From the NCBI RefSeq assembly GCF_031127815.1, contig NZ_JARXHY010000004.1, forward strand, positions 310,001 to 374,000: 64,000 nucleotides of DNA, in the 5' to 3' direction. This document shows positions 1 to 64,000 of the stretch, in pieces. Positions within the stretch are counted from its first letter, which is position 1; each line of letters opens with the position of its first letter. This DNA is from Pelagicoccus sp. SDUM812003 (GTDB taxonomy: Bacteria > Verrucomicrobiota > Verrucomicrobiia > Opitutales > Opitutaceae). The notes beneath the pieces are model-generated. The model did no database searches. It was not told where the DNA came from and was given only the letters and a program-made list of their open reading frames with translations. Both the position numbers and the translations under genes were made by a program.

Positions 1-1
1 C

Positions 2-865
2 ATCGTTGGCGACGTGGTGCCACCGCAACGACGGGCCGCCGCGGTGGGACTGGTGATGACTGCGTTTTCAATCGCCTCTGCGTTGGGGGTGCCAACTGGG
101 CTTTACATCGCTCATGCCTTCGCATGGGAAGCCCCCTTTTTGATGCTCGCGAGCTTGGCGACCGTCATGTGGCTGGTCGCGTTTTTCGGTTTGCCATCTG
201 TGAGCGGTCATCTTGAAGCCGATCCGAAAAAGCGGGCCGCATCCTTCCTCGCTTTGCTGCGGGACGCCAATGCGGGCAAGGCCCTGCTTTTCTACGCGGC
301 GCTCGTTTTCGGCCATTTCGTGATCATTCCGCTCATGGCTCAGTACTTCGTGGCAAACATGGGCCTGCCGGAAAGCAGAGTCTTTTTGGTTTATCTGATC
401 GGGGGCGTTCTGACGGTTTTCACCGCGCCCCGCATTGGGAAGCTCGCTGATCGCTTCGGCCGGGTTCGCGTGCTTGGTTTCCTGGTGGCGGTGGCGAGCG
501 TGATCACGCTGACTATCTCAAATGGCGGGCCGATGCCGATATGGCTCATTCTGATCATCGCGGCGAGCTTCTTCGTGTTCGCCAGCGGTCGTTTCGTGCC
601 GGGCCAAGCGATCATGACGCTGGCGGTTTCACCGACGCGGCGTGGGGCCTTCATGAGCTTGAGCGGCTGCGCTCGGGACATCGCCTCCGGTTTCGCCTCG
701 ACGGCGGGCGGTTGGATCGTATCCGCCGATGCCACGGGACGCTTGATCGGCTACCACTGGCTCGGATGGTTGGGGGTCGGCGTCAGTTTGCTGGCCTTCG
801 CCATGTCGCGCACCGTGCGCGAAGCCGATCAGGTCATGCCCGCGAAAGTGGCTGTGGAAACGTAA
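2..865 (+). CDS. MFS transporter, C-terminal part (5' end outside window)
   Basis: This is the last two thirds of a major facilitator superfamily transporter. The frame is open from base 2 and begins with IVGDVVPPQRR, which resembles the cytoplasmic loop between helices 4 and 5 of sugar/drug-efflux MFS proteins, so roughly 120 residues are missing upstream. About eight hydrophobic helices follow. A motif-A-like GKLADRFGR lies about 145 residues in, where the second-half copy of that motif is expected (loop 8-9). It is an inner-membrane, proton- or gradient-driven secondary carrier. The substrate cannot be read from the sequence. The gene ends 30 bases before a bidirectional terminator shared with the convergent fasciclin gene. 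Confidence 0.85.
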   Translation: MVGDVVPPQRRAAAVGLVMTAFSIASALGVPTGLYIAHAFAWEAPFLMLASLATVMWLVAFFGLPSVSGHLEADPKKRAASFLALLRDANAGKALLFYAALVFGHFVIIPLMAQYFVANMGLPESRVFLVYLIGGVLTVFTAPRIGKLADRFGRVRVLGFLVAVASVITLTISNGGPMPIWLILIIAASFFVFASGRFVPGQAIMTLAVSPTRRGAFMSLSGCARDIASGFASTAGGWIVSADATGRLIGYHWLGWLGVGVSLLAFAMSRTVREADQVMPAKVAVET

Positions 866-895
866 GATCCGGTGTCTTCGAGCTGACGATACAGA

Positions 896-921
896 AAAGC
901 CGAGCGCTGCGGCTCGGCTTT
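896..921. terminator. Bidirectional hairpin terminator
   Basis: A perfect 10-bp inverted repeat (AAAGCCGAGC at 896-905, GCTCGGCTTT at 912-921) has a 6-base loop. It sits between the convergent MFS gene and fasciclin gene. Short A and T tracts at the stem ends give each strand a weak U tract, so it can serve both transcripts. Confidence 0.8.
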
Positions 922-943
922 GCAAAACGTATGTTCGCGTCTC

Positions 944-1453
944 TTAGCTGTCTTGCTCGTTCGGGAGTATGACTTTGTCGATGACGTGGATGATTCCGTT
1001 GCTAGCTTTCACGTCAGTGGCGACGACATTGGCTCCGTCCACCTTGACCTTGCCGTACTTGACGGAGATGGTGAGCTTCGAGCCTTGGGCGGTTTCAACC
1101 ATGCCGGAGGAAACGTCCTTAGCCATGACCTTTGCGGGTACGACGTGGTAGGTCAGGATGGCTGTGAGCTTGTCCTTGTTTTCCGGCTTGAGAAGAGACT
1201 CCAGCGTGCCCTCGGGCAATGCGGCGAAGGCTTCGTTGGTTGGCGCGAAGACGGTGAAAGGTCCTTCCCCCTTTAGAACATCCACTAGGCCCGCAGCCTT
1301 CACGGCGGCAACTAGGGTCGAAAAATCCTCGTTGGACGCTGCGACATCCACGATGTCCTTCTTGGTTTTGTAATCCCCAGCCTGGGCCATGCCGAGGACG
1401 ACGAGACTGGTGAGGGTAGCGATGAAGAGTTTAAGCGTTTTGTTGAATAGCAT
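944..1453 (-). CDS. Secreted fasciclin (FAS1) domain protein
   Basis: A 169-residue exported protein with a single FAS1 domain, a fold linked to adhesion and carbohydrate or lipid binding. The chosen ATG (complement of 1451-1453) gives a clear signal peptide: [10 protein letters not shown], a hydrophobic core, and AQA as the likely signal peptidase I site near residue 24. A good GGAGG at 1460-1464 lies 6 bases upstream, one of the few strong ribosome-binding sites in this window. An upstream in-frame start would add 35 hydrophilic residues before the signal peptide and is rejected. FAS1 hallmarks are visible: [10 protein letters not shown] (H1), LTYHVVP (the YH motif) and [10 protein letters not shown] (H2). 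It has no visible membrane anchor. The role is unknown. Confidence 0.9.
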
Positions 1454-1956
1454 GTTTTTCCTCCGATTGGTTTTCTGATGGCACCGTGAACAGACATTGA
1501 ACTCGGTTGTGCTGAAATACGAAGAACGATTCGCGTTGATTGGGTAAATGATGGACATGAATAGAGGTCTTTACGCGCTTCAAGGATGGTTCAAAAAGCC
1601 AGCCCTAGGTCTTATTGTGCTCCAGTGGAGGGAGTTGCCGAATGCTGGATTGTCGCAGCGTGCCGCATCGAAATCGCTTTGCGGAGGTCGCTTTTCTTAT
1701 CGCTTGGCAAGCGGGGAGGATTTTTTGGGGTCTTCCACTTGGACCACCAGACAGCGTTGACAGTTCACGAGCACGCCGGAGCTCGCTTGGTCGGTCGGCC
1801 GGCTTTTGCCTTTATCGAATTACGCTAGCTGGAGATGCCAGCAGCAACAGTGAACGCGTCAGCGCAGAGCAAGGATGCGAAGCCCGAAATCGATGTGTTT
1901 GAATGATGGATACGGCGACTCGTATTGGTTGCCTTGAGGAACCGTGACTTTGTTTG
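1454..1956. other. Intergenic stretch, no gene seen
   Basis: About 500 bases between the fasciclin gene and the aldo/keto reductase gene, both on the minus strand. Short open frames exist on both strands, but none has a recognisable motif, signal peptide or start context. The part next to 1454 must hold the fasciclin promoter. No hairpin terminator with a T tract was found. Confidence 0.5.
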
Positions 1957-2943
1957 TTATCGATTGAAAACGGGCGCGTTGTTGGGCGGGGGCGGAGTAA
2001 GTGCGTCCTGTCGTTGCAAGATTTCATCGCTCAGGGTAGCCGAAGCTCCCTTCACCGCTTCCTCAACCTGACCTAGGCTCTTCGCTCCGACGATCAACGA
2101 CGTCATTGCGGGCTGGGTCAAAGCCCAGGCAAGGGCATACTGCGTCATGCTCAGGCCGGACTCCTTTGCTAGTTCTTCCGTGGCTTCGATCTTATCGTAG
2201 ATCTCTTCGCCAGGTTCGGCTAGCCAGCTGCTATCCGCCATACGAGAGCCGGCGGGGGCGGAGTGTCCGCGGCGGTATTTGCCGGTGAGCAGCCCGCCCT
2301 GCAGGGCCTGCCAAGGCGTCACTCCGATGTCGTGTTTTTCGCAGAACTCCAAATCGTTCTGGTAGTCGCGTCGCAGCAGACTGAACGGGATTTGCGAGGC
2401 AACGACCTTCGGCCAATTGCGCTTATCCGCTATCCAGAGCAGTTCGCAAAGCTGCCAGGCGAAGTGGTTGGACACGCCAAAGGCTCGGATCTTGCCTTGG
2501 CGATAGGCGGTCTCCATGGCCGAGAGCACCGTCTCCAGTGGAGTCTGGGCATCGGGCCAATGCACGTGGTAGAGGTCGATATAGTCGGTTTGCAGGCGCT
2601 GCAGGCTACGGTCGAGCTCGCGCAGGATGGTTTTTGGGGCGAGTCCCATGTCATGAGTGCCCGTTCCGTTGGGAGCTCCGCATTTCGTGGCGAGCACAAC
2701 CTCCTCGCGCCTATCCTTGATCGCCGCTCCCAGAATCTCCTCGGATACGCCGCCCGCCGAACCCATGAAACGACTGTATCCCTCGTACACATTCGCTGTA
2801 TCAATGAAATTGATACCCGAATCCATGGCTCCATGCACGATGCGTATCGCATCGTCTTTCTCCACAGGCGAACCGAAGGTCATTGTTCCTAGGCAGATGG
2901 GGGACACCATCATTCCACTCGATCCCAATCGTCTCAACTCCAT
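1957..2943 (-). CDS. Aldo/keto reductase
   Basis: A cytoplasmic NADP(H)-dependent oxidoreductase of the aldo/keto reductase superfamily (328 residues, the usual TIM-barrel length). The ATG at 2943 starts MELRRLGSSG, the normal first strand of the family; an upstream TTG at 2997 would add 18 unlikely residues. The catalytic tetrad is visible: Asp and Tyr in FIDTANVYEG, Lys in VLATKCG and His in YHVHWPD. LGTMTFG and the C-terminal SLIVGAKS, which contacts the cofactor phosphate, are also present. The closest group by eye is the YakC/Gfo-like bacterial AKRs acting on aldehydes or sugars; the substrate is unknown. An AraC-type regulator remnant lies just upstream, and a decayed copy of this gene's 5' end lies at 7207-7370. 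Confidence 0.9.
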   Translation of the reverse strand: MELRRLGSSGMMVSPICLGTMTFGSPVEKDDAIRIVHGAMDSGINFIDTANVYEGYSRFMGSAGGVSEEILGAAIKDRREEVVLATKCGAPNGTGTHDMGLAPKTILRELDRSLQRLQTDYIDLYHVHWPDAQTPLETVLSAMETAYRQGKIRAFGVSNHFAWQLCELLWIADKRNWPKVVASQIPFSLLRRDYQNDLEFCEKHDIGVTPWQALQGGLLTGKYRRGHSAPAGSRMADSSWLAEPGEEIYDKIEATEELAKESGLSMTQYALAWALTQPAMTSLIVGAKSLGQVEEAVKGASATLSDEILQRQDALTPPPPNNAPVFNR

Positions 2944-3076
2944 AGAGGAATGATTGGCGTGATTTCGAAAATCGCAACGCAAAGGCTGCGCTTTCAAATT
3001 AAGCTTCGTCGCTGTACCTGAGCTGACGGCGCGAAGAGCCGATTAGCTGGAACTCCTATTTTTCGATGGTGGAGCT

Positions 3077-3262
3077 TCAGGAACCCGGCTCTGCCTTGCG
3101 ATCGGCGCTGGGTGAGGTGCCGGTGATTCGCTTGAACGCTTTGCTGAAGGAAAACGCCTCGGCGTATCCAATTTTCAATGCTATATCACATTGAGTAAGC
3201 TGGTCGTTGAGTAGCGACTGCGAGGCTTTTCTTATCCTCCACTGGGTCAGGTAGGTGAAGGG
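3077..3262 (-). pseudogene. Remnant of an AraC-family regulator (C-terminal HTH)
   Basis: Read on the minus strand, this stretch encodes the last ~60 residues of an AraC-type DNA-binding domain: YLTQWRIRKAS, then DIALKIGYAEAFSFSKAFKR, then ITGTSPS and a stop at 3077-3079. The second helix-turn-helix and its conserved tail are intact. There is no start, and an in-frame TGA sits two codons before the homologous part. A different frame (REAHGGIDR) continues upstream, which suggests a small indel near 3260-3264. AraC genes often sit beside aldo/keto reductase genes, so this was probably the regulator of the 1957-2943 gene before it decayed. Too short to be functional as it stands. Confidence 0.65.
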
Positions 3263-3354
3263 CGATCAATCCCGCCATGGGCTTCCCGAACTAAGCGCGA
3301 GCTAGGGGGAACTGGGGTTGCGAAGATGTTTCGAGCCAAATCTTCTTCGATCGG

Positions 3355-4119
3355 CTAGAGGCTGTTAGCAGGATTTCTGGTTGCCGGTGCCGGTGGCGCG
3401 TCTGGATGTTTCGTTTTCTCTGCTTTGTCCGTCGCGGCGCCGAGCGGTTTGTCGGCGACGTAGATCATGTAGGCTTCGCGGCGGGAGGAGCCGAAGACTT
3501 TGGCCGGCATGGCTTGTACCTTGAAGCCGACTTTTTTGAGCATGCGTTCGATAGTCGCGTCGGGAGCGGCAAACCAGATGGCGGCACGACCGCCAGGGGC
3601 GAGAGCGTTCCAGATTTTGCGAATTCCGTTTTTCCCGTAGAGATTGTGGTTTTCCGTCTTCACCATGGCGGTGGTGTTGTTGTCGATGTCGAGGGCGATG
3701 GCGTCGTAGGGCGTTTCTGCAGATCGGGAGATGACGTCGGAGACATCTTCAGTTAGCACCTTGACGCGTTCGTCTGCGAGGGCGTCGCCGTTGAGACCGG
3801 CCATAAAGGTGCGGTTCCATTCGACGATTTCGGGGAAGAGTTCGACCACGTGCACAGTGGCTCGGGGACCAGTTGACTGGAGTACGCTTTTCAAGGTAAA
3901 GCCGAGGCCGAGTCCGCCGATCAGCACCTTGGGTTGCTGGTCTTCGGTTCCGTGGCGTTCGCAGGCGATGCTGCCCAGCTTGATCTCGGAGGTGGCGACC
4001 TTGGAGTGCATGAGCTGCTGGCCGTTTACCCGAATGCAAAAGCTGCCGTCGTGTTCGACGAGCGTCATGCGAGCCCCGTTGGGGGTGGTGGTTTCGGCGA
4101 GCGTGATGTTGGGCTTCAT
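3355..4119 (-). CDS. Spermidine synthase-like methyltransferase-fold protein
   Basis: A 254-residue cytoplasmic protein with the Rossmann fold of the spermidine synthase/SAM-methyltransferase group. Visible motifs are VLIGGLGLGFTLKSVL (motif I, nucleotide-binding loop), VVELFPEIVEWN (acidic residue that binds the ribose or amine), YDAIALDIDN (motif II) and LAPGGRAAIW (post-II strand). The start at 4119 (MKPNITLAET) is preferred over a GTG nine codons upstream; neither has a clear ribosome-binding site. It lacks the full-length N-terminal beta domain of classical SpeE, and no decarboxylase partner is nearby, so calling it a true polyamine synthase is unsafe. The C-terminal 25 residues are low-complexity (K, P, A) and probably disordered. 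Confidence 0.8.
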   Translation of the reverse strand: MKPNITLAETTTPNGARMTLVEHDGSFCIRVNGQQLMHSKVATSEIKLGSIACERHGTEDQQPKVLIGGLGLGFTLKSVLQSTGPRATVHVVELFPEIVEWNRTFMAGLNGDALADERVKVLTEDVSDVISRSAETPYDAIALDIDNNTTAMVKTENHNLYGKNGIRKIWNALAPGGRAAIWFAAPDATIERMLKKVGFKVQAMPAKVFGSSRREAYMIYVADKPLGAATDKAEKTKHPDAPPAPATRNPANSL

Positions 4120-4340
4120 GGGGAGACAGCAGAGACGGACTGGCACCTGAAAGCAAGCGCTGTCGAGGAACGAGCTTATCGGAAATGGAGAAGTAGCGGA
4201 CTAGGAGACTGCCAGTGGGGAGGGGAGGTTGGAGGCGGTTAGTTACTCGGAGGGAGTGAATCGGTTTGCGGAAGCGTGGATCTCCGTCCATGCATGTGGA
4301 AGTCGGCGCCGACGTTTCGAAACCCCAGTATTTGTTTTCT

Positions 4341-6641
4341 ATGATTCGTTATCTCATCTGTTTTTCGCTTTCTTTGGTTGTTTCCGTATCCAGCGTGTCT
4401 GGTCAGCAGGCTTCGTTGGTCGAGTCCGCTGAGGCCTTGCTGGAGCAAGAAGACTTGGGACCTTATCGCGGGTGGCTGAAGTATCTGATATTCGACGCGA
4501 CAGTGGTGGCAGAAAGAAAGGGTGTCGATGCGGCACAAGCCGAGGCGAAGCGGGAACGTCTGGAATCTTGGATACAGACACTCAAGACGAACCCGAACGT
4601 GATCGACGATCTGCGCGGCGTGCAGGAATGGGCTTACGAGTCGGAGGTCGATGGTTCCGGCCAGCCGTTCATGATTAACATCCCGCAGGATTACGATCCG
4701 TCGATCGCGACGCCGCTTTCCCTTTACATGCACGGTTTGGCCGGAAACCACTCGGAGCACTACAGCGGTAGCGACCAGCTTGAGGGGATCATCGAAGTTT
4801 CGGTTCTGGGTCGTTCGCGAGGCGGAGGTTATGTCGCGCTCTCCGAAGCGGATGTGATGAGCGTGCTCAATTACGTGCAGACCTTTTGGAATGTCGACCC
4901 GGATCAGATTCACATTCTCGGCGGGAGCATGGGCGGGAGTGGAACGCTTCGCCTTGGCAGCCGGTATCCGCACCTGTTCGCGTCCGCTCGCCCGACTTGC
5001 GCCTTCGCGGGCGATAAGCCGTATGGAAACCTTCTAACCTTGCCAATCTACGCGATCCACAGCGACGATGACTTTGTTGTACCCATTCTTCAATCACGCG
5101 GACCTTTGGAGCGCTTGCGGGAGCAGGGCGGCGAGGTGATCTTCGATGAAACGACGGGTTACGGTCACGCTTCTTGGGATTATGCAGAAGGCGGAGCACG
5201 GGCTGCCAAGTGGTTTCGCGAGCAAACGCGTCCCGATTCCCGTTCGGTCACGCATCTCGACTACACGGCGTTCGATGGTGTGGCGACTCGTTCCTGGTGG
5301 GCTGAGATCGCGAAGTGGGGCAAGGAGCCGAAACCTGCGACGTTCGTTCTCAAGGCAGGCGATGACAATCGCCTCTACGCCACCCTGAACAACGTTTCCC
5401 GTTTGAAGCTGCGCATTGGCGAATCCCCGTTCGATGCGACGCGTCGGCTAGCTGTTTCCGTCAACGGCGCTGTGCCGATCGAGCTGGAGGCTCCCTTGCC
5501 ACGCACGGTTTATCTGACTGCGGACGAAGGTTCTTGGAAACTGGATACGACGGTCCCTGAGACCGAGGTTCGCGACCATACGCCCGGCGGACCAAACCTG
5601 CTCTACAACGGCGAGCCGCTGCTTATCGTCTATGGCACGCAAGGTAGTGAAAAAGAAAATACGGCGATGCTGGCGGCGGCAAAAGTGGCGGCGAAGAACA
5701 GCGACGCCCGCTGGAGCAGCCCGCAATATGGCGCCGCTTGGGATGAGATCGCCCATAGCGCCTTGCTCTATGGAGACCTGGTGATTCGCAAGGATGTGGA
5801 TCTCACAGACATGGACATTCGCGACCACCATCTCGTGCTTATCGGAACAGCCCGCCAAAACAGCGTAGTGGCCCGCTTAGCGGACCGTTTGCCGGTTTCG
5901 ATTTCGGAGACGAAGATTGAGTTTTCCGATGGCGAAACCTATGCGGCGGACGGATTGGGGCTTGGGCTTGTGCACTACAATCCGGAGTCGCCGCAGAAGC
6001 TGGTCTACTGGGTGGCTTCGAACGATCCCGGTCTTTATCGGGCAGACTCCCCCGTGCCTTCCCAGATGACTTCGGTCTTCGGCGGACTCGGTTCAATGGT
6101 CGCTCCAGGGTTCGGTTGCCTAATTTCCAAGGTCGAACACGCAACTCTTGTAGCGGGTCGCAGTTTTGACGCGGACTGGCAGTGGCTTCCGCGAAACGAG
6201 ACTGAGCCGGTCGTAGCTGCCAGTATCAAGAGCGCTCGCGACTTTAAGCTCGAGATCGAGAAAGCGTTGCGAGTAGCGATGGCGACCGATTTTTCCTTCG
6301 CGGGAGAAACGATGGTCGATGGCTCATCGGAATCGCCTGTCTTAGGAGGTGTGACGCGGCTCAGCGATTTCGCGAACCGTTTCTTCTACGAGCCGATCGG
6401 CGTAATGGAGCTCGATGGCGTTGAGCTTCTGGAGATGCAAAGCAAGCTCGCGAGCAAGGGCCAGAGTTTCTATCCCAAGCCATCTACTAGCGACGTGGAT
6501 CCAAAATCTAGATACAGAGTAGCGGTCCCCGAAGCCAGTCTGTGGATTTTAGTACCTGCAGCCGAGCACGCCCCGAAAGACTATCGATTGACCGACATGC
6601 AACTTTCGACAGTGGTAGAACGCTTCTTTCCGACAGAATAG
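4341..6641 (+). CDS. Secreted alpha/beta-hydrolase (esterase/peptidase-like)
   Basis: A 766-residue exported serine hydrolase. The ATG at 4341 gives a signal peptide (MIRYLICFSL, hydrophobic core, VSG-QQ near residue 21); an upstream in-frame ATG would bury it behind 25 polar residues. The first ~300 residues hold an alpha/beta-hydrolase domain: an oxyanion-type MHGLAG, the nucleophile elbow GGSMGGSG with Ser196, an acidic HSDDDFVVP around residue 242 and His276 in TGYGHASW. This matches the prolyl-oligopeptidase/feruloyl-esterase side of the superfamily. The remaining ~450 residues have no motif I recognise and may form substrate-binding beta domains. The export signal and the xylanase in the window fit a role in polymer breakdown, but the substrate is inferred only. 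Confidence 0.8.
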   Translation: MIRYLICFSLSLVVSVSSVSGQQASLVESAEALLEQEDLGPYRGWLKYLIFDATVVAERKGVDAAQAEAKRERLESWIQTLKTNPNVIDDLRGVQEWAYESEVDGSGQPFMINIPQDYDPSIATPLSLYMHGLAGNHSEHYSGSDQLEGIIEVSVLGRSRGGGYVALSEADVMSVLNYVQTFWNVDPDQIHILGGSMGGSGTLRLGSRYPHLFASARPTCAFAGDKPYGNLLTLPIYAIHSDDDFVVPILQSRGPLERLREQGGEVIFDETTGYGHASWDYAEGGARAAKWFREQTRPDSRSVTHLDYTAFDGVATRSWWAEIAKWGKEPKPATFVLKAGDDNRLYATLNNVSRLKLRIGESPFDATRRLAVSVNGAVPIELEAPLPRTVYLTADEGSWKLDTTVPETEVRDHTPGGPNLLYNGEPLLIVYGTQGSEKENTAMLAAAKVAAKNSDARWSSPQYGAAWDEIAHSALLYGDLVIRKDVDLTDMDIRDHHLVLIGTARQNSVVARLADRLPVSISETKIEFSDGETYAADGLGLGLVHYNPESPQKLVYWVASNDPGLYRADSPVPSQMTSVFGGLGSMVAPGFGCLISKVEHATLVAGRSFDADWQWLPRNETEPVVAASIKSARDFKLEIEKALRVAMATDFSFAGETMVDGSSESPVLGGVTRLSDFANRFFYEPIGVMELDGVELLEMQSKLASKGQSFYPKPSTSDVDPKSRYRVAVPEASLWILVPAAEHAPKDYRLTDMQLSTVVERFFPTE

Positions 6642-6707
6642 GAAGGGGTTCTAGGGAATTGCGCGTCTGGACTTCCCATTCTCTCGGAAAGGCGCTGGTC
6701 TATCTGA

Positions 6708-7127
6708 ATGCTATGGATATCGGAGAGGGTGGGAATTCCGCTCAGTGAAATTGAGTTCAAGGCAACGCTGGCGCAGGGCTCAGGCGGACAGAATGTCAAC
6801 AAGGTTGCGACCGCGATTCAGCTCTTCTTCGACATTTCCGCTTCGTCGCTGCCAGAGCCAGTGAAGCAGCGATTGCTGGCGCGTAGTGACCATCGCATTA
6901 CAGAAGCCGGCGTGGTCGTGATTAAATCGCAGGAGGCCCGCTCGCAGGAAGCGAATCGCGAGGCGGCGCTGGAGCGGCTGAGGGAGCTGGTGGCTGGCGC
7001 CTTGGTCGTGCCGAAAAAGCGGAGGCCCACCAAGCCTACGCGGGGCGCGAAGAAACGGCGACTCAAAAGCAAGGCCATCCGCTCGAAGACTAAGGGGCTT
7101 CGGGGTCGACCCGGTTTGAACGACTAG
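6708..7127 (+). CDS. arfB: ArfB-type peptidyl-tRNA hydrolase (ribosome rescue)
   Basis: A 139-residue release-factor-like protein that frees ribosomes stalled on mRNAs without a stop codon. The GGQ catalytic motif is at residues 26-28 within LAQGSGGQNVNKV, the position expected for ArfB/YaeJ, which lacks the codon-recognition domains of RF1/RF2. The C-terminal ~40 residues are very rich in Lys and Arg, matching the tail that enters the empty mRNA channel. Length and start (MLWISERVGIP) match the family. It lies 66 bases after the hydrolase gene on the same strand, but the jobs are unrelated. Confidence 0.93.
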   Translation: MLWISERVGIPLSEIEFKATLAQGSGGQNVNKVATAIQLFFDISASSLPEPVKQRLLARSDHRITEAGVVVIKSQEARSQEANREAALERLRELVAGALVVPKKRRPTKPTRGAKKRRLKSKAIRSKTKGLRGRPGLND

Positions 7128-7206
7128 CCGCCGAGAGAACGGCGGTATCGAGAGGCGACGTGACGGTTTCGAGCCCGCCGTTCGGGCCAGTCGTTCGTAA
7201 TCTTCT

Positions 7207-7370
7207 TCCCTTGTAGATGTTTGCTGTATCAATATGATTAATACATAGATCGATAATTTCCTGTGCGATGCGTATTGCTTCGTCCTTTCTCAGGATGAAC
7301 CAAGGCTCATTGTTCCTAGGTCGATGGGGGGGCACCTTGCCTGAACGCGAGAACTGCGGTGGCGAGGGCC
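7207..7370 (-). pseudogene. Decayed 5' fragment of an aldo/keto reductase gene
   Basis: The minus strand encodes KDEAIRIAQEIIDLCINHID followed by TANIYKG, which lines up with KDDAIRIVHGAMDSGINFID and TANVYEG in the intact reductase at 1957-2943. Upstream of that the match continues only in another frame (PIDLGTMSLGS against PICLGTMTFGS), so at least one indel is present near 7315. The nucleotides are also alike, including a shared CATTGTTCCTAGG. Homology stops at 7207, and the rest of the barrel is missing. This is a dead fragment of a paralogue, in the same orientation as the intact gene 4.4 kb away. Confidence 0.8.
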
Positions 7371-7708
7371 CATGGCTGGACTGCCGATGCCCAGCAAGCA
7401 GACGACGCGGGTGGTCTCGTGGATTTCCCTAGGCACGTTTCACAATCGCGGAGATCGGTGAAAATGGCGCTTAATCGATCGCATGCTTTGGAACAACTCT
7501 AGTCGATGGGAAGGTCGCTTATTTGGTCGCCTTAGTTCATGGTACGAAAAGCGTTCATTTATTACCATATTTGTGGTTCGTCTTTGCAGGTGTGACCTGA
7601 GCTATCTGGATTTTCGTGTCTCTTGAGCAATCGGCGTTTAATCGGTTGCGGTTTGACGCTATTTGCTGGTGATTGGGTTTGGGGCCAGCATGCCTGTGAT
7701 TCGGGAAA
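7371..7708. other. Intergenic stretch, no gene seen
   Basis: About 340 bases between the reductase fragment and the DUF2254 gene. Short open frames show no family motif, and the sequence becomes more AT-rich after 7500, which fits the promoter region of the downstream gene. Some of it may be further eroded coding sequence belonging to the fragment before it, but I cannot align it to anything. Confidence 0.4.
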
Positions 7709-9016
7709 ATGAAAACGTACCTTCGCAACCTATTCGAAACTGTTAGCCAAAGTCTTTGGTTGATGCCTGCCGTGTCGATCGCCTTGGCCATGGGGACGGC
7801 TTACGGGATGCTCTACTGGGAAGATCTCGGGCTAGGTGATTGGGAGGACCTACCTCTTATCAATCGCAGCAGTCGCGAGACATCGCTCGCTATTGTGGGT
7901 GCGATCGTGGGTTCGCTGATAACCGTAGCGGGTGTTACCTTTTCCATTACTATTGTCTCGCTGACCTTGGCGTCATCGCAATTCGGTCCGCGGCTTTTGC
8001 GCAACTTCCTGCGAAGCGGTTCGTCGCAGGTTACGCTAGGAGCGCTGATTGGCTCATTCATCTACGGGATCTTGATCATGCCAGCGATGGATGAAAATTG
8101 GGAAGCGGGGAAGGCGCACCCTTCGGTTACTTTGATGATTCTTTTGGCGTGCGTGTGCGTGTGTTTGATAGTCCACTACATCCATCATGTGGCTACATCG
8201 ATCCAAGCTGACTCCCTCGTGGCTTCTGTTTATCGAGAGTTGGAGCGCAAGATCGATACACTGCAGGAACGCGAGGAAGAAGATGAGGATTCCCGGCCCC
8301 CGAATTGGACCGGCCCATGTAGCGCCATATGCGCCCGTCGTTCCGGCTATCTGACAGCCATCGATCAAGAAGGTCTGGCGTCAGTTGCCAAGGAACAGGA
8401 TGCCCGAATACTGATTTTAAAACGTGCTGGACATTTCGCGGCCAAGGGGGAGGTGATCGCAAAGGTCTATGGAGCGGAGACAAACTCGTCGTATTCTAAG
8501 TCCATCTCTGAAGCCATTTTCTTGGGAGACAAACGCACTCCTGAGCAAAATTTGGAATTTCTCATCGATCAATTGGTGGAGCTCGCGCTTCGAGCGATAT
8601 CCCCCGGTATCAACGATCCCAATACGGCAATCGTTTGTATCGATTATCTCTCTGCCGCACTGCTTCAAGTGACAGGCAAGTCTTTGCCGAAGTCAAAGAT
8701 TGAGGATGAGAGTGGAGAGCTGCGCGTGTATTGTCCTCGTTCGACCTTCGAAGGCTTGGTAGACGATACTTTCAATCAGCTTCGTCAATCAGGCGTTGCG
8801 TATCCAGAGATCTTGATACGCATTGCCAATTCTCTGGAAAGGTTGGGCGCCGGATTGAAGCCAAGCGACGAGCGAAAGAAGAATCTGCGAAAGCAACTTG
8901 ATCAGATCGTCGAACGAGAGAAGTCTACTGCGAATCCCAGAACCGCAGGAGACAGAGAGGATATCGACACGGCGATTGCAAGCTGCCGAAAGGTCCTGGA
9001 AGACTCAGCGAGCTAG
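7709..9016 (+). CDS. DUF2254 family membrane protein
   Basis: A 435-residue inner-membrane protein of the DUF2254 family, whose function is not established. Four hydrophobic helices fill the first ~165 residues: LWLMPAVSIALAMG, then a long helix from about residue 60 to 85, then two from about 108 to 160. The cytoplasmic part follows, with the family signature GINDPNTAIVCIDYL near residue 300 and AISPG just before it. A charged linker (EREEEDEDSR) separates the two halves. Start and length agree with the family. It stands alone on the plus strand, convergent with lpxI. Confidence 0.85.
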   Translation: MKTYLRNLFETVSQSLWLMPAVSIALAMGTAYGMLYWEDLGLGDWEDLPLINRSSRETSLAIVGAIVGSLITVAGVTFSITIVSLTLASSQFGPRLLRNFLRSGSSQVTLGALIGSFIYGILIMPAMDENWEAGKAHPSVTLMILLACVCVCLIVHYIHHVATSIQADSLVASVYRELERKIDTLQEREEEDEDSRPPNWTGPCSAICARRSGYLTAIDQEGLASVAKEQDARILILKRAGHFAAKGEVIAKVYGAETNSSYSKSISEAIFLGDKRTPEQNLEFLIDQLVELALRAISPGINDPNTAIVCIDYLSAALLQVTGKSLPKSKIEDESGELRVYCPRSTFEGLVDDTFNQLRQSGVAYPEILIRIANSLERLGAGLKPSDERKKNLRKQLDQIVEREKSTANPRTAGDREDIDTAIASCRKVLEDSAS

Positions 9017-9149
9017 AAAGGCCTAGCCAATCAGGATACATCTTCGATAAGGCTCGGGCCAGCTAGTACTTGTACCTCGATTGGACCTACCAATGCATAG
9101 CGACTGGGTATGAAAATTAGGTTTTGCCGCGGCAACCATTGAAAAGGGC

Positions 9150-9986
9150 TCAGAAGCCGATGAGCTGGATCTTCTTTTTGGCGGCGGTGGCGAGGATCTT
9201 TTCCTTTTCCACCATGATGACGGAGCCGGCTTTGAGCACTGCGGTGCCGATGCGGTGCTCGGCCATGATCTCTAAAGTGCGTAGTCCGAAAACGGGTACA
9301 TCGAAGCGGTAGTCCTGCTGGCGTTTGACGGTTTTGACGAAGACCAGCTGATCGGCTTTGAAACCACCAGCTCGCTTGAGCATGGGGTCGGTGCCTTCGA
9401 AGGCTTCTACGGCTAGCACGGTGCCTTTGCGCACGACGACGCCCTGTCCGATATCTAGACGAGCCATCTCGGTGGCGATCTCGATGCCGTGTTGAATGTA
9501 GGTGTCCTCGACTTTCTCATACGCTTTGGTCATGAGTCCGGGCGTCGCCATCTGATCGTCGAGGAAGCAACGGGCGTCAAGAGCGGTCTGGCCGTTGGCG
9601 GCGAGCTCGTTGGCGATGGCTCCGAAGATAGTGTGGGCGTTCTTGCGCTTGAGTTTGACCAGCAAAGCGGTGGCCTTGAAGTCGGGCTTGAGATCGCGGA
9701 AGAGTTTGCCCGGCTTCACCTGCCCAGCGGCGATTGTGTATTTGCAGCCGAAGGTGCGGAGGGCTTTGAGCCATGAACCCACTCTGCCGACATTGATGAT
9801 TTGGCGTTTGTCTTCCGGAAAGACGTCGATGGTCTCTTGGGCGGCTTCACCCTCGAAGGCGATGAGGCGCATGTCGATGCCTGCGGCGAGGGCTTTCTCC
9901 GCGATGAGACGAGGATAGACGCCGCGCCCGGCGATGAGGCCGACGGTGGCGGTACGATCGAAGTCTGGAGGGAGAAATTGGGACAT
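9150..9986 (-). CDS. lpxI: UDP-2,3-diacylglucosamine pyrophosphatase LpxI
   Basis: A 278-residue cytoplasmic enzyme of lipid A synthesis that hydrolyses UDP-2,3-diacylglucosamine to lipid X and UMP; LpxI replaces LpxH in several phyla. The family pattern is visible from the first strand, VGLIAGRGVYPRLIAE, through VGSWLKALRTFGCKYTIAAG, GIEIATEMARLDIGQGVVVR and the C-terminal GLRTLEIMAEHRIGTAVLKA. The start at 9986 gives MSQFLPPDFD just before that strand. The frame stays open far upstream, but only as an antisense-frame shadow of leuS. It lies 119 bases after leuS on the same strand and may be co-transcribed. Its presence implies an outer membrane with lipopolysaccharide. Confidence 0.92.
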   Translation of the reverse strand: MSQFLPPDFDRTATVGLIAGRGVYPRLIAEKALAAGIDMRLIAFEGEAAQETIDVFPEDKRQIINVGRVGSWLKALRTFGCKYTIAAGQVKPGKLFRDLKPDFKATALLVKLKRKNAHTIFGAIANELAANGQTALDARCFLDDQMATPGLMTKAYEKVEDTYIQHGIEIATEMARLDIGQGVVVRKGTVLAVEAFEGTDPMLKRAGGFKADQLVFVKTVKRQQDYRFDVPVFGLRTLEIMAEHRIGTAVLKAGSVIMVEKEKILATAAKKKIQLIGF

Positions 9987-9994
9987 GGGAGACT

Positions 9995-10100
9995 GCCCAC
10001 GAATATCACGAATAGTCACGGATTGATGGGGTTCTGTTGATCGCGACCCGAGTTCGCTTCCCACATTTCGGATTCGTGAAGATTGGTGTGATTCGTGGGC
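9995..10100. repeat. Imperfect inverted repeat of ~10-bp CACGAAT units between leuS and lpxI
   Basis: Two 30-base arms (9995-10024 and 10071-10100) are inverted copies matching at 23 of 30 positions, with 46 bases between them. Each arm is itself three near-copies of a decamer of the form ATTCGTGNNG (CACGAAT on the other strand). Related decamer strings lie at 12701-12727, before leuS, and at 22528-22552, before the glycosylase gene. It could fold into a long mRNA hairpin between the two genes or be a small dispersed intergenic repeat. Confidence 0.6.
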
Positions 10101-10105
10101 GGATA

Positions 10106-12676
10106 TTAGTTGGCGACGATGTTTAGGATCTTTCCGGGGACGTAGATGACTTTGCGAATGGTTTTGCCGTCGATATGGGCGGCGACTTTGGGGTCGGCCT
10201 TGGCGATGGCGAGCACCTCGTCCTGTGTTGCGCTTTTGGATACGGTCGCTTGGCCGCGGACCTTGCCCATGACTTGGAAGACCACATTGACTTCGTCGAC
10301 CACCAGAGCGGATTCGTCGACTGCGGGCCAGCCTGCGGTGGTGATGCTGGCTTCGCCGCCTAGGCGGCTCCACAGCTCTTCGCCGATGTGCGGGGCGAAG
10401 GGGGCGAGGAGTTGAATGAACTTCTTGACGGTGTCCTTGCTGACCGAGTCGGTGGACTGAAGGTGGTTGGCGAAGATCATCATGGCGGAGATGGCGGTGT
10501 TGAAGCGGAGGTTTTCCACGTCGTCGGTGACCTTCTTGATGCATTCGTTGATAGCCTTTAGGGTCTCCTTGTCGTCCGCGTCGGAGCTGTCCTTGATCTT
10601 TGGAGACAGGCCGTCTTCGGCGACGACGCAGCGCCAGACTTTTTTGAGGAAGCGATGCACGCCTTCGATGCCCTTGCTGGACCAAGGCTTCATGGCTTCC
10701 AGCGGTCCGAGGAACATCAGGTAGAGGCGCAGAGTGTCGGCTCCGTACTCGTCGATGATGACGTTCGGGTTGATGACGTTGCCGCGGCTCTTGGACATCT
10801 TTTGTCCATCTTCTCCGAGGATGATGCCTTGGTGGAAGAGTTTGGTGAAAGGCTCCTTGGTCGGCACGACGCCTTCGTCGAAAAGCACCTTGTGCCAGAA
10901 ACGGGCGTAGAGCAGGTGAAGCACCGCGTGTTCGGCCCCGCCGATGTAGAGATCGGGCACCTGCCAGTAGTCTTGCTTGGAGCGGTCAGCGAACGTATCC
11001 GAATTTTTGGGATCGATGTAGCGCAGGTAGTACCAGCAGGAGCCGGCCCACTGGGGCATGGTGTTGGTCTCGCGAGTGGCCCGCACCCAGCGATCGCCAG
11101 CGGGTTTATCCTGAGATGCAGGGACGTATTCGCCGGTTTCGTAGTTGTACCAGATTTCCAGCCAGTCGGTGGCTTTCGCGAGTGGAGACTCGCCGGAGCC
11201 TGACGGCTCGTAGGATTCCACATGCGGGAGGGTGAGCGGAAGGGCCTTTTCCGGAACGGGTAGGGCGTAGAGAGTGGAGGACTCGGTTTCGAACACCACT
11301 GGTTGTTCCGGTATCCAACCTTCGAGGACGCCTGAGGCGACAGCCGAGTCGTAGTCGGACTTGGAAACCCATGCCACAGGGAAAGGCTCGCCCCAGTAGC
11401 GCTGGCGAGAGAAAAGCCAGTCGCGCAGCTTGTATTGGGTGGAGGCCTCGCCTTGGCCCTTGGCGGCGAGGGATTCGGTGATCTTTTCCTTGGCTTCCTG
11501 CCAGGGCAGACCGTCGTATTCGCCGGAGTTGATGAGCACGCCGTCGCCGATGTACGGGAGTTCGTCATCGTCGCCGCCCTTGATGACGGGCACGATGGGC
11601 AGATTGAACTGCTGAGCGAACTCGAAGTCGCGGGTGTCGTGGGCGGGCACTGCCATGATGGCGCCGGTGCCGTAGGAAATGAGAACGTAGTCGGCCACCC
11701 AGATCGGAATCTGTTTTCCCGTGATGGGGTGGATGGCGTAGGAGCCGGTGAAGACGCCGGTTTTGTCTTTGGCGAGGTCGGTGCGCTCCAGATCGGACTT
11801 GTTGGCCGCGGCCAGCTTGTAGGTCTGCACCGCTTCCGCATTGCTTGTCGTGGTGAGCTCGTCGATGAGCGGATGCTCGGGGGAAACGACCATGTAGGTC
11901 ACGCCCATGAGGGTGTCCGGACGGGTGGTGTAGATTTCCAGCGTCTTGTCGGAGTCCACGATGCCGAAGCGAGCGGTGGCGCCGGTGGACTTGCCGATCC
12001 ACTCGGTCTGCATCTTCTTGGTGGAGGACGGCCAGTCGACGGTGTCGAGATCTTCCAGGAGGCGTTCCGCGTAGGCGGTGATTTTCAAGACCCACTGGCG
12101 CAGGTTCTTGCGAACGACTGGGTGGCTGCCGCGCTCGGATTTTCCGTCGATGACCTCCTCGTTGGCCAGCACGGTGCCGAGGGCTTCGCACCACCAGACC
12201 GGGCGCTCGTCGACGTAGGCCAGGCCGCGCTTGAAGAGCTGAAGGAAGATCCACTGAGTCCAACGATAGTAGTTGGGATCGGTGGTGTTCACCTCGCGAT
12301 CGTAGTCGTAGTAGAAGCCGATGCGCTGGAGCTGCTCGCGGAAGTTGGCGATGTTTTTGACCGAGGTTTCCTGCGGCGGCTGGCCGGTCTGGATGGCGTA
12401 TTGCTCGGTCGGCAGACCGAAGGCGTCCCATCCGATGGGGTGCAGCACGTTTTTGCCCTTGGCGCGCTGGTAGCGAGCGAGGATGTCCGAACCGGTGTAG
12501 CCCTCCGGGTGGCCGACGTGCAGGCCTGCTCCCGAGGGATAGGGGAACATGTCGAGCACGTAGTACTTCTCCTTGTCGGTCTCGTCGGAGGCCGCGAAGG
12601 TCTTGCGCTCGTCCCAGTATTTTTGCCAGGACGGCTCGATTTCGCTGAAGTTGTAGTCGGAGGATTTTGTTGCCAT
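10106..12676 (-). CDS. leuS: Leucyl-tRNA synthetase
   Basis: A class I aminoacyl-tRNA synthetase of 856 residues, the usual bacterial length, charging tRNA-Leu. The ATG at 12676 ([20 protein letters not shown]) is the normal family start; the frame continues 13 codons upstream without an ATG in a better context. Catalytic motifs are HVGHP (HIGH box, in [17 protein letters not shown]) and KMSKSRGNV. The CP1 editing domain is present, with [14 protein letters not shown] and the [19 protein letters not shown] block. The anticodon-binding and C-terminal leucine-specific regions follow, ending in [16 protein letters not shown]. No ribosome-binding site is evident. lpxI follows on the same strand. 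Confidence 0.97.
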
Positions 12677-13033
12677 GACGGAAAGCTGATCGGGTTGTTT
12701 TACCACAGATGACACGGATTTGCTCAGATTGTGATGGTGGGATGGGGATCGGTTGCTCTAAGCGTGGGTGGTTTTGGTTTCGTGAGTTTTCTAGTGGAAA
12801 AAGAGGAGGGATGTTGGGGAATTGCGAGGGGGCGTCAAGGGCGGGGGTCGCCTCGACGAAAGCAATTATTTTTTGTAACGTTGCCGAAAACGGTTGCGGG
12901 TGCTGCGCGAGGGGGAATTCGGGCGGTTAGCGAGGGGAGGCCTCGTCTGCGAGTCGCTTTGGTTGGTGGGTTAGACTGATTTCTTGCTCTTTCTAAGCGC
13001 TGTCACTAGGGCGATGGTCACGACTCCCTGATA
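12677..13033. other. Divergent promoter region with decamer repeat, no gene
   Basis: About 360 bases between leuS (minus) and the large secreted-protein gene (plus), so promoters for both must lie here. Bases 12701-12727 hold three near-copies of a CACAGAT/CACGGAT decamer, like the repeat after leuS. A 73-codon plus-strand frame at 12709-12930 has no recognisable features and is not called. Confidence 0.5.
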
Positions 13034-16000
13034 ATGAGAATTGCTGCCCCTTTTTTCGCTCTGGTTGCTGGAGCTGGTTTCGCCTTGCTGGTTCCTCAGA
13101 TCGTTCGATCCGAGGTCTTGTTTTCTGACGACTTCGAATCCTTCGAGCTGGGGAAGGCTTGGACGTATCAGGACGAGGGCGGTCGCTACTGGATCGCGGA
13201 CTTTTCGCTGGATGAATATCGGAGCAAGTGGCTGGTGCTTGATACGGAGGCTGCCGGCGCCTATGTGGAGAACAAGCTGAGCGTCGATGTGGTGGTGAAG
13301 GGGCGAGATCGGGTCGAAGTGTCATCGGATTGCTTTAGCTTAGGGGAGGGAGGTCCCGTTTTCACCGGTGCACCTGATGCGATCCTCTTGAGCGTCGATG
13401 GAGGTCTCGAACGGTCGATCGTCTGGCTGTCGGACTTTTGGCCAAACGATTCTGGGAAACGGCAGGTTCGGTACTCCTTTCGCATGACCGAGGCGGTTCC
13501 TGACTACGATCCGACCAAAGAGTACCGACTCACTTTCAGCTTGTTGCAAAGCGACGATGAGCCGTGGCCGAGGGGCGGCTGGGCTTTCGACTATTTTCAG
13601 GTGGAAGCGCACCATGCGGAAGGCGTTTTTTTCTATCATCCCCAGTCTGTGGGCGAAGCGGAAAGCGCGTTCGAAGTGGAGGTGAAGGAGGCCCGGCCTC
13701 CTGAGGCGGCGGCTCGCTATCAATTCTATTTCGAAGGGCGGTTGCAGGGGGAGGGCGTCTACCCCGCCGGCGCGGACGCTGCCACGTTTGCGGTTTCGAT
13801 AGAGGACGACGCGGTCGTGAATGGTGAAGAGGTGAGGACCTACGTCGTCAAGCGAGACGGTGTGGAAATAGAGGAGCTCTCGGTGTGGTCGTTGGACGAC
13901 GAGGACTTGTCGGTTCGTTTCGACTTTCCAGATTCTGTGGACGAAGGAGAGACTGTGGTCGGACGAGTATCCGTTTATCCTGCGTTCGAGAACGACGTGA
14001 TGGTGCGTTTGGTGTCCGCTACGGAGGATCGAATCGCGAGTGAATGGGTGAAGCTGCGAGCGGGCGACGCTGAAGTGGACGTCGCGCTTCAGGCCACGGA
14101 AAATGGAGATATCAATCTCGACGAGGCAGTGCAGATGACCTTCGAGGTCGGGGGACGAAACGCGAACGTTGCGATTCGTGTGGTGGACAACGACGAGTAC
14201 CGGCTGAGGCTCGTTGATTATCAGGGGAGCCGCTACGCGGAGGGCGATTCTCTGCAAGCCGCTCTTTCGCTCGGGGCGAACGCGCTCGAAGACGTGGTAG
14301 TCGAGCTGAGCAGCGACTACGAGGGATTGATTGAGTTTCCCGCCGAGGTTGTCATTTCTCAGGGAACGAGCCGCTCGACTCAGTTCGAAATAAGGTTCCC
14401 GGAAAACAACGATCGCACGGGGGCCACGGTGTTGAATCTCGTGGCGCAGGCGAGAGGGCTTAGTGAAGCGGGGCGGGTACGGGCGCAGTTCACCGTTCTA
14501 GACAACGAAGCTTCCGGATTCGCAGTGCATTTTGGTCCGATGCTGGAGGAGGGCGTCGAGTACGGGCTAATGGTACAGGCGCTCGATTTCGAGGGTGAAT
14601 TGGAAAACAACTACAACTCGACGGTCTCGGTTAGCTTGCTGGCTGCGGACGGGACGAGAAAGGCGCTGGGAAGCGGCCAGGTAGGGATGGCCGGTGGAGG
14701 CATGACTCTGTGGCTGGTGGCGACTGCAGAGATGAACGGCGCCCGTGTCTTGGTCGAAGGGCCTAATGATGAAGTCGGCATGACGCTGGAGCCCTTGCGG
14801 GTATGGTCCGGCTACGATTTGCATCTTTCCGGCGATGCAGTCTACAACCCCAACAGTGGTACCTTGTTTGCGACCTTGGGCGCGAATGCGGCCGAGCCCT
14901 GGGCGAATTCCTTCGCCGAGATCGATCCGAGCAACGGCGAAATCAAACGCTATCTAAGCTTGGGCGAAGATAGCAATGCGTATCGTTTAGCGGTGAGCTC
15001 CGATTTCAAAAAAGCCTTCGTGGCTCTCAATGGCCGCTTCAGCTTGGCGCGAATCGATCTGGAGCGTTGGGAGCTGGAGACCGAATTCGAGATGGCGACA
15101 GGGAGCTCTGCGTCGGGACAATCTGAATACGAAAAGCGTTTCGTTGCGTGGAGGCTGTTCTGTCCGGAGGGGCGTCCAAACGACGTCATCGTTTCGCAAA
15201 GCGAGGCGGGAACATCGGCCTACGAGACCGTCTACTATCGCGACGGTTCGCCCGGCGTTTCCGAAGTGGGACATCCCGACATGTTGCTTTTGGTGCAAGG
15301 CGAGGATGATTCGCACCTGTATTCGGTGGATGGATTCAGTTCCTCTCGGCGAATCAATAGGATCGCCCTTGGCGAATCGGATTTCCAGATAGAGGAATCA
15401 TTGGAGACGGGCCCTTTGGAGGACTATCAAGGCGATGCGCTTCGGGCGGGCGACAAGCTTTTCGGCTTGGGGGGACGCATTGCACGCTTGCCGGACTTGA
15501 GCTTGGAGGGAGTGTTTGAGGGCCTCGGGGATGTGGCGACGAATCCATCGGACTTTGCTGTGGATAGCTCCTCCAATCGAGCGTTGTTCGTTCTGAAAAA
15601 CAGCATTTGGGTCTATGACTTGGAGAGCTATCGACGAGTGGCAGACTTGCTTTTCCGTTCAGATGGAGACGTGCCCAGCAGGGTGATCCTTTTGGACGAA
15701 GGACGGTTTTGCTTGATCACTGAGACGGGCAAACTCGTGGTCTTCGATGACCCTCGTTTGCTTCCTAGAGGCGAAGAGGGAGACGTCTCTGCGCGTTTGC
15801 TTTCGCAAAGCGGTCGCGCCCAGATCGGCGAGCCGTTTGAAATCCGGTTCGAAGTGGCGAATGGTTCGCAGCAAGTGGCGAGAAACGTGAGAGTGCTCGT
15901 TACGACTGAGGGCAGGCTTCTCCCGCATGGTGTAGACGTGGAAGAGGCGTCGGTGGCGATCGATCTTGATCGGGGGATCGAACTGGGATTCGACGCCTTG

Positions 16001-17803
16001 GAGGCGGGGGAGTCGCGAGAGGTGTCGCTTCGACTGACTCCGGTTGATCTAGCCGCCTTCGAAGTGCGTATCTGGGCGCTGTCTGAAAACGTGGATACAG
16101 TGTCGAGCAACGATCAGCTCGTCGTTTCCGGTCAAGGTAGCAAGACGCTGAAGTTGAACGAGTGGGTAGAGATCCCGCATGCCATCAAAAAAGCGCGATG
16201 GAATCCGCTGCGCCGGAAGCTGGTCGGATACACGAACTACGAGGAGGATTACACCGTTGGGAAATGGACTTCGGTACGCGAAGTGGATCCCTACACCTCG
16301 GAAACCCGGCGTGTCGCGAGTTTCGATGAGCCGATTGTCGGAATGCAGATTTCCGAAGACGGCGAATCGGTTCTGATTGGGTTCAGCGGGCCAGCTCGGA
16401 TCGTACGTCTGGATCTCGAAAGCGGGCAAGCCACAGAGGTTTTAGCCCAAGATCTCGATGGAGCTTTGGAGTTTGGCTTGTCTGGATTTCTCGTATTGGA
16501 CGAAAGCCAGCGCGATTGCGTATTCGTAGGAGAACGACGCATTGCAAGGAGTCGAAATGGGGCGATCCTGCCATCTACGATCGACGTGTTCTCGGGCGAG
16601 TTTGAAGATGTCTTCGTAGATGAGGCTGGCCAGCGGATCTATTATCTGAGAGGCAACTCGCCGCATTGCTACGTTGGCCGCTTGGAGTTGGTTGAAGATG
16701 GAGTGCGGAAGGCTGAGCCGTTCGAGCGAGAGATTGGTCGCTACGAGAATCGAATCGATTTGGTCGGTGATGTGGTTGTTGGAGCGCAGGGTTCTCGAGT
16801 CGCGACCGAGAGTATGAACGTTCTCGGCCCGCTCGCTATCGATGAAAGCGGCTTGAGTGACGTTTCCTATCAAGGCCAGTTCACCGATGTGCTCTACGAG
16901 GAGTCCAAGCGAAGGCTCTACTTCTCCGACAAGCGATCCGTGGTCAGCTACGATAGCGTGCGAGGCAGAGAAATCAGACGATTGGCTTTGCCGGATCTAG
17001 CCGAGGAAATCGTTGGGTTGGAGCGATGGGGCGAAGATGGACTGGCGCTGAGCTTGACGAATGGGAGGATTTTGGTGGGGCGTTTCGATATCGTACCAAT
17101 GGGCTGCTGGCCCTTCGACCTGGTGATCGATAATCTGGATACGAGCGAGCTTTCGACGAATGGCGCTGTATCGATCGACGGAAGAGTGTTCGCCCCGGAT
17201 CCCATTTCCACGATCCGACTGGGTGGCGAAGAGCTCGTGTTTAGCGGTGAGGAAAATCGCTGGAGCGATTCGATCGATGGATTGGAAGCAGGGCGCTATC
17301 GCATCGTCGTTCAGGCGATCAGCGAAGCGGAAGAGGATGCGAAGCTGCTGCATTTTTTCGATATCCTGGCGCCGACCGACCTTGATCGCGATGAGGATGG
17401 GATTTTGGATACGTGGGAGCTAGAGCGTTTCCCAGGGAAGGATTTGATATCGATCGCGCCGGATGCTGATGCCGGTGAAGACGACTTGGACTTGCGCATG
17501 GAGTTTCTGCTAGGAGGAAACGAGAGTCGTTTCGACAATCCGTTTCAATTGAGCCTGGAGGAAACGGAAGATGCGGGTTGCCTATCGGTGCAGGTTCGCA
17601 TCCCCGCGGAAGAGGGGTTTCGGCCGTATTTCGAATGGCTCAACGTGGAGAGTGGCGAGCGCTTTCCGGCTCTCCTTCAGCGTATCGATTCTGTGGATGC
17701 GGATGGTTATGAAACCTTTCGCATGGACGCCCCATTCTCTGAAGGACACGAAATCTGGAGACTGCAGGCCGAAGCAATCGGTGCAGCAGTGCTCGAGAGG
17801 TGA
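13034..17803 (+). CDS. Large secreted multidomain protein (Calx-beta-like, propeller-like repeats)
   Basis: A 1589-residue exported protein; I do not recognise it as a whole. A signal peptide (MRIAAPFFALVAGAGFALL) starts at the first ATG. The order appears to be: a jelly-roll-like N-terminal domain to ~210; strands ending in VVDNDE and VLDNEA at about 390 and 495, which look like Calx-beta repeats; a first propeller-like region (~590-920) with SVDGFSSSRRINRIALGESD; a DUF11/CARDB-like beta domain (~925-1035, EPFEIRFEVANGSQ); a second propeller-like region (~1050-1370); and an Asp-rich calcium-type motif DRDEDGILDTWELE near 1455 followed by MEFLLGG. No C-terminal sorting tail is obvious. It is probably extracellular or on the cell surface. 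Binding or adhesion is an inference; no catalytic motif is visible. Confidence 0.75.
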   Translation: MRIAAPFFALVAGAGFALLVPQIVRSEVLFSDDFESFELGKAWTYQDEGGRYWIADFSLDEYRSKWLVLDTEAAGAYVENKLSVDVVVKGRDRVEVSSDCFSLGEGGPVFTGAPDAILLSVDGGLERSIVWLSDFWPNDSGKRQVRYSFRMTEAVPDYDPTKEYRLTFSLLQSDDEPWPRGGWAFDYFQVEAHHAEGVFFYHPQSVGEAESAFEVEVKEARPPEAAARYQFYFEGRLQGEGVYPAGADAATFAVSIEDDAVVNGEEVRTYVVKRDGVEIEELSVWSLDDEDLSVRFDFPDSVDEGETVVGRVSVYPAFENDVMVRLVSATEDRIASEWVKLRAGDAEVDVALQATENGDINLDEAVQMTFEVGGRNANVAIRVVDNDEYRLRLVDYQGSRYAEGDSLQAALSLGANALEDVVVELSSDYEGLIEFPAEVVISQGTSRSTQFEIRFPENNDRTGATVLNLVAQARGLSEAGRVRAQFTVLDNEASGFAVHFGPMLEEGVEYGLMVQALDFEGELENNYNSTVSVSLLAADGTRKALGSGQVGMAGGGMTLWLVATAEMNGARVLVEGPNDEVGMTLEPLRVWSGYDLHLSGDAVYNPNSGTLFATLGANAAEPWANSFAEIDPSNGEIKRYLSLGEDSNAYRLAVSSDFKKAFVALNGRFSLARIDLERWELETEFEMATGSSASGQSEYEKRFVAWRLFCPEGRPNDVIVSQSEAGTSAYETVYYRDGSPGVSEVGHPDMLLLVQGEDDSHLYSVDGFSSSRRINRIALGESDFQIEESLETGPLEDYQGDALRAGDKLFGLGGRIARLPDLSLEGVFEGLGDVATNPSDFAVDSSSNRALFVLKNSIWVYDLESYRRVADLLFRSDGDVPSRVILLDEGRFCLITETGKLVVFDDPRLLPRGEEGDVSARLLSQSGRAQIGEPFEIRFEVANGSQQVARNVRVLVTTEGRLLPHGVDVEEASVAIDLDRGIELGFDALEAGESREVSLRLTPVDLAAFEVRIWALSENVDTVSSNDQLVVSGQGSKTLKLNEWVEIPHAIKKARWNPLRRKLVGYTNYEEDYTVGKWTSVREVDPYTSETRRVASFDEPIVGMQISEDGESVLIGFSGPARIVRLDLESGQATEVLAQDLDGALEFGLSGFLVLDESQRDCVFVGERRIARSRNGAILPSTIDVFSGEFEDVFVDEAGQRIYYLRGNSPHCYVGRLELVEDGVRKAEPFEREIGRYENRIDLVGDVVVGAQGSRVATESMNVLGPLAIDESGLSDVSYQGQFTDVLYEESKRRLYFSDKRSVVSYDSVRGREIRRLALPDLAEEIVGLERWGEDGLALSLTNGRILVGRFDIVPMGCWPFDLVIDNLDTSELSTNGAVSIDGRVFAPDPISTIRLGGEELVFSGEENRWSDSIDGLEAGRYRIVVQAISEAEEDAKLLHFFDILAPTDLDRDEDGILDTWELERFPGKDLISIAPDADAGEDDLDLRMEFLLGGNESRFDNPFQLSLEETEDAGCLSVQVRIPAEEGFRPYFEWLNVESGERFPALLQRIDSVDADGYETFRMDAPFSEGHEIWRLQAEAIGAAVLER

Positions 17804-17890
17804 GTCGACCGCGCTGAGGGGATGCAACTCGATTTTGCAACGTTACAGGAAAGGGTTGCGCCTAGTGATCCTCAAGCGATGGACGCCGGG

Positions 17891-17910
17891 CGTGGCGTGG
17901 CGTGGCGTGG
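17891..17910. repeat. Short tandem repeat, four CGTGG units
   Basis: Four exact head-to-tail copies of CGTGG, with a degenerate fifth (GGTGC) following. It lies in the noncoding gap between the large secreted-protein gene and the DUF5069 gene. Likely a slippage product; it could vary in length between strains. Confidence 0.7.
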
Positions 17911-17944
17911 GGTGCTGGGACGTGTCGGCGAGACTGTTTCAGGC

Positions 17945-18370
17945 TTAGGCTGAGGAGCGCAGGCGAGCGTCGTCGGCAGCGAGCATTTCGAAGACGGTTT
18001 GGGGCTTGAGGCGCTGGACTTCGGGGTAGCGTTCGGCGAGGGCGACCGGGAAGACGTTTTCTAGCGGGTAGCCGGGCTTGCCGAATTGGGGGGCGTCGCG
18101 ATTCCAGGCTTCGATTTTTTCGGGCGTGACATCGGGGTGGTCGAGAAAGGCGCGGGCGGCGGCTTGGTCAGAGAGGGCAGCGAAGCGTTCGATGTCGTCG
18201 CGAGTCAGTTCGAAGCGCTTGAGGAAGACGCCGTCCATGCCGTGTGGCGAACAGAAGAGGCGGGCGAAGGATTCAGGGAGCTGGCCGCTCGCGATGAGGC
18301 GAGCTTTTCCGAGGATGCGGGGAAGCCACATGCAGTTGGCGAGCGTTTCGGTGGGCGCGGGTGGGATCAT
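17945..18370 (-). CDS. DUF5069-like protein
   Basis: A 141-residue soluble protein resembling DUF5069 proteins, which are common in Verrucomicrobiota and Planctomycetota and have no assigned function. The family-like part is WLPRILGKARLIASGQLPE near the N-terminus, followed by FELTRDDI and a helical C-terminal half ending ERYPEVQRLKPQTVFEML. No signal peptide or membrane segment. It follows the TetR gene by 57 bases on the same strand and may share its transcript, but no functional link is visible. The assignment rests on the LPRxxxKAR pattern and length only. Confidence 0.65.
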   Translation of the reverse strand: MIPPAPTETLANCMWLPRILGKARLIASGQLPESFARLFCSPHGMDGVFLKRFELTRDDIERFAALSDQAAARAFLDHPDVTPEKIEAWNRDAPQFGKPGYPLENVFPVALAERYPEVQRLKPQTVFEMLAADDARLRSSA

Positions 18371-18427
18371 GGCGGGAATTTGAAGAGAGGTTGTTTTTTA
18401 GAAACGAGGCCGCGGCCGGGCGGAGGA

Positions 18428-19051
18428 TCACAGCAGGTGGGTGGGCAAGTCCTGGTGCGATCTCTGGATGGCTGCTTTGAGCAGGGTGAGGGCGGCGTGT
18501 TTCGCTAGGTCGGCCGCTTGGGGGGAACTGAAGGTGTGGGCGCGTACGATGGCTCCTTCGGCCAGAAGGTAGATTTGCTGGGCGAGCGAGGTGGGGTCGT
18601 CGGCGCCGGCTTCTTCGCAGAACGATTCGATGAGATCGATAAGGGCCTGTTTCTGCTCTTGCACAAGCTGATTGATCGGGTGGTCGGCGTCGGGGAATTC
18701 GCCCACCGCTCGAATGAAGGCGCAGCCCTTGAAGTCGGCGGAGCGAAACCAGGAGCCGTAGCCGTCGAAGAGAGCCGCGATCTTGTCGAAGGGATCGCGG
18801 CCAGCCTGCGAAAGAGCGTTTTCCCGATGGACGAGGATGTCCTTCGCTCGCCGATCGAGGGCGGCTGCGATGAGCTCGTCCTTGGATTTGAAGTGGTTGT
18901 AGAGGGTCATCTTGGCCACGCCCGCTTCAGCCAGAATGGTGTCGATGCCCACCGCGTGGTAGCCGCGCTCGTTGAAGAGTCGGAAGGCGGTGGCGAGCAG
19001 CAGATCCCGTTTGGGAGAGCTGCGAGGGGCTGGCGACTGGATTTCAGACAT
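18428..19051 (-). CDS. TetR/AcrR family transcriptional regulator
   Basis: A 207-residue repressor-type regulator. The N-terminal helix-turn-helix is canonical: LLLATAFRLFNERGYHAVGI, then ILAEAGVAKMTLYNHFKSKD, residues ~18-60. The C-terminal part has the TetR_C pattern with FKGCAFIRAVGEFPD and a Cys in the likely ligand pocket, as in regulators that sense electrophiles or oxidants of the NemR/YezE type. It is divergent from a DsrE-family gene, and the gap holds two NemR-like palindromes (19087-19106 and 19124-19139), so it probably represses itself and that gene. The inducer is unknown. Confidence 0.93.
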   Translation of the reverse strand: MSEIQSPAPRSSPKRDLLLATAFRLFNERGYHAVGIDTILAEAGVAKMTLYNHFKSKDELIAAALDRRAKDILVHRENALSQAGRDPFDKIAALFDGYGSWFRSADFKGCAFIRAVGEFPDADHPINQLVQEQKQALIDLIESFCEEAGADDPTSLAQQIYLLAEGAIVRAHTFSSPQAADLAKHAALTLLKAAIQRSHQDLPTHLL

Positions 19052-19086
19052 GGCGCTACGCTTGCGGTTTGCGATGAAAAGGCAAG

Positions 19087-19106
19087 AATAGACAGAACTG
19101 TATATT
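19087..19106. promoter_or_regulatory. TetR operator 1 (imperfect palindrome)
   Basis: A 20-bp palindrome centred at 19096/19097: AATAGACAG on the left and CTGTATATT on the right, with one mismatched pair (91/102) apart from the centre. It is close to the TAGACCNNNNGGTCTA type of site used by NemR-like regulators. It lies 36-55 bases upstream of the tetR start and just upstream of the -35 of the divergent gene, so binding here would most directly affect tetR. Confidence 0.65.
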
Positions 19107-19112
19107 TAGGAG

Positions 19113-19141
19113 TTGACGAGAGGTATACAGATCAGTCTATT
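19113..19141 (+). promoter_or_regulatory. Sigma70-type promoter of the DsrE-family gene
   Basis: TTGACG at 19113-19118 and TCTATT at 19136-19141 are separated by exactly 17 bases. The expected transcription start, near 19148, is only about 8 bases before the ATG at 19156, so the mRNA would be leaderless or nearly so. The -10 box overlaps operator 2, which would allow direct repression. Confidence 0.6.
19124..19139. promoter_or_regulatory. TetR operator 2 (overlaps -10)
   Basis: TATACAGATCAGTCTA, a palindrome around GATC at 19130-19133. It is an inverted near-copy of operator 1, matching 15 of 17 positions when reversed. It covers the spacer and -10 box of the DsrE-gene promoter, the classic position for a repressor site. 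Confidence 0.65.
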
Positions 19142-19155
19142 TGTGCTCATTGCCT

Positions 19156-19542
19156 ATGAAAACGAAATTGAAGACAGCGATCATTATCCTCACGGATGCG
19201 AAGGATGCGACTCAGGAAGCCCTGACGCGCATGTTGAATGCCCTTGCTATGGCCGACGAGTGCCGTAGGGCGGGGGACGAGTTGGCCATCGCCTTTGTTG
19301 GCTCAGGCACGCGTTGGCCGGCTAAGTTGAGCGAGCTAGGCCACCCGGCCAATGCGATCTACGACCGGTTGCGCCCTCATATCGTGGGAGCGTCGCGGAG
19401 TTGCGCGGTGCGCAATGAAGCGGTGGAAGGGCTGGAGAGCGCGGGGATAGCTCTTGTGGGTGACAATGAGGTCGAGGGAATGGCAGGTGTATTTAGCATC
19501 CGCCGGTATTTGGCCGAGGGCTGGAATGTAGTGACGTTTTAG
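19156..19542 (+). CDS. DsrE/DsrF-like family protein
   Basis: A 128-residue small cytoplasmic protein of the DsrE/YchN fold, a family that includes sulfur-carrier subunits and many uncharacterised members. It starts with TAIIILTDAKDATQEALTRM, the first strand and helix, followed by DELAIAFVGSGTRWP and a Cys in ASRSCAVRN where YchN-like proteins often have a functional cysteine. The ATG at 19156 is chosen because the promoter places transcription start just before it; the alternative TTG at 19141 lies in the -10 box. It is divergent from tetR and followed by a flavin-type oxidase gene, so a role in oxidant or electrophile response is plausible but inferred. Confidence 0.8.
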   Translation: MKTKLKTAIIILTDAKDATQEALTRMLNALAMADECRRAGDELAIAFVGSGTRWPAKLSELGHPANAIYDRLRPHIVGASRSCAVRNEAVEGLESAGIALVGDNEVEGMAGVFSIRRYLAEGWNVVTF

Positions 19543-19570
19543 GAGAAGGGTACGTCTTCCATGATTATCT

Positions 19571-19589
19571 GCCCGCCGTGACGGCGGGC
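19571..19589 (+). terminator. GC-rich hairpin after the DsrE-family gene
   Basis: GCCCGCC and GGCGGGC flank a 5-base loop, 28 bases after the stop codon. There is no T tract, so it may be an attenuator or an mRNA-end hairpin rather than an intrinsic terminator. Confidence 0.45.
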
Positions 19590-19608
19590 TCTAACTGTTG
19601 GGCGCTTT

Positions 19609-20208
19609 ATGAGGAATCAATACAGACGGATATTGCAGACGGAGGCGGTTGAACGAGCCCAGCTCGAAAACTATAGACGGGTCGGTATGGTTCGCGATGA
19701 TGGCGATCGACTGATTGCGATGGGCTTGGCCGAAAGGACGTTTATCGCGGAGCGCGACAGCTTTTATTTGGCGAGTGCAAACGAAAACGGCTGGCCGTAC
19801 GTGCAGCACCGAGGCGGAGCGAAGGGGTTTTTGAAGGTCCTGGATGAGAGGCGGCTGGCCTTTGCGGACTTGGAGGGAAATCGTCAGATGATCAGCGTGG
19901 GCAATGTGTCGGCGAATGATCGGGTGTCGCTGTTTCTTATGGATTATCGAGCTCGCGAGCGGCTGAAGATCATCGGTCGGGCCAAGGTGATTTCGCCTCA
20001 GGATGATCCGGAGCTGGCGTCGTTGCTGGGGCTGGAGCCGGCGGGGCACGGGCGGATTTTCGTGATCGAGGTGGTGGGCTTCGACTGGAATTGCCCGAAG
20101 TTCATCACCCAGCGATTCACTCGGGTGGAAGTGGAGGAGGCGATGCGTCCGCTGCGCCAACGTATCGAGGAGCTGGAAGCTCGGTTGGGGGAACTCAAAA
20201 GCGGATGA
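19609..20208 (+). CDS. Pyridoxamine 5'-phosphate oxidase-like flavoprotein
   Basis: A 199-residue FMN-binding split-barrel (PPOX-class) protein. The barrel is recognisable from FIAERDSFYLASANENGWPY, VQHRGGAKGFLKVLDE and LAFADLEGNRQMISVGNV, which carry the usual FMN-phosphate and ring contacts. The C-terminus ends in a predicted coiled coil (LRQRIEELEARLGEL). It is probably a flavin-dependent oxidoreductase or haem/F420-type binder rather than true PdxH, because the B6-specific C-terminal motif is absent. It lies 66 bases after the DsrE-family gene on the same strand and may be under the same TetR control. Confidence 0.85.
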   Translation: MRNQYRRILQTEAVERAQLENYRRVGMVRDDGDRLIAMGLAERTFIAERDSFYLASANENGWPYVQHRGGAKGFLKVLDERRLAFADLEGNRQMISVGNVSANDRVSLFLMDYRARERLKIIGRAKVISPQDDPELASLLGLEPAGHGRIFVIEVVGFDWNCPKFITQRFTRVEVEEAMRPLRQRIEELEARLGELKSG

Positions 20209-20241
20209 GGAAAGGCGTGGGGCGGCGGCCCCGCCCTACCG

Positions 20242-20976
20242 TTAGGGCATCATGGCCTTGATGGCGAAGGCGATGGCGATGCCGGTGGTGAAGCTGAGCA
20301 GAGTGCCGAGCAGGACGTATTCGGTTTGCTTGCGGTCTTCTTGGGTTTTCTGAAAGCGAAAGACCGATTTGGCGGCGATGAGGAAACCGGCGGCGGCGAG
20401 CTGTCCGGTGATGACGAAGAGCAGCAGCAACAGGCGCTCCAGGTAGCCGATGTAGCGCCCTGCCTTGGCGAAGCCGGTGTTGGACTGCAGCTCGACGGTG
20501 TCGGTGTCGAGCAGCTTGGGGAGTAGTTTGGAAATGAATACGCCGGCGGCTTGAGTCACGGCGATGACTCCGCCGAGGAAGAGCAGGGTGTTGAGGTAGC
20601 CTTCGGGATTGTGAGGCTTCCACCAAGGGGCAAGCATGCCGACGCGGGTCCAGTCAACGGCGCTGACGGCGAAGATGATGGCGAAGTGGGCCAGCTGATC
20701 GACCACGAAGGCCGCGGCGTCGCGCGAGGAATTGGGGGCGAGGCGAAGCTTGAGCAGGTCAATGATGCCGTGGGTGGCGGCGAGCAGGAGAGGAATGCGC
20801 CATTCGCGAAAGTCGCCCAGCAGCAGGTAGGCGCAGAGTCCGGTGATGAGGATATGCAGCAACAGGGTGCCGATGCGTTGCTTGTTGCGGGCGATGGCGT
20901 CCGGTTGCAGGGCGAAGTCGGAGAGGAAGTGGGCCGCTAGCAGAGGAATGAGAAGAGTCAGATCGAAGGAGGGCAC
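20242..20976 (-). CDS. DUF3307 family membrane protein
   Basis: A 244-residue integral membrane protein with about six helices and no known function. Charged residues set inside the helices form the family pattern: H16-x3-D20-x3-Q24, H41, H69-x3-D73 and D93-Q94-x2-H97. Such membrane-buried His and Asp residues suggest a metal site, as in intramembrane metalloenzymes, but no activity is established. It follows the SatD gene by 66 bases on the same strand, a pairing I believe recurs in other bacteria. Confidence 0.85.
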   Translation of the reverse strand: MPSFDLTLLIPLLAAHFLSDFALQPDAIARNKQRIGTLLLHILITGLCAYLLLGDFREWRIPLLLAATHGIIDLLKLRLAPNSSRDAAAFVVDQLAHFAIIFAVSAVDWTRVGMLAPWWKPHNPEGYLNTLLFLGGVIAVTQAAGVFISKLLPKLLDTDTVELQSNTGFAKAGRYIGYLERLLLLLFVITGQLAAAGFLIAAKSVFRFQKTQEDRKQTEYVLLGTLLSFTTGIAIAFAIKAMMP

Positions 20977-21042
20977 GGGAGGATGGTGAGTTCTGAAGGC
21001 CGAGGGGTGAATGCTTTTTTTTGGAAAATCTTGGCTGCCGGT

Positions 21043-21684
21043 CTAGTCGCCGACCTCGGCGAGGAGGTCGCGGAGTCCGTGTTCGATGGACGAAAGGGCG
21101 TCCTGGATGAGGGGCCATTTGGCGGCGGCGAGGTGTTTGCCGAAGGCTTGGGGGGAAATGGGAGGGGAGACCTTTTGCGCCAGTTCGTAGTTGGGCAGAT
21201 CGAGATGGGCCAGAGCGACAGCGAGGGCCTGTTTGCCCGTCCATTCCGCGACCAATCCATCGAGCAGGGCGACCGCGGCCTGGAGAAGGTGTTGGTCTTT
21301 TTTGTGAAAACCTTCGCTGAGTTGGATGCTGATGCGGCGATCGTCTGGCATGTCCTTGAGGGCTCGGCCGGAGAGCACGAAGGCTTCGCCCTGAGAGAGG
21401 GAGATTTTCTCCGTCACCAAGCTGTCATAGCCGCCCACCCCGATCGAGATGCGTGTCTCTATGCCGTGGTGCCCGAGCAGGTAGGCCCGCATGGCGACGG
21501 CCAGCGAGAGGGCGGAATGGGGCGGGTGACAAGTGGTTTGCCAGCTGTCGCCTCCGAAGACTTCGAGAGAGGTCGAGAGACCAGCGAGCCCGGCCGCCCC
21601 AGCCAGATGGCTCGGCAACGCCTCCAGCAGAGACGCCTCGAGGGTTTGCGAGCTGACGATATCGCCCGTGAGAACGGAAATCAT
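21043..21684 (-). CDS. SatD family protein
   Basis: A 213-residue cytoplasmic protein of the SatD family, with no established biochemical role. It opens with MISVLTGDIVSS, then has GGDSWQTT near residue 45 and RISIGVGGYDSL near residue 79. The spacing of two Asp-bearing turns and a glycine-rich strand recalls class III cyclase and GGDEF-type nucleotide-binding folds; this is my inference. The C-terminal third is helical and may bind DNA. The start at 21684 matches the family N-terminus, without a ribosome-binding site. It is the first gene of a pair with DUF3307, and regularly spaced AT-rich repeats lie directly upstream. Confidence 0.82.
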   Translation of the reverse strand: MISVLTGDIVSSQTLEASLLEALPSHLAGAAGLAGLSTSLEVFGGDSWQTTCHPPHSALSLAVAMRAYLLGHHGIETRISIGVGGYDSLVTEKISLSQGEAFVLSGRALKDMPDDRRISIQLSEGFHKKDQHLLQAAVALLDGLVAEWTGKQALAVALAHLDLPNYELAQKVSPPISPQAFGKHLAAAKWPLIQDALSSIEHGLRDLLAEVGD

Positions 21685-21693
21685 GAATAAATG

Positions 21694-21763
21694 TAAAAAG
21701 GTTTATTTTATAAAAGTAAACATAAAAAGGTTTAATTTAGATTTATAACCTAAAAGAGGTTTA
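21694..21763. promoter_or_regulatory. Three AGGTTTA motifs at exact 29-bp spacing (putative operator array)
   Basis: AGGTTTA occurs at 21699-21705, 21728-21734 and 21757-21763, each 29 bases from the next. The first two are extended to TAAAAAGGTTTA, and each is followed ~11 bases later by an inverted partner (TAAACAT, TAACCT). The block is strikingly AT-rich against its surroundings. It lies just upstream of the SatD gene start (21684) and about 105 bases before riboflavin synthase on the other strand, so it could control either. I know of no named regulator for it. Confidence 0.6.
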
Positions 21764-21868
21764 TGTGAGTCTCCATGTGTCGGCACGTCGAGAGGCGAAG
21801 GCGTTTTCGGGGGCGACGATCTTTGGCTTTGCAAGTGTTCGGGGGCTGGTCATGGTTGCGATTCGCAT

Positions 21869-22462
21869 ATGTTTACCGGAATTGTTGAGGAAAAAGGGCG
21901 GGTGGTTTCGCTCGAAGAGCTGGAAGGTTCGTGGCGCTACACGGTGGCGGTCGAAACGGTCTCGGAGGGCTTGTCGATTGGCGATAGTCTGGCGACCAAT
22001 GGGGTTTGCCTGACCGTGGTGGAAGTGGGCGATGGCACGCTTTCCTTCGACGTTCTGGAGGAGACGCGACGGGTGACCAACCTGCGCTTTCTGGAAACGG
22101 GAGGCACGGTGAACTTGGAGCGCAGCCTGCGTTTCGATGGCCGCATCGGCGGGCATTTCGTGTCCGGCCACGTGGATTGCACCGGCGTGATCAAGACCCT
22201 GCGGCCGGAGGGCAAGGATGTGTTGCTGCAGATCGAGATCCCGGAAGGCTTTGAGCATTATGTGGTCTACAAGGGCTGCATCGCTATCGATGGCATGTCG
22301 CTGACCATCGCCAAGGAGGAAGGGCGGCTGATAACCATCTGGCTGATCCCGCACACCATGGAGGTCACGACGATTGGCGAACGCAAGGCGGGCGACTTGG
22401 TAAACCTGGAGTTCGATCTGATCGCCAAGTATACGGAAAAGATCGTGGCTCAGCGGGGTTGA
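21869..22462 (+). CDS. ribE: Riboflavin synthase (alpha subunit)
   Basis: A 197-residue cytoplasmic enzyme that dismutates two 6,7-dimethyl-8-ribityllumazine molecules to riboflavin. It starts with the invariant MFTGIVEEKG. The two similar lumazine-binding barrels are clear: NGVCLTVVEV and GGHFVSGHVDCTG in the first half, and AIDGMSLTIA with FDLIAKYTEK in the second. The length is normal. No other riboflavin gene is nearby and no FMN riboswitch is visible in the 180 bases upstream, although a repeat array lies there. Confidence 0.96.
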   Translation: MFTGIVEEKGRVVSLEELEGSWRYTVAVETVSEGLSIGDSLATNGVCLTVVEVGDGTLSFDVLEETRRVTNLRFLETGGTVNLERSLRFDGRIGGHFVSGHVDCTGVIKTLRPEGKDVLLQIEIPEGFEHYVVYKGCIAIDGMSLTIAKEEGRLITIWLIPHTMEVTTIGERKAGDLVNLEFDLIAKYTEKIVAQRG

Positions 22463-22584
22463 GTCGCGTGAGAATTTGGAACCACTACCGAGGAATGGAG
22501 TGACGACACTCGAGCGTAGCGAAGACAATGGGCGCAGATAGGCGCGGATGTTCTTTTGGGTGATTGATTGCAGGATAGGAGCGT

Positions 22585-23505
22585 ATGAAAGCGGAAGTTG
22601 AGGCCTTGGTCGACGAGTTGAAACGGTTGCGAAAGGCGGGCGTGTCTCGGGTAAACGTATCCGAGGACGCGATACGCGCTCTTAAGCAGTTCGCCAAGGC
22701 TCCGCAGCTGGACGAAGCGACACGTACCCAAGTTTTGGAGTCGATCCCCGAGCAGGTGCGTTCCGCCAACGCGTCGGACTTCGACGAGGTGTTCAAGGCG
22801 TCGAAAACTGAAGTCAAAAAGAAGGCGGTTCGAGCGGGACAGGGAGCCAAGCTGCCGCGCCCGCCGAGCGTGACCTTGCCCGAGGGCGATAAGAAGACCC
22901 GCTGGGAGGCCTTGCGGGATATGGTGCTGAATTGCCGCGTGTGCAACCAGCACGTGAAGCCCGGCAAGAAAGTGGTCTTCGGGGTGGGCAACATCGACGC
23001 GGATATCTTTTTCTGCGGCGAGGCTCCGGGGGCGGACGAGGAAATCCAAGGCGAGCCATTCGTGGGCAAGGCGGGGCAGCTGCTGACCAAGATGATCCAA
23101 GCCATGGGGCTACAGCGAGAGGACGTCTATATCGGCAACATCATGAACTGGCGTCCGGAGATGCCCACGCCGACCGGCAATCGTCCCCCCACGCTGGAGG
23201 AGATGAATTTCTGCCTGCCTTACTTGAAAGCTCAAGTGGCGGTGGTGCAGCCCAAGCTCATCGTGGCCTTGGGGGCCACCGCGGTGAAGGGCTTGCTGGG
23301 GGCGGACTCGTTTCGCAGTCTTCGCGACGTGAAAGGGCAGTGGCAGGAGTTCGAGGGCGTGCCGGTGATGCCGACCTACCATCCTTCGTATTTGCTGCGC
23401 AATGACACCAAGCGCGACAAGCGGGCCGCTTGGGAGGATTGGCTGAAGGTGATGGAGAAGGCAGGCTTGCCGATCAGCGAGCGTCAGCAGGGATTTTTCC
23501 TGTAG
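22585..23505 (+). CDS. Family 4-type uracil-DNA glycosylase
   Basis: A 306-residue DNA repair enzyme removing uracil from DNA. The catalytic core starts near residue 105; the ~100 residues before it are charged and helical and not part of the usual enzyme. Core motifs are [20 protein letters not shown] (motif 1, residues 145-164), [10 protein letters not shown] and [11 protein letters not shown] (the uracil/DNA loop). Family 4 enzymes carry a [4Fe-4S] cluster on four Cys. Here C117 and C120 (NCRVCNQH) and C210 (NFCLPYL) are present, but the expected Cys before RP is W189 (NIMNWRPE). The same Trp occurs, as I recall, in an alphaproteobacterial subgroup. Cluster content therefore needs care. 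Confidence 0.87.
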
Positions 23506-23529
23506 GGAAGATTTGGTGACGCGGACTCC

Positions 23530-24474
23530 TTAGTTGTCGCCCGCGGTGTCTGAGTCTTTCCAGCTCGCGAGTTGAAGCGAGTTATGGATGGGGACGAAAG
23601 CCTTGTCGGGAGATTTGTCTTCGCTCTGATCGTAGGAGCTACTTGCTGGGCGGGCGAAGATCCGGTCTATGAAAGCTCCTTTTGAGCCGATCGCTCCAGA
23701 GGCGTTTTCGTGGGATAGAGCGAGCTCGGACTGTTGGCGTTTCGCCTCTTCCTTAAGCTCCTGTTTTTGCTTCAGGAGCTGGACGATGTACTCCATGGCA
23801 GCTTCGAATTCCTCGGGGCTGAGCACGCCGTCCCGATCCATGTCGAAGCGTTCGAAGATCAGTTCCAGCTCGATTTTCGGAAGCTCCTCCGATTCGAACA
23901 GGCTCGTGAATTCCTTGAGTTCTACCTTCCCGTCATTGAGGGCTTCCGAAATATTGCGTTCATGGGCGTGCGGATGCTCGAACTCGGCGTTTGTGAGGAT
24001 GCCGTCGTTGTTGGTGTCGAATTGTCGTGCGTCGGTAGTTGCGTTTCCGCGAGTTTGTTCGGTGAAGACGTACTCGGTCGAAGCATTCGAAGTCGACGGC
24101 GTATCGGCAAAGCGAACGTAAAAGGAATCGGCATCGAAGGACTCTCTCTGTTCGTGGGCGCTCATGCGGGCGTCTAGTCTCATCAGCGCGAACTGCTGGA
24201 TCTGGTTTCGGCCTTCCCAGCTGATATTGTGTTTTAGGAGCGCTTGGCTCTTGGGCATGGCTTTTTCACGGATCGCTTGGGTGTCGGATTGGCGGCTGGA
24301 GGCGGCCAGTCCGGTATCGGTATAGCCTTGGCTCGTGGAGCTTGCCAGCTCGAGGGCCGCTTCAAACGCTTGTTCGCCGTCTTGCGCTTCGTCTTGGACA
24401 GTGGAACGCTTTTCGTAGTCGCTACTCTGAGAGCGGGCGAAGTCGAGTTTCGGAGATTCCTCTATGGTTTGCAT
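23530..24474 (-). CDS. EF-hand domain protein, no export signal
   Basis: A 314-residue hydrophilic protein with no signal peptide or membrane helix, so apparently cytoplasmic. One canonical EF-hand loop, FDMDRDGVLSPEEF, is near residue 215, and a second, FDTNNDGILTNAEF, is near residue 155. Between them a degenerate loop (NDGKVELKEF) may be a third. The N-terminal 120 residues and the C-terminal 60 residues are rich in Ser, Gln and charged residues, with a Lys/Glu/Gln helix (LLKQKQELKEEAKR) after the last EF-hand. The protein is likely to bind calcium; its role is unknown. Minus strand, convergent with the glycosylase gene at only 24 bases. Confidence 0.75.
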   Translation of the reverse strand: MQTIEESPKLDFARSQSSDYEKRSTVQDEAQDGEQAFEAALELASSTSQGYTDTGLAASSRQSDTQAIREKAMPKSQALLKHNISWEGRNQIQQFALMRLDARMSAHEQRESFDADSFYVRFADTPSTSNASTEYVFTEQTRGNATTDARQFDTNNDGILTNAEFEHPHAHERNISEALNDGKVELKEFTSLFESEELPKIELELIFERFDMDRDGVLSPEEFEAAMEYIVQLLKQKQELKEEAKRQQSELALSHENASGAIGSKGAFIDRIFARPASSSYDQSEDKSPDKAFVPIHNSLQLASWKDSDTAGDN

Positions 24475-24564
24475 ATCGCTTTGCTTCTAGGCAATTGTTG
24501 CAGTCGAGCCTGGGGTGGGGCTTACGTAGCAGTGCAAGTACCATGGTCGACAAAGCGGTTTCAT

Positions 24565-24585
24565 TCATCGGTTTTTTACCGATGA
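24565..24585. other. Perfect 8-bp hairpin between xylanase and EF-hand genes
   Basis: TCATCGGT and ACCGATGA flank a five-T loop. It lies 31 bases after the xylanase stop and about 90 bases before the EF-hand gene start, both on the minus strand. There is no U tract after the stem on the minus strand, so it may be a terminator helped by Rho, an mRNA-end structure or an operator. Confidence 0.45.
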
Positions 24586-24615
24586 GCAAGGGGCGATGCG
24601 GTGCGAGCGTCGCGT

Positions 24616-26433
24616 CTAGGATGCGCTCGGTTCGGAGAGGGTGACGCGGAAGAAGCCCGTAATATTGGAAAACGTGAGCGTGTGCATGGCCTGGCCGTTA
24701 GATTGTGTGGACGAATTTAGGTCGAGCTGAGGAGTGGGGACTACGTCGGGCCATGCGAGCTCGTTTATGTCTGTCCAAGTCTGCATGTCAGGCGAGTACT
24801 CGATCAGCACTTCGACGCCTTGAGCTCTAGAGGGGAAGGTGAGAGTGAGCGGGCTGCCGTCGCTTTGTCTGATGATTGGGTAGCGAGCGGTGCTATCGAT
24901 GGCTAGGGGGTCTGTTCCGGTGAGATACTCCTGAAGATTGTTGCGTCCGTCCTGGTCGGGATCGGCGGTTCGGGCGGTGTCGGCGAAATCCCACTCGATG
25001 AAGTCGACCCAAGCGTCGTAGGTGGTGGCGTCTGCGGCCTCGGCGGCGAAGGTGACGGTGAGGGTTTGGGCGTCGTCGAGAGAGACGATCTGTTCCTTGG
25101 TTTCGCCGTCGAAGGTGACGGTGATCCGGTGGGTGCCTTTGAAGGTGTTGGCGGTATAGTCGCCGTTCGCCGACGAGCTGCCGCTATGATCTTCCCACCA
25201 ATCGCCGAGAACCCTGTCGATGTAGAGCTGGCCGGTCTCCTTGAGCACGGGTTCCTGGTGGATGCGGTTGCGGTCGGTGCTGCCCTCGGCGAGGTTGTCG
25301 TACATGATGGCGTTGCCGCGCCAGTGCCGGAAATCGTCGAGGCCCCAGATGGTGATGCCGTCGACGGAAGGGTGCTCGAAGGCGGCGGACATCACGGCGT
25401 CGGTCTGAGCGACTTGTTCTTCCATGGTGGCGTTGGTCCAGGGAACCCAGCTGGCGTTGTGGATCTCGTTTTTGACCGCCATGTCCAGCTCGGTGATTTC
25501 GATGCGCAGTCCTGGGAGGCCGTTGGGGTGGTTTTCGGTGGGAGCCATATCCGCCGCGAGCAGATCGAGGCGACGGGTGATCACTTCCCTGGAGATATTC
25601 GGGTGGTCGATATGGGCCTGGAGTCCGATGCCATCCATCTGGCCGCCAGCGTCGCGCACGGCGTCGATGAAGGCCTTGTAGGCCTTCACCTGGTTGTCGG
25701 TGTTGCTCCAGTCGTTGAGGATATTGAAGTCGTTGATGAAGAGGATGGCGTTGGGATCCGCTTCTTTGGCCTTGTTGAACCAGCGGGCGACTTCGGCGGC
25801 CTGGGCGGCCATGTCGTCCGGCGAGGCGATCTTGTCGATTAGGAGTTCGGGGACGTTGAAGTGCTCGTTGTAGAGGTCGTAGTTGTCGATGCCGGAGTCC
25901 TTGAAGGTGGTGTGGTAGTCGAAGACGTGGTTGAGGATCTGCTCGCTGATGTAGGCTCCGTCATCGGAACTCCGCACGCGGTCGGGGACCTGATACTCGG
26001 CTCCCCAGACGGTGACGTGTCCGCGCAGGCGGAGGTTGTCGGGACCGTCGAAGGCGTTGAAGGTTTGGGGCAGGGCGGCGAGGGCTTGGTTTACTTCATC
26101 AGTGCGGGCCTCGTAATAGGTCCACTTCATGATGTTTCCATAGGTGGTGGAATTGAAGTACTTCTGAAGCTGGGTGACGGTGAACTCGTCGTAGTCGTTC
26201 GAGGATGGGTTGATGTCGTCGTACTCCACGGCGCAGCCGAAGCGGAAGGCGTGGTTGAGCATCTCGATCTCTACGGTGGCGCCTTCGAGGGGCGTGCCGG
26301 AGCCGGTCTGCACCTGCACGGTGAGGTCTGCTTTGCGGTGCGAGATGTCCTGAGCGGACAGGCTGCTGCTGGCGATAGCCGCAATGGCTAGAAAGGCGGT
26401 TGCGGCGGCGAAACGGGTAGCGGTTTTCGTCAT
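24616..26433 (-). CDS. Secreted endo-1,4-beta-xylanase, GH10
   Basis: A 605-residue exported glycoside hydrolase that should cut the xylan backbone. The signal peptide (MTKTATRFAAATAFLAIAAI, cut near LSAQD) is clear. A short beta domain (~30-60) precedes the GH10 barrel (~60-420). The acid/base Glu is in NYDLYNEHF and the nucleophile Glu in RIEITELDM, the standard GH10 pair; GHVTVWG and GITIWGLDDFRHW supply subsite residues. A beta-sandwich (~435-480) follows, then a calcium-type motif, DPDQDGRNNLQEYLTGTDPL, and a C-terminal beta module (VEVLIEYSPDMQTW, ITGFFRVTL) typical of secreted Verrucomicrobiota proteins. It stands alone, outside any polysaccharide-utilisation cluster. Confidence 0.92.
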   Translation of the reverse strand: MTKTATRFAAATAFLAIAAIASSSLSAQDISHRKADLTVQVQTGSGTPLEGATVEIEMLNHAFRFGCAVEYDDINPSSNDYDEFTVTQLQKYFNSTTYGNIMKWTYYEARTDEVNQALAALPQTFNAFDGPDNLRLRGHVTVWGAEYQVPDRVRSSDDGAYISEQILNHVFDYHTTFKDSGIDNYDLYNEHFNVPELLIDKIASPDDMAAQAAEVARWFNKAKEADPNAILFINDFNILNDWSNTDNQVKAYKAFIDAVRDAGGQMDGIGLQAHIDHPNISREVITRRLDLLAADMAPTENHPNGLPGLRIEITELDMAVKNEIHNASWVPWTNATMEEQVAQTDAVMSAAFEHPSVDGITIWGLDDFRHWRGNAIMYDNLAEGSTDRNRIHQEPVLKETGQLYIDRVLGDWWEDHSGSSSANGDYTANTFKGTHRITVTFDGETKEQIVSLDDAQTLTVTFAAEAADATTYDAWVDFIEWDFADTARTADPDQDGRNNLQEYLTGTDPLAIDSTARYPIIRQSDGSPLTLTFPSRAQGVEVLIEYSPDMQTWTDINELAWPDVVPTPQLDLNSSTQSNGQAMHTLTFSNITGFFRVTLSEPSAS

Positions 26434-26585
26434 GTTTGTTTGGGGGGAGTTGCGAGCAGTGAACCGGGCAGGTCAACGCCATGCAACGCGATCGTATTTG
26501 CGCGTTCGAAAAGCGCGTGGGACGCCTTTTGCGGTAGGGCGGCTACGAGGTAGGGTGTCGCTTGGCAGGCGACCGATCGTGGGTC

Positions 26586-28964
26586 CTATCGGCGAGCTAG
26601 CAGATCTGAGATCTTGCGATTGAGCACGTCGAGGGGGACGGGCTTGCCGATGACTTCGTCGATGTTTTCCGGCAGGTCGCCGGAGTCTTTTATCAAGTCG
26701 CCGAAGCCGGTGATCATGAAGATCGGGGTGTGGGGCGCGACGCGTTTGATGGCCGCGGCGAGCTGATCTCCGCTCATGAGGGGCATGGCTCGGTCGGTGA
26801 TGACCAGGTCGTACTCCTTGTCTTTGAAGGCGTCTACGGCGTTGTTCGGATCGCCGTAGACGTCGACGGTGTGGCCCCCGCTGACTAGGAGTTCGGAAAC
26901 CACCTCCAGCAGCACCTCTTCGTCGTCTACGAGCATGATGCGCAGAGACTTGTTGTCGGCGGCTGCTTCGGGACCGGTTTCCGCTTTGCGGGTGGATTGG
27001 ATGGCGGGAAAACTCATCAGGATGCGGGTGCCTTGGCCCTCCTGGGAATCGATGGTGAAGCTGCCGTGGTGGCGCTGCACCACGCCGAAGACGATGGATA
27101 GACCGAGGCCGGTACCCAGTTTGCCCTTGGTGGTGTAGAAGGGTTCGAGGCATTTGCGGCGCGTTTCCTCGTTCATGCCGCAGCCGGTGTCGGCGATTTC
27201 GATGCAGACCTTCTCGCCGCGATCGCAGACGGTGACGGATATGGAGCCGTCCGCCTTCATGGCGTCGACCGCGTTGATGATAAGATTGGTGAAAACCTGT
27301 CGCAGCTCCGGCTCGTTGCCCATGATGGCTCGACCGGATGAGATATCCATCTTGAACTGGATGTTCAGGCCCTTGGCTTCGGCCTGGTTCTTCCAGCGGT
27401 GGCGGGTGAGCTCCTTGACCTGCCAGAGCAGCTCCTCGGGCTGGATTTGGATGAACTCCTCCGGGCTGTTCTGGGAGCGGTAGAACTCGCGCAGTCGGCT
27501 GACCACGGCGGCTCCGTCTTGAGCGGCCACTTGAATCTTCTTGAGGTAGCTCTTGAGCTTGGCCTCGTCCTGCATGGCCTTGGGCACGGTGAGCAGGAGT
27601 TCGGAGAAGCCGAGGATGGGAGCGAGCAGGTTGTTGAAATCGTGAGCGATGCCGGAGGCCATCTGGCCGAGGGCTCGCAGGCTTTCCTGTTGGATCAGGT
27701 TCTTTTGGGTTTCCTTGAGATCGGAGAGGGCCTGCTGCAGCTCGTCGTTCTTCTTGGCCAGTTCGTCGGAGACGGTGCGCACCTCGGTGGCGTCCTCGAG
27801 AATAGCGGCGAAGTAGTTGGCGTCGCCGGTATTGTCGCGTAGCGGGATCAGGTAGGCGTTGGCCCAGAAGGAGTCGCCGCTTTTGCGGTACAGCAGCAGG
27901 TTGCCGTTGTGCTCCTTTTCGCGTTGCAGGGCTTCTTCGATTTCGAGGATGGCTCGGGCGTTGGTCTTGGGACCGTGCAGGCAGGCCAGAGAGCTGCCGG
28001 CGACGCGCGAGTAGCGGTAGCCGGTCATGTCTTCGAAGGCTCGATTGGCGTAGCATATGCGGAAGCTCGGGCCGACCTTCATGAGCAGCAGCACGCTCTC
28101 GCGCACCAGCTCCACGGAGGTCTTGAGCAGGTCCATGGCCGGGTTGTCGCCCTCCACGGTCATGTTCTTGGCTTCCACGATGAGCTTGCTTTGGGAGGCG
28201 TCGCGTCGGGCGGAGAGCAGCAGTGACTTGATGCGGCCGGCGTCGGCTCGAAAGCGCAGGATACAGGAGAGCACGGAGTCGGAGTACTGCGAATCGGCCA
28301 GGAAGTCTTCCAGGCGATCGCGGTCCGCGTCGATGATCAGGTCGCCCAGGGAGAGCTCCTTGAACTGTTCGATGCTTCCGCCCAGCAGCTCGGCCCAGCT
28401 GGCGCTGGCGGATTCGAACTTTCCGTGGAAGGAGTGGGTCGAGGAAAGGTTCAGGTTGACGGGGAAGGCCTTGGCGTTGCAGGGGGCGTCGGTGGCCGGC
28501 ACAGCCTTCACCACCACGCGGGTCTGGGACGGCTGGCTGCTGATGAAAAGGGGGATCGCCTTCAGGTGGAGGCTGCGATGAGCGAGGATGGATTTCGACA
28601 AGTCGGCCCGGAAGGGCTCGCATTGCTGGGTCGCCTCGACGTCGAAGAGCCAATGGCGCAGGTCCTGATGGTTGGCTACGAGGGAGGCCAAGGTCTCGGC
28701 CTTGAGCTGGATGGGGCTGTGGCCCCAGATGCGGCTGGCTTCCTTGGTGGCTTCCAGGAAGCGCAGGGTGCCGTCGTGCAGCGTGTAGGCGGCGTTTTCG
28801 CCAGGGATGTTGAGCGATGCGAAGAAATTCCAGTCGGGAACGATACCGCTGGGCGCGGCTGGTCCGAGCTGGGACGGGCGAGGCGCGGGGGAGCGTTCGG
28901 CTTCGGGGAGCCGATCGGAGGCGCAGGTCCGTTGTGAGTCTTTGCTATTGCTTTCGCTTAGCAT
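26586..28964 (-). CDS. PAS-containing hybrid sensor histidine kinase
   Basis: A 792-residue cytoplasmic hybrid kinase. A poorly conserved N-terminal sensor part (possibly one degenerate PAS, ~45-270) is followed by a clear PAS domain (~285-395, FRICYANRAFEDMTGY), a coiled coil, the HisKA dimerisation helix with phospho-His441 (GIAHDFNNLLAPI), a HATPase domain (~540-640, NAVDAMKADGSISV and GTGLGLSIVFGV) and a receiver (~670-790, YDLVITDRAMPLM). The HDFNN form is typical of kinases related to NtrB. No membrane segment is seen, so it senses an internal signal, perhaps via PAS. A NarL-type regulator gene lies immediately upstream on the same strand and is a likely partner. Confidence 0.92.
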   Translation of the reverse strand: MLSESNSKDSQRTCASDRLPEAERSPAPRPSQLGPAAPSGIVPDWNFFASLNIPGENAAYTLHDGTLRFLEATKEASRIWGHSPIQLKAETLASLVANHQDLRHWLFDVEATQQCEPFRADLSKSILAHRSLHLKAIPLFISSQPSQTRVVVKAVPATDAPCNAKAFPVNLNLSSTHSFHGKFESASASWAELLGGSIEQFKELSLGDLIIDADRDRLEDFLADSQYSDSVLSCILRFRADAGRIKSLLLSARRDASQSKLIVEAKNMTVEGDNPAMDLLKTSVELVRESVLLLMKVGPSFRICYANRAFEDMTGYRYSRVAGSSLACLHGPKTNARAILEIEEALQREKEHNGNLLLYRKSGDSFWANAYLIPLRDNTGDANYFAAILEDATEVRTVSDELAKKNDELQQALSDLKETQKNLIQQESLRALGQMASGIAHDFNNLLAPILGFSELLLTVPKAMQDEAKLKSYLKKIQVAAQDGAAVVSRLREFYRSQNSPEEFIQIQPEELLWQVKELTRHRWKNQAEAKGLNIQFKMDISSGRAIMGNEPELRQVFTNLIINAVDAMKADGSISVTVCDRGEKVCIEIADTGCGMNEETRRKCLEPFYTTKGKLGTGLGLSIVFGVVQRHHGSFTIDSQEGQGTRILMSFPAIQSTRKAETGPEAAADNKSLRIMLVDDEEVLLEVVSELLVSGGHTVDVYGDPNNAVDAFKDKEYDLVITDRAMPLMSGDQLAAAIKRVAPHTPIFMITGFGDLIKDSGDLPENIDEVIGKPVPLDVLNRKISDLLARR

Positions 28965-29003
28965 CTAAATCCATCCGTGGGTTTGGGAAATGTGGGTTTC
29001 TCC

Positions 29004-29023
29004 GAGTTGAGTCCTTTCAACTC
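29004..29023. other. Short palindrome upstream of the hybrid kinase gene
   Basis: GAGTTGA and TCAACTC, seven perfect base pairs around a six-base spacer, lie 40 bases upstream of the kinase start. It may be an operator or a leader hairpin. No matching copy was seen before the regulator gene. Confidence 0.35.
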
Positions 29024-29146
29024 AGAGCCGCGAGCGGGGATCCTTCCCCGAACGCGGTCTTGAAAGTGTGAACGAAGGATCGCTGCCGTGGGGCGGGACG
29101 ATCGATCGGTGGTGTTGAGAATAGGCGCGTCGCTTGGGGGCAGCGC

Positions 29147-29785
29147 TTAGGAAAGCGAGATGAGTTCGTTCTTGATGGCGTAGCGGGTGAGGGCGGCCAC
29201 GTCGTGGAGGTTGAGCTTGCGCATGATGTTGGTGCGGTGGTTGTCCACGGTGCGCACGGAGATGTTCAGGCGAGCTGCGATTTCCTTGGTGGAGAACGAT
29301 TCGGCCACGAGCTGCAGGATCTGCTTTTCGCGGTCGGAAAGGGGGATTTCGCTCGATGCGGAGTCGGGGTTGAGGATGAGCGAACGCATCACGCTGGCCA
29401 TCTTCGGGCCGATGAAGGTGCCGCCTCCGGAGATAATATCGAGAGCCTTCTTGAACTCATCGAAGCCATCCATCTTGTCGACATAACCTTGAGCTCCGGC
29501 CGACAGCAGTTCGCGGATGTTCGCGGAGCTCGCTCTTCCGGAGAAGACGAGTACTTTGACACCGGGCACGTGCAGGGTAAGGCCGCGCAGAACTTCGGTT
29601 CCGCTGAGCTCAGGAAGTCCAACGTCGAGGATAACTGTTTCGGGTTTCAGCTTGATGCAACCCTGCAATCCTTCTTCACCGGTGCCGAACGAGCCCACGA
29701 TCTCATAGCCAGGAAGCATTGAGATGAACTCTGACACCATTTCGCGGATTGCGGTTTGATCTTCTATAATTACGACGCTTTTCAT
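29147..29785 (-). CDS. NarL/LuxR-family response regulator
   Basis: A 212-residue two-component regulator. The receiver (1-120) has the acidic pair in IIEDQ, phospho-acceptor Asp54 (VILDVGLPELSG), the Thr/Ser switch in LVFSGRAS and Lys in YVDKMDG. A LuxR-type helix-turn-helix follows (~145-210, LSDREKQILQLVAESFSTKE then RTVDNHRTNIMRKL). A weak AGGA lies upstream of the ATG. The gene is 182 bases before the hybrid kinase gene on the same strand, suggesting one signalling unit in which this protein acts on DNA. Target genes are unknown. Confidence 0.93.
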   Translation of the reverse strand: MKSVVIIEDQTAIREMVSEFISMLPGYEIVGSFGTGEEGLQGCIKLKPETVILDVGLPELSGTEVLRGLTLHVPGVKVLVFSGRASSANIRELLSAGAQGYVDKMDGFDEFKKALDIISGGGTFIGPKMASVMRSLILNPDSASSEIPLSDREKQILQLVAESFSTKEIAARLNISVRTVDNHRTNIMRKLNLHDVAALTRYAIKNELISLS

Positions 29786-30269
29786 TATGAGAATTTTTCC
29801 TGTTGCTCCTATGAGTTACGGACTCGGGTTGTTTTTCTTAAGCGTCTTTGTGGGTGGCGTGCAGAGGAGCGGCAGATTTTCTGGGTAGCTTTCGCAGGCC
29901 GATGCGGGGGAATTCTCCCAGATATCGGCCTTAAGCCTTTTCCTTACCGGGGTTCGCGGCCCGTTGGTAAATCGGATTTGAAAATCGCAGATTCTCTTTA
30001 TCCGGCCGAAAATGGGCGCCTGGAGGCTGACATCGCTAGGGGATGCGTACCGCGTAGAGCGCGTTCGCCCTCCGTGGCTGGAGCGGGGAGCGGATCGGAT
30101 CGAGCGCCGCGCCTAGGCGAGCGGGCTCGGTTGTCTAGGGCGGAGGGCGACTGTCAAGCGTCGAGGGAGCTGGAGCGCGGAAGGAGTCCTAGGGAACGCT
30201 TGCGCTCGAGCGAGGGTAGCGAGAGAGGCGTTGGGGCGCGGATGGCGCTGGGCCCTAAGCTCGAAACGC
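29786..30269. other. Intergenic stretch, no gene seen
   Basis: About 480 bases between the response-regulator start and the terminator of the actin-like gene. A plus-strand frame of 201 codons (29756-30361) covers it, but its product is Arg/Gly-rich with no motif, it overlaps the terminator, and its start lies inside the regulator gene. It is treated as noncoding. The promoter of the regulator gene must be near 29790-29860. Confidence 0.5.
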
Positions 30270-30301
30270 AAAAAAGACGGGCCCCGGTTTCCCAGAGCCC
30301 G
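30270..30301 (-). terminator. Rho-independent terminator of the actin-like operon
   Basis: On the minus strand, a 10-bp stem (with two G-U pairs) closed by a GAAA tetraloop is followed by TCTTTTTT. It begins about 68 bases after the actin-like gene's stop codon. All features of an intrinsic terminator are present. Confidence 0.88.
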
Positions 30302-30368
30302 CCATCCTATTCCTGCACCACAAAATGCGTGGATAGCGTTACCTTTATTACTACTACCTAAAAATTTC

Positions 30369-31484
30369 CTATCGGAGCAGGGTCTGCCACTGGCGCTCCT
30401 TCGCTTGGAAGGCGGCCTTGATGGCTCCGCTGGCGACGCGGGTCTTGTAGTCCTCGCCGACGCTGGTCACCACGGTGCCTTCGAAGCCTTCGTCGGTGAG
30501 CAGCTTCTGCAGAGCGGCGTCGAGTCCCTTGATCATGCTGCCGCCACCGGTGATGATGATGTTTTGCAGCAGGTCAGGCACGCTGTCCGGATCGGCTTTG
30601 ACGATCAGGTTGCGAACCGCCTCGTAGATCTTGCCCAGCAAGGTGTCGCAGGCCGAGCCGACCGCTTCGGCGACTTCCAGCTGCTTGATCTTGCCACTGA
30701 TCATGACCGGATGGGTGGCTTCGGTGGTGGCGCCGTGCACGAAGGAGTGCTTTTCCTTGATCTCGCGGCACTTGGCGATGGAGATCTGGCTGTCCGGATA
30801 CTTGTTCAGGAGCGATTCCTGAATCATTTCGTCGACGGCGTCGCCGGCGAACGGGAAAGAGATCTGGTCTTCGGCGGAGGGATAGTAGCCCTGGATGAGG
30901 CAGACGTCGGTGGAGCCGGCGCCGATGTCCACGAAGAGCGAGTTGCAGACCGGATCGACGTAGTCGCCGCTGACCAGCTGGTCTTCTTCGCGGCTGCCCA
31001 GAGCGGCCAGGAAGGGCTCGGGGATGAGTATGACCTTGTCGAAGATGCCGGTCACCGCGAGGCGAGTGTTTTCGCGAGCTTCCGCGTCAGCGTTGGCGGG
31101 CATGCCGATGACGGCGCGCACTTCGGCGTCCGGAGAGATGCCGGCGGTTTCCTTGAGGTGAACGAGGAAGTCGCGGGCCGCGTCCATGTCGGCGATGATG
31201 CCGTCGCGCAGGGGCTGGACGAGGTCGAGGTGCAGCTTGTACTTCAGAGCGAGCTGACCGAACAGGGTGGTGGCGTCGCCAGGGATGATGCCTGGGAGGA
31301 TGCCTTCAGTGGTGTAGCCTACGATCGATGGAACGAGTTCGCAGGTGTCGACTTTGCCGTTGGTGGGTTGGGCTACCTGGATGCAGGTCGTATTGGTGCC
31401 GAGATCGAGCCCGACGAGAAGCAGTTCGTCCGACTGCTTGGCTTTCGCGTTAGTTGTCACTGATTTTGTTTTGGTGGTACTCAT
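30369..31484 (-). CDS. MreB/MamK-like bacterial actin ATPase
   Basis: A 371-residue ATPase of the actin/Hsp70 superfamily. The five-motif nucleotide site is clear: LVGLDLGTNTTCI (phosphate 1), GIIADMDAARDF (connect 1), SLFVDIGAGSTDVCLIQG (phosphate 2), and IIITGGGSMIKGLD (adenosine). Length and the absence of an Hsp70 substrate domain point to a filament-forming MreB/MamK-type protein. The N-terminal 20 residues (Lys/Thr/Ser-rich) are an unstructured extension, and no amphipathic membrane helix is obvious. It is not the cell-shape mreB, since mreC/mreD are absent; instead it follows an uncharacterised gene by 83 bases. No magnetosome genes are near. Confidence 0.85.
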   Translation of the reverse strand: MSTTKTKSVTTNAKAKQSDELLLVGLDLGTNTTCIQVAQPTNGKVDTCELVPSIVGYTTEGILPGIIPGDATTLFGQLALKYKLHLDLVQPLRDGIIADMDAARDFLVHLKETAGISPDAEVRAVIGMPANADAEARENTRLAVTGIFDKVILIPEPFLAALGSREEDQLVSGDYVDPVCNSLFVDIGAGSTDVCLIQGYYPSAEDQISFPFAGDAVDEMIQESLLNKYPDSQISIAKCREIKEKHSFVHGATTEATHPVMISGKIKQLEVAEAVGSACDTLLGKIYEAVRNLIVKADPDSVPDLLQNIIITGGGSMIKGLDAALQKLLTDEGFEGTVVTSVGEDYKTRVASGAIKAAFQAKERQWQTLLR

Positions 31485-31567
31485 CTTGTGGTGTGGTTGG
31501 TTAAGTGTGATTGGGAGCTTTAGGCTGCTGGTTCAGAGTTCGGGATTTTTCTTGGGAGAAATCGGAT

Positions 31568-32167
31568 TCAGCTTTTCGAATCGAGGATGGGATCGATCTG
31601 GGCGTCGTTCATGCCTTTGACGATATCTTCGAGAGAGAGAATGGAGTCGGCGAGGGCGTCGCTGTCGTTCTCCTGCAGGGCGTCGATCATGCCGGAGATG
31701 TCGCCGAGCTTCACCTTCTGCTTTCCGGTGTTGAATCCCAACGGGGCTGGGGATTCGGCGGGTTCGCCGTAGGAGGGGCGGACCCATGAACCGGACAGCT
31801 CCTCGTTTCGCAGGCTGCGCTTCTGGTCGAGCTTGGAAACGTAGATGGAACGGTACTTGGAGGCGATGCGGGCCTCGACTTGCGGGATGATGCGCTTGAC
31901 GAGGGTCTCTTTGAAAAGGCGTTGGAGCTTGTGTCCCTGATCGACGATGCTTTGCTCGCGGGTGAACATGTCGCGAAGGTCCGCCTTTGCGTCCTCCTTC
32001 AGGCCAACAGGCAGGATTTGCATCCACGATTTGATCAATGGAGGAAGCTCCTCTTTGATAATGCGTCGGGATTCCCATTCCTTGCCGTTGCGGTGAAGGA
32101 TGCAGGCGGCGCGGAAACGCTCCACAATGGCGTCCCATTTTTGCTGCGCACGTTCTGTAACTTTCAT
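31568..32167 (-). CDS. Uncharacterised protein, likely partner of the actin-like ATPase
   Basis: I do not recognise this 199-residue protein. It is soluble, helical and highly charged, with no signal peptide or membrane segment. The first ~120 residues look like a helical bundle (MKVTERAQQKWDAIVERFRA, then KEELPPLIKSWMQILPVGLK). A Ser/Pro-rich linker (GEPAESPAPLGFN) leads to a short acidic C-terminal segment with LGDISGMIDALQEND and DIVKGMNDAQIDPIL that could be a docking peptide. The ATG at 32167 is preferred; two further in-frame starts lie up to 33 bases upstream. It is directly upstream of the actin gene on the same strand, so it may be a filament adaptor or nucleator. Confidence 0.65.
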   Translation of the reverse strand: MKVTERAQQKWDAIVERFRAACILHRNGKEWESRRIIKEELPPLIKSWMQILPVGLKEDAKADLRDMFTREQSIVDQGHKLQRLFKETLVKRIIPQVEARIASKYRSIYVSKLDQKRSLRNEELSGSWVRPSYGEPAESPAPLGFNTGKQKVKLGDISGMIDALQENDSDALADSILSLEDIVKGMNDAQIDPILDSKS

Positions 32168-32440
32168 CGAAGCGATCATGGTGATAACGGCGCAGTGCAT
32201 AGCCGCTGACGTGCCAAATTTCGCAAAGCGTTGATTAACAACGACAAGAAATTTCGTGAAACTTTCTGCCTGTGCGTGCGCGGCAGAAAGTTTCCGCTGA
32301 TCCCTTAGCCCGGTCCCTTTTTGCCTAGGCGCTATCGGCTAGTGAATCTTAGAGGAGCCGGTCATCGCAGCAAGCGGTCTTGGCCTGACAGGGAGGCGAT
32401 CGGCGCGAGGAGCAGGGCAGGGCGGGATGCGGCGTCCGGC

Positions 32441-33139
32441 CTATTCGAACTGGGCGCGGAAGGCGGCGAGCTCTTGGCGCAGGGCTGCCAGCTCTTCGGC
32501 CTGACGGGCGACGGTTTGCTCGAGGGTGGCGATGCGGGCCTCCGCTTCGGCGGGCAGGGTGGTGGAGACTTCTACCTTGAGGGGACCGCCGATAGCCGCA
32601 GTTTCGCCGGAGGCGATTTCGGGTTCACCCGAGAGCAAGTGGGCGAACCGGGCGTCTTTCTTGCCGGGCTGTCTCGGAAGCTCCACGACGAGGGGGAAGT
32701 CGCCGCTGGCCATCTGCCCGAGCTCCTCGCGAACTTCGTCCAGGGAGGCGAAGCGGTGCATGCGCTCGCAGCGGGAGCGCAGTTCGCCGGCGGTCTGGGG
32801 GCCGCGCAGCAGCAGTTCGGTAAGAATGGCGCGTTGAGGGTCGGGAATGGGATAGACCGAATCGAGGGTGTGCTTGAATTTCGCTACGCGAGCTTCGGCC
32901 TGGGTGACGCGGGCGGCGAGGTGCTTGGCCCGCAGCGATTCGGTGCCAGCGTCCACTGCGGAATCGTCCAGCTCCAGGACTGGGGCGCGGTTGGACTTTT
33001 GGTTGCAGGCGGCGATCAGGCTATTGAGCGTCAGCGGGTAGTAGTCGGGCGTAGTCGCCTCCTTTTCGCAGAGGCATCCTAGGATGCGGGCTTCGACGAT
33101 GGAAAGCGGCTGGTGCGGAAGGGTGGATGAATCGCTCAT
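32441..33139 (-). CDS. yceH: YceH family protein (DUF480)
   Basis: A 232-residue protein of the YceH/DUF480 family: two winged-helix domains, function unknown. The N-terminal signature is intact: LSIVEARILGCLCEKEATTP, DYYPLTLNSLIAACNQKSNR. RAILTELLLRGPQTAGELRS (second winged helix) and the conserved ELPRQPGKKDARFAHLLSG follow. A C-terminal coiled coil (IATLEQTVARQAEELAALRQ) completes it, as in homologues. It is divergent from the type II secretion operon and has no evident link to it. Confidence 0.92.
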   Translation of the reverse strand: MSDSSTLPHQPLSIVEARILGCLCEKEATTPDYYPLTLNSLIAACNQKSNRAPVLELDDSAVDAGTESLRAKHLAARVTQAEARVAKFKHTLDSVYPIPDPQRAILTELLLRGPQTAGELRSRCERMHRFASLDEVREELGQMASGDFPLVVELPRQPGKKDARFAHLLSGEPEIASGETAAIGGPLKVEVSTTLPAEAEARIATLEQTVARQAEELAALRQELAAFRAQFE

Positions 33140-33344
33140 TTTCGAGATATGGGGTCAGTTTGGATTGCGGCAAACTTGTTGCTTTCTGGGCGGACCAGTC
33201 AAGCCGTTCGCGCCCTGGGGAGGGTAGCGGGAAACATTGCCGTCGCATTACAGGTCTGTTAGGTTGGCTCTTAACGCTTTACAGGTGGCGGAATCCGCAT
33301 TGGAACTCTGAGCGTACAACTCCAAATCCCGAGCTATAGCCTAT

Positions 33345-33782
33345 ATGAGAAAGAGAAGCGGTTTTCGAAACAGGAAGGCAGGTTTCACCTTGGTGGAAAT
33401 GCTGCTGGTCATCGGTCTGATTGTGATCTTGGCAGGGGTCGCCATTCTCAACGTCGACACCATCTTCGGCGACAACGCCGCTAAGCTGACCGCCTTCAAG
33501 GTCAGGGAAAGCTTCAAGACTCCGCTTTTCAAGTACCGCATGGACACCGGCAACTATCCTACCACTGACCAGGGCTTGCAGGCTCTGCTGCAGAAGCCGT
33601 CCAATGTGAGCGGCAAGTGGAGCGGTCCCTACATCGAGGGCAAGGACGACTTGGTCGACGCCTGGGGCAACGAGCTCAAGTACCGCTACCCGAGCTCCAA
33701 CAATCCGGGCAGCTACGATCTTTATTCCTTGGGGCCGGACGGAGTCGAATCGGAGGACGACATCCGAAATTGGGGCGAATAG
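33345..33782 (+). CDS. gspG: Type II secretion major pseudopilin GspG
   Basis: A 145-residue major pseudopilin, the main subunit of the periplasmic pseudopilus. The prepilin peptidase site is KAG|FTLVE, with G13, F14 and the required Glu at mature position 5, followed by a long hydrophobic helix. GspG hallmarks are YRMDTGNYPTTDQGLQALL and the C-terminal calcium-site region YDLYSLGPDGVESEDDIRNW. First gene of the operon, divergent from yceH. The ATG has no ribosome-binding site. Confidence 0.96.
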   Translation: MRKRSGFRNRKAGFTLVEMLLVIGLIVILAGVAILNVDTIFGDNAAKLTAFKVRESFKTPLFKYRMDTGNYPTTDQGLQALLQKPSNVSGKWSGPYIEGKDDLVDAWGNELKYRYPSSNNPGSYDLYSLGPDGVESEDDIRNWGE

Positions 33783-33818
33783 CTTCTGCTGACGGTCGGA
33801 GCGAATCCGGCGATTGCC

Positions 33819-34352
33819 ATGATGGTCACGGCGCGACGCAACCGAACCGCGGGGTTCACTCTGATCGAGGTGCTCTTGACGGTTTCCCTGATCGCCATGC
33901 TCTCGACGCTGTTCGTCATCAACATCGGCGCCCTGTTGCGTGACGGCGAGCTGGAGACCTTGGAAAACGAATACTGGCGAGCGGTGGACGCGGCGCGTAC
34001 CGGGGCGGTGTTTCGCCAGTCTCCGCATTTCATCGAATGGGACGACAAGGCTCGCAGCTTCGTGGTGAGCTCCTCCGGGGTGACGGAGCGCTTCCATGTG
34101 GATACCAAGGCTTTTGGCGACGTCGACGTGGCGGTGCGCTTCGAGGAGATCGCTCCGGAGAACAGCTACGTGCTGATTCGCGGGGAGCTGGTTTCCCGCA
34201 GGGACATCGCCACGGTAGGCTTCTATCCCGACGGCACCTGCTCTCCCTATGTCGTTTCCATGACGATCGGCGATTTCGAAACCAGTTTCCAGATGGACCC
34301 GTGGACGGGCGTGCAGCTGGTGGATCCGGAAGAGGGCCATGCGGGCATCTGA
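33819..34352 (+). CDS. gspH: Type II secretion minor pseudopilin, GspH-like
   Basis: A 177-residue minor pseudopilin. The cleavage site is TAG|FTLIE (G12/F13), then a hydrophobic helix (VLLTVSLIAMLSTLFVINIG). The remainder is a beta-rich domain with VDAARTGAVFRQSP, the usual place of the GspH A-R-x2-A helix. It follows gspG by 36 bases and overlaps gspI. The assignment to H rests on order and the N-terminal motif, since this subunit diverges quickly. Confidence 0.85.
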   Translation: MMVTARRNRTAGFTLIEVLLTVSLIAMLSTLFVINIGALLRDGELETLENEYWRAVDAARTGAVFRQSPHFIEWDDKARSFVVSSSGVTERFHVDTKAFGDVDVAVRFEEIAPENSYVLIRGELVSRRDIATVGFYPDGTCSPYVVSMTIGDFETSFQMDPWTGVQLVDPEEGHAGI

Positions 34353-34830
34353 CAACGCCATGCCAGCGCGGACGAGTGGCCGTGGCGGATTCACCTTGCT
34401 GGAGGTTCTTGTCGCCCTGGGGCTTTTTTTCATGTCGGTGACCTTCTTCTCCATGGCTTACCTCAACACCCTGAACGCCATGGCCAGCGTGCGTGTCAAT
34501 CAAGGACTGGAGCAGGACTTGGCGATCATTCGCCGCCAGGCCTTGCTGCTCAGCGACGTGGAGGAAGTCGAGGAAGGCGGGGATGTGATCACCGGCCAGC
34601 ACGGCACGGCGCGCTGGCGGATCGAATACGAGCCCACCAAGGTCGCTGACTTGTTTTTCGTGCGGCTGAGCGTGGAGCTGGAACCGGAGGACGAGGAGCA
34701 GGGAGTGAGCGAAGCGGTGGAGGAGTTCTACCTCACACGACCGACCTGGTCGGACCCCGTGGAGCGCGACGAGTTGAGAACCCAAACCCGCGAGCGACTG
34801 CTGGATCGGCAGCGAAATCTCAATCGATGA
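34339..34830 (+). CDS. gspI: Type II secretion minor pseudopilin, GspI-like
   Basis: A 163-residue minor pseudopilin. The peptidase site is RGG|FTLLE (G17/F18, Glu22), followed by VLVALGLFFMSVTFFSMAYL. The body is small and acidic, as expected for the I subunit at the pseudopilus tip. The start used overlaps gspH by 14 bases; an alternative ATG at 34360 would lie just after the gspH stop and leave a shorter leader. It overlaps gspJ by 4 bases. Confidence 0.82.
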   Translation: MRASDNAMPARTSGRGGFTLLEVLVALGLFFMSVTFFSMAYLNTLNAMASVRVNQGLEQDLAIIRRQALLLSDVEEVEEGGDVITGQHGTARWRIEYEPTKVADLFFVRLSVELEPEDEEQGVSEAVEEFYLTRPTWSDPVERDELRTQTRERLLDRQRNLNR

Positions 34831-35507
34831 AGGGACTGCTAGATCGTACTTCGAAACGGGGAAAGAGGGGCTTCACGCTTCTGGAGGTGTTGCTGGCGGT
34901 GACGCTCAGCGCCTTCATTCTGACCTACCTGACCAGCTTTCTCTTCAGCATGGCGGAGTTGTGGGGGTACGGTGCGAACGAGCGCCTTTTTCAGAAGCAT
35001 GCCCGCGGCGTATCCAGATTCTTAGAACAATCCTTCACCTACGCCTCCGCCAAGTATCAAGCGGGCGATCAGGGGTCGACTCCCGTATACTGGATGGAGT
35101 GGGAAGGCGATGGCAGCCAAAACCTCGAGTACTTGACCTTCGAGCTGGAGAAGAGCCCCGGGGCGTTCGTCTGGCCGGAGGAACCCATGCCGCACGTGGT
35201 TTGCTCGCTCGATTTCGACGAGGACGAAGGCCTGTTCATCCTGTGGCGTTCCCGTCTGGAAAAGGAGTTCGACGAAAAGCCGCCCCGCCGCACCTTGGTC
35301 TCGCCTTTCGTGACCGAGGTTCGGTATCACTATATCAACTACGAGGAGGAATATCCCGAATGGGAGATCACCGACCAGCCCAAGGAAGAGGCGGATCGCA
35401 GCAATATCCTGCCGCAGCGCATCGAGCTGGTCTTTCGATTCAAGGACGATCGGATTTCGCGTCAGCTGATCCTGCCCGCGCCCATGGGAGGGACGCCTAT
35501 TCTCTGA
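34827..35507 (+). CDS. gspJ: Type II secretion minor pseudopilin, GspJ-like
   Basis: A 226-residue minor pseudopilin. The peptidase site is KRG|FTLLE (G15/F16), then VLLAVTLSAFILTYLTSFLF. The long globular domain with YHYINYEEEYPEWE near residue 170 and the C-terminal LVFRFKDDRISRQLILP fit GspJ, usually the largest of the H-I-J group after K. The start overlaps the gspI stop (ATGA) and the stop overlaps the gspK start by one base, so translation is coupled. Confidence 0.85.
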   Translation: MKGLLDRTSKRGKRGFTLLEVLLAVTLSAFILTYLTSFLFSMAELWGYGANERLFQKHARGVSRFLEQSFTYASAKYQAGDQGSTPVYWMEWEGDGSQNLEYLTFELEKSPGAFVWPEEPMPHVVCSLDFDEDEGLFILWRSRLEKEFDEKPPRRTLVSPFVTEVRYHYINYEEEYPEWEITDQPKEEADRSNILPQRIELVFRFKDDRISRQLILPAPMGGTPIL

Positions 35508-36544
35508 TGAGAGCGACGCTGCAGCGCAGGTCCTCGCGACGGGGATCGGTCCTCCTGATGACGCTGGTGCTCATCGTGGTGGTTTCCTTCGCTCTGACCA
35601 TGTACATCGAGCGCGCGGAGGTGGAGATCAAGAGCGAAGGCTACTACTGGAAGCGCGCTCAGCTGCGCAAGGACGCGTGGTCGATGATGGAGGTTGCGGT
35701 AGCGGCGCTGGCTGACGTGAAGGCCATCGACCGGTCTCTCTACTCGCCGTCCCAAGGATGGTCGGACCCGCTCGAATACGCGGGCATCACCCCGCGCCCA
35801 GGCCTGGAGGTTCACTTCGAGTTCATCGACGAAAGCGGAAAGCTGAACCTCAACGGGGCCGAGTCGGATACCTTGATCCTGCTCTTCGACGAGCTCGGCT
35901 TCGAGCTGGACGTGGCCATGCAGCTGGCGGACGTGCTGCTGGATTGGATAGACGGGGATGACGAGACGCGCATCGATGGCGCGGAGGAGCGGGAATACAG
36001 CACTCTGGAGCTGGACGCCCATCCCGCGAACCAGCCGCTGCAGTCGCTCGACGAGCTGCGCTATCTCTTCGCTTTCAAGGACCTGTTCTTCGACGAGAGA
36101 GGCGTGCCGCTACCCGTCTTCCACGAACTGGAGAACGCGGTCACGGTGTACGAGGTCAGCGAGTTGAACCTCAACGCCGCCTCTTCGCTCGCCTTGCGAG
36201 CGGTGGCCGATATGGACGAATTCGACAAGCAGGCCATCGACCAGTTTCTAGCAGGCCTGGATGGCGTGCTGGGCACCGCGGACGACGAGTATTTCTCCAG
36301 TTCCGAAGATCTATCCTCGGTGCTGGTGGATCTGCCGCAAGGAGCGCCCTTGGGCTACCAGATTTCGGTGCTCACCATCAAGGTCACGGTCAAGGAAGCT
36401 GGCTACAGCTACAGCCTGATCGGGACCGTGAACACCCGTTCGGAAGCCCCGGCCATGCAGGAGAGCGATGGGAACCTGAAGTATCCGTTTCATTTCCTCG
36501 AGTTGCGCGAGGAGCCGGGAGCTAATAATGCTCGACCCCTGTAA
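35507..36544 (+). CDS. gspK: Type II secretion minor pseudopilin GspK
   Basis: A 345-residue GspK, the large pseudopilin at the pseudopilus tip. The ATG at 35507-35509 overlaps the gspJ stop codon. The leader (RRSSRRG|SVLLM) lacks the Glu at mature position 5, normal for K, which is placed in front of I and J. A hydrophobic helix and YYWKRAQLRKDAWSMMEVAV follow, with FIDESGKLNLNGA, LLDWIDGDDE and ELNLNAASSLALRAVA, the conserved K motifs. The open frame runs further upstream, but that part is a shadow of gspJ. Confidence 0.92.
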   Translation: MRATLQRRSSRRGSVLLMTLVLIVVVSFALTMYIERAEVEIKSEGYYWKRAQLRKDAWSMMEVAVAALADVKAIDRSLYSPSQGWSDPLEYAGITPRPGLEVHFEFIDESGKLNLNGAESDTLILLFDELGFELDVAMQLADVLLDWIDGDDETRIDGAEEREYSTLELDAHPANQPLQSLDELRYLFAFKDLFFDERGVPLPVFHELENAVTVYEVSELNLNAASSLALRAVADMDEFDKQAIDQFLAGLDGVLGTADDEYFSSSEDLSSVLVDLPQGAPLGYQISVLTIKVTVKEAGYSYSLIGTVNTRSEAPAMQESDGNLKYPFHFLELREEPGANNARPL

Positions 36545-36570
36545 TGTTTGCCTAGAGATTCTCGAAAGCT

Positions 36571-37755
36571 GTGTCCCTACTAACGAAACTTAAACCCAAA
36601 CCCCAAGCCTACGCGCTCGACGCGCATTTCGTGCCCGGCCACTGGTTTTTCTGCCGGCGGATCGAGATCCCGGCCGACTTGGAAAAAGGCGAGGAAGAAG
36701 GCTTCCTGATGCTGGAGCTGGAAGGCATGTCGCCCTTTCCGCTGGAGCACCTCTATTGCGGTTACCGCCTTGATTCGGAGCGGCGCTACGCCTTTGTCTT
36801 CGCCGCCTACCGACGGCGGTTCGGAGGTGTGGATCAAGCCGCGTGGCGGCGCCTGGACGCGGTGCTGCCGGATTTCCTGATTGGGCTGAGTTCGGACGCG
36901 CGTGTGAGCGGCCCGCTGGTCCTTGAGACGGAGTCCTCGTACGTGGCTTTCCGATACGATGGAAATTCGGACTTGCCGGTCGCGTTCTTTGCCGAGCCCA
37001 AACCCAAGAACCAGGACGGCGAGGAGCAGCAGGGCGAAGAGGGGTTGAGCGCCTTCCTTCGCCGCGCGTCGGATTCGATCGGCGTGAAGGGGCCTTGTGT
37101 TTGGAAAGTGAATACAAGAAAGGAGTGGGTGGGCTCGCAGGCGTGGCTGGGAGTCGACGAGCCCAGCAAGGGATGCGAGCATGTGGTTTCCTTTTCCCGC
37201 GGAGACATATGGAAGGCGGACGTCCGGGACCCCGAAATGGTGGAGCAAGCTCGCAAGGACGAGCGTCAAAACGCCATCATCTGGAAAGGCGTGCTTGGCA
37301 TCGCGGCCTTGGTCGGGCTGCTTTTCATCGGAGAAATCTATTGGGCGGGCAGCGAGGCCTATCTCGCTCTCCGGCGAAGCCAGAACGAAAAGCGAGCTCC
37401 GTTGGTGGAGGACTTCAACGAGCTGAACGACACTACGCGAGCGCTGCAGCTCTTCCAGGAGTCGAACTTGGTCCCGTTCCAGATGATCGAGTCCTTGGCT
37501 CCCTTGCAGAACTATCCCAAAGTCGTCTACCGGAAGTTCGAGACCAGCGATCCCAACGTGCTGGTCATCGAGGCGCGATCGCAGAACAGCTCCGAGGTGA
37601 CGGCCTTCAAGAAGCGTTTGGAAGCCTTCGGCAAGATCAGTTCGGTGGAGCTTTCCAATCAGGTAAACAACCCCAGCGGCTCCACGTTCACGGCGACCAT
37701 ACGGTTCGTGCCGGGCGCGTTTTTCGAACTAGCGGAGGTATCCACAAATGAATGA
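36571..37755 (+). CDS. gspL: Type II secretion assembly protein, GspL-like
   Basis: A 394-residue inner-membrane protein with the GspL layout: a cytoplasmic part (~1-240), one membrane helix (IIWKGVLGIAALVGLLFIGE, ~241-262) and a periplasmic part with a ferredoxin-like end (VTAFKKRLEAFGKISSVELS). In other systems GspL links the GspE ATPase to the pseudopilus. Sequence likeness to known GspL is faint, and the name rests on order and topology. The start is GTG at 36571. It overlaps gspM by 8 bases. Confidence 0.78.
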   Translation: MSLLTKLKPKPQAYALDAHFVPGHWFFCRRIEIPADLEKGEEEGFLMLELEGMSPFPLEHLYCGYRLDSERRYAFVFAAYRRRFGGVDQAAWRRLDAVLPDFLIGLSSDARVSGPLVLETESSYVAFRYDGNSDLPVAFFAEPKPKNQDGEEQQGEEGLSAFLRRASDSIGVKGPCVWKVNTRKEWVGSQAWLGVDEPSKGCEHVVSFSRGDIWKADVRDPEMVEQARKDERQNAIIWKGVLGIAALVGLLFIGEIYWAGSEAYLALRRSQNEKRAPLVEDFNELNDTTRALQLFQESNLVPFQMIESLAPLQNYPKVVYRKFETSDPNVLVIEARSQNSSEVTAFKKRLEAFGKISSVELSNQVNNPSGSTFTATIRFVPGAFFELAEVSTNE

Positions 37756-38338
37756 CTACAAGGATAGCCTGGATGTGAAGATCGCCGCGGGGCTGGTGAA
37801 AGCCCGGCGGGCCTTCTTCAAGCTGAGCTTGCGCGAGAAGGCCCTGCTTTCACTGTTTCTGCTGGCCTTGGTCGGGGTGTGGTTCTCCTGGCAGGTGGAT
37901 CGCCATGGCGAGACCGGCGCCGCGCTGCGCAGCGCCAAATCCACGGCGGAGGAGCAGCAGCTCGCTCTCTCTTACCTCCCGGGAATCGAGGAGGACTACC
38001 GGCGCTTGATCTCGCAGATCAATCTCAGCGAACTGCCCAGCAAATACGAGGTGAGCAGCCGGGTGGACGCCTTGGTGCGCCAGGCGGGATTTTCGGACTT
38101 CGACCTCGGACAGGCCCGCACCGAAAGCGGTACCGGTTTCAACTTTCACACGATCCAGCTGTTGGTGGAACGAGCCACCTATAAGCAGATCAAGTCCTTC
38201 ACCCAAACCCTGAAGCGGGAGCTTCCGTACGTGAGCCTGGAGCGCATCATCATACAGGCCCAGAATCGCGACGACCAGTTCTTGAATGTCAGATACGTTT
38301 TGAAATCAATCGAGAGTACCGGAAATGAGAATTCGTAA
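37748..38338 (+). CDS. gspM: Type II secretion assembly protein, GspM-like
   Basis: A 196-residue protein with a short cytoplasmic start, one membrane helix (LSLREKALLSLFLLALVGVW, ~26-45) and a periplasmic ferredoxin-like domain, the layout of GspM/PilO. EDYRRLISQINLSELPS forms the usual helix after the membrane, and VERATYKQIKSFTQTLKREL the second half. It would pair with GspL in the inner-membrane platform. It overlaps gspL by 8 and gspD by 14 bases. Confidence 0.8.
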   Translation: MNDYKDSLDVKIAAGLVKARRAFFKLSLREKALLSLFLLALVGVWFSWQVDRHGETGAALRSAKSTAEEQQLALSYLPGIEEDYRRLISQINLSELPSKYEVSSRVDALVRQAGFSDFDLGQARTESGTGFNFHTIQLLVERATYKQIKSFTQTLKRELPYVSLERIIIQAQNRDDQFLNVRYVLKSIESTGNENS

Positions 38339-40541
38339 GCCTAACACAACGCTCTTCGCCGCAGTCCCGCTTCTGCTCGCCCTCGCGGGCGCTACGCTCT
38401 TCGCCCAGCAGCAGAGCCCTTCGGGACTGACGGCTCCAGACCCGGACGCGATCATCGACGACTACAAGATCATCGGCCAGAACATCGAAGGCGTGCTGGA
38501 GATCCTCTCCCAGCTCACCGGCCGCTCCATCCTGCGACCCCAGGCCTTGCCCACGCCGGAGATCACTTTCGACAGCGGAGGCCCCATCACCACCGGCGAG
38601 CTCATTCTGGCTCTCGAGACTTTGCTGAGTCTCAACGATATCGGTATCGCCCCGCATGGAGATCGCTTTCTGAAGGTGGTGCCCATCAATGAGATCCGCA
38701 CAGAAGCCCCGGAGCTGGTCACGGAAAGCCTTTCCCAGCGCTCGCCCAGCGGGCAGGTGGTGAGCAAGCTCTTCCGCCTGCAGCATTTGGATTCGCAGAC
38801 CTTCCAGCAGCAGATCCAGCCCTTTCTCAGCCCGGGCTTCAGTTCCATCATTCCCTTCAAGAACTCCAACGCGGTGATCGTCACCGACACCATCAGCAAC
38901 CTGCAGCGCCTGGAGTATGTGGTGGGCGAGGTGGACAAGCCCTCGCGTCTGAACGTGGAGCCGTTTTTCTACACCCTGCAGTTCGCTCAGGCGGCGGAGG
39001 TCGCCCAGCAGATCCAGCAGATGATCGACGATGCCCGAAACCGCTTCGGAGACCAGACCGGAGGAAGCGGCAACAGCGGCAACCGGCGAAACGCCAGCAA
39101 CAACACCGCCACCGACGTGGCTCCACCGCCGCCCAGCGGAGATGGCGAAGGCAGCATCTCGCAGATCCTCTTCGGCTCTAACACGGCCATCTCCTCGGAC
39201 GATCGCACCAACCAGATCATCATCATGACGGCGCCCTCCAACCTGGAGTTTTTCGAAGGCATCATCCAGAAGCTCGACGTGAAGGCCGACCCGTCGACGC
39301 GCATCGACGTCATCCCTCTCAAGCACGCTGACGCGGCGGAAGTGGCGTCGCTGCTCAGCCAGTTCGTTTCCGGGAAGACCAAGCAGGACTCCAGCGATCG
39401 GTCAAACAGCAGCCAGCGCTCGAGCAACCGTCGCATCGGAGGCAATACGCCCACCTTTCCCAGCGCCGAGGAGCCCGTCACCCAGTCGCCTCGCGAAAAC
39501 GCCATTTCGAACGTCTTGAACACGAGCGAGGAGCGCGACAGCCAGTTCAGCAATTTCATGACCATCCTGGCGGACGAGCGAAGCAATTCGCTGGTGATCT
39601 CCGGCACCCGCAACGACCTCGAGCTCATGAACGCCCTGGTCGACCGGATCGATGTATTGCTACCGCAAGTACGCATCGAAGTGATCATCGCCGACGTGAG
39701 CTTGAATCGTCGAAAGGGGCTCAACCGCGGCATGGACGCGTTCTCCGTCTCCTTCGAGGAACAGGAAGATGGCTCAGGCGACTACACGTTTCCTGGAGTC
39801 AACTTCCTCGGTCTGGGCTTGGAAGGAAGCTTCAACTACAACGATGGCGTGTACAGCAACCTGACGATCGACGCGGTGCTCAATCAAGCCCGCACCAATT
39901 CCGATGTGGAGCTGCTGTCAGTGCCCACCTTGGTGACGACGCACAACAAGGAAGCGACTATCATCGAAGCGAAGTCGTACCCCATCATCACCAGTTCTCA
40001 GACCTCGACCATATCTGATTCGGTGCGACAGTCCGTGCAGTACCAGAACATCGGTATCGAAATGACGGTGACACCGTTGATCGGTCCGAACGACGTGATC
40101 CAGCTGGAGATCGATCAGACTATCGACGACATCGCGGACTTCGTGCAGATCGGCGATGATTCGCAGCCGATCATCAGCAAGCGTCAGGCGACTTCCTACG
40201 TGAGCGTTGCGAACGGGGAACTCGTGGTGTTGGGAGGATTGCAGCGCAATCGGGTTCAGACGGACAAGGCCCGGGCTCACCTGTTGGGCAACATCCCGCT
40301 GCTCGGAAAGCTTTTCCGCACGCGCCAAGTCGACAATCAGAAGTCCGAACTGATGGTGTTCATTCGTCCCCAGATTATTAGGACAACGGACGAGGTGAAC
40401 TTCGATGCCCAGCGAAAGCTCGATTCCTTGAAGACGCAGGAGTCGCTCAATCGGTTCCTGGAAACCGGCGAGCTTGAAGTGGAGGTATCGGAGGAAGAGC
40501 AGGAAGGCTCTCGCCCGAAGACGAAAGGAGCGAGGAACTAG
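38325..40541 (+). CDS. gspD: Type II secretion outer-membrane secretin GspD
   Basis: A 738-residue secretin forming the outer-membrane pore. A signal peptide (AVPLLLALAGATLFAQQ) starts it. The N0 domain and repeated N domains follow (KVVPINEIRTE, KLFRLQHLDSQTFQQQIQPF, FYTLQFAQAAEVAQQIQQM, RIDVIPLKHADAAEVASLLS), with Ser/Asn-rich loops (~235-260 and ~350-400). The C-terminal secretin domain has VRIEVIIADVSL, NSDVELLSVPTLVTTHNKEA and the signature GELVVLGGLQRNR...GNIPLLGKLFR. A C-terminal acidic and Lys-rich tail could be the pilotin-binding part. No pilotin gene was seen. Gene order places gspD after M, unlike the usual C-D-E start. Confidence 0.96.
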   Translation: MRIRKPNTTLFAAVPLLLALAGATLFAQQQSPSGLTAPDPDAIIDDYKIIGQNIEGVLEILSQLTGRSILRPQALPTPEITFDSGGPITTGELILALETLLSLNDIGIAPHGDRFLKVVPINEIRTEAPELVTESLSQRSPSGQVVSKLFRLQHLDSQTFQQQIQPFLSPGFSSIIPFKNSNAVIVTDTISNLQRLEYVVGEVDKPSRLNVEPFFYTLQFAQAAEVAQQIQQMIDDARNRFGDQTGGSGNSGNRRNASNNTATDVAPPPPSGDGEGSISQILFGSNTAISSDDRTNQIIIMTAPSNLEFFEGIIQKLDVKADPSTRIDVIPLKHADAAEVASLLSQFVSGKTKQDSSDRSNSSQRSSNRRIGGNTPTFPSAEEPVTQSPRENAISNVLNTSEERDSQFSNFMTILADERSNSLVISGTRNDLELMNALVDRIDVLLPQVRIEVIIADVSLNRRKGLNRGMDAFSVSFEEQEDGSGDYTFPGVNFLGLGLEGSFNYNDGVYSNLTIDAVLNQARTNSDVELLSVPTLVTTHNKEATIIEAKSYPIITSSQTSTISDSVRQSVQYQNIGIEMTVTPLIGPNDVIQLEIDQTIDDIADFVQIGDDSQPIISKRQATSYVSVANGELVVLGGLQRNRVQTDKARAHLLGNIPLLGKLFRTRQVDNQKSELMVFIRPQIIRTTDEVNFDAQRKLDSLKTQESLNRFLETGELEVEVSEEEQEGSRPKTKGARN

Positions 40542-40543
40542 CG

Positions 40544-41107
40544 ATGAAGATGGGAAGGGCATTGGCTATGGTTTTTTCTCTGGGACTTGGCGTGTTTTCC
40601 TTGAGCGCTCAGGATTTCAATCCGTTCGAAACGCCAAAGGCGAATTCGGGAGGCGAGCCCACGCCACCTCCCCAGAGCACCACGCTGGATACCTATGAGT
40701 TCAACGGGATCATTAGCATCGATGGAGTGACTCGTATCAGCGTTTTCGATACGAAACAGAAACGGAACTTCTGGTTGGAGGTAGGGGAGCAGGCCGAAAA
40801 CGGGGTGGTCCTTCGTCGCTACGACCCGCAGGCGGAAACGGTGGTGATCTCCATCGGCGGTACCAACAAGCAGCTTGCAATGAAGAGCGCCAAGATAACG
40901 CCTCTGAAGATCGCTTCGCCAGCGGTGGCGTCTGGCGACCAGACGGTGGCGCCTCAGGTGCCGGCGGACGTGCGAAATGGTCAAAACGAACGCGTGGGCG
41001 AGAGCGACGAGGAAGTACGCGAGCGCATGAAGCGCGTCGCTGAGGAAATCCGTCGTCGCCGAGCGGAGCGAAGAGCTCGATTGCAGGAGCGAACCACGAG
41101 CAACTAG
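40544..41107 (+). CDS. Type II secretion periplasmic link protein, GspC/PilP-like
   Basis: A 187-residue exported protein (signal peptide MGRALAMVFSLGLGVFSLSA) in the slot between the secretin and ATPase genes. A Pro-rich linker (GGEPTPPPQ) precedes a small beta domain (FNGIISIDGVTRISVFDTKQ, FWLEVGEQAENGVVLRRYDP) like the homology region of GspC and PilP, which contacts the secretin's N0 domain. The C-terminal ~40 residues form a strongly charged Arg/Glu helix. Start 2 bases after gspD. The GspC role is inferred from fold and position. Confidence 0.72.
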   Translation: MKMGRALAMVFSLGLGVFSLSAQDFNPFETPKANSGGEPTPPPQSTTLDTYEFNGIISIDGVTRISVFDTKQKRNFWLEVGEQAENGVVLRRYDPQAETVVISIGGTNKQLAMKSAKITPLKIASPAVASGDQTVAPQVPADVRNGQNERVGESDEEVRERMKRVAEEIRRRRAERRARLQERTTSN

Positions 41108-41119
41108 AATGCGAGTACC

Positions 41120-42853
41120 ATGCAGGTAGCTGACACTGATTTTTTGCAGATCTTCTCATTGGATGAGGAGCAACGTCGCGAGTTGCTGGCGTCCCGTCGA
41201 TCCGAACGGCTGGTGACGCTGTCGCGATTCCTCAACCGTAGCCTGAACGAGCTGGTCGCCGAGTTGGGTCGTTTCAGCGGCAGCGACGTGGTCGATCCCA
41301 GCCGGTTCGACCTCAAAGGGCTGCAAGGCATTCCCCTGCGCATCTTGCACGAGTTTCACTGCGTGCCGATTCTGCCAGTGGCCGAGGCCTTGGATGACGA
41401 GAGCGAGTATCTCGAGGCTCTGCCGCCGATAGAGGAGCGGGAAGATCTGGTGCTCGCCACCGCATGGCCGGTGGATGTGGTGATGGAGGACTGGGTCTAC
41501 GCGGCCTGCGGCAAGCGGGCCAGGTGGGTGATCGCTCATCCAGAGCGTATTTCGAATTTCATTACGCAAAATCTGGGCGTTGGGGCGGAGAGCCTCGACG
41601 ACTCCTTCGATATGGAAGCGGAAGCGGCGGTGGCCACCGTCGAGGAAGAGGAGGACGAAGACGCGGCCATCATTCGTTTCGTGAACGAAGTCTTCAACCA
41701 GGCCATTTCAGGCGGGGCCACGGATATTCATTTCGAGCCGATGGAGGACCACTTGCGCATCCGCTATCGCATCGACGGATTGCTCGTGCCGGTTCCTGTA
41801 CCCGAAAACCTGAGACGGTTTCAGGACGCCATCGTCTCGCGTCTCAAGATCATGGCGAAGCTCAATATTTCCGAGCGCCGCCTCCCTCAGGACGGCCGTA
41901 TCAACCATCGGGTCGGCGACACCACGCTGGATATCCGACTTTCCACCATGCCGGTCATGTACGGCGAGAGCATTTCGCTGCGCTTGCTTAACAAGAAGAA
42001 CAAGCCGCTCAGCATGGCGCAGCTCGGCATGTCCGATCGGGACGAGGCGGTGGTGGAGCGCGTGCTGAATCTCCCGCACGGAATCATTTTGGTCACGGGT
42101 CCGACGGGTTCGGGAAAGTCGACCTCGCTCAACGCTTTCATTCGGTCCATCAACTCAGAGGATCGCCGCATCATCACGGTGGAGGACCCTATCGAATACG
42201 AGGTTCCAGGGGTGAACCAGATCCAAGTGAAGCCCGATATCGGCTTCGGTTTTCCCGAGGCGTTGCGGCACGTGCTGCGTCAGGATCCGAACGTGATCAT
42301 GGTGGGGGAAATCCGCGACAGCGAGACCGCCGACATCGCGGTGCGCGCTTCGCTCACGGGGCACCTGGTGTTCTCCACTTTGCACACCAACGACTCGGCC
42401 GGGGCCATCACGCGGCTGATCGACATGGGAATCGAGCCGTTTCTAATCGCCTCCAGCGTGGAGATGGTCATCGCCCAACGCCTCTTGCGCCGCTTGTGTC
42501 CAAGTTGCTTGCGGGTTCGGGCCACTGAGCCTCAGGAACTGCAGGATGCGCTGAAGGTTCTGGATCTGCCGAGCTCCCTGGCGAACGGGATAACGGAGCT
42601 GCCGGAGTCCCCGGGCTGCGAAACGTGTCGAGGTATTGGATACAAGGGTCGTATCGGCATCTACGAAATTCTTCGCGTCACCGAGAAAATGCACGATCCA
42701 ATCGTGCGGCGCGAGGCCGCTCCGGTGATTCGCGACATCGGCCTGAAGGCGGGCATGGTGACGCTCGGCCGTTCCGGCTGGGATCTGGTGGGCAAGCGAT
42801 TGACTACGCTGGAAGAGGTGGTTCGAACGATTTCCGTGAAGGAAGGGGAGTGA
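41120..42853 (+). CDS. gspE: Type II secretion ATPase GspE
   Basis: A 577-residue cytoplasmic ATPase powering pseudopilus assembly. Walker A is GPTGSGKS (residues 327-334), the Asp box is IITVEDPIEYEVPGVNQIQV, and the Walker B region is NVIMVGEIRDSETADIAVRA; the His box is HLVFSTLHTNDSAGAITRL. The zinc tetra-cysteine motif is complete: C460, C463, C500, C503. The N1 domain differs from typical GspE and carries an acidic run (EEEEDEDAA) before the conserved VNEVFNQAISGGATDIHFEP. It is followed by gspF after 107 bases. Confidence 0.96.
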   Translation: MQVADTDFLQIFSLDEEQRRELLASRRSERLVTLSRFLNRSLNELVAELGRFSGSDVVDPSRFDLKGLQGIPLRILHEFHCVPILPVAEALDDESEYLEALPPIEEREDLVLATAWPVDVVMEDWVYAACGKRARWVIAHPERISNFITQNLGVGAESLDDSFDMEAEAAVATVEEEEDEDAAIIRFVNEVFNQAISGGATDIHFEPMEDHLRIRYRIDGLLVPVPVPENLRRFQDAIVSRLKIMAKLNISERRLPQDGRINHRVGDTTLDIRLSTMPVMYGESISLRLLNKKNKPLSMAQLGMSDRDEAVVERVLNLPHGIILVTGPTGSGKSTSLNAFIRSINSEDRRIITVEDPIEYEVPGVNQIQVKPDIGFGFPEALRHVLRQDPNVIMVGEIRDSETADIAVRASLTGHLVFSTLHTNDSAGAITRLIDMGIEPFLIASSVEMVIAQRLLRRLCPSCLRVRATEPQELQDALKVLDLPSSLANGITELPESPGCETCRGIGYKGRIGIYEILRVTEKMHDPIVRREAAPVIRDIGLKAGMVTLGRSGWDLVGKRLTTLEEVVRTISVKEGE

Positions 42854-42960
42854 GATAACGTGAACATGAAGATGGAAAAATTGAAAGTTGGATACGCGTC
42901 CCCGCGTCGCGCGAGGCCGGTTCTTCGTCTTTTCCGTTCTGCCCCTTAAACGAGATAGCG

Positions 42961-44211
42961 GTGCCGGTTTATAGATACAACGCAAGGGACGAATCGGGAA
43001 CGCCCCATCGTGGGGAGCTCGAGGCTGCCAATCGCAAGCTGGCTTTGAGCCGGCTGGCGGCCCAAGGGCTGAAGCCCATTTCGGTGAGCGAAAAGGGCGC
43101 GAAGGAATCGAGCGGCTTGAGCGATCGACCGTTCTCGGGAATATCCGGACTGTTCACCCGCCAGCGGAAGGTGGAGCTGGGCCGCAAGGTGACCTTGCCC
43201 TTTCTCAGCGCCCTGAAGGAGCTGCTCGCTTGCGGCATTCAGGCGGGCGACGCTCTCCAGCTGATGAGCGCCCGCCTGAACGATCCTATGCAGAAGCTGC
43301 TGGCGACTCGGCTTTGGGAGGACGTGCGGCAAGGGCGTTCGCTGTCCGAAGCCTTCGCCAAGCAGAGAAAAGTGTTCGACGACAGCGTGGTCAGCCTGAT
43401 CGAAGCGGGTGAAGCCACGGGAAACCTCAACAACGTGCTGGGTCGATTGGTGACGAACATGGAGGAAAGCAAAGCGATTCGCTCGAAGCTGATCTCCGCT
43501 TTGGCCTATCCGGTCTTCTTGCTGGTGGTCGCGTTCGGGCTGGTGCTGCTGTTTCTGTTTTTCCTCATGCCGCGCATCGAAGGTCTGCTCACTTCGCTGG
43601 GAGGGGACCTGCCGGCCTCCACCCGCCTGCTGATCGCCTTCGCCGAATGGCTGCTCGCCTACGGCTGGCTGGCGGGGATCGGGGCGATCGCGGCTGTAGT
43701 GATGATCGTATCCTGGCGGCGCAGCGCAGCTGGCCGGCGCAGGTTTGACGAGCTGATCCTGAAGGTGCCTGGTCTGGGGGCCTTTTTGCGCGATTTGCAG
43801 GTGCTCAAGCTCTCCCAAGTGCTTTCGCTGCTGTTGGAAAACGGCATCACCATGGTGCAGTCTCTTGCCATGACGGAGCGCTCCTTGAGCAACCGCGCCA
43901 TGAGAGAGCGGTTTGGGGAAGCTCGTTCCAAGGTGACGGAGGGAGCCACGCTTTCCAGCTCTTTCAAGGCCACTGGCTACTTCGATGGCATGGCCCTGGA
44001 CATCTTTACGGTGGGCGAAAACACCGGAAACGTGGTGCCCGGCCTGAAGCAGCTGTCACGGCAGTACGGGGAGCGCGTGGACGCGGCGACCAAGGCCTTT
44101 CTCGGCTTCATGTCTATCGGCGTGCTGATTTTCGTGTTCGCTTTCGTCAGCCTGGTGGCGCTGGGCATCATCCAGGCCGTTTTCCAGTTGAGCAGCAGCC
44201 TTTCGGGGTAG
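42961..44211 (+). CDS. gspF: Type II secretion inner-membrane platform protein GspF
   Basis: A 416-residue inner-membrane protein with two repeated T2SF domains. Family motifs are ELLACGIQAGDALQLMSARL and QGRSLSEAFAKQRKVFDDSVVSLIEAGEATGNL in the first half and QVLSLLLENGITMVQSLA with DIFTVGENTGNVVPGLKQL in the second. Three membrane helices are visible (~176-200, ~225-250, ~385-410). The start is GTG at 42961 (MPVYRYNARDESG). The 107-base gap after gspE holds no gene. It is the last gene of the operon, and a terminator follows. No prepilin peptidase (gspO) is in the window. Confidence 0.95.
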   Translation: MPVYRYNARDESGTPHRGELEAANRKLALSRLAAQGLKPISVSEKGAKESSGLSDRPFSGISGLFTRQRKVELGRKVTLPFLSALKELLACGIQAGDALQLMSARLNDPMQKLLATRLWEDVRQGRSLSEAFAKQRKVFDDSVVSLIEAGEATGNLNNVLGRLVTNMEESKAIRSKLISALAYPVFLLVVAFGLVLLFLFFLMPRIEGLLTSLGGDLPASTRLLIAFAEWLLAYGWLAGIGAIAAVVMIVSWRRSAAGRRRFDELILKVPGLGAFLRDLQVLKLSQVLSLLLENGITMVQSLAMTERSLSNRAMRERFGEARSKVTEGATLSSSFKATGYFDGMALDIFTVGENTGNVVPGLKQLSRQYGERVDAATKAFLGFMSIGVLIFVFAFVSLVALGIIQAVFQLSSSLSG

Positions 44212-44325
44212 GCGGCGATCGAAACGCGCCTGTCGACTGGCGGGCGAGGATTGGACCGCCGAGTTGCCCGGCTAGGGCTTGTCTCCTCTTGTTTCGCTGG
44301 CATTGAGGGTAGCTATCTAGGAAGT

Positions 44326-44370
44326 ACCGCTAGGCGAGGGGTAGGGAATCGCTGCTAGGCGGTTCTTTTT
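44326..44370 (+). terminator. Probable terminator of the type II secretion operon
   Basis: ACCGC (44326-44330) pairs with GCGGT (44359-44363), with further TAG/CTA and CGA/TCG pairing inside, followed by TCTTTTT (44364-44370). It lies about 115 bases after gspF. Confidence 0.6.
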
Positions 44371-44436
44371 CTAGATTCGAGAGGAATTGCAGCTACACTT
44401 CCGCCTTTCTCTTCATTCTTCGTTTTTCCCTTTCGA

Positions 44437-47400
44437 ATGAATTCCTGTTTGCTTGGAGGCTCTCGAGCCCTGTGGATGCTGTCGATCGTCCTGTTCGCGC
44501 TTGGTCAGGCATGGGCGAAGATCGGCGATCGGGAGCTCGATCGGCTGAAGTTCAGTCCTTTGGAGGGGTTGAGCTCCGGGCCGAGCGGCCAGGTCAGCGC
44601 CATCGTCCAAGGATCGAATGGCTTCATCTGGTTCGGAACCCGCGAAGGGGCCCATCGGTACGACGGATACGATTTTCGAACCTATTCGAACCGAAAGGAC
44701 GACCCGCTCTCGCTGGTCAACAGCGTGGTGCTGGCCTTTCAGATCGATCACTTGGACCGGATCTGGATCGGCACGGAAAAGGGAGTCTCTCGCTACGTGC
44801 CGGAGACCGATTCGTTCGAGAACTACCTGCTGGATCCGGAGGAGCGCAACAGCAACTTGGCCAATCATAGCAACGCCTTCGTGGTCGACAGCGAGAATCG
44901 GCTCTACGTGAGCTCCGAGTCTGGGTTCGTGTACCGCTACGAAGAGGCCCGCGATCGGTTCGAGCCTATCAACGCGGTTCCCTTGGGAATCATCAAATCG
45001 ATGGTTATCGACGGAGAGGATCGCATATGGGTCGGAGCGGATAGCCGTCTCCATCGTTTTGATACGCGAGAGGGTGGGTTGGTGACTTACGAGGAGCCGT
45101 TTCGCTCGGACGATCCTTCGTTGGATAACTTTATCGAAAGCATCGCGTATGTCGACGACGAGACGATCTGGCTGGGTACGGCCGCCGACGGCGCCGTCCG
45201 GTTCAATAGCGTCAGCGAGGTCGCCGAATCCATGCCTCGGGCGTTCGAGGGAGAGTCTTACGCTCACACCTTGCTGATCGATGATCAGAAAAACCTTTGG
45301 ATTGGCCACTCTTCAGGGATCACCTTGTATCCAAATGGTCAGGACGATCCTATTCGCTATCACTCGGACCTCAAGGAAGGGCCTCTTCCTCGCAGCGGGA
45401 TCCACTCGCTGCTGATCGATTCGCAAAGCAACATCTGGGCTGGCTCGGCGTATCATGGGATCTTCGTTTCATCCAACAACAAGCGCTTTCATGCCTTGCC
45501 CCAGTACGCAGGGCTCAGTGGCAGCGACAAGGCGGTGATTTCGGCCCTGCTCGAGGATCGGGAGGGCAATCTCTGGATCGGTCGCAATTCGCAGGGTGTC
45601 GACATCCTGCCTGCGTCGGGCGGTGCGATGATCCGTTTGCGAAACGATCCGTCCGATCCGCGCAGCATACCGCTGAATACGGTTTTCGATCTGTTTCAGG
45701 ATAGCTTTGGCGAGATTTGGCTCGGGATATATCGTGGCGGATTGAACAGGTACGATCCAGAAACTGGATACTTCGAACGCTTCGTGCACGATCCCGATGA
45801 CCCGTCTAGCATTGGTTCGAACGACGTGAGAGGGATTCAGGAGGATGAGCTCGGAAACCTCTGGGTGCTCACCCATGGGCGTGGCGTTTCCTACTTCGAT
45901 CGGGATTCGGAGACCTTTGCGCGCCTCAGGCAGGACCCGAGCGACCCTGACGGGTCGCTGATAGACGACTGGGCGAACGACATCCTCTATCTCGATGGCG
46001 ACTTGTACGTGGGCACGTCGATCGGTTTTTCCATTTTGGATACCAGAACGGGCCAAGTGGAGAATTTCGATTCGGATCCCCAGGACCCGGAGTCGCTCTC
46101 CAATCCGGTTATCAACACCTTCTTTCTGGATTCCAAGAATCGGCTATGGATCGGCACCGGCGACGGAATCAATTTGTTCGATCCGCTGACCAAGCGGTTT
46201 CGCAGCTGGAGTGTGGAGGAGGGGCTGCCGTATCGCATCGTCAACGCCATCCAAGAGGACGACGCGGGGCAGTTATGGATCGGCACTGACAACGGACTTG
46301 CCCGCTTCGATCCCGAACGCGAAGGGATGGACACCTACGACAGCGGCGATGGCCTGTCGGACAACGCGTTCTACGCGCGCGCCGCCATCAAGAGCAGCGA
46401 TGGCAGGTTGATGTTCGGGATGAAAAACGGCGTCACCTACTTCCGGCCGGAGGAAATCGAGGACAACACCTATGCTCCGCAGGTTTGGATCACGGACTTC
46501 AAGGTGTCGAATCAGTCCCTGAAGGTAGACCCTGATGGTGAGGGGAATGGGACCATCCAGCGCAGCATATGGGAGTTGGACAAGGTGACCTTGGACTACG
46601 ATCAGAAAGTGATATCGATCCATTTCGTCGCTCTGAATTTCATCCAGTCTCATAAAAACGAATACGCATATCGTCTTCTGGGGTTCGACGATGATTGGAA
46701 CCTCGTAGGGTCTCGGCGGGAGGCGACTTATACCAATTTGAATCCGGGGAACTACGTCTTCGAAGTGAAGGCCTCGAACAACGACGGGTATTGGAATGAA
46801 ACGCCGAGGAGCTTAGGCATCGTCGTGACGCCGCCGTTCTGGGGCACGCTTTGGTTTCGCTTGTCATCTGGAATCATGGTGGTGGCGCTGCCGATCTTCC
46901 TCGCCATGCTGCGGCTTCATCGGGTCAAGCGTCAGCGCGCGAAGCTCGCTTCGATCGTGGAGGAGCGCACTCGGGACCTCCGATCCTCCAATGAAAAGCT
47001 TGAGAGCGCCTACCAGTTGCTGGAGAAGAACCAGCATCAGATCACGGTGCAGAACCAGGAGCTCATCACTCACCGGGAAAACCTGGAGCTGATGGTTTCG
47101 CAACGTACCCGCGAGCTGGAGGATGCGAAGGAGAAGGCGGAGCGGTCGGATCGCTTGAAGTCCGCCTTTTTGGCCAACATGTCGCATGAGATCCGAACGC
47201 CAATGAACGCGATAGTCGGTCTGCTGGAGATCCTGCGCCTGGAGAGCATCGATGACGAGGAGCGCCGCCGCTACAATGATGTGATCAAGCAGAGCAGCAA
47301 TACCTTGCTGACCTTGATTGACGATATCCTCGACTTGTCGCGCATCGAGTCTGGGGAGGCTACCATACAGCTCAGAAACTGCGACATCGATGAAATATGC

Positions 47401-48345
47401 GACGAGCTGTATTCGCTATATAAATACGTAGCTGAAAAGGAGTCGGAAGGCGCCATCAGGCTGGAGCTCATCCGAAACGGAGAGTCCGGGCTCAGGAGGG
47501 ACGAGGGCGAGCGATTGATCGCGAGCGGCTTTGATCCCGTGCGTCTGAAGCAGATCCTCACCAATCTGCTCTCAAACGCCATAAAGTTCACCGAGAAGGG
47601 CGTCGTTTCCTTTGGATACAATTCCCAGGTCGTTGACGGGACGCTTCGGCTGGAGTTTTTCGTGTCGGACACAGGTATTGGCATTCCGGATATGCACTTG
47701 GACAAGGTTTTCGATCGCTTCCACAAGGTGGAGGACTACGGGGACAAGGTTTATCGCGGGACGGGACTTGGACTCACCATTTCCCAGCGGCTTGTCGAGA
47801 TGATGTCGGGACGAATTTTCGTCGCTTCCAAGCTCGGCAAGGGCACGCGTTTTTCCGTGCGTTTCGATCGAGCTCTAGAGGAGGGGCGACCCTTGGATTC
47901 CCCCGCGTCTACGAGCGTGGTCCGCCCGGCGTCCTTGAGGGAAGGCGGCGCAGAGTCGATCGACGGATCGCTGAGCGAGGTGTCGCTGCTGGTGGTGGAG
48001 GACGAGGAGCCGAACTACCTGGTGATTTCCAAGTTTCTGGAGCGTAGCGAAGCGAGACTGGACTGGGCTAGAGACGGGGAGGAGGCGAGGCGCCTTTTTT
48101 CGGAGCGCTCCTACGACCTGGTTCTTCTGGATGTCAAGATGCCGATCATGGACGGCTACGAGGTCCTGGAGTATATCAGATCCACGGATACTGAAATCCC
48201 GGTGGTGATGCAGACCGCCTACGCCATGGAGTCCGACCGGCAGAAAGCGTTTCGCGAGGGGGCGAGCGATTTCATCGCCAAGCCGTTTTCCGAGGACTCT
48301 CTCGTCGCGAGCATCCAGCGTTGCCTGAGACAGCGTTCCGCCTGA
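44437..48345 (+). CDS. Reg_prop hybrid two-component sensor kinase
   Basis: A 1302-residue membrane hybrid kinase. After a signal/anchor segment (SRALWMLSIVLFALGQAWA), the periplasmic part (~35-690) contains two beta-propellers of two-component-regulator repeats (GLSSGPSGQVSAIVQG, SNGFIWFGTREGAHRYDGY and many WIGT repeats), then a Y_Y_Y domain (~695-795, YAYRLLGFDDDWN). A membrane helix (~805-825), coiled coil, HisKA with His917 (LANMSHEIRTPMNAI), HATPase (~1020-1150, GTGLGLTISQRLVEMM) and receiver with Asp1232 (YDLVLLDVKMPIMDGYEVL) follow. It lacks the C-terminal AraC domain of Bacteroides HTCS proteins, so output must pass to another protein. The ligand is unknown; relatives sense polysaccharide fragments. 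Confidence 0.93.
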   Translation: MNSCLLGGSRALWMLSIVLFALGQAWAKIGDRELDRLKFSPLEGLSSGPSGQVSAIVQGSNGFIWFGTREGAHRYDGYDFRTYSNRKDDPLSLVNSVVLAFQIDHLDRIWIGTEKGVSRYVPETDSFENYLLDPEERNSNLANHSNAFVVDSENRLYVSSESGFVYRYEEARDRFEPINAVPLGIIKSMVIDGEDRIWVGADSRLHRFDTREGGLVTYEEPFRSDDPSLDNFIESIAYVDDETIWLGTAADGAVRFNSVSEVAESMPRAFEGESYAHTLLIDDQKNLWIGHSSGITLYPNGQDDPIRYHSDLKEGPLPRSGIHSLLIDSQSNIWAGSAYHGIFVSSNNKRFHALPQYAGLSGSDKAVISALLEDREGNLWIGRNSQGVDILPASGGAMIRLRNDPSDPRSIPLNTVFDLFQDSFGEIWLGIYRGGLNRYDPETGYFERFVHDPDDPSSIGSNDVRGIQEDELGNLWVLTHGRGVSYFDRDSETFARLRQDPSDPDGSLIDDWANDILYLDGDLYVGTSIGFSILDTRTGQVENFDSDPQDPESLSNPVINTFFLDSKNRLWIGTGDGINLFDPLTKRFRSWSVEEGLPYRIVNAIQEDDAGQLWIGTDNGLARFDPEREGMDTYDSGDGLSDNAFYARAAIKSSDGRLMFGMKNGVTYFRPEEIEDNTYAPQVWITDFKVSNQSLKVDPDGEGNGTIQRSIWELDKVTLDYDQKVISIHFVALNFIQSHKNEYAYRLLGFDDDWNLVGSRREATYTNLNPGNYVFEVKASNNDGYWNETPRSLGIVVTPPFWGTLWFRLSSGIMVVALPIFLAMLRLHRVKRQRAKLASIVEERTRDLRSSNEKLESAYQLLEKNQHQITVQNQELITHRENLELMVSQRTRELEDAKEKAERSDRLKSAFLANMSHEIRTPMNAIVGLLEILRLESIDDEERRRYNDVIKQSSNTLLTLIDDILDLSRIESGEATIQLRNCDIDEICDELYSLYKYVAEKESEGAIRLELIRNGESGLRRDEGERLIASGFDPVRLKQILTNLLSNAIKFTEKGVVSFGYNSQVVDGTLRLEFFVSDTGIGIPDMHLDKVFDRFHKVEDYGDKVYRGTGLGLTISQRLVEMMSGRIFVASKLGKGTRFSVRFDRALEEGRPLDSPASTSVVRPASLREGGAESIDGSLSEVSLLVVEDEEPNYLVISKFLERSEARLDWARDGEEARRLFSERSYDLVLLDVKMPIMDGYEVLEYIRSTDTEIPVVMQTAYAMESDRQKAFREGASDFIAKPFSEDSLVASIQRCLRQRSA

Positions 48346-48438
48346 GAGGCAGGGCTTTCCGGTGGGCGAGATTTGTAAAGTTGTAGTTGAAGCGTGGGAA
48401 CAAAATGGCCTAGCGTCTGCCATTTGGTTTCCTAGTCG

Positions 48439-49692
48439 ATGCACCCGAACATTCAAATAGCGATCCGATTTCTTCTAGCCAAGAAGCGCTCGATGTTGAT
48501 GAGCCTTTGCGGAATCGCGTTCGGCGTCGGATTCTTCATCGTCACCCAGGCCCAAGTGCGCGGCTTCGAGGAGTTCTTTATCAAGACCATTCTCGGCACC
48601 GACGGAGCGATCCGCATCGAGGACAAGTTTCAGAACACGCTGGCCCAAGTTGAGGCGGCGTCGAGCCGGGGAGCGTCGACCACATTCTTCGTCGCCGACC
48701 GATCGAATCGTCGCTACGTGGAGGGCGTGGAGTATCCTGATGAGGTGATCGAGGGGATTCGCCAGCTGTCCAATGTGGCGTCCACCTCCTCGGTTCTGAA
48801 AGGGCTGATTTCGGTGCAGAGCCCGCTGCGCACCGAGTCGGCCCAGGCCTACGGCATCGTTCTCAACGACCACCTTTCGGTCTCCGACCTGGAGGAGCAG
48901 ATTCTGTTTGGGGATATCGAAACCTTTCGCGACACGCCGACGGGCTTGCTGATAGGACGCAAGCTGGCTGATCGATTGCAGGTGCGGGTAGGCGATTCCC
49001 TTATCATAGAGCGGCAAGGGGTGAAGAATCGGTTTCGCATCAGCGCGGTCTACGAGACTGGCGTCTCCGACATCGACCGGGTGCGCCTGTTCATGCACCT
49101 GGATCAGGCCCGTTCCATTTTGCGCAAGCCCCATGGAGTGAGTTTCTTACAGGTCTCGCTTTTCGATCGCGATCGCGCTCCCTACGATGCCGCTCGCATC
49201 GAAAGCATCACCCAGCACAGCGCCGCTCCGTGGCAGGAGCGCGAAAAGGTTTGGCTCGATGTCTTCAAGGCCCTGCAGGTCTCGGCGGTGATCACGGTCT
49301 CGACCATCATCTTCATCTCGGGCCTCGGCATGTTCAACACGCTGGTCATGATCGTGATGGAGAAGACGCGCGAAATCGCCATCCTGCGCTCCATGGGATA
49401 CAGTCGCGCCGACATCTCCTCGGTCTTTCTTTGGCAGGGGGGCATCGTGCTTGTCCTAGGCGTTTTGATCGGCTTCGCCCTAGGCGCCGGAGTGACCTAT
49501 GGCATCTCCAACCTGCCGCTGCGCATTCGCGGCATCTTCTCCACTGACAGCTACGTGGTCGAATGGTCGCTGGCCCACTATTTCTGGGCGGCGGTGACTG
49601 CGATCATCATCGTCATGTTCTCCAGCTTGGCTCCCGCCCGCCGAGCGGCGCGCTTGGTGCCTGGCGATGTTATTCGAGGGACCTCAGCATGA
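48439..49692 (+). CDS. FtsX-like ABC transporter permease (LolC/E type)
   Basis: A 417-residue inner-membrane permease of the LolC/LolE/MacB type. The layout is one N-terminal helix (MLMSLCGIAFGVGFFIVTQA), a ~230-residue periplasmic domain, and three C-terminal helices with the FtsX signature FISGLGMFNTLVMIVMEKTREIAILRSMGYSR. Only one permease is encoded, so it would act as a homodimer with the ATPase next to it. Its job is likely extraction of lipoproteins or another hydrophobic cargo toward the outer membrane, but LolE-like and exporter-type permeases are hard to tell apart by sequence. It overlaps the ATPase gene by 4 bases. Confidence 0.88.
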   Translation: MHPNIQIAIRFLLAKKRSMLMSLCGIAFGVGFFIVTQAQVRGFEEFFIKTILGTDGAIRIEDKFQNTLAQVEAASSRGASTTFFVADRSNRRYVEGVEYPDEVIEGIRQLSNVASTSSVLKGLISVQSPLRTESAQAYGIVLNDHLSVSDLEEQILFGDIETFRDTPTGLLIGRKLADRLQVRVGDSLIIERQGVKNRFRISAVYETGVSDIDRVRLFMHLDQARSILRKPHGVSFLQVSLFDRDRAPYDAARIESITQHSAAPWQEREKVWLDVFKALQVSAVITVSTIIFISGLGMFNTLVMIVMEKTREIAILRSMGYSRADISSVFLWQGGIVLVLGVLIGFALGAGVTYGISNLPLRIRGIFSTDSYVVEWSLAHYFWAAVTAIIIVMFSSLAPARRAARLVPGDVIRGTSA

Positions 49693-50387
49693 GCGCCACC
49701 AAAACGAGCGCCGAAATCGCGATGGAATGCCGATCGCTCCATAAGTACCTGGGCGAAGGCGAAACTCGAGTGCACGTGCTGCGTGGCGTGGACCTCTCTC
49801 TAGAGCGAGGGCAGGTGAGCGCGGTGGTCGGACCTTCGGGCTGCGGCAAGAGCACCTTGCTTTATCTGCTCGGACTGCTCGATCGGCAGGATGGGGGCAC
49901 GATCCATGTGAACGGGCAGGAGGTTCCGCAGGACCGCGACGGCACCCATACGCGCCTTCGCTGCGAGCACATCGGCTTCGTTTTCCAGTTCCATTTCCTG
50001 CTTCCTGAATTCTCCGCTCTGGAAAACGTCATGCTGCCCATGCGCAAGCTCGGTCGGCTCTCGGAAGAGGAAATGGTCAGCCAGGCCCGCGAGCTGCTCA
50101 GCGAAGTCGGTCTGGGGCAGAAGACCCATCGCCGTCCTTCGCAGCTTTCCGGAGGGGAGCAGCAACGCGTGGCCATCGCTCGCTCCCTCGCCAACCGGCC
50201 CACCGTGCTGCTGGCGGACGAGCCCACCGGAAATCTCGACCTGAAGAACTCGCTCATGGTCTTCGACATGCTCACCCGGCTGGCCAAGGAGCACCAGCAA
50301 GCAGTGCTGATCGTTACGCATAATCCCGAACTCGCCAAGCTTTGTGACCGAATCCTCCGCATGGAGGATGGTCTTTTCGTTGAGTGA
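49689..50387 (+). CDS. ABC transporter ATPase (LolD type)
   Basis: A 232-residue ATP-binding subunit. Walker A GPSGCGKST, the Q-loop FVFQFHFLLPEFSALENVML, signature LSGGEQQRVAIARSLANRP and Walker B VLLADEPTGNLD are complete. FQFHxLLPEFxALENVMLP closely resembles LolD, which powers lipoprotein release. The start is the ATG overlapping the permease stop, so the two subunits are translationally coupled. A longer frame upstream is only a shadow of the permease gene. Confidence 0.93.
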   Translation: MSATKTSAEIAMECRSLHKYLGEGETRVHVLRGVDLSLERGQVSAVVGPSGCGKSTLLYLLGLLDRQDGGTIHVNGQEVPQDRDGTHTRLRCEHIGFVFQFHFLLPEFSALENVMLPMRKLGRLSEEEMVSQARELLSEVGLGQKTHRRPSQLSGGEQQRVAIARSLANRPTVLLADEPTGNLDLKNSLMVFDMLTRLAKEHQQAVLIVTHNPELAKLCDRILRMEDGLFVE

Positions 50388-50438
50388 GTTGCGTAAGCTC
50401 GGATGTGGGGTATTAGAAAAGCAACTAGCCCGAAATAC

Positions 50439-50467
50439 CGCGTCTTATAAAGCCCGACGGCGTTTTT
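50439..50467 (+). terminator. Possible terminator after the ABC transporter genes
   Basis: CGCGTC (50439-50444) can pair with GACGGCG (50456-50462) with one bulged base, across an 11-base loop, followed by five T (50463-50467). Imperfect but well placed, about 50 bases after the ATPase stop. Confidence 0.45.
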
Positions 50468-50546
50468 GGTGAGGCTAACATTTTATTTGCTTTTCAAGGA
50501 CGCAACCTTTCACTGCGAGTCTCCTAATCGTCTAACCTTCTGCTCA

Positions 50547-50732
50547 GTGAGTTCCGAAAATTCCCGCAAATCTTTCGTTTTTGCGATAGCCACGCTTGTT
50601 GCTGGCGTAGTCGCATTGCCTAAGCTGCTTACTCGAAGTAAGCCTAAGGACGGTACTCGCACGTCGAGTTCCGCGATTCAGCTCAGGCAGGATCCTCGCT
50701 CGGTGAGCCGAGAGGATTCGCGGTTCGCGTAA
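50547..50732 (+). CDS. Small putative membrane-anchored protein upstream of actA
   Basis: A 61-residue frame ending 39 bases before actA. From the GTG at 50547 it reads SSENSRKSFVFAIATLVAGV, a basic stretch followed by a ~15-residue hydrophobic segment and LPKLLTRSK, then a polar C-terminus. This looks like a small single-pass protein or Tat-type leader fragment. The frame is open to 50466, but the upstream part is not protein-like. There is no ribosome-binding site. It may be a real accessory gene of the respiratory operon, or chance; I cannot name a family. Confidence 0.45.
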   Translation: MSSENSRKSFVFAIATLVAGVVALPKLLTRSKPKDGTRTSSSAIQLRQDPRSVSREDSRFA

Positions 50733-50771
50733 CTCTGCGTCCGACAGTTAAACGGCAAACCCTTTCGCGCT

Positions 50772-51428
50772 ATGTCAAAAGTGTTCCCTAAGTGGTCCAA
50801 TGCGCTGCCACTGAAGATCGTTGTATTTCTCATCATCTTCGTGACGACGCTGCTTGCCGGCATCACCTATTATGTGACGCCTAAGTACACTCGGGTCGGG
50901 TACGAGCCGAGCCAGCCTGTGCCTTACGATCACAGCTTTCACGTCGGCGAGCTCGGCTTGGACTGTCGCTATTGCCATGACAAGGTCGACCAATCGGATG
51001 TGGCCAACATTCCAGCGGCGGACACCTGCATGAAGTGCCATAGCATGATCAAGACCGACAGCCCGTTGCTGGCGCCGGTGCGCGAGAGCTACGAGTCCGG
51101 TCTGCCTATCGCGTGGAAACGTATTCACGAGGTGCCGGACTACGTCTATTTCAGCCACCAGGCTCACGTGACGCGTGGCGTTTCCTGCGTGGAATGTCAT
51201 GGTCAGGTCAACGAAATGGCGGTGGTGAAGCATGCCGAGCCCATGAGCATGGGCTGGTGTCTCGACTGTCACCGCCACCCGGAAGAAGTTCTTCGGCCCG
51301 TCGACAAGGTTTACGATCTCGATTGGGAGCATCCCGGCGGCAAGGTCGCCCAGATCAGGGACGGGCTCAAGCTCGTTGAAGAACGCAACATTACACCTCC
51401 TCAAAGCTGCACAGGCTGCCACCGATGA
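50772..51428 (+). CDS. actA: Alternative complex III subunit ActA, pentahaem cytochrome c
   Basis: A 218-residue cytochrome anchored by one N-terminal helix (LKIVVFLIIFVTTLLAGITY). Five CxxCH haem c sites are visible: CRYCH, CMKCH, CVECH, CLDCH and CTGCH (the last at the C-terminus), matching ActA with five haems. It receives electrons from ActB and passes them on toward ActE or soluble carriers in the periplasm. It is the first core gene of alternative complex III, a quinol:cytochrome c oxidoreductase unrelated to bc1. The start overlaps the following gene at its end by 4 bases. Confidence 0.96.
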   Translation: MSKVFPKWSNALPLKIVVFLIIFVTTLLAGITYYVTPKYTRVGYEPSQPVPYDHSFHVGELGLDCRYCHDKVDQSDVANIPAADTCMKCHSMIKTDSPLLAPVRESYESGLPIAWKRIHEVPDYVYFSHQAHVTRGVSCVECHGQVNEMAVVKHAEPMSMGWCLDCHRHPEEVLRPVDKVYDLDWEHPGGKVAQIRDGLKLVEERNITPPQSCTGCHR

Positions 51429-54400
51429 AACGCGCACCTTACACTCATCCTGAAACAGCGGAACTGTCAGGCCCGCGCTACTGGCGCAGCCTAGACGACC
51501 TGTCGCAAACCCCGGAATTCCTCGAGCAAGTCGAGCGCGAATTCGGACCGGAAGCTTCGGAAATGAACGAAGTGGATCGTCGCCACTTCTTTAAGATCAT
51601 GGCGGCGTCCTTCGCTATCGGAGGCATCGGCTTCTCCGGATGTCGCCGCCCGGAGTCGCATATCCTGCCGTATTCCAAGATGCCGGAGCATCAGGTGCCT
51701 GGTCAGGCGCTTTATTACGCCACCGGCTTTCCACTGCGTGGGGAAACCTTGCCGCTTTTGGTGGAAACGCATACCGGGCGTCCGACTAAAATCGAAGGCA
51801 ACGCCGATCACCCGGGCTACCGAGGGGGCACCACCCGCAAGGCCCAGGCGGCCATTCTCGACCTTTACGATCCCGACCGCGCCACGGCCCACGCCAAGGG
51901 AGCGGCCAAGCTCAGCAACGCGGACGTCTACGATCTGCTCGCCAAGCTGAACAAGGACTACGCCGCGAACGAAGGGCAGGGCCTGGCGGTGCTGACCGAA
52001 AGCGCCAACTCGCCGACGCGTCGCCGCTTGAAGAAGGCGTTTCTTCGGGCCTTCCCGAAGGCTCAGTGGGTCGAATACGACGCCGTCGAAGTCAAAAGCG
52101 GAGCCATCGCCGCGGCGCGCTTGACGGGCAACGCTGCCGCTCTGCCCAAGTACGACCTTTCCAAGGCCGAGCGCGTGCTTTCCGTCGATGCGGATTTCCT
52201 CGACGAGGAATTGGGCTCGGTCCAGTTCTCCAAGCAGTTCGCCGACGGGCGTCGTTTGCGCTCGAGCTCCGATCAGATGAACCGGCTCTACGCGGTGGAA
52301 AGCAACTTCTCCCTCACCGGTGGAATGGCCGATCACCGCAAGCGTCTGGCCTCCAGCCAGATGGTGGCCTTCCTCGCCGCTCTCGCTCTGGAGCTGGAGC
52401 TCGGAGTGGAAGGCAACGCGCTCACACCCGTTCTGGAGCCGCTTGCCGCTAAGCTCGACGCGGAAACCAAGGAATGGATCGCCAAGTGCGCCGAAGACCT
52501 GGCCGCCCACAAGGGCAAGAGCTTGGTCTTCCCCGGTCAGCACCTCGCTCCGGAAGCCCATGCCTTGGCCCTGCTGATCAATGAAAAGCTGGGCAATCTG
52601 CGCCAGACGGTATCCATCGCATTGGTGGACAATGGCCAAGCCGCCAGCATTCGCGATCTCGCCTCGTCCATCGAAGAAGGTGGCGTCAGCTCCCTGCTCA
52701 TCTCTGGAGGCAATCCCGTTTACAACGCTCCTGCGGACCTCGATTTCGTCGGCTTGCTCGGCAAGGTGGATCAGGTGATTCGTCTCGGCTACTATTTCGA
52801 CGAGACCTCCGAGGCGTCCACCTACCATATCGCGCAGGCCCACTTCCTCGAAGCTTGGGGCGACGGCGAGACCTACCATGGCGACGTCGTGGCCCAGCAG
52901 CCCATGATCCTGCCACTTTTCGACGGGCTTTCGGAAATCGAGACTTTGGCTCGACTCGTCGGCTCGGCCAACGCCGACGGCTACAGCCTGGTTTACGAAA
53001 CCTTTCAGACCGCCAACGGAAGCGCCGGCAAGCGCGGCTTCGACAAGTTTCTCAACGAGGGATTCCTGACCCGCGGATTTCGCGCCTCGAACGCCAACAT
53101 CTCAGGTGTTGAGCTGGCGGGCATGCTGCGCGGCTACCAGGCGCCAGCGGCGCCCACCGAAGACTCCTTGGAGGTTCGCTTCCTCAACGACGCTTCGGTG
53201 GACGATGGCCGCTACGCCAACAACGGCTGGCTGCAGGAATGCCCCGATCCCATGACCAAGCTGACCTGGGACAACGCCATCATCGTCAGCCCGCGTTTGG
53301 CCAAGAAGCTTGAGATCGTGGCCCCGGATTCCATGATTCAAGTGGCTCGCAAGAACCCGAACAAGGTTCGCGACGGACGTCAGTTCGCCCCCGTGGCCAC
53401 CCTCAAGGTGGGCGGTCGCGAGATCACTGGCGCCATCCACATCCAGCCGGGTCTGGACAACTACACGGTCGTCTTGCCGCTTGGTTACGGACGCTCCAAG
53501 ACCGGCCGTGTCGGCACGGGCTCCGGCTTCAGCGCCTACAAGCTGCGCACCGCTTCCGCCTTCGTTTCCGGAGCGAGCATGGACCTGACCGGTGACACCT
53601 ACCAGTTGGCCGAAACGCAGGAGCACTGGTCCATGGAAGGTCGAGCCATCGTTCGCGAAGCCAACCTCGACACCTACGCGAAGGATAGCGAGTGGGTTTC
53701 CCACATGGGAATGGAATCCCATTCTCCTGCGGTTTACGGCGACGCGAAGGATGAATCCACGCAAAAGAAGGTAACCACCACCCCGCGTGGCGGCTCCATC
53801 TACGAGCATCCGAATCTCACTGGAATCCACCAGTGGGGCATGAGCATCGACCTCAACGTCTGCTCCGGCTGCAACGCTTGCGTGATCGCCTGTCAGAGCG
53901 AGAACAACATTCCCATCGTCGGCCGAGACCAGGTACGTCGCGGGCGCGAGATGCACTGGATCCGTCTCGACCGCTACTTCTCGTCCGGATCCTCCGACAA
54001 TACGGAGATCCCCGAGGACCCGCAGGTTTCCCTCCAGCCCATCGCGTGCATGCAGTGCGAAACCGCGCCTTGCGAGACGGTTTGCCCGGTGAACGCTACG
54101 GTTCACGACGAAGAAGGCCTCAACGCCATGGCGTACAACCGTTGCATCGGCACCCGCTACTGCGCCAACAACTGCCCGTACAAGGTTCGCCGCTTCAACT
54201 TCTTCGATTACCAGCAACGTCAGCTCGACAAGCTCTATCTGGGGCCGCTCGCTCCCAAGGGCATGCCGGAGCTGGTGCAGATGGCTCAGAATCCGGACGT
54301 ATCCGTGCGCATGCGCGGCGTGATGGAGAAGTGCACCTTCTGCGTGCAACGCATCAACCAGGCCAAGATCGCCCAGCAGGCCAAGGCCGGAGACAGCGGC

Positions 54401-54760
54401 GACGTTCGCGTTCGCGACGGAGCGATCAAGGTGGCATGCGAGCAAGCCTGCCCGACGGACGCTATCGTTTTCGGCGATCTGCTCGATACGGAAAGCCGCG
54501 TCTCGGTGCAGCGCGACAACGAGCGCACCTACTCGCTGCTCGGCTATTTGAACACTCGTCCGCGCACTACCTTTATGGCGCGAGTCCGCAATCCGAATCC
54601 GAAGATGCCAGACTACTTCGACCAGCCGCTTTCCAAGGTGGAGTACAAGAAGAAGGCCTACGGTGACAAGAAGCGCCCAGTGACGGGCATGGATGAAAGC
54701 TACGACGCCCATCAGGGCGGTATTTCCAATGATCAAGGCAATGACGGAGGACACCACTAA
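51425..54760 (+). CDS. actB: Alternative complex III subunit ActB, Fe-S protein
   Basis: A 1111-residue periplasmic fusion of a molybdopterin-oxidoreductase-like part without cofactor (~60-770) and a four-cluster ferredoxin-like part (~810-1010). A Tat-type RRHFFKI lies at ~52-58, with GC after the hydrophobic stretch. The C-terminal half carries Cys sets [39 protein letters not shown] and CEQAC: 15 ligands, suiting three [4Fe-4S] clusters and one [3Fe-4S]. It carries electrons from quinol at ActC to the haems of ActA and ActE. It overlaps actA by 4 bases and the actC start by one base (TAATG). Confidence 0.96.
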
Positions 54761-56181
54761 TGGCTAGCGCTAGCTCCCATTCTCACGAAGCGAGACCCGC
54801 CATCCTCGAGGAGGTGAATCCGGTCGACATCCCGCGCCAACCGTGCGTGGCGAACGACCGCAGCTTCAACTGGATCACCGAAAAGGTCTGCGGTATCATC
54901 GAAGAAAAGACGCCGACTTGGTGGTGGGTGTGCTTTATCATCGCGTGCTGCATCGCCAGTTTCACGGTTGTCGGTCTCGTGTACCTGACCGCCACCGGCG
55001 TCGGCGTCTGGGGCTTGGCCAATCCGGTGAACTGGGGGTGGGCCATCGTGAACTTCGTTTTCTGGATCGGCATTGGTCACGCGGGAACGCTGATCTCGGC
55101 GATCCTCTGCTTGCTCAGACAGAAGTGGCGCACCTCGATCAATCGCGCCGCGGAGGCCATGACCATCTTCGCGGTGGTTTGCGCGGGCCTGTTTCCCGTC
55201 TTCCACGTGGGCCGCGTCTGGTTCGCTCTTTATCCGGGCTACCTGTTCCCATTCCCGAACGCCAACGCCATCTGGCCGAACTTCCGTTCGGCCCTGCTGT
55301 GGGACGTGTTCGCGGTCTCGACCTACGGTACCGTATCGGTGCTGTTCTGGTACATCGGTCTGATTCCCGACTTCGCCACCGTGCGCGACCGGGCGAAGAG
55401 CAAGATCCGCAAGATCGCCTATGGCATCGTGGCCATGGGCTGGCGCGGCTCGAATCGCCACTGGAGCAACTACGAAATGCTCTACCTGCTCTTGGCAGGT
55501 CTCTCCACGCCGCTGGTACTCTCGGTGCATACCATCGTATCCTTCGACTTCGCCATCTCTCTGGTCCCGGGCTGGCACACCACCATCTTCCCGCCTTACT
55601 TCGTGGCAGGGGCGATCTTCTCCGGTTTCGGCATGGTTTTGACGCTGATGCTGCCGCTGCGCGCCGTTTATGGCCTGCAGGATCTCATCACGCAGTACCA
55701 CATCGATTGCATGACCAAGATCGTTTTGGCCACCGGCACCATGGTCGGCTACGCCTACGGGATGGAGTTCTTCATCGCGGCGTACGGGGCCAACGACTTC
55801 GAAATCTTCGCCTTCGTGAACCGCGCCTTCGGCAACTACGCCTGGGCTTATTGGATCATGATCTCCTGCAACGTCATCTCGCCGCAGTTCTTCTGGTTCA
55901 AGAAGATCCGCGAGAACACCACGCTGGTTTGGGTGATTTCCATCTTCGTGAACGTGGGCATGTGGTTTGAGCGCTTCGTCATCACCGTGACCTCGCTCTC
56001 TCGCGACTTCCTGCCATCCAGCTGGGGCTACTACAGCCCGACGGTGGTGGACATCTTCACCTATCTCGGAACCTTCGGTCTGTTCTCGGTGCTGTTCCTC
56101 CTGTTCCTACGTTTCGTGCCATTGATGGCCATGGCGGAAATCAAGGCGGTCACTCCTCAAGCTGACCCTCACCACCACTAA
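54760..56181 (+). CDS. actC: Alternative complex III subunit ActC (NrfD-like)
   Basis: A 473-residue polytopic membrane protein of the NrfD/PsrC family with about ten helices. It carries the menaquinol-binding region facing the periplasm next to ActB. Recognisable parts are [20 protein letters not shown] (helices 2-3), [20 protein letters not shown] and [17 protein letters not shown] good GGAGG lies 14 bases before the ATG, inside actB. Paired in the complex with the similar ActF. Confidence 0.96.
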
Positions 56182-56206
56182 TCTCTAACGTCGACTCCTC
56201 TATCAA

Positions 56207-56764
56207 ATGGCGGACAAATTTGGAATACTCGCTAAGTTCGACACCCCGGCCGACATCATGCATGCGGCGGAAAAGGTGAGGGACGCCGGCTATAAATGCT
56301 GGGACGTGATCACGCCGTTTCCCATCCACGGGATGGATGCGGCCATGGGCTTGAAGCGCTCGCTGGTCCCGCGTTTCACCATCTGCGGCGGTACGCTCGG
56401 ATTCATCACCGGGATGAGCATGATCTTCATCACTAACGCGTCTAGTCTGGAACTCCCGTTCTACATCAAGGGCTATGAGATCCTGGTTGGCGGCAAGCCG
56501 CTGTTCAGCCCCTTTTTCGCGTTTCCGGTTTCCTACGAACTCACCATCCTCTTCTCGGCATTCGCGTCCATCGCTGGCATGTTCATCCTGAACAAGCTTC
56601 CGATGCACTACCATCCGGCGCTGAAGATCGACAAAGTGGCCGAAGCCTCGGACGACAAGTTTTTCCTCTACATCGAGAAGAACGATCCGCAGTTCGACGA
56701 CGCCAAGACGCGCGCCTTCATCGAAGGCCTGCATCCGGTGGAAATTTCCGACATGGAGGACTAA
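56207..56764 (+). CDS. actD: Alternative complex III subunit ActD (DUF3341)
   Basis: A 185-residue membrane protein with two helices and cytoplasmic N- and C-terminal parts. The family opening is present: FGILAKFDTPADIMHAAEKV, YKCWDVITPFPIHGMDAAMG. It is a structural subunit without cofactors in known complexes. Located 25 bases after actC. Confidence 0.95.
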   Translation: MADKFGILAKFDTPADIMHAAEKVRDAGYKCWDVITPFPIHGMDAAMGLKRSLVPRFTICGGTLGFITGMSMIFITNASSLELPFYIKGYEILVGGKPLFSPFFAFPVSYELTILFSAFASIAGMFILNKLPMHYHPALKIDKVAEASDDKFFLYIEKNDPQFDDAKTRAFIEGLHPVEISDMED

Positions 56765-56768
56765 CGCG

Positions 56769-57379
56769 ATGCGCTACGTATACCTGACATTTATTCTCAT
56801 CGTCGTGGCGGTGGTTTCCGTTCTCGGATTCCGCGGCACGAAGTTCACCAAGCCGCCGATCGAGGTCTTTGACGACATGGACCACATGCCGAAGTACCAG
56901 CCTCAAGCGGAAAGCGCTTTTTTCGCGGACGGACGCGTCGACCGTCTCCCAGTGCCGAACACGGTGGCTCGCGGAACCTTCATCGAAAACGAGTTCATGG
57001 CGACCGGAAAGGTCGACGGCGCGTTCGCCAACGGTTTCCCCATCGCGGTCGACAACGCGGCCATGGAGCGCGGGCAGGAACGCTACAACATCTACTGCAC
57101 CGTCTGTCACGGGGCGACGGGCGATGGCGCCGGACGTACCGCGGACTATGGCATGACTGCGATCGCGAATCTCACTGCCGCTCCCTATACCGATATGAAG
57201 GACGGAGAGATCTTTCACTACATCGGGCATGGCAGCCGTAGCGGACGCATGTATGGCTACAAGGAAAAGCTTTCGGTCGAAGACCGCTGGAAGGTCGTTC
57301 TCTACGTTCGCGCATTGCAGCGGGCGGCGAACGGCTCGGTGAATGATTTAACTCCCGCGACTAAGGAGGAGCTAGGACT

Positions 57380-57383
<4 letters not shown>
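56769..57383 (+). CDS. actE: Alternative complex III subunit ActE, monohaem cytochrome c
   Basis: A 204-residue lipoprotein- or helix-anchored cytochrome with one CTVCH haem site (~residue 111) and a likely axial Met in the GMTAIANLT or RMYGYK region. The N-terminal hydrophobic stretch (YVYLTFILIVVAVVSVLGF) anchors it; there is no lipobox Cys. A GGAGG lies 9 bases before the ATG. It takes electrons from ActA and passes them to the terminal acceptor. The stop overlaps actF by 4 bases. Confidence 0.94.
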
Positions 57384-58609
<1,226 letters not shown>

Positions 58610-58620
58610 GCGTTTACGAA

Positions 58621-58899
58621 ATGAGTGCCCAAGCTCACACACCCTCTCGTAGTTCCTTTCCGGTCGTGGTAGCGATCGTCGGCAGTTTCCTGCTCTTCTG
58701 GTTCCTCACCAGCGAAGTGTATGTCGACGAGCCCGAAGCTGCCGCTCCGGCCGCTCTCGACATCCCGACCCTCGCGGAGCACCAAGGCAAGGCGGAGTCC
58801 GCTCTGGAAAGCTATTCGGTAACCGATGCGGCGAACGGCAAGGTTCGTCTCTCCATTGAGCGAGCTAAGGAACTCGTGATCGCGGAAAAGGCGAAGTAG
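58621..58899 (+). CDS. Small single-pass membrane protein between ACIII and the oxidase-like genes
   Basis: A 92-residue protein with an N-terminal helix (FPVVVAIVGSFLLFWFLTSE, ~13-32) and an acidic, Ala-rich periplasmic or cytoplasmic tail (~35-92). I cannot name a family. It lies 11 bases after actF and 42 bases before the CcoN-like gene on the same strand, so it is co-transcribed and may be an assembly or linker subunit. The ATG at 58621 is used; an upstream in-frame start at 58588 lies within actF. Confidence 0.72.
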   Translation: MSAQAHTPSRSSFPVVVAIVGSFLLFWFLTSEVYVDEPEAAAPAALDIPTLAEHQGKAESALESYSVTDAANGKVRLSIERAKELVIAEKAK

Positions 58900-58941
58900 G
58901 GCGACGCTTCGGTTTCGACTACGGCTTGCGACGTTTAGCTT

Positions 58942-60423
58942 ATGAATTTGATCTGCAACCTCTTCTCATCGCTCTTTCCGACTTTGGAAGGCTCGGCCGC
59001 CGATCGCGACCGTGAGCAGGCGATCGATTCGTCGATACGGTTCGCGGTTCTTGGGTTGGTCAAAGGCTCGGTCTTCTGGCTGCTTATCAGTTCGGTGCTT
59101 GGTTTGGTCGTCTCCATCAAGCTGCACAGCCCGGACTACCTCGGCGACTCGGAGTTCCTCACCTACGGAAAGGTCTATCCAGCTTTTTGGAACGCCCTGG
59201 TTTTCGGTTGGCTCTTCAATGCGGGACTCGCCTGCTGCGCCTGGATTTTGGCCCGCCTTTCCGGCCGTCCCTCGGGCAATAGCGGATTGCTGGCGATTTC
59301 CAGCGGAGCTTGGAACGTCGCGGTGGTGATCGGTTTGATCGGCATTTTCCGCGGTGAACTGAGTCCCTACCGCATGTTGGAGTTCCCGTCCTATGCGGCG
59401 CCGTTTCTCTTCGCTGCCTTTGGAGGTATCGGCTTGTGGATCGTTCTCACCTTCAAAGCCCGCGCCTACCGGTCGGCCTTCGCTTCCCAGTGGTACGCGT
59501 TAGCGGGCGTGTTTTCCTTCGTCTGGATCTACACCGTGGCGCAAGTCATGATTTTCTGCCTGCCCGCGCAAGGGGTTTTCCAAGCGGTCGTGGCTAGCTG
59601 GTTCAAGGGGAATCTCTTCGGATTGGTGATCGCTCCGTTCGCCTTCGCGACGATCTACTACTTGATCCCCAAAGCTCTTGGGCAGCACATCGTCGGCTAC
59701 CGTCAGGCGGGCATCGCTTTCTGGAGCTGGATCATCTTTTCCAGCTGCAGCGGCCTGGCTGCCTTGGTGAGTGGTCCGTTCCCGGCTTGGGTGGCGTCAG
59801 TCGGCGTGGTGGCAAGCTTTGGCCTGTTCCTGCCGATCACGATCTTCTCCATGCAGTTTCTTTCCAGCTTGCTGGCGAGCTTTTCCAAGATTTGGGATAC
59901 CATATCCATCCGATACATCTTTTACGGGGTGGTGGCCCTCATCGCTTCCACGCTGTTGATCATCGTCGGTTCGCTGCGCAGCGTGCAGGACACGGTGCAA
60001 TTCAGCCAGTTCGATGACGGAGTGCGCTTCCTGTTTCTAGCTGGATTCGCGGGCATGAGCTTCATGGGAGCGCTCTACTACATACTGCCGCGATTGCTGA
60101 ACAAGGAGCTGGCGAGCGCCGGATTGGCCGACCTTCAGTTCTGGGTGCAGGGCCTGTCGATTTTCGTCATTGCGCTCTGCGCCATCACTGGCGGCATCGC
60201 TCATGGATCCTTGCTTAACGGCAGCACAGCCGATGCCGTAGCGATACTGCAGAGCACTCAGTCCTACCTTGTTCTCGCCACCATTGGCTACGCAATGTTC
60301 CTGTGCGGCAGCATGGCATATGTCGTATCCTTCACGTGGATGCTCCTAGCTCCACGCAGCGAAAAGGAAAAGTCCGCTGACCTGATCAAGTCGGCTCCAG
60401 AACTGGAGTACACTCCACTATGA
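58942..60423 (+). CDS. CcoN-like oxidase subunit I lacking all haem and copper ligands
   Basis: A 493-residue, ~12-helix membrane protein aligning with cbb3-oxidase subunit I (CcoN): YGKVYPAFWNALVFGW, GNLFGL...ATIYYLIPK, PFPAWVASVGVV and GALYYILPRLL sit where family landmarks are. In a working CcoN six His bind haem b, haem b3 and CuB. Here their positions hold F82, G223, A273, A274 and residues of RFLFLAG at ~362-368. The only His are H62, H249 and H421, all elsewhere. The active-site Tyr region (IIFSSCSGL) is also changed. It therefore should bind no haem b or copper and cannot reduce oxygen. Frame and length are intact and it overlaps the next gene by 4 bases, so it is not a decaying pseudogene. 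Confidence 0.85.
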   Translation: MNLICNLFSSLFPTLEGSAADRDREQAIDSSIRFAVLGLVKGSVFWLLISSVLGLVVSIKLHSPDYLGDSEFLTYGKVYPAFWNALVFGWLFNAGLACCAWILARLSGRPSGNSGLLAISSGAWNVAVVIGLIGIFRGELSPYRMLEFPSYAAPFLFAAFGGIGLWIVLTFKARAYRSAFASQWYALAGVFSFVWIYTVAQVMIFCLPAQGVFQAVVASWFKGNLFGLVIAPFAFATIYYLIPKALGQHIVGYRQAGIAFWSWIIFSSCSGLAALVSGPFPAWVASVGVVASFGLFLPITIFSMQFLSSLLASFSKIWDTISIRYIFYGVVALIASTLLIIVGSLRSVQDTVQFSQFDDGVRFLFLAGFAGMSFMGALYYILPRLLNKELASAGLADLQFWVQGLSIFVIALCAITGGIAHGSLLNGSTADAVAILQSTQSYLVLATIGYAMFLCGSMAYVVSFTWMLLAPRSEKEKSADLIKSAPELEYTPL

Positions 60424-61046
60424 ACAGAGGTCCTTTCATATTTCTCGGAGTCCTCATCGTAGTCTCGCTCTCCTGGGCTTTGACTTTGGTGAAACCCATT
60501 TCCGAAGCTGGCAATCTCTCCGCCATCGGCTCGGGCGCTGATCGCATTCCCAGTCTGATGACGGGAGCGGAGCACCAAGGTCGGGAAACGTATCAGGAGC
60601 TGGGTTGCGTGGCCTGTCACACCCAGCAAGTGCGGGCGGTCTCCGGTTCGGATGTGGAACGCGGCTGGGGCGAGCGCCAGACCGTGGCGCTTGATTACAT
60701 CGACCAATCGCCAGTCTTCACTGGCGACAATCGCTTTGGACCGGATTTGACCAATGTCGGGGCTCGTCGCCCTGACGTGGACTGGCACCTTTTGCATCTT
60801 TACAATCCCCAGATCACTTCGCCTGGCTCCAACATGCCGCCGTACGGTTTTCTTTTCGAGACCCGTCAGATCGTGGGCGAGGCTTCCGAGCGCGCTTTGG
60901 ACCTCCCGCAGGCTTTCGCTGTCGCTCCAGGGTACGAAGTGGTTCCCACCCGACGAGCGGAAGCGCTCGCCGCTTACTTGGCTAGCCTGAATATCAGCTA
61001 CGAGATCGAGACCGCGCCGTCTCCTGAAAAGCTCTCCTACAAGTAA
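60420..61046 (+). CDS. ccoO: CcoO-like monohaem cytochrome c
   Basis: A 208-residue cytochrome c of the CcoO type, anchored by one N-terminal helix (FIFLGVLIVVSLSWALTLVK). The haem site is CVACH in YQELGCVACHTQQVRA, with the CcoO-type continuation GDNRFGPDLTNVGARRPDVD, WHLLHLYNPQ and PPYGFLFE (axial Met in SNMPPYG). It overlaps the CcoN-like gene by 4 bases and the next cytochrome gene by one. The haem site is intact although the CcoN-like partner has lost its cofactors. Confidence 0.88.
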   Translation: MNRGPFIFLGVLIVVSLSWALTLVKPISEAGNLSAIGSGADRIPSLMTGAEHQGRETYQELGCVACHTQQVRAVSGSDVERGWGERQTVALDYIDQSPVFTGDNRFGPDLTNVGARRPDVDWHLLHLYNPQITSPGSNMPPYGFLFETRQIVGEASERALDLPQAFAVAPGYEVVPTRRAEALAAYLASLNISYEIETAPSPEKLSYK

Positions 61047-61708
61047 TGGAAGACAATCGCAACCAACAGGAACTGCCTGAGCTCGACGCCAGCCGTGCCA
61101 ATGACGAGAGCGTCATTCGGGTGCACGCCCAGATCCGTCGCACTCCCATTGCCGGCTCGCCCATAGCGTTCTTCACGACCATCGCCCTGATCATCGTTTT
61201 CGTCTTTGGCTGGTTCTACTTCCGTCGTTATTTCGCGGGAGGGGATAGTCACGCCTACGTGGCGGACCGCGAACAGATCGCGGCCATGGAAGCGTACCTG
61301 AACCGACCGAAGGAACCTGCCGGACCGGTAGTCGTCGACGGGGGAGCTCTGTACGCTCAGCAGTGCTCGGCCTGCCACCAGGCGAACGGGCAGGGGCTCG
61401 CGGGCGCGTTTCCTCCTTTGGCCGGATCCGAGTGGGTGACCACGGGTGACGGCGAGCTGCCGATCAAGATCCTGCTCTCCGGTCTCGGCGGAGAGATCAC
61501 CGTAAAGGGGCAGACCTACAACGGCGCCATGCCCGCTTTTGGAGCGGTCTTCGACGATGCTGAAATCGCGGCGGTGGTGAACTACATCCGCGGCTCCTGG
61601 GATAATGAGGCCAGTGAAGTGACGGCGGAGCAGGTGGCTGCGGTGCGAGCGGATACCGGATCGCGCGGGACTTGGACCGCTGCGGAGCTGCAGAGCCACT
61701 TCGAATAG
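61046..61708 (+). CDS. Membrane-anchored monohaem cytochrome c (CcoP position)
   Basis: A 220-residue cytochrome with a long cytoplasmic N-terminus, one helix (SPIAFFTTIALIIVFVFGWF, ~40-60) and a single class I haem domain (YAQQCSACHQANGQGL, axial Met in YNGAMPAFG, then VVNYIRGSW). A true CcoP has two haem domains; this has one, so the name CcoP is not used. It is co-transcribed with the CcoO-like gene and could hand electrons on to a separate oxidase. Confidence 0.9.
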   Translation: MEDNRNQQELPELDASRANDESVIRVHAQIRRTPIAGSPIAFFTTIALIIVFVFGWFYFRRYFAGGDSHAYVADREQIAAMEAYLNRPKEPAGPVVVDGGALYAQQCSACHQANGQGLAGAFPPLAGSEWVTTGDGELPIKILLSGLGGEITVKGQTYNGAMPAFGAVFDDAEIAAVVNYIRGSWDNEASEVTAEQVAAVRADTGSRGTWTAAELQSHFE

Positions 61709-61737
61709 CGAGAGCGAGGTCGCTCAACATCGAATTT

Positions 61738-61772
61738 GAAACTGCCGTGGGCTCGCCTCGGCAGTTTCTTTG
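61738..61772 (+). terminator. Terminator of the ACIII/cytochrome operon
   Basis: GAAACTGCCG (61738-61747) pairs perfectly with CGGCAGTTTC (61759-61768) and is followed by TTTG. It starts 30 bases after the last cytochrome gene and lies before the convergent proC gene, which it could also serve in reverse. Confidence 0.8.
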
Positions 61773-61836
61773 TAGGTGGACAAATGCGTTCGAAGGTCGT
61801 CTCGCCCTAGGAAAAGGGAGTCGAGCTGTCCTTCGG

Positions 61837-62646
61837 CTACTTGCTTTGCGAGAGCTCTACGGAGCGACTGACTGCGTCGCCGGCTGAGGTGTCCATGATC
61901 TGGGGAAATCCGTTGCGGTCGAGACTGGTCAGCAGGGCGTGGGTCACGCCATTTGGCGAGACGACCTCATCGATGAGGTCCTGAGGGTCGCGTCCGCTGG
62001 CGTTGAAGAGCTCCATGGATCCGATCGCGGTTTCCGCGGCCAGCTTCATAGCGAGAGTCTTGTCGAGTCCGCGCTTTTCTGCCGCTTCGCCGAGCAGTTG
62101 CACGATGCGGAAATAGAAGGCGGGGCCGCAGCCGTTGATCACCGTGGCGATATGCAGCTGCTCTTCCGCCACTTCATAAGCGGTACCCAAGGAGGAGAGA
62201 ATGGCTTCGACGGTCTCTTTCTCCTGGGCGCTGGGATCCTTGCTGAAGCAGTAGGTGGAGACGCCTTTTCCGATCTGCGACGGCGTATTGGGCATGACCC
62301 GGACCAGGTTGGCCGCGTCTGGCGCGACGGCCTGCATGGATTCGAGGGTGCGTCCGGCGAGCACGGAGATGACGAGTTTCCCCGCCAAGGCGTTCGCTTC
62401 CTCCTTGGTGATGGTTTCGAGGTGTTGCGGCTTGAAGGCGAGGATGACGACATCGGAATTCTCGATGAGTTCGCGCTTGCTGGCCGCCACGCTGCCGCCG
62501 GTTTTCTGCGCCATGATTTCGGCGCCCTTTCCGGAGGCGCTGACGCAGCGGAGGTCTGCGGGGGCGCAGATGCCTTTGGCGACGAGACCGCTCGCAATGG
62601 CGCGGCCCATGTTTCCAGCTCCAATGAATCCTATTTTAAAACTCAT
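61837..62646 (-). CDS. proC: Pyrroline-5-carboxylate reductase
   Basis: A 269-residue cytoplasmic enzyme for the last step of proline synthesis, reducing pyrroline-5-carboxylate with NAD(P)H. The ATG at 62646 gives MSFKIGFIGAGNMGRAIASG with the Rossmann GxGxxG; the frame continues 28 codons upstream without family sequence. VMPNTPSQIGKGVSTY, the NGCGPAFYF segment and SPNGVTHALLTSLDRNGFPQ (ProC signature) are intact. It is convergent with the cytochrome operon and preceded on its strand by a REC-kinase gene. Confidence 0.95.
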   Translation of the reverse strand: MSFKIGFIGAGNMGRAIASGLVAKGICAPADLRCVSASGKGAEIMAQKTGGSVAASKRELIENSDVVILAFKPQHLETITKEEANALAGKLVISVLAGRTLESMQAVAPDAANLVRVMPNTPSQIGKGVSTYCFSKDPSAQEKETVEAILSSLGTAYEVAEEQLHIATVINGCGPAFYFRIVQLLGEAAEKRGLDKTLAMKLAAETAIGSMELFNASGRDPQDLIDEVVSPNGVTHALLTSLDRNGFPQIMDTSAGDAVSRSVELSQSK

Positions 62647-62691
62647 GCCATCGATGAGGAAGGGGAGTGCGGGAGAAGTCAACGAAAGGCA

Positions 62692-62727
62692 AAAAAGCCT
62701 CCGTCGCTGGGAGCGAGGAGGCTTTAT
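62692..62727 (-). terminator. Terminator after the REC-kinase gene
   Basis: On the minus strand, AAAGCCTCC and GGAGGCTTT flank an inner TCGCT/AGCGA stem with a three-base loop, and the outer stem ends in a run of six T (AAAAAA at 62691-62696). It begins 28 bases after the kinase stop and separates that gene from proC. Confidence 0.88.
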
Positions 62728-62754
62728 CAAGCGATGCGTGGGCGGGCCAGCGCT

Positions 62755-63876
62755 CTAGTCATTTTCATCCCGATCGATGGGATGGCTGAAACGGACGGTG
62801 ACGCCGGGAGCCCCCTCGGTATCGGCGATTTGGATTTCGCCGCCGAGCGTGCGGATGGCGTGGCGAGCGACGGTGAGTCCCATACCCACTCCGACCGTGT
62901 TCTTGGTGCTGATGAAGGGCTCGAACATGTTTTCCTCCACCTCTGGATCGATGCCGCGGCCTTGGTCGATGAGCAGGAATTCGATGTCGGGGCCTTTCTT
63001 GGCGATCTTTAGCTCGATGGGGCGGGCTCCGGCGTGGTCGGACCCGTAGCTTTCCCATGCGTTGATGATCAGTTTCGAAAGCGCGTCTTCAAAGGCCTCG
63101 ATGTTGGTGCGTATAAAGATTTCGCCTAGATTGTTTTCGATGCTGATATCGTACTCGCGGTTGCTGTCTTCGCGTGCCCGACGGATGCTGCCGCTGATGA
63201 GGCGCTCCAGACTCATCTCGTGCAGCGGCAAGCGCGTGGTGAAGGCCACGGTGCTGAGCTGCTTGATGATGCCGACGATGCGGTTGGAAGCGGACTCCAC
63301 TCGGGCGATGTTCTTGAGCACCTTGTCTGGGTCCTTGTAGTTGACTTTGGCCAGCTCGAGGTAGCCCATGACCACGCCCAGCAGGTTGTTGAGGTTGTGA
63401 GCGATGCCTTGAGTGAGGGCGCCGATGGCGGCGGAGCGCCGAGATTCGCCGAGGCGGCGGGTCAGCTCCACGTTGGCTTTGTTGATGGCCAGATAGTTGA
63501 GCTGGGTGCGCACGCGGGCGATGGTCTCGTCCAGATCGATCGGCTTGGTGATGTAGTCCACGGCGCCAGCTTCGAGACCTTCGAGCTTTCCCTTTTTGGA
63601 ATTGTGGGCGGTGACGAAGATGACCGGGATGGCTTTGGTTCGCTTGTCCTCGCGCAGCTTTTGGCAGACCGCGAAGCCATCCATGCCGGGCATCATCACG
63701 TCGAGGAGGATCAAGTCGGGTCGTTCGCTGCGGGCGACCTCGAGACAGTCTTCGCCATTGTCAGCAGTCAGAACGTGGATCCCATCCCATTCGAGCTTTC
63801 GTTGGAGGAGTTGGATATTGATTGGCTCATCGTCGACGACGAGCACGCTGCGTTGGCTTTCTGAGATGTCGCTCAT
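62755..63876 (-). CDS. Receiver-histidine kinase fusion
   Basis: A 373-residue cytoplasmic protein with the unusual order receiver first, kinase second. The receiver (~8-125) has VLVVDDEPIN, Asp59 in LILLDVMMPGMDG and Lys in YITKPIDLDE. A short helix leads to a HisKA-like region with His160 (TQGIAHNLNNLLGVV, a HNLNN form rather than HDFNN) and a HATPase (~245-365, NAWESYGSDHAG, DQGRGI, GVGMGLTVARHAI). It probably receives phosphate from another kinase and then acts on a downstream protein. It lies between proC and folD, all on the minus strand, with no visible target. Confidence 0.9.
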   Translation of the reverse strand: MSDISESQRSVLVVDDEPINIQLLQRKLEWDGIHVLTADNGEDCLEVARSERPDLILLDVMMPGMDGFAVCQKLREDKRTKAIPVIFVTAHNSKKGKLEGLEAGAVDYITKPIDLDETIARVRTQLNYLAINKANVELTRRLGESRRSAAIGALTQGIAHNLNNLLGVVMGYLELAKVNYKDPDKVLKNIARVESASNRIVGIIKQLSTVAFTTRLPLHEMSLERLISGSIRRAREDSNREYDISIENNLGEIFIRTNIEAFEDALSKLIINAWESYGSDHAGARPIELKIAKKGPDIEFLLIDQGRGIDPEVEENMFEPFISTKNTVGVGMGLTVARHAIRTLGGEIQIADTEGAPGVTVRFSHPIDRDEND

Positions 63877-63908
63877 GCGGTCTTCTAGGTGGAAACAAGG
63901 AGTCGGAG

Positions 63909-64000
63909 CTAGGAACTTGACTGAAGTTTATAGGCTTTGAAAGTGTTTTTCATCAGCATTGCCACAGTCATGGGACCGACTCCCCCGGGCACCGGCGTGA
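63909..64000 (-). CDS. folD: FolD, C-terminal end (gene runs off the window)
   Basis: The last 30 codons of bifunctional methylenetetrahydrofolate dehydrogenase/cyclohydrolase. The minus-strand frame reads TPVPGGVGPMTVAMLMKNTF, the invariant C-terminal FolD motif, then KAYKLQSSS and a TAG at 63909-63911. The enzyme supplies one-carbon units for purine and formyl-Met synthesis. The rest lies beyond base 64000. Confidence 0.93.
   Translation of the reverse strand, partial: TPVPGGVGPMTVAMLMKNTFKAYKLQSSS

Follow-up and report, generated by a model that had tools for sequence, protein, structure and literature searches.

What becomes of the subunit I of a haem-copper oxidase once every residue expected to hold its cofactors has gone, and why is its gene then kept beside those of another respiratory complex? 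The question is raised by a gene, here called N, in the 64,000-nucleotide stretch of Pelagicoccus DNA analysed here (the window). Subunit I of haem-copper oxidases ranks among the most conserved of bioenergetic proteins, and repeated loss of its cofactors with framework and operon place kept is a natural experiment on its non-catalytic roles; it also means that annotation-based oxidase inventories count dead enzymes as live. Our analysis suggests that N probably carries cytochromes between respiratory complexes rather than reducing oxygen. The gene order in the window is actABCDEF-orf-N-O-P, and with haem-c attachment motifs present in both O and P this is an N-O-P module linked to alternative complex III (ACIII):

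50772..51428, + strand: ActA, pentahaem cytochrome c of ACIII (named by operon position; cytochrome c7/c3 Pfam matches)
51425..54760, + strand: ActB, fused ACIII subunit with molybdopterin-like and Fe-S parts (regions resembling QrcB and QrcC of NCBIfam, scoring under cut-off; order kept in relatives)
54760..56181, + strand: ActC, NrfD-like membrane subunit of ACIII (PF03916)
56207..56764, + strand: ActD (PF11821)
56769..57383, + strand: ActE, monohaem cytochrome c of ACIII (PF13442)
57380..58609, + strand: ActF, membrane subunit of ACIII (by operon position, which its homologues in related loci share; no Pfam or NCBIfam matches)
58588..58899, + strand: 103-aa ORF between ActF and N (no Pfam or NCBIfam matches)
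58942..60423, + strand: N, CcoN-like member of the COX1 family, none of the six haem/CuB ligands left (family searches, alignments)
60420..61046, + strand: O, CcoO/FixO-like monohaem cytochrome c (PF02433, 82.7 bits; C..CH and axial Met present)
61046..61708, + strand: P, CcoP-like cytochrome c (single haem motif; PF00034/PF13442; C..CH and axial Met present)

ACIII genes directly precede N-O-P in 17 of the 21 loci laid out and were not found beside N at the other four (L051, L055, L056 and L059), with the N frame of L055 beginning 311 bases into its contig, so that the upstream side lies beyond the contig start. The first-pass annotation of this DNA had described N as overlapping its neighbours: the downstream overlap is real (4 nt, 60420-60423), whereas upstream a gap of 42 nt separates N from the 103-aa ORF. 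This ORF overlaps the end of actF and exhibits one hydrophobic stretch by eye; its homologues are clear in L036 and L040-L042 (Pelagicoccus and near relatives) and weak (26-34 bits) in L048, L049 and L052.

N starts with ATG and encodes 493 aa. Its match to PF00115 (COX1) scores 107 bits against a cut-off of 34.8 and places it within the COX1 family, whilst the ccoN equivalog TIGR00780 is matched with 84 bits against a cut-off of 583, one that is also missed by the intact paralogue L003 (247 bits). Five PDB sequences matched N at E <= 0.1, titled cytochrome c oxidase or cbb3-type subunit I, and phmmer aligned residues 43-469 to CcoN of Pseudomonas stutzeri (3mk7, E 6.9e-13). The fold landmarks noticed in the first reading of the sequence (YY.IPK, P.P.W and Y...PR) are common to CcoN, with homology over nearly the whole length. 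An AlphaFold2 model of N from five alignment rows reached pLDDT 38 and pTM 0.23. In case of the copper site, His207, His257 and His258 are given as the CuB ligands of the P. stutzeri enzyme and Trp203 as a conserved Trp in the portions available of the account that we used (PMC3578206). Both the 3mk7 alignment and MAFFT place F82, G223, A273, A274, V361 and F363 in the six haem/CuB ligand columns (V361 just before the motif RFLFLAG, F363 inside it): none of the six His of a C-family oxygen reductase is present, the column of the active-site Tyr contains S267 and that of Trp203 contains S219. The only His left in N are H62, H249 and H421, with none in a ligand column, and the initial claim of complete ligand loss is thus borne out. 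For the remaining columns we assume P. stutzeri numbering, taking the haem ligands to be His60, His345 and His347, the active-site Tyr column in helix VII to be Tyr251 (Y256 of the CcoN of the window genome) and two further conserved columns to be Arg57 and His337; the affected codons of N are:

59185..59187, + strand: codon 82 (F), column of the low-spin haem b ligand His60 (alignments)
59608..59610, + strand: codon 223 (G), column of the CuB ligand His207 (alignments)
59740..59742, + strand: codon 267 (S), column of the active-site Tyr (aligned columns)
59758..59763, + strand: codons 273-274 (A A), columns of the CuB ligands His257 and His258 (alignments)
60022..60030, + strand: codons 361-363 (V R F), columns of the haem b3 ligand His345 (V361) and the haem b ligand His347 (F363) (alignments)

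The same ligand loss is found in 7/7 relatives within the genus at 70-75% identity to N, and a scan of genome contigs identified three named Pelagicoccus genomes and Verrucomicrobiae bacterium DG1235 with N proteins 74-75% identical. Homologues beside actABCDEF, a check that the first-pass annotation had proposed, commonly show the loss as well, which is thus not confined to the window strain. The view of N as one unusual case has to be divided: the ligand loss is real, but it recurs across the class, and intact forms hold the same operon place elsewhere. Among 135 operons across the class, 88 have a lost and 47 an intact N, figures that are not a prevalence since the operons follow hit lists from searches with partly ligand-free profiles. 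This set comprises the operons with ActC in the retrieved stretch; those without ActC were left out, as were the contig-end matches G038, G042 and G069 and some other matches. The 111 operons with ActC from within the order divide into 66 lost and 45 intact, the former missing six ligands in 31 operons, five in 31, four in two, three in one and two in one; of the 24 class operons outside the order, 22 are lost and two intact. Counted as distinct N proteins of the order (n=129), 60 retain all six ligands and 69 lack one or more. In a sample of 95 genomes, 81 gave a match and N could be read in 70: lost only in 44, intact only in 23 and both in three. Inclusion of N required 420 aa and 120 bits, frames being read from stop to stop so that they may contain residues ahead of the start; one ligand column is gapped in the N of L235.

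Residual His are nevertheless scattered over the lost proteins: CuB3 is retained in 21/88 lost operons and Hb in 14/88, every one of the six sites still holds His in at least one lost operon, and the 69 lost proteins of the order have His 1, 16, 3, 19, 6 and 3 times at the six columns. Two N proteins of one genus (L127 and L131, f5/g78) read YHRHHH, with four of six ligands left, and GHSNNQ, with a single one; as read from these columns, the pair is loss caught partway. In L168 and L169 (f2/g50), which read QQHHHN and QQNHHN, the b3 ligand is kept, as are one or two of the CuB His, whilst both low-spin haem b ligands are gone.

The intact counterpart shows what the module was presumably derived from. 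Many N at 30-40% identity in the ACIII-linked position have all six His, and the active-site Tyr column contains Tyr in 60/60 intact N compared to 1/69 lost N; since this Tyr is always present, oxygen reduction is the more likely activity of the intact form, which looks like a genuine C-family member though its ccoN score is below cut-off. We also considered intact N as a nitric oxide reductase and rejected this assignment, the relevant column, which lies six residues ahead of the first His in the His pair, being Tyr in 60/60. Three genomes, G065 (80% complete), G070 and G135, have no COX1 match at E <= 1e-15 other than intact N. By its sequence, the ligand-free N is a pseudo-oxidase derived from the C family and stands outside the oxygen-reducing family. 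The window genome (G000) has both forms: the N next to ACIII is lost, whilst a second N-O-P set at another place (L003/L055) is intact. This intact set (L055:311-3172, at the start of window genome contig C5) resembles those at L056:10722-13587 and L059:10779-13701: all three are six-ligand N-O-P sets for which ACIII neighbours were not found, and each of their genomes also contains a ligand-free ACIII-linked copy. At L051:4983-7979 (G020), an N with six ligands lies within a 999-aa open frame, with no ACIII found adjoining; G020 additionally has an ACIII-linked copy of N.

The first-pass annotation had asked for a separate functional oxidase in the genome, and other oxidase-type genes, of predicted activity, are indeed present. 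Besides the lost N, the window genome encodes four COX1 proteins, three of which NCBIfam assigns as a CtaD-like A-type subunit (C15), a fused cbb3 CcoN-O (C7) and the intact N (C5). The fourth (L004:1360-3744, window genome contig C9; 794 aa), which had 0 matches at 1e-10 in the part of NCBIfam scanned, we take by its sequence motif to be quinol NO-reductase-like. A PF00115 scan covered 95 genomes from the operon table, 52 with a lost and 43 with an intact N, and gave a best match of E <= 1e-100, above the N matches seen, in 52/52 lost and 41/43 intact genomes: the two genomes without a second strong COX1 (G065 and G135) are both intact, a contrast in the expected direction but small. In 16/22 lost operons outside the order, N is followed on the same strand by an A-type COX1 gene, its start lying 1.5-2.6 kb away, and one intact operon (f36) has it too. 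Since this gene occurs in f36 and 41/43 intact genomes have another strong COX1, neither feature alone explains loss. Within the order, 0/111 operons have an A-type oxidase gene after N (for 99 of them, the downstream sequence extends 2.7 kb or more), which makes a bridge to a specific partner weaker there. Five clusters were read and show N, O and P followed by A-type subunit I, which is preceded by a COX2-like frame in one of them. A COX2 gene with the CuA motif was present in 9/9 clusters examined (10 retrieved), one of them with intact N, and the idea that O and P substitute for a missing CuA subunit was dropped given the presence of this gene in the same cluster. In another verrucomicrobial isolate, ActABCDEF is followed by locus tags annotated as caa3 oxidase, according to the accessible part of its description (PMC13274419).

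The cytochromes around N have kept their haem-binding motifs. C..CH is present in O and in P of 87/87 readable lost operons each, with one of each without an ORF found, and likewise in ActE of 88/88 lost operons, whilst ActA has its five C..CH in 82/82 readable ones. By aligned columns, which supersede a simple regex (O 56/87 lost, 42/45 intact; P 60/87 lost, 32/42 intact), the axial Met is found in P of 83/87 lost and 42/42 intact operons and in O of 62/87 lost and 45/45 intact ones. The haem of O may thus be drifting, its axial Met being present in just 62/87 lost operons and replaced by Cys in 10 and by His in 5 of the 87.

The reading that we favour, with some reserve, is that N acts as a cofactor-free scaffold for O and P, which would serve as exit cytochromes of ACIII toward a separate live oxidase. 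Ancestrally, ACIII would have supplied electrons to a C-family oxygen reductase (CcoN-O-P) encoded in the same operon; with another oxidase able to reduce oxygen, N would no longer have needed haem b, haem b3 and CuB, and these sites would then have been lost many times independently. Its fold would have been kept because N would still serve as the membrane base on which O and P, the haem-c subunits, are held next to ACIII, with which a physical association is predicted. Electrons would pass from menaquinol through ACIII (ActB/A/E) to the haem c of P and O, and would leave either to the CuA of the A-type oxidase, whose gene several other families of the class have shortly downstream, or, in Pelagicoccus, through a soluble carrier to oxidases encoded elsewhere. 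In the available text on Flavobacterium johnsoniae, ActE is dispensable for electron transfer to aa3 (PMC8552683), which indicates that the exit route of ACIII is not fixed, and NrfD-like membrane subunits without redox cofactors, as described in the portions at hand of a further account (PMC8076601), offer a precedent for a cofactor-free membrane platform in such complexes. With O and P still candidate exit carriers, the handing on of electrons by ACIII becomes directly testable.

The strongest competitor, which we regard as unlikely, is that N is a passenger under relaxed selection: its site decays once another oxidase exists, and the protein lingers by translational coupling or by folding with O and P, with no new role. 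The many losses, the differing replacement residues and partial states such as YHRHHH and QQHHHN would all fit this, as would the faster evolution of lost N: dN/dS is 0.045-0.297 in 11 close pairs of lost N (0.045-0.079 in four Pelagicoccus pairs) compared to 0.025-0.074 in the six of seven intact pairs that were computable, ratios that are rough since dS is >1 in many pairs. Matches flagged with an internal stop (G033 and G068, the latter flag being absent from a second listing) point the same way. Lost N thus appears to be under constraint, if weaker than that on intact N, which would agree with partial relaxation. However, all of these ratios are well below 1, and this purifying selection agrees with the original suggestion that the loss was selected rather than decayed. 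Decay is also opposed by the length of the 88 lost frames (466-595 aa), with 0 retrieved N frames above 60 bits falling under 420 aa, by the haem motifs kept in every readable O and P, and by replacement sets common to many genera such as QQRHQQ. The pattern is that of a pseudoenzyme, in which catalytic residues are gone and other conserved residues remain under purifying selection: of the 142 columns at least 95% invariant in the 60 intact N, 52 are kept in >80% of the 69 lost N and 41 in <35%. Together with the six ligands, the Tyr, Trp203 and more His/Arg columns were lost (Trp at the Trp203 column in 4/69, Arg at the Arg57 column in 7/69, His at the His337 column in 6/69), whilst W209, W272 and Y368 (numbering of the window genome CcoN) are kept in 69/69.

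A somewhat less probable alternative, and a doubtful one in our view, is that N has gained a membrane function of its own (a quinol site, a proton path or a regulatory contact with ACIII) through a putative rebuilding of the cofactor cavity. Arg or Lys at the CuB2 or CuB3 column in 52/88 lost proteins, from several separate lost clades, argues for such a change and would perhaps fill the copper cavity; replacement sets are, moreover, conserved inside some clades. Between lineages, in contrast, the replacements vary, so that no single conserved new site emerges.

A tree of ActA+B+C+F for the order (110 rows) requires 17 changes of ligand state, 14 of them forced by starred branches, and that of the class (134/135 rows) requires 19, at least 16 of them forced by well-supported (starred) branches; the class tree, midpoint-rooted, has 25 maximal all-lost clades. 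Both are quick LG+G4 trees, with L153 left out of the order tree (short coverage) and one of the 135 rows out of the class tree. Change counts alone cannot separate gain from loss, but the regain of six His and the Tyr is implausible and we thus read them as losses. The full N tree could instead suggest a single origin of a dead N and its spread into many genomes through gene replacement, since 45/49 lost proteins form one group; this group contains long branches flagged as unsafe. We then took out the ligand columns and placed the 20 lost groups one at a time among intact N (quick LG+G4): 13/20 joined intact N of their own family, with support of at least 91 in four, 79 in one and at most 65 in eight. 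High support was obtained for f11/g96 (99), f19 (98) and f24/g72 (99), and the Pelagicoccus group was placed next to L018 (f1/g42) with 91, in agreement with the Act tree. The seven groups that fall outside their own family, a point for gene replacement, comprise groups 5, 6 and 19, placed with other families in a manner matching the Act tree (66, 96, 82), and groups 0 (L173), 1 (L168/L169/L172), 3 (L144) and 18 (L124), whose placements disagree with it (54, 94, 61 and 31). A single origin for nine lost N of four groups was rejected by the AU test (p 8.6e-6) on a 34-row subset that had been chosen by hand after the trees had been viewed. Given the single placements and the AU test, we take the 45/49 clade for long-branch attraction and not for a true clade. 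His persisting at each site in at least one lost operon likewise fits no single ancestor with all sites gone, and spread of one dead copy is thus very improbable. From the changes on the Act trees, the single placements, the AU rejection and the residual His at each site, the losses are best read as repeated and in situ. Continued oxidase activity of N, with haem or copper bound by other residues, is hardly credible: some lineages retain ligand His (CuB3 and Hb in the counts above), but the N of the window lacks all six ligands, the Tyr and Trp203 and has three His in total.

Genomes with methane-monooxygenase-family genes are among those with a lost N. Five class-level genomes of family f30 have 2-4 PF02461 (AMO/pmoA) matches each, and their ACIII-linked N reads SESHFV in four (one from a stretch without ActC) and ADAHQT in one, with five of the six ligands gone in 5/5; the ACIII-linked N of G461 gave no PF00115 match at 1e-6. 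The other COX1 matches in these genomes score 428-437 bits (two), 249-271 bits (one or two) and 177-199 bits (one); the last of these we take, in G434, to be NorB-like by its motif. For verrucomicrobial methanotrophs, a cbb3-type oxidase is listed beside ACIII, and a C-type neighbour of ACIII is stated to occur only in these organisms and in Opitutaceae, in the passages available of PMC8498564; ACIII-linked cbb3 genes of Methylacidiphilum have been tied to high oxygen affinity in what is available of PMC6688271. If the f30 genomes are methanotrophs as they seem, their ACIII-linked 'cbb3' set cannot be an oxidase. The wider claim, that across the class an oxidase module was turned independently some 16 or more times into a cofactor-free membrane adaptor with two cytochromes c that plugs ACIII into a live oxidase, and hence that the ACIII-linked 'cbb3 oxidase' of methanotrophs does not reduce oxygen, we consider an even call.

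Comparison with known systems shows where the module departs from them. N resembles CcoN of P. stutzeri cbb3 (3mk7) in its near full-length homology, its landmarks and its CcoO/CcoP-type neighbours, but differs by having no haem b, haem b3 or CuB ligands, Tyr or Trp203, with one haem motif in P and a link to ACIII. The ACIII-linked C-type cluster of Opitutaceae and methanotrophs, as far as the text available presents it (PMC8498564; a cbb3-type oxidase in methanotrophs), likewise has ACIII genes adjoining a C-type set, whereas the N cofactor sites are lost here in many families including genomes with PF02461. In the ACIII-aa3 supercomplex of F. johnsoniae, ACIII is coupled to an A-type oxidase; the portions available of the three accounts (PMC8552683, PMC8361435, PMC8498564) do not mention an N-O-P module, which is present here. 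Pseudoenzymes share the lost catalytic motif, a fold that is kept (in N presumably, to judge by sequence homology) and a likely scaffold role, and the excerpts available from two accounts (PMC10211241, PMC5106787) do not mention a haem-copper oxidase. A further case is the cbb3 of Nitrospina gracilis, with a CcoN-type subunit in which Trp203 is replaced and residues are added beside His207; loss of CuB His is not described in the available part of that account (PMC3578206), whereas in the window N all are gone. We found no report of a ligand-free CcoN among the best-ranked papers that our searches of the open-access literature returned. The ACIII-linked module is thus already known, and its dead state and the repeated loss appear undescribed in the open literature searched.

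Upstream of the act genes, the window encodes a 1302-aa protein (44437-48345) that by eye is hybrid sensor kinase-like with beta-propeller repeats, and this is followed by ABC-transporter-like genes at 48439-50387.
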